Assembly: GCA_016935885.1 (NCBI GenBank)
Contig: JAFGQA010000149.1
Location: forward strand, 1-14,341
Source: Phycisphaerae bacterium
GTDB taxonomy: Bacteria; Planctomycetota; Phycisphaerae; UBA1845; UTPLA1
Direction of reading: 5' to 3'
DNA: 14,341 nt
The position numbers and the translations under genes are program-made. Below the pieces are notes generated by a model. It was not told where the DNA came from. It was given only the letters and a program-made list of their open reading frames with translations, and made no database searches. The first letter of the stretch is position 1. Every line of letters begins with the position of its first letter. Positions 1 to 14,341 of the stretch are shown piece by piece.

Positions 1-571
1 GGACTTCCCACCACTTGTCTCGCTGGCGAATGCGAGAGACCATCATGTTCTCGTAGAAGATCGTGTAACCTCGACTGACTTTGGCGGCGAAGGCGGGACA
101 CCCGCGCTTCTCGAACACCGCCTGGATGCGTGACATAGTCTCCTCGGCCTTTTCTCTTTCTGCCTTCTTCCGCTCTCGCGTCTGTTCCCGCTTCTTGATC
201 TTGATCGATTTGTTTCGGCTGATTTCGTACAGGCGCTGGCTTTCGCTGTTCAGGCGGTCATACAGGCGCTGGCAGGTCACGCAGCGTTCGTCGGTACGTG
301 GGACATATTCGAGCTTCCACGGATCGTATTGGACGCAGGGGTAGCCCTTGGGATCATGGAGGACGGCATCAAGCACAGCGACGAGCCAGTCGAGTTCATC
401 GCGGGAGAGAATGAGCGGCTTGTTGCCGTCGTACTTCTGGATCCGCCGATCCAAGCCGGGGCACTCAGGTATCTTGTGCGCATGGCGCTTGAGTTCCACC
501 AGCTCTCGGCCGGTTACTTTGATGCTGCATCGATTGGGGTCTTCCTTGCGGTTCAGGATTCCGCTCCTCAT
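1..571 (-). CDS. Unrecognised protein, C-terminus cut by window edge
   Basis: Reading the minus strand from the ATG at 571 gives 190 codons without a stop, running off the window at base 1. I do not recognise the family. Visible features are a hydrophobic helix-like stretch around residues 58-72 (DELDWLVAVLDAVLH), a CVTC pair at 97-100 that might be half of a metal site, and a strongly charged Lys/Arg/Glu helix at about 120-145 (KIKKREQTRERKKAE) that looks like a coiled coil or nucleic-acid-binding arm. Residues 150-190 return to globular composition, ending in KWWEV. The ATG lies 4 bases after the stop of the HEPN gene, so the two are probably co-transcribed and translationally coupled. The GGCGGGG stretch upstream is only a weak ribosome binding site. 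Its position at the end of a defence operon suggests an accessory component, which is inference only. GC is lower here than in the helicase and ATPase genes. Confidence 0.7.
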   Translation of the reverse strand, partial: MRSGILNRKEDPNRCSIKVTGRELVELKRHAHKIPECPGLDRRIQKYDGNKPLILSRDELDWLVAVLDAVLHDPKGYPCVQYDPWKLEYVPRTDERCVTCQRLYDRLNSESQRLYEISRNKSIKIKKREQTRERKKAEREKAEETMSRIQAVFEKRGCPAFAAKVSRGYTIFYENMMVSRIRQRDKWWEV

Positions 572-575
572 TAGG

Positions 576-1391
576 TCATGCCCCGCCCAAGTGGCTCATC
601 AACTGGTACATCTTCTTGCAGTAGGGAATGAACAACTGGAGCAGGATGTAAGCCTGTTCGCGGTCGATAATCTTGCCTGTCGGGTGCCCTGATTGGTTAC
701 GGAAGTTGCGAATAATGGAGATGATGCCCGCGAAGTGCGTATCGATGTCTTCCTTCGCGTCGGGCGGCAAATCACGGAGGTGCTGATCAAGAATATTCTT
801 GAACTTGTTGAGCTTCTGGAGAATGGTCTTCTCTTTGTCTACTGCGGCGAACACGGGTGCATAGTTCGTGTTCTGTCGAATCGATTCAACAAGTAGCAGA
901 AACGTGTGTTCAGCGGCAACGCCGAGCATCACTGTGGCCGACAGGATGCACCCGGATCGAAAAGCCTGCATGGCCTCCTGCAAGTAGATCAAAGTCACGT
1001 CATTCAGGCGCGGCACATTCTCGCGGAGCAACTTCGTGTATGTCGATACGTCGTGGAAGAAGTAGGCCGACTGATTCTCAAGGATGCGTTTCCCGAAATG
1101 GGAAACACGGAAGAAGGGGAAGTCGCGGTTCGAGTCGTTGAAGCCCAAGGTGATGATACCCTGGCGAAAAAGATCCCAGAAGACTTCGAGAAACAGTTCG
1201 CGATCAGAGGCAGACAGTTGCGAGGATGAGTGACGCTCGGGAACGCGCCCCGCTGGAGATTCTCGACGCTCGAAGATTTCGCCGACCCCGAGTTGCAGAT
1301 GCTGGAACTGGTTGGAGTCCCACGATACCCGTTCACGACCCGCCAGGATATCAAGGGCTACGTTTCGGATCTCCTCATAGCTGTGATCCAA
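576..1391 (-). CDS. HEPN-domain protein, probable RNase-type accessory factor
   Basis: This 271-residue protein has two parts. Residues 60-105 look like a winged-helix module (ELFLEVFWDLFRQGIIT, then FPFFRVSHFGKRIL). Residues 135-265 form a HEPN-like all-alpha domain, with a helix AFRSGCILSATVMLGVAAEH (143-162) and the motif R231-N-Q-S-G-H236, an RX4H signature of HEPN ribonucleases, followed by PTGK. HEPN proteins often act as RNA-cleaving or abortive-infection effectors; that activity is inferred here from the motif alone. The start is TTG at 1391, the first start-type codon after the upstream stop, with GGAG eight bases before it. No in-frame ATG occurs until about residue 141, inside the HEPN domain. 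It follows the DUF499 gene by 36 bases and lies in the same reading frame as that gene, separated by a single TGA. It probably belongs to the operon. A non-catalytic HEPN scaffold is the alternative. Confidence 0.85.
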   Translation of the reverse strand: MDHSYEEIRNVALDILAGRERVSWDSNQFQHLQLGVGEIFERRESPAGRVPERHSSSQLSASDRELFLEVFWDLFRQGIITLGFNDSNRDFPFFRVSHFGKRILENQSAYFFHDVSTYTKLLRENVPRLNDVTLIYLQEAMQAFRSGCILSATVMLGVAAEHTFLLLVESIRQNTNYAPVFAAVDKEKTILQKLNKFKNILDQHLRDLPPDAKEDIDTHFAGIISIIRNFRNQSGHPTGKIIDREQAYILLQLFIPYCKKMYQLMSHLGGA

Positions 1392-1427
1392 GAGTACATC
1401 TCCATCACGGCACGCTGCCGCTGCGTA

Positions 1428-4400
1428 TCACGCTTCCTCAAACCCGTAGGTCTCGAACTTCAGAGTGCGACAGTTCTCGGTCACGTCGCGGACGAGCTTC
1501 TCGGATGCGGCGTCCGGCAGATCAGCCCGGATCTCCAGAGTGACCTCGACATCGGCTCCGACAATCCCCGACAGATGCTGGACGACCTCCTCCGCAATTC
1601 GAGATGCATCGCGACCCAACCGCACCGGATCAAGGCGGACGGCCCCGTGAAACCTGCGTAATTGCGGAGCAGCGGCCGCTGGCGGAGTGAAATCGACATT
1701 AGACACACTACTTGCGCGGGCGGTCGGGTCTGTGCTGATCGGCAGCGCCTGACCGGCGTCAGCGGCTCTCGGCGTCGTTGTCTGCGATGCCGCGTCGGCC
1801 TCCAATTGCCGCATTGCCACATCCGGCTTAACCAAGACGCTCTGGCCGTCGATAAGCACCCGCCCGGCACTACCAGCCCGCAAACCCGTGTACCGCTTCC
1901 GCTGCTCATCCCAACCGTCGGCATACGCGAACGCCTCGGAATGCCACGTGAGAAGCCCCAAACCGTCCCGGATGCCCGCCAGCAGCACGTCCTCGTCTCG
2001 CAGCCGGGGAAGATACAGGTACTTCGCCACGTCCTCGGCAAGCTGTTTGACACCGACGTGATCGCCTCGCCACAAAGGCACCCGGTCCAGCTCATGCCGG
2101 AGCCGCGTGCCGCCAAGATCGATCATCAGCAGTTCCTCGTTCTTCAGCTTCTTGCACGCCCGAACGGCCAGCGCATCAGCTCCCTGCAAACGAATCTCGG
2201 TCCACTCGACCTTGCCTTTCGGGTCGGGCAGCTCTTCGCCTTCTTTTTTCTCCTGGCCGGGCACGAGCAGCCACTGGTACGTCTCAGGAATGCGGGCCTC
2301 CACCGTCTCGTCGGCGGACTTGGCTTTGGTGTCCGCCTGTCGGGCCTGGAACGGGTCCAGGTTCAGAGTCTCCCGGTCCCGCTGAATCGAGGACCAGGCC
2401 AAACACTGGCGGACCGCTTGCTGAAGCTCCTTGAGGCGGGTGGCGTCCGGCGCAAGGAAGACGATCGTGTTCCTGTAATTTCTCGGGCTCGATCCCCGCG
2501 ATTCCAGTATTGCCGACGCCTCCTTGCAGGCCGCGCTGTCCATCTGCTTGGCCACGTGTGGATACTCCGGCCCCAGGATCACCAGCCGCACTTCCCGTTC
2601 ATCCGGTACATCGCTGCTCGCGGCGCAGGCATGCACCTTCGAGAAATCTCCCCGCGTGCGGGCCTCATCCTTCACCCGCTTCTTGATCTCGTCCTCAACG
2701 TCATCGTCGCTCAACTGGCTGGCCCGGTCATCCGCCAGCCGCGCCACCGTCGGCTGCGTCGAGTACCAGAACCGCTTGCCGTCCACGTACAGGTACGTTG
2801 CCCGATCCGTCAGCCGCCGCAGCGCATCCCCGAAGGTCGCCACGCTCTCGCCCGGCTGAACACACCCGAGCCTGACCTGACGGTCCTCAATCCCGCGATT
2901 GGCTGCCCGCTGCGTGGGTGCGGAACCCATGTAGACCGTCCTGGCCACACGGCGACAGGCCGAATATCGCCCGAGATTTGGGTTCTCCCGGTCCAGGCTG
3001 AGTGGCAGCGAATGGGCTCCGTCCACGTCCTTCTCGATCACCGGCACCCAGGGATCATCCATGTACCGGGTCAACTCGAACTGCACCGCCGGATCGTCCA
3101 CGGGCACATTGGCAGGCAGGATCAGCAGGCTCGCATCCTGCCGCTCCCACAGCGAGTGGATCACCGCAGCCATGAGTCGCAGAACGCCCCGCGTCCGCTG
3201 AAACTTGTCCAGCGTGGACCAGTCGTTGTACAGCCGGTCGAACAACTCGGGGTGGATCGGGTACGCCGCCTTGATCCGCCGCTCGTAATCAGCCTCCCGG
3301 CACTCGGGCGGGAACTCCTGGTGCTGCGTCCCGTACATGTCGGCAAAGCCACGTGCCACGGCATCGCGAGCGACAAACAACTTCGGATCGGTAATCGGCT
3401 GGAACAGCCGACGACGCACAATCTCGAAACCCTCATCAGGGCTGGCCGGTCGCCACGACGACTCGACGCGTCCGATGGCGTTTTTCAACCGCGTCAGCGC
3501 CCTCTGTCCCCATTCCCCGCCGATTTCGTTGTCCGACGACGGCACGCTGACGACCAGCAGCGTGTTCTTGGCCCCTTTGGCACTCTCGCTGACCGTCTGG
3601 GCAAACGTGAATTGAGCATCGAATGTCCCGGCGGGCAGATCGCCATCATCGCGAAGCTGTCGGGCATACGCCACCCATTCATCAACGAGGATCAGGCAGG
3701 GCGAGAACTTGTTGAACAACTCCCGCAGCAAGTCGCCGGGGTTGGTGGCCGTCTCGTCCGCCTGCTTGACGATCTTGTATCCTTCCTTGCCGCCAAGTTG
3801 CCAGGCGATCTCGCCCCACATCGTCCGCACGACCGTCCCGTCCGGTTTCTTGTGCGGCTGGCCGGGCGAGATCTTCGTGCCGACGAAGACCGCACGCTTC
3901 ACGCCGGTGGGGACCCCTGCCCCAGCCTCCTGGAGCACCGTCTCGATTCCCGGCAGTTCCGACGCGGGAGTGCCGCTGAACAGGTGATACAGGGCCAGCA
4001 TCGAGTGCGTCTTGCCACCGCCGAAATTGGTCTGAAGCTCAACGACCGGGTCCCCGCCCTTGCCGCTGAGCCGCAGGATCGCGTTCTTCAGCAGTTGCTT
4101 GAGCCCTTCGGTGATGAACGTCCGGCGGAACAGCTCGGTCGGATGCTTGTACTCGTCCGAGCCCTCCTTCAGGTACACCTGCCACAAGTCGGCGGCAAAC
4201 TCGGCCTGCTGATACCGGCCGGAGGCCACGTCGGGGTGCGGGGTCACGATCTCACGCCAGGGTTTTAGCCCGCCCGCCGGTTTACCCTCGACTGCCGCCA
4301 CGGCGGTCTTGCGCATTTCGCTTCGCCGCTGCTCATCGAACCGAATCCGCAGCAATTCCTGCTTCTGTTTCTCGATCTCCTCGGACTCGTCCGCCGACAC

Positions 4401-4766
4401 GGCCGTGAGCAACCTTCCCATGCTGTCCAACGCCCGGTAGGCGTCGTCGCTGCTGAACGGCTCCTGGTGTGCCCATTTGTTCCGCGTATCGCGAAGCTCG
4501 CTGACCAGGCTGCGCTCGGCCTGCCCCAGCGTCCGGCTGAACACCGGGTTCCACTGGTTCCACATCACCCCCAGAAGGGTCTGAGTGTCCCAGTAGAGCT
4601 TCTTGCCCTTGCGGCCGCTAAGGCGGTCGTCGCGCTGGCCTTCCCGTGCTGCCTCTTCCCACTTGTCGCCGAGCGACGCCTTCAGTTCGCGCTCGACAAA
4701 CGGCTTCAGGCCCGTGTTGAGAAGCTCAAGGGCCTTGCCCACACGTTCATGATTCGTAATTGCCAT
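1428..4766 (-). CDS. DUF499 family ATPase with N-terminal Swt1-like HEPN domain
   Basis: This large ATPase (1112 residues) is a core component of helicase-methylase-ATPase (Hma-type) anti-phage loci. Residues 1-120 resemble the Swt1-like HEPN domain, with R95-N-K-W-A-H100 matching the RX4H motif. A charged helical linker follows (about 125-155). The P-loop ATPase core has Walker A FGGGKTHS at 248-255, a Walker B-like LILVDEW at 358-364, and a following strand TLLVVSVPSSDNE (402-414) typical of a sensor region. The long C-terminal half (about 450-1112) is the DUF499 body, with a low-complexity Ala/Thr/Pro stretch near residue 1000. The ATG at 4766 is the natural start because the HEPN helix begins within a few residues of it. 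There is no strong ribosome binding site, only GGGA about 10 bases upstream. In the family this protein sits beside DUF1156 methylases, as here, but a four-helix-bundle gene now separates the two. Confidence 0.93.
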   Translation of the reverse strand: MAITNHERVGKALELLNTGLKPFVERELKASLGDKWEEAAREGQRDDRLSGRKGKKLYWDTQTLLGVMWNQWNPVFSRTLGQAERSLVSELRDTRNKWAHQEPFSSDDAYRALDSMGRLLTAVSADESEEIEKQKQELLRIRFDEQRRSEMRKTAVAAVEGKPAGGLKPWREIVTPHPDVASGRYQQAEFAADLWQVYLKEGSDEYKHPTELFRRTFITEGLKQLLKNAILRLSGKGGDPVVELQTNFGGGKTHSMLALYHLFSGTPASELPGIETVLQEAGAGVPTGVKRAVFVGTKISPGQPHKKPDGTVVRTMWGEIAWQLGGKEGYKIVKQADETATNPGDLLRELFNKFSPCLILVDEWVAYARQLRDDGDLPAGTFDAQFTFAQTVSESAKGAKNTLLVVSVPSSDNEIGGEWGQRALTRLKNAIGRVESSWRPASPDEGFEIVRRRLFQPITDPKLFVARDAVARGFADMYGTQHQEFPPECREADYERRIKAAYPIHPELFDRLYNDWSTLDKFQRTRGVLRLMAAVIHSLWERQDASLLILPANVPVDDPAVQFELTRYMDDPWVPVIEKDVDGAHSLPLSLDRENPNLGRYSACRRVARTVYMGSAPTQRAANRGIEDRQVRLGCVQPGESVATFGDALRRLTDRATYLYVDGKRFWYSTQPTVARLADDRASQLSDDDVEDEIKKRVKDEARTRGDFSKVHACAASSDVPDEREVRLVILGPEYPHVAKQMDSAACKEASAILESRGSSPRNYRNTIVFLAPDATRLKELQQAVRQCLAWSSIQRDRETLNLDPFQARQADTKAKSADETVEARIPETYQWLLVPGQEKKEGEELPDPKGKVEWTEIRLQGADALAVRACKKLKNEELLMIDLGGTRLRHELDRVPLWRGDHVGVKQLAEDVAKYLYLPRLRDEDVLLAGIRDGLGLLTWHSEAFAYADGWDEQRKRYTGLRAGSAGRVLIDGQSVLVKPDVAMRQLEADAASQTTTPRAADAGQALPISTDPTARASSVSNVDFTPPAAAAPQLRRFHGAVRLDPVRLGRDASRIAEEVVQHLSGIVGADVEVTLEIRADLPDAASEKLVRDVTENCRTLKFETYGFEEA

Positions 4767-4780
4767 GTTTGAGTATCCCG

Positions 4781-4811
4781 TATTCAGTAGTCAGGAGTCA
4801 GAAGACAGAAT
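4781..4811 (+). repeat. Degenerate heptamer repeat block R1 (left inverted arm)
   Basis: Read on the plus strand this block is about four 7-base units: TTCAGTA, GTCAGGA, GTCAGAA and GACAGAA, ending in T. It lies in the opposite orientation to block R2 at 5176-5207 and matches it at 21 of 26 positions when the ends are aligned. It contains the TGA stop of the four-helix-bundle gene (4791-4793) and fills most of the gap before the DUF499 gene. Confidence 0.85.
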
Positions 4812-5198
4812 CGAACGCGCATACGCTTCGAGCAGCTTGCTGACTTCCTCCGCTTTCGTCATCACCTCGGTCGGATCGCCGTATTCCAGGTCTCTTGCCA
4901 GGATGAGATAATACCGTGCCTCCTCCAGCGACCCCTGCGCGATGTTCAGAAACCGCGACTTGTCCGGGCGGCCCTTCTTGCGGAACCCCTCCGCGATATT
5001 CGCTGGCACCGACACCGCCGCCCGACGAAGCTGCGAGGCCAGCCCGTACATCTCAGTCTTCGGGAAACGTTCGGTCAACTTGTACACATCGAGGACGAAG
5101 TGATGGGCCTTCTGCCAAACGATCAAGTCCTGAAAGCACCGAGCAGGTGCTCGCGCCCGCTCGACGGTCCCTCCTATTCTGTCTCCTGTCTCCTGCAT
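4791..5198 (-). CDS. Four-helix-bundle protein (23S rRNA IVP / S23 family)
   Basis: This 135-residue protein has the diagnostic family pattern: F-QDLIVWQKAH (22-32), FP-TE-YGLASQLRRAAVSVPANIAEG (about 45-71) and RFLNIAQGSLEEARYYL (about 82-98). The family comprises small four-helix bundles encoded in intervening sequences of 23S rRNA and in many scattered chromosomal copies; they are related to the Avd accessory protein of diversity-generating retroelements. Cellular function is unclear. The first 10 or so residues (MQETGDRI) and the last few (SSDS) are encoded by the flanking heptamer repeats, so the conserved domain proper spans about residues 20-130. The repeat provides AAGGAG five bases before the ATG. 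The gene lies 15 bases after the methylase stop and 24 bases before the DUF499 gene. The inverted repeats on both sides suggest that it arrived as a cassette and is a passenger, not a core defence component. Confidence 0.92.
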   Translation of the reverse strand: MQETGDRIGGTVERARAPARCFQDLIVWQKAHHFVLDVYKLTERFPKTEMYGLASQLRRAAVSVPANIAEGFRKKGRPDKSRFLNIAQGSLEEARYYLILARDLEYGDPTEVMTKAEEVSKLLEAYARSILSSDS

Positions 5199-5207
5199 TC
5201 TGACTCC
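5176..5207 (-). repeat. Degenerate heptamer repeat block R2 (right inverted arm)
   Basis: Read on the minus strand this block holds GTCAGAA, TGCAGGA, GACAGGA and GACAGAA, ending in T, with GGA before the first unit. It covers the start codon (5196-5198) and the first codons of the four-helix-bundle gene, and part of its ribosome binding site. Confidence 0.85.
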
Positions 5208-5209
5208 TT
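5204..5209 (-). promoter_or_regulatory. Ribosome binding site built from the repeat
   Basis: AAGGAG on the minus strand ends five bases before the ATG at 5198. It overlaps the outer edge of repeat block R2, so the repeat carries the translation start signal of the gene it flanks. This supports the 5198 start. Confidence 0.65.
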
Positions 5210-5213
5210 CTTC

Positions 5214-8200
5214 TCAAAACAACTCCGCCTGTGTCGGTTTCCGTTCCGCAGGGGCGGCCATCGCCAGTTTGGTCAATTCCGGCCAGGCGATGACCAGACC
5301 GTTGTAGGCCAGGGCTTCGTCTGCCCATTTCTTCCGCTCGCAGATCGTGTAGAGCCGATATGCCAGGTCGCGGGCGATCTCGGCCGTGCCGCCCAACTTA
5401 CGAAGCAGGGCTGCCGCGCCTGATTCACCTTCCTTGTCCAGGGCTCGAATCAAATACTGGGTCGCCTCCCAGACGGTGAACCGTGAGTCCTTACTCGGGT
5501 CCCATTCTGTCTTCTGTTTCCTGTCTCCTGACTCCTGCCCCCCCAATTCTTCCCTCTTCAACAACCGCACCTTGCCCGCACGGGCCTTGACCACGCCCGC
5601 TTCGACCAGTCCGTTGACGGCCGTGTTCTTCGCCTTGCTGAGCGTCTCGGCCACGCCGAACTGTCCTTCCTCCATGCCAAACTGCTCGAACCACGCCAGC
5701 GCCCACCGGGTGTCGGCGTCGAACTCGCCTTCCTGCTCGGCCAGGACTTCATCCAGTGCCTGGTTGATCAGGCCCAAGGCTGTCCGCACGGTCATCGCGG
5801 AGCCATCGGTCTCCATGACCTTGCTGTAGCGGGTGAAGACCGCCATGCCGGGACCAATGGCGGCTTGGGCCAGATCCACAGGGGCGATGCTTCCTCGCTG
5901 AAGGTTCCTCAGAGCCTCGGGCAATTCACGCTTCAATGCGTTGAGGAACTCCCTTCGGGTCGCTAACGCTGAATCTGATCGTTGTCTACAGGTGAGCAGC
6001 ACCGAGGAGGCCAAAGCACTAATGTTCTTCTTCAGATTGGCGACCAACTCGGTGCGAACTGGCCATGTCCCCGTGACAGCAAAGCCCGCTCGAATCAGTC
6101 CCTCAAGCATTGTCTCCCAGCCTGTGGACGCTGTTGCCGCCTCTGCCTGCTCGTCGTCGTGGCCGTTTTCGGTTTCCGTCTGTTTGAATGCGTAATAGAT
6201 AGGAAGCGGACAGTCATGCACATGGAACTGATACATTCGAGAAAACACCGTTCCCAGCCCAGCCTCGAAGAATGACTTTGCCTTCTCCTTGCTTCCACCG
6301 TGACGATACGGTGCAGCGACTAACTCCTGTGTCTTCGGAGTCTGAACGGTCGCAAACAGAGAGCGATACACATGGCCGATTGCTTTTCGCATCCAGCTGT
6401 AGAAGAAATCGCTCAGTTCTGCATAGGCGATGTTGTCATAGTATGGGGGGTCAGTACAAACAAGTGCTGAAGGCACCAGAGGTGTGGGAGCAGTGGCGTC
6501 GCGCTGCTCAGCATGGCCCATTGGTGCATTCTCCGGAACCCTCTCAAGCACCTCAGCTATACTCCCTGGAGTCAAACCAAACCCCCCGCCCGCGTCACTA
6601 AAGGGATTTGCTTCGGCGTAATTCCAGGTCATCGCCAATGCTTGGCGGCCAAAAGCCTGAGTCAGCCGATCCGGGTTGTTTTGCCAAGTTGCCTGCGTGC
6701 AGTTCGTGAGCGTGTTCTTATCAACACAAAACGCAAGGTATGTTGCGATGGCATCGGCATACTCCATGCCAAGCGAACTCTTGCTGTCTGTCGTAACTCG
6801 TTGTCGTGCGGCTTCAACCAGTTCGGCGAACGTTCCCAATGCCGATAGCTGCCGAGAGGTGAAGAGATCACCGAAGGTGTTCATTCCATACACGGGCGGC
6901 TGGAAATTGCGATGCTTCTTGGGCATTTCGCCATCCGGTCGCCAGGACGGGCGTGCGCTGAGCACCGCCGTCTCGTGTTCAGGGATCGGTGACAAATAGA
7001 TCCGCTCCCGGCCCGTGTCAATAACCATCGCTACAAGCCGTTCCTTCATATGTCCCGCACATGCTTCTGCGCGAATGTGGGTGAATGGCATCGAAACGCC
7101 TGTGAGTAGGCAACGTCCGCCTTTGCGGTCGACCGTTCCGCGATCTGCGTCGAAACCTGCAGCGGGCTTCCCACGCCGGACTACAAGGCTATAGCTTCTT
7201 TTGTCGCAATTGATTATGGGCTCAACCCATGTCTCACTGCCAGGCCGAGTACTCAGCCAGAAATTGCGAAACAGCGGAACATGTGCCTCCGCGCAAGCCG
7301 GATTCGGGCTGGGAACAGTTCTCGCCCACAGCCACGCAATGACCGCGAACTCCCCGTCGACATAGAGTTTCAGGTCTGGCCGATCCTTGGCCATTTCCTT
7401 CGTGATCTTGACCTTCGGGTACAGGTGCCCGATCCGCTTCTCCGCCTCGTCCCGTATCCACTTGCCGTAATACCGGACATCCTCGGCCAGCCCTTCCGCA
7501 CCATGCCAGGCCATCTTCTGGTCCGACTTCGGATTCACCGGCGGCTTGCCCGCGAACTTGGGTGGGATTTCGATAAGGGCCTTGGTGATCAGTACGGGCA
7601 CGGGGTTCAAGTCGCTACCGTAAGCCCGCAGGCCCAGCCGCTGGGCTTCCAGCGGAATCGACCCGCCACCGCAGAATGGGTCCAGCACCGGCGGGGCATG
7701 TTCGGCCAGGAAGGCGTTCACTGCCTCCGGCCGGGCGTTCATCGTTACCATATCCCACGCAATGGTCTTGTCCGGCGGCCCCCAGGAACGTGGCGTCTTC
7801 GGTCCGGCCGGAGCGGAGCCGTGAGCGGAGGAGCCAGAACTCAGAATACAGGAGTCAGAATGGGAATCGCCCGTTTCTCGCCCACCTCCTGTCTTCTGTC
7901 TCCTGTCTCCTGACTTCTCGTACACCACCACATCCTTCTTCAGTTCCCCGGTTTCCAGCTTCCGCGAGGCCACGCACCGAGCGATCTCCGCGCGGGCCGC
8001 GTTGATGACCGTCGGATTATTGGAGTTCTCCCACTGAACCAGTTCTTCGATTAGGTCGAACAGTTCCGCCCGTTTCTCACCGGCCCGCTCCTCGTCCACC
8101 GTTCCATCCGCCTTGTGGTAGGCCGGGTCGCTATCAGGATCGTCTACCAGCGAAGCGAACAGCACCGCCCGGCAAGCCGCCAACGGCCGCCGCGCCCACC

Positions 8201-8318
8201 ACAGGTGCAGCGTGGACGGATGCCCATGCCGGATGGACTTCTCCCGCGCCGCCGCCTTGTTGATCGCCTCCAGCGGCAAGGCCACTTCAATCAGCTTCTT
8301 GCGGTACGATGCGGTCAT
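5214..8318 (-). CDS. DUF1156 family DNA methyltransferase with repeat-derived inserts
   Basis: This is a 1034-residue S-adenosylmethionine-dependent DNA methylase of the Hma/DUF1156 type, expected to modify host DNA and so mark self. The N-terminus (residues 6-60, RKKLIEVALPLEAIN to LHLWWARRPLAACR) is the DUF1156 signature. Motif I, DPFCGGGSIPLEA, is at 213-225, followed by SDLNPV at 235-240. The catalytic motif IV, DPPYYD, is at 623-628, and STGWETMLEGLIRAGF follows downstream. Motif I precedes motif IV, as in amino-methyltransferases of the N6-adenine or N4-cytosine kind. The protein ends in QAELF, a normal-looking terminus. Two stretches look foreign: about residues 133-173 and 924-940, both translated from degenerate heptamer repeats (SGDRRQKT, ESGDRKQKT). 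They keep the frame and interrupt no motif. The middle of the gene has lower GC than the ends. Start and stop overlap the upstream nuclease gene by four bases (ATGA). Confidence 0.93.
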   Translation of the reverse strand: MTASYRKKLIEVALPLEAINKAAAREKSIRHGHPSTLHLWWARRPLAACRAVLFASLVDDPDSDPAYHKADGTVDEERAGEKRAELFDLIEELVQWENSNNPTVINAARAEIARCVASRKLETGELKKDVVVYEKSGDRRQKTGGGRETGDSHSDSCILSSGSSAHGSAPAGPKTPRSWGPPDKTIAWDMVTMNARPEAVNAFLAEHAPPVLDPFCGGGSIPLEAQRLGLRAYGSDLNPVPVLITKALIEIPPKFAGKPPVNPKSDQKMAWHGAEGLAEDVRYYGKWIRDEAEKRIGHLYPKVKITKEMAKDRPDLKLYVDGEFAVIAWLWARTVPSPNPACAEAHVPLFRNFWLSTRPGSETWVEPIINCDKRSYSLVVRRGKPAAGFDADRGTVDRKGGRCLLTGVSMPFTHIRAEACAGHMKERLVAMVIDTGRERIYLSPIPEHETAVLSARPSWRPDGEMPKKHRNFQPPVYGMNTFGDLFTSRQLSALGTFAELVEAARQRVTTDSKSSLGMEYADAIATYLAFCVDKNTLTNCTQATWQNNPDRLTQAFGRQALAMTWNYAEANPFSDAGGGFGLTPGSIAEVLERVPENAPMGHAEQRDATAPTPLVPSALVCTDPPYYDNIAYAELSDFFYSWMRKAIGHVYRSLFATVQTPKTQELVAAPYRHGGSKEKAKSFFEAGLGTVFSRMYQFHVHDCPLPIYYAFKQTETENGHDDEQAEAATASTGWETMLEGLIRAGFAVTGTWPVRTELVANLKKNISALASSVLLTCRQRSDSALATRREFLNALKRELPEALRNLQRGSIAPVDLAQAAIGPGMAVFTRYSKVMETDGSAMTVRTALGLINQALDEVLAEQEGEFDADTRWALAWFEQFGMEEGQFGVAETLSKAKNTAVNGLVEAGVVKARAGKVRLLKREELGGQESGDRKQKTEWDPSKDSRFTVWEATQYLIRALDKEGESGAAALLRKLGGTAEIARDLAYRLYTICERKKWADEALAYNGLVIAWPELTKLAMAAPAERKPTQAELF
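5504..5538 (-). repeat. Heptamer repeat block R3, in frame in the methylase
   Basis: Five 7-base units are read on the minus strand: GCAGGA (short by one base), GTCAGGA, GACAGGA, AACAGAA and GACAGAA, ending in T. They are translated in the methylase frame as QESGDRKQKTE (about residues 927-937). The residues on either side (LKREEL before, WDPSKDSRFTVWEATQ after) look like continuous family sequence, so the block reads as an insertion of about 12 residues. Confidence 0.8.
7835..7917. repeat. Inverted pair of heptamer blocks R4a/R4b, no cargo
   Basis: R4a (7835-7861, plus orientation) and R4b (7885-7917, minus orientation) are inverted copies of the same repeat. Arms 7837-7861 and 7893-7917 match at 20 of 25 positions around a 31-base loop, so RNA or single-stranded DNA could fold into a long hairpin. 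The pair lies in frame in the methylase gene, between VVYEK and GPPDKTIAWDMV. It resembles the ends of the four-helix-bundle cassette with the gene removed. Confidence 0.75.
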
Positions 8319-9429
8319 TTCTTGCGGCCCTTTCGAGGCTTGCCCCGCCGGGTGCCCGGCTTCGGCGGTTCGATCGCCGGGCGAGCGGTCTCGGCCGCGG
8401 CCAGTTCATAGAACTCGTGAAGCTTGGCTTGCAGGAGCTTCCTGGCGGGCAAACGGGTCTGGTACTCGGCGACGAGCGTCGGCGAAACGGCCCGGCTCAA
8501 GGCGTATTCGACAACTTCGCGGTCCTTGGTCGCGCACAAGAGCACGCCGATCGACGGACGCTCGTGCGGCTTCTTCACGTCGCGATCCAGGGCTTCCAGG
8601 TAGAATTCCAGCTTGCCCAGGTGCTCGGGCTGGAACTCCTCGACCTTCAGCTCGATGCCCACGAGGCAATTGAGGCCGCGGTGAAAGAACAGGAGATCGA
8701 TGGCGAAGTCGCGGCCGCCGACCTGAACTCCGTACTCGGTGCCGATGAAGCAGAAGTCCCGGCCCAACTCGATCAGGAATTGCTTCAGCTTCTCGACCAG
8801 GGCATGCTGAAGGTCCGACTCGGAATGATCGGGCGGGAGATCGAGGAACTCGACCACGTAGCTGTCCTTGAACACCTCGCCAGCGCCGGGGTGCAATTCT
8901 CTCAACGCCGTTGATAGTTTTGGGGGCGACAGGACGGTCCGCTCGAAGAGGGCGCCGTTCAGTTGACGCTCCAGTTCCCGCTTGCCCCATCGCTCGCGCA
9001 AGGCCATGCGCAGGTAGAACTCGCGCTCTTCGTCGCGCTTGCTGCGACTCATGATGAGCAGGTTGTGCGTCCAGGACAATTCTCGCACCAGTGGTGCGAG
9101 TTTTGGCAGACCGCGGTAGGTCTCGAAAAACTGCATCATCCGCCAGAGATTGCTGGCCGAAAAGCCTCTCGCATTGGGCTGACGCCGGTTGATGTGGTCG
9201 GCCAGTTCCTCGACGGTGCCCTGCCCCCAGCCGTCGGCCGCGACGCGCTTGCTGATGCGCTCGCCAATCTGCCAGTACAGGTCAATCAGCACGGTGTTGA
9301 CGGCCGACATGGCCCGCGACCGGGCGGCGTCGATCAGGCGGATAATCTCCTCGAAGTCGGCGGATGGTGCCGGAATCGCGGTCGCTCGCCGAGCCAGATC
9401 TCGCTGTTTTGGCTTCCTGGTCGATCTGC

Positions 9430-9433
<4 letters not shown>
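8315..9433 (-). CDS. DUF1016/YhcG family PD-(D/E)XK nuclease
   Basis: This 372-residue protein has the standard two-domain layout. Residues 25-165 form the DUF1016 N-terminal domain (IDLYWQIGERI at 50-60, GFSASNLWRMMQFFETY at 90-106, LSWTHNLLIMSR at 119-130). Residues 190-340 form the YhcG nuclease domain. The PD-(D/E)XK core is visible as FAIDLLFFHR, with D246, and IELKVEEF, with E261 and K263; the following KLEFYLEALD is also typical. Family members are predicted DNA nucleases found in defence islands and beside restriction-modification genes. The basic tail (last 15 residues, RRGKPRKGRKK) probably helps to bind nucleic acid. The ATG at 9433 overlaps the helicase stop by ATGA, and its own stop overlaps the methylase start the same way, so the three genes are translationally coupled. 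It may be the DNA-cutting component of this locus; many DUF1016 proteins also occur alone. Confidence 0.93.
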
Positions 9434-12933
<3,500 letters not shown>

Positions 12934-13011
12934 AGGAGTCCACCGCGTCATGTATCCCGCTTCACTGCGGGTCCGACCATCCACCCCACGGCAGGACGGC
13001 CATTTTCGGCA

Positions 13012-13158
13012 TCATCGTTTCTTCTTCGATCCGCCGCCCGCGCTTCGCTTCCTTGAACCGGTCCCGAGATGCCGAAGGAGTTCTTCGAGCTCCTTCTTGA
13101 GATACAGCCGATACCGCGCGACGGGGTACCGCCACGTCGTCGCCGGCCAACGAATCAT
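13012..13158 (-). CDS. Possible small basic protein, first gene of the operon
   Basis: A 48-residue ORF with ATG at 13158 and a preceding in-frame GTG. The sequence has a Trp/Tyr/Arg-rich start (MIRWPATTWRYPVARYR), an amphipathic leucine helix (LYLKKELEELLRHLG, about 18-32) and a basic Gly/Lys tail ending KKKR. I do not recognise it. Coding is supported by G or C at the third position in 33 of 47 codons and by its place about 41 bases downstream of a good promoter. There is no clear ribosome binding site. Its TGA overlaps the ATG of a 17-codon ORF (13015-12962) that leads toward the helicase gene. It may be a small DNA-binding or regulatory subunit, or not a gene at all. Confidence 0.4.
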   Translation of the reverse strand: MIRWPATTWRYPVARYRLYLKKELEELLRHLGTGSRKRSAGGGSKKKR

Positions 13159-13205
13159 CACTGAGCCGATTCATCGCTGTTGCTCTACTGGAACTGATAC
13201 AGCAG

Positions 13206-13234
13206 ATTATCCAACACTTGCCTATCTCTGTCCA
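13206..13234 (-). promoter_or_regulatory. Sigma-70-type promoter for the defence operon
   Basis: On the minus strand the -35 box TGGACA (13229-13234) and the -10 box GATAAT (13206-13211) each match consensus at five of six positions and are exactly 17 bases apart. The predicted transcript start is near 13199, about 41 bases before the small ORF and 266 before the helicase ATG. It is the best such pair I found in the AT-richer intergenic region, and no later gap in the gene run is long enough to need another promoter. Confidence 0.55.
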
Positions 13235-13409
13235 GCTAAAAAGAGGCCCTAAGCCTTTGTCACAGCGAGAGCTTGCGGCAGTGCATCTTTGTTCCGCCCA
13301 CAATGGGCGAAGGGCTCCCCAATAAGTCCAGCATCTCATCGCCGTACCGTCAGGCAGGCTCAACCCGCAGCACGAACTCGATGGTGCGATCTCACTCCCG
13401 ACACGGCCC

Positions 13410-13428
13410 ACCCCCAACCAACGGGGGT
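13410..13428 (-). terminator. Small GC hairpin at the end of the upstream gene
   Basis: A six-base-pair stem (ACCCCC with GGGGGT) closes a seven-base loop and overlaps the stop codon of the upstream gene by one base. No clear T-run follows on the minus strand, so it is at most a weak intrinsic terminator. It marks the boundary between the upstream gene and the defence operon. Confidence 0.35.
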
Positions 13429-14192
13429 TAAACCGGTTGCGGTCGAATCAGCGGACAATCCGGTGGCTCACAGCCGGCGATCTCGCGAAACATCGCTCCG
13501 TTGACCATGTGGACACAAACCTGCCCGAAGTTCGACAGATCCCAGGTCTCGGTGCCGTACGGGTCCGGCTGGATCTGCTTTCGTATCTGCCCTCTCGTTG
13601 TGAGGGTCATTTCACAACCCCTGCCGCCACAGTCCCTGCTTGTGAGCCTGCCTTTCCGCACCACGCGATCACGAAACCGCCCCGGCCTCGGCTCCAGCAC
13701 CGTCAGCCGGAGGCTATCCAACCCTCTCCAACTGACAGACCGGGCTTCATCAGGGTCTTCCGTCCTTGGTGGCATGGCTGCGAACTGCCTGACCAAGCCG
13801 TCGGCGGTGCTGAAACCGACCAAGGCGGATTGGGGCGGGCAGACCAGATAATCCTGCGGGTCGCTTGTCAGATGATTGCCCAACGGCTTGCCGGTCAGGG
13901 CATTGACGCCGCCCACAGCAATCCGAACAGCATTTGGCTTCCACGGCCGAGCCGAGAAACTGATCCACATCGCCTCATGGGGATGGATGGGTATGAACAC
14001 ACTAGGGCAAGCCCGCCATGACTTAGGAACACGCTCGATGTGGTCCTCGACTCGGAAGATGGGGAACGGCTCCAGATCCACTGACAGCGGATGCTCCTGT
14101 CCATCAGCCGGAATACGTAGGGTCCGCATGAACCGCACAGTCATGCTTGCACCGAAGTGAATCTCGTCGCGTGTGATTTCGACATCAAGCAT
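13428..14192 (-). CDS. Conserved protein of unknown function
   Basis: This 254-residue protein has blocks I associate with a widespread uncharacterised bacterial family, common in actinobacteria: RTLRIPADGQEHPL (23-36), HEAMWISF (72-79), AVRIAVGGVNALTGKP (88-103), PQDYLVCPPQ (112-121), GLVRQFAAMP (132-141), DPYGTETWD (210-218) and FREIAGCEPP (235-244). No catalytic motif, signal peptide or membrane segment is visible. From memory, relatives continue past the PP motif into a short aromatic tail; here the protein stops about ten residues after it, so the end may be shortened. The ATG at 14192 has GGAGG eight bases upstream, which makes it a better start than the in-frame TTG at 14216. A hairpin and then a promoter separate it from the defence operon, so it is probably an independent transcript, though it could be a further module of the same island. 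Confidence 0.85.
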   Translation of the reverse strand: MLDVEITRDEIHFGASMTVRFMRTLRIPADGQEHPLSVDLEPFPIFRVEDHIERVPKSWRACPSVFIPIHPHEAMWISFSARPWKPNAVRIAVGGVNALTGKPLGNHLTSDPQDYLVCPPQSALVGFSTADGLVRQFAAMPPRTEDPDEARSVSWRGLDSLRLTVLEPRPGRFRDRVVRKGRLTSRDCGGRGCEMTLTTRGQIRKQIQPDPYGTETWDLSNFGQVCVHMVNGAMFREIAGCEPPDCPLIRPQPV

Positions 14193-14200
14193 CGTTGAAT

Positions 14201-14205
14201 CCTCC
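14201..14205 (-). promoter_or_regulatory. Ribosome binding site deciding the 14192 start
   Basis: GGAGG on the minus strand lies eight bases before the ATG at 14192. It is the strongest Shine-Dalgarno match in the window, and it lies inside the coding stretch that the longer TTG start would need. Confidence 0.75.
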
Positions 14206-14231
14206 GCCTGCCCCAATCAGCATCAAATGAA

Positions 14232-14272
14232 GCCCGCCTCGGCGAAGCCTGGGCGGCTCCAGCCGGGCGGGC
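14232..14272. repeat. GC-rich inverted repeat upstream of the conserved gene
   Basis: GCCCGCC (14232-14238) and GGCGGGC (14266-14272) are inverted arms around a GC-rich interior that has further short complementary pieces (CTGG and CCAG). It could be a transcription terminator of a gene beyond the window, a REP-like element or a leader structure. The rest of 14193-14341 holds no convincing gene; a TTGACA hexamer (minus strand, 14294-14299) has no matching -10 box. Confidence 0.35.
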
Positions 14273-14341
14273 GGGTCCATGGCGAAGGGAGAATGTCAAC
14301 AGCAGCCAACCAGTGACCGATCAGAACCATGGACCCAAGCC

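Follow-up and report, generated by a model that had tools for sequence, protein, structure and literature searches.

The window (the whole stretch of 14,341 nucleotides that was analysed) contains an Hma defence operon with all genes on the minus strand and, at the junction between HmaB and HmaC, a short gene of the S23p family, which is known chiefly from 23S rRNA. The gene is enclosed by two arrays of heptameric units, and further arrays of this kind are found inside HmaB. The relevant features are:

1428-4766, minus strand: HmaC (DUF499 ATPase with HEPN_Swt1), downstream neighbour of the cassette
4784-4811, minus strand: downstream arm R1, a heptad array inverted with respect to R2, containing the S23p stop codon
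4791-5198, minus strand: S23p/23S_rRNA_IVP ORF (TIGR02436 four helix bundle), 135 aa, with PF05635 and TIGR02436 profile matches
5176-5214, minus strand: upstream arm R2, a heptad array of the GGAGTCA/GGAGACA type on the gene's strand, containing the S23p start codon
5214-8318, minus strand: HmaB (DUF1156 adenine methylase), upstream neighbour of the cassette and host of the two other arrays
5504-5540, minus strand: solo heptad array without S23p, in frame inside HmaB, encoding ..GGQESGDRKQKTE.., absent from the orthologues L007 and L334
7831-7861, minus strand: 3' arm of a heptad hairpin that lacks S23p, within HmaB, forming an inverted pair with 7886-7918
7886-7918, minus strand: 5' arm of this hairpin, forming an inverted pair with 7831-7861
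8315-9433, minus strand: YhcG/DUF1016 PDDEXK nuclease (PADLOC PDC-S02) inside the Hma operon
9430-12984, minus strand: HmaA, SNF2 helicase with NOV_C domain, of the Hma operon

Two ORFs on the minus strand that border the operon (13428-14216 and 576-1391, 262 and 271 aa) have no match at E 0.001 in either Pfam or PADLOC.

The S23p element and its arms

The preliminary description had placed an IVP-family gene between the methylase and ATPase genes, which is confirmed by scores of 127.8 bits against PF05635 (cut-off 33.8, E 2.4e-37, residues 23-124) and 120 bits against TIGR02436 (cut-off 24, E 5e-35), both above the curated cut-offs. The same protein falls below the cut-offs of the Avd profiles (31.2 bits vs 80 for NCBIfam Avd and 21.9 vs 40 for bAvd, PF22296). 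No reverse-transcriptase domain was detected among the seven window proteins scanned. The element does not reside inside a 23S rRNA gene, and nothing in the window reaches the gathering threshold of Rfam.

The units of the arms are 7 nt long and of the GGAGTCA, GGAGACA and GAAGACA type, and the upstream array encodes about the first eight residues of the protein. The best inverted pair (4784-4811/5176-5203) extends over 28 nt with 23 paired positions and represents, with slightly different ends, the same repeat that was previously described as an inverted match at 21 of 26 positions. Its ungapped score of 14 was reached in none of 500 dinucleotide shuffles of the 150 nt taken from each side (mean 7.1, maximum 12). 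The period-7 self-similarity amounts to 0.77 in R1, a value attained by 0 of 2000 shuffles, and to 0.51 in a 50-nt stretch of R2, attained by 29 of 2000. The ORF is thus surrounded by pairing ends, as are the S23p ORFs of 23S rRNA intervening sequences.

The earlier proposal of a cassette that inserts between genes needs correction in that arrays are not restricted to gene junctions, since they are also found in frame inside HmaB of the window, and since HmaB in L007, a contig of a Chromatiales MAG, contains frame breaks and stops with arrays close to the breaks. At the position of HmaB that matches the hairpin 7831-7918, an array is present in L007 and none in L334, and the HmaB protein matches in L111-L118 break at about residues 114-195, near this hairpin. 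Extra arrays were also observed inside HmaB of L007 at ~2670 and ~3460, where the window has none and where the alignment shifts frame nearby.

Recurrence of arms at S23p loci

Many of the 80 loci from public genomes for which both ends were read, which belong to many phyla, contain a purine-rich heptad array before the S23p gene and its inverse after it. These are the best 80 of 185 confirmed S23p loci and, since one of the six seed peptides (MQETGDRI) overlaps the array, the sample leans to arrays of the window's type. The pooled autocorrelation of the arms of 81 loci has maxima at 7, 14 and 21 nt upstream as well as downstream of the gene, which are absent in control DNA, with period-7 values of 0.392 upstream and 0.365 downstream compared to 0.267 in 72 control stretches. 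In the same 81 loci, the summed complementarity between the upstream and downstream arms of each locus equals 1429, compared to 988 ± 35 with permuted partners, and is reached in 0 of 5000 permutations. Many of these loci, which come from different genomes, have a common unit, and only 16 of 81 rows therefore place the own partner first or equal first. The 67 arm pairs whose units are not of the GRAGNCA type show a period of 7 as well (0.49 vs 0.25-0.34 at lags other than multiples of 7), a set that is restricted to pairs scoring at least 13 and that includes Balneola orthologues. Most arms have a period of 7, but a minority show 8 or 9; units of 8 or 9 nt were recognized by eye in the arms of L256, L264 and L146.

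A second sample was composed of top-scoring family-HMM matches in the genomes of the 80 loci or in their phyla, as was the comparison of nine genomes described below. In this sample, from which L184 was dropped (28 of 29 kept) and which does not contain L374, L380, L391 and L393, arms score at least 13 in 26 of 28 Acidobacteriota loci and in 10 of 16 S23p-like loci of Bacteroidota. None of ten strong matches to bAvd (E 1.2e-17 or better), which are presumed Avd proteins of DGRs, carries arms, and with 332 of 5000 permutations attaining the summed score of their own pairs, this set contains no clear arm signal.

Selection on the protein and the nature of the stem

The S23p protein is under purifying selection where tested, in Balneola, with dN/dS ranging from 0 to 0.15 in ten sets of orthologues (dS being 0 in one pair), and it is thus kept in these organisms. 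The gene is usually oriented as its neighbours, being located on the same strand as both of them in 47 of 64 loci and opposed to both in two. In this count neighbours were defined as long ORFs, and 64 of 80 loci were scored, with the neighbours being too far in four cases and a flank or neighbour lacking in 12. Such co-orientation fits a life inside operons, though it is no evidence for the suggestion made at the outset that insertion causes no polar damage.

The predominance of the sense orientation would also be expected from an element that operates at the level of RNA, where the arms form a stem in the sense transcript that is cut by RNase III as in the intervening sequences of 23S rRNA, with excision of the RNA as the function and with selection on the RNA preserving the complementarity. 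A precedent is provided by the intervening sequence of Coxiella, whose S23p gene is preceded by tandem heptamers (GACAGAT/GACAGAA) in variable number and whose RNA is excised by RNase III (PMC4990558); it sustains the resemblance to 23S rRNA intervening sequences that had been noted at the outset. The fold predicted for the element of the window also has the two arms paired, but the folding energy of the whole element is unremarkable (z -1.31), and at least one cassette, in L396, is antisense to its operon. Moreover, strong selection for a sense stem should favour G.U over A.C mismatches, whereas we counted 135 of the former and 121 of the latter (p 0.42) in 3610 aligned columns of 107 elements. 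These are the 107 of 124 elements that passed the score limit, with L052, L053, L055, L072, L074 and three Balneola genomes omitted as repeats. In the absence of a significant G.U excess, a sense-RNA stem is not favoured, although there may be a weak preference for G.U, and we consider an element acting on RNA to be a doubtful explanation. The data fit better with a DNA hairpin, or with a replication process in which one arm is the template for the other, than with a stem in the sense RNA.

Arms are private to their locus

In all-versus-all comparisons within each of nine genomes, the upstream arm is best matched by its own downstream arm in 66 of 77 S23p loci, with the best pairing found elsewhere in 11. 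Within a genome, the arms are thus mostly complementary only to their own partner. Arms of different copies in one genome show mean scores of 7.5-8.8, compared to 7.2-8.5 in shuffled sequences, and the observed pairing with the own partner was reached in 0 of 5000 permutations in seven genomes and in 86 and 45 of 5000 in two genomes with five loci each. Four related Balneola genomes contribute 38 of the 77 loci; the set includes only part of the S23p copies of each genome and leaves out elements located less than 150 nt from a fetched end. The unit sequence varies widely among loci (AGATGTY, TTTCAGT, CAGCTAA, GGTGACA and more). The expectation that the flanking heptamers would be encountered at other IVP loci was hence correct with respect to the arrays, which recur, and incorrect with respect to their sequence, with no single heptamer being shared and each locus having its own unit. 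A universal heptamer is unsupported, as the unit differs from locus to locus within a genome, and a transposon with shared terminal inverted repeats was rejected as the general case, as copies within a genome have no common terminal repeats.

Filled and empty sites

Orthologous sites were found both with and without the cassette, among others on cyanobacterial plasmids. Site 1 is filled in three records (two mutually identical ones from Trichormus and one from Scytonema) and without insert in at least six records of about 97% identity, three of which were read. The insert, which comprises 428 bp in Trichormus and 414 in Scytonema, converts the empty sequence AAAAA-GTAAT-TAACAAAT into AAAAA-GTAAT-cassette-GTAAT-TAACAAAT, with GTAAT as 5-bp repeat, and a truncated remnant is found at this site in L402. 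Sites 2 to 5 provide further present/absent pairs, with site 4 being filled in L394, L410 and L411 and empty in five records read. Target duplications, which had been named as a feature to look for, are clear at site 1 only, with none clear at sites 2 and 3 and a 5-bp duplication with one mismatch at site 5, whereas site 4 is ambiguous because the arm itself ends in a similar sequence. A unit of ~419 nt with similar ends was found at three unrelated plasmid sites at 78-82% identity. As side observations, an S23p cassette with GTAGGGA heptad arms is located antisense between ribonucleotide reductase genes of Nostoc edaphicum (L396, 2507-2875), a site that carries no cassette in Calothrix L407, and two Rfam matches of a solo hairpin in L394 are both sub-threshold and were not accepted as indicating family membership.

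Plasmids L416-L422 (for example L417:395-575) contain a repeat of ~180 nt with S23p-like heptad arms and a different, apparently non-coding core. It was detected in 46 plasmid records, of which 29 match 80% or more of its length, and in 137 places including partial ones; GATAA directly follows in five of six distinct copies read, and no Rfam family matches at E 0.1. In plasmid pNPM1 of Nostoc N6 (L411), this repeat splits the S23p gene of site 4 (from about 1160) without target duplication.

The discrete 428-bp insertion with its GTAAT repeat, the ~419-nt unit at unrelated sites and the abundance of the ~180-nt repeat with its similar arms would all be in line with a conventional non-autonomous transposon or MITE whose terminal inverted repeats are used in trans by a host transposase. 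However, a sequence-specific transposase would need common ends, and the locus-private arms are not accounted for by a transposon whose ends are fixed. In addition, the insertion of the ~180-nt repeat into S23p of L411 was not accompanied by a duplication as seen at site 1, and a match to a Y1 transposase is lacking in 19 of 75 S23p genomes, and such an origin thus appears unlikely.

Orthologous sites also differ in Balneola. At one of them, S23p is present in two species, and the other two contain 60 unaligned nucleotides without S23p between flanks of 95-96% identity, a spacer that appears heptad-like by eye. At another site, a different S23p with different arms is found in one of four species. 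Most Balneola sites read are common to two to four species, so the cassettes at these sites appear to be long resident.

Arrays without the gene and their distribution

Arrays also exist without the gene. S23p is absent from all 35 regions that were read around GRARNCA arrays in three Acidobacteriota genomes, picked for their many array matches, so arrays either arise or persist without S23p; other genomes do have arrays adjoining S23p genes, as for example G403 C4 around 30307-30624. GRARNCA arrays were found in 22 of 75 S23p genomes and in three of 74 others (p 4e-5; size-stratified odds ratio 9.4, p 2e-4). In 53 of the 75 genomes no match of three GRARNCA units was detected, since the pattern recognizes one unit type only. 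Genes for reverse transcriptases and Y1 transposases are modestly commoner in S23p genomes, with size-stratified odds ratios of 2.8 and 2.6. All these associations disregard phylogeny, and the search for transposases covered the Y1 family. With a reverse-transcriptase match in 32 of 75 S23p genomes and none in 43, this enzyme is not obligatory in the same genome, although many assemblies may be incomplete, and no mobilising enzyme was identified among the reverse transcriptases and Y1 transposases searched. The reversed control pattern of the array scan is not clean, as it occurs 415/438 times in the S23p genome G391 (Acidobacteriota), which points to another abundant heptamer family.

These arrays bear on the view that there is no mobility, with S23p being an ordinary operon gene and the arrays being repeats that originate from polymerase slippage and accumulate in intergenic gaps. 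Many bacteria contain heptameric repeats in excess, for which an origin by slippage has been put forward (PMC4692102, PMC4679880), and both the 35 regions without S23p and the many sites common to several Balneola species are compatible with this proposal. Yet slippage alone does not generate inverted, locus-matched pairs around one gene family that spare bAvd, and it accounts neither for filled and empty sites at about 97% identity nor for the Balneola site at which one of four species carries another S23p with other arms, which renders this view improbable.

The Hma junction

At the HmaB-HmaC junction, S23p is found in the window and in L007 (L119 being the L007 contig), which also contains the only S23p match in a tblastn search of Hma-type loci. 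Empty sites at orthologous DUF1156-DUF499 junctions, as had been anticipated, do exist: among six junctions read, S23p is absent in five (L111 and L112, where the alignments of HmaB and HmaC end about 40-60 nt apart, and L336, L338 and L341), and L334, the top-scoring HmaB match, has retained an array together with roughly ten initial codons of S23p, as judged by eye from its likeness to L007. We thus found neither an absence of the repeats from other IVP loci nor a gene that is invariably present at this junction without repeats, and the preliminary description as a whole is partly supported. An independent insertion of the window and L007 cassettes is not demonstrable, with their clade not being rejected (p-AU 0.838), and both may go back to one vertical event. 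Although S23p is co-oriented inside the operon in the window and in L007, its role as a functional subunit of the Hma system is very improbable in light of the junctions where it is missing or a fragment, its restriction to one contig among the Hma-type loci searched by tblastn, its presence in many unrelated operons and the lack of a match of the window protein to any PADLOC model.

Discussion

Our analysis has identified the S23p gene of the window with its flanking arrays as a representative of a general unit, which is mobile or was formerly mobile. In keeping with the proposed general cassette that ends in repeats and encodes no transposase, it recurs in many phyla and is present or absent at orthologous junctions. 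On balance we favour, with reasonable though not high confidence, its interpretation as an insertion cassette, in which a small Avd-like four-helix-bundle gene is placed inside two inverted arrays of 7-nt repeats and which lives in host operons. This cassette would operate in the manner of the intervening sequences of 23S rRNA that encode S23p, to which it is probably related. It belongs beside them and differs in its place and in ends that are defined by structure. With the rRNA elements of Leptospira and Coxiella it has in common the protein family, heptamers upstream, pairing ends and a sporadic distribution, and the 428 nt of the Coxiella element compare to inserts of 428 and 414 bp at plasmid site 1 (PMC4990558). 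In contrast to them, the cassettes described here reside in protein operons, their arms vary between loci and solo arrays occur without the gene.

A mechanism that would account for these properties can be outlined from sequence comparison. The purine-rich upstream heptads (GGAG..) may supply a ribosome-binding site for S23p at any landing place. The two arms might fold into a DNA hairpin or cruciform, whose shape rather than sequence would be recognized by S23p, and they could stay matched if, in the folded state, one of them serves as template for the other, through template switching and slippage in 7-nt steps. The joining enzyme would be supplied in trans by the host, and loss of the gene would leave solo arrays. 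The S23p of Xanthomonas, a member of a widespread 'four helix bundle protein' family with no known function, is a homopentameric ring (PMC4990558). More tentatively, it is conceivable that these units constitute a class of insertion elements with structure as ends, whose inverted arrays of ~7-nt units are made afresh at each locus, kept matched and recognized by the S23p ring through their shape. A considerable share of the heptameric repeats of bacteria that lack an explanation would then be due to the gain and decay of such elements and to their solo arrays, and the rRNA intervening sequences would be a special case that has landed in rRNA.

Heptameric repeats are known from separate reports on several lineages, including GGGAATC in Xanthomonas, where they form inverted pairs in 70 and 75 cases, GGGGAYT in Nostoc (PMC4692102), TAACTGA in Beggiatoaceae (PMC4679880) and MTYCTGA at paired sites in Geobacter (PMC2700814), and their origin is not agreed. 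The arrays of this study resemble them in their 7-nt units and in their intergenic, sometimes intragenic, location. Whereas the accessible text of these reports does not tie the repeats to S23p, the arrays described here bound S23p genes and co-occur with them across genomes, thus joining both phenomena. Among the literature matches listed, from a search that covered few subscription journals, none links S23p cassettes outside rRNA to private heptad arms.

MITEs and REP-type palindromes are short, intergenic and hairpin-forming sequences without transposase. S23p cassettes share these features, but their ends are private to the locus and they carry a conserved gene under purifying selection. 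Ends that are private and nevertheless matched would be unusual among mobile elements, as the structure would be kept while the sequence drifts. With the unit and its empty sites defined, the plasmid sites that are filled in some records and empty in others of about 97% identity offer testable substrates. The Avd proteins of DGRs (bAvd, PF22296) are distant homologues of S23p, and unlike the cassettes, the ten strong bAvd matches have no arms. The likeness between PF05635 and Avd has been noted (PMC10053308), and four-helix-bundle genes are listed among those unique to strains of Arthrospira (PMC8700078). As a further observation made by eye, the Balneola loci L141, L142, L145, L148, L163 and L171 contain a similar hairpin-like motif, TGTAAGGA...GTCT(T/G), upstream of S23p.
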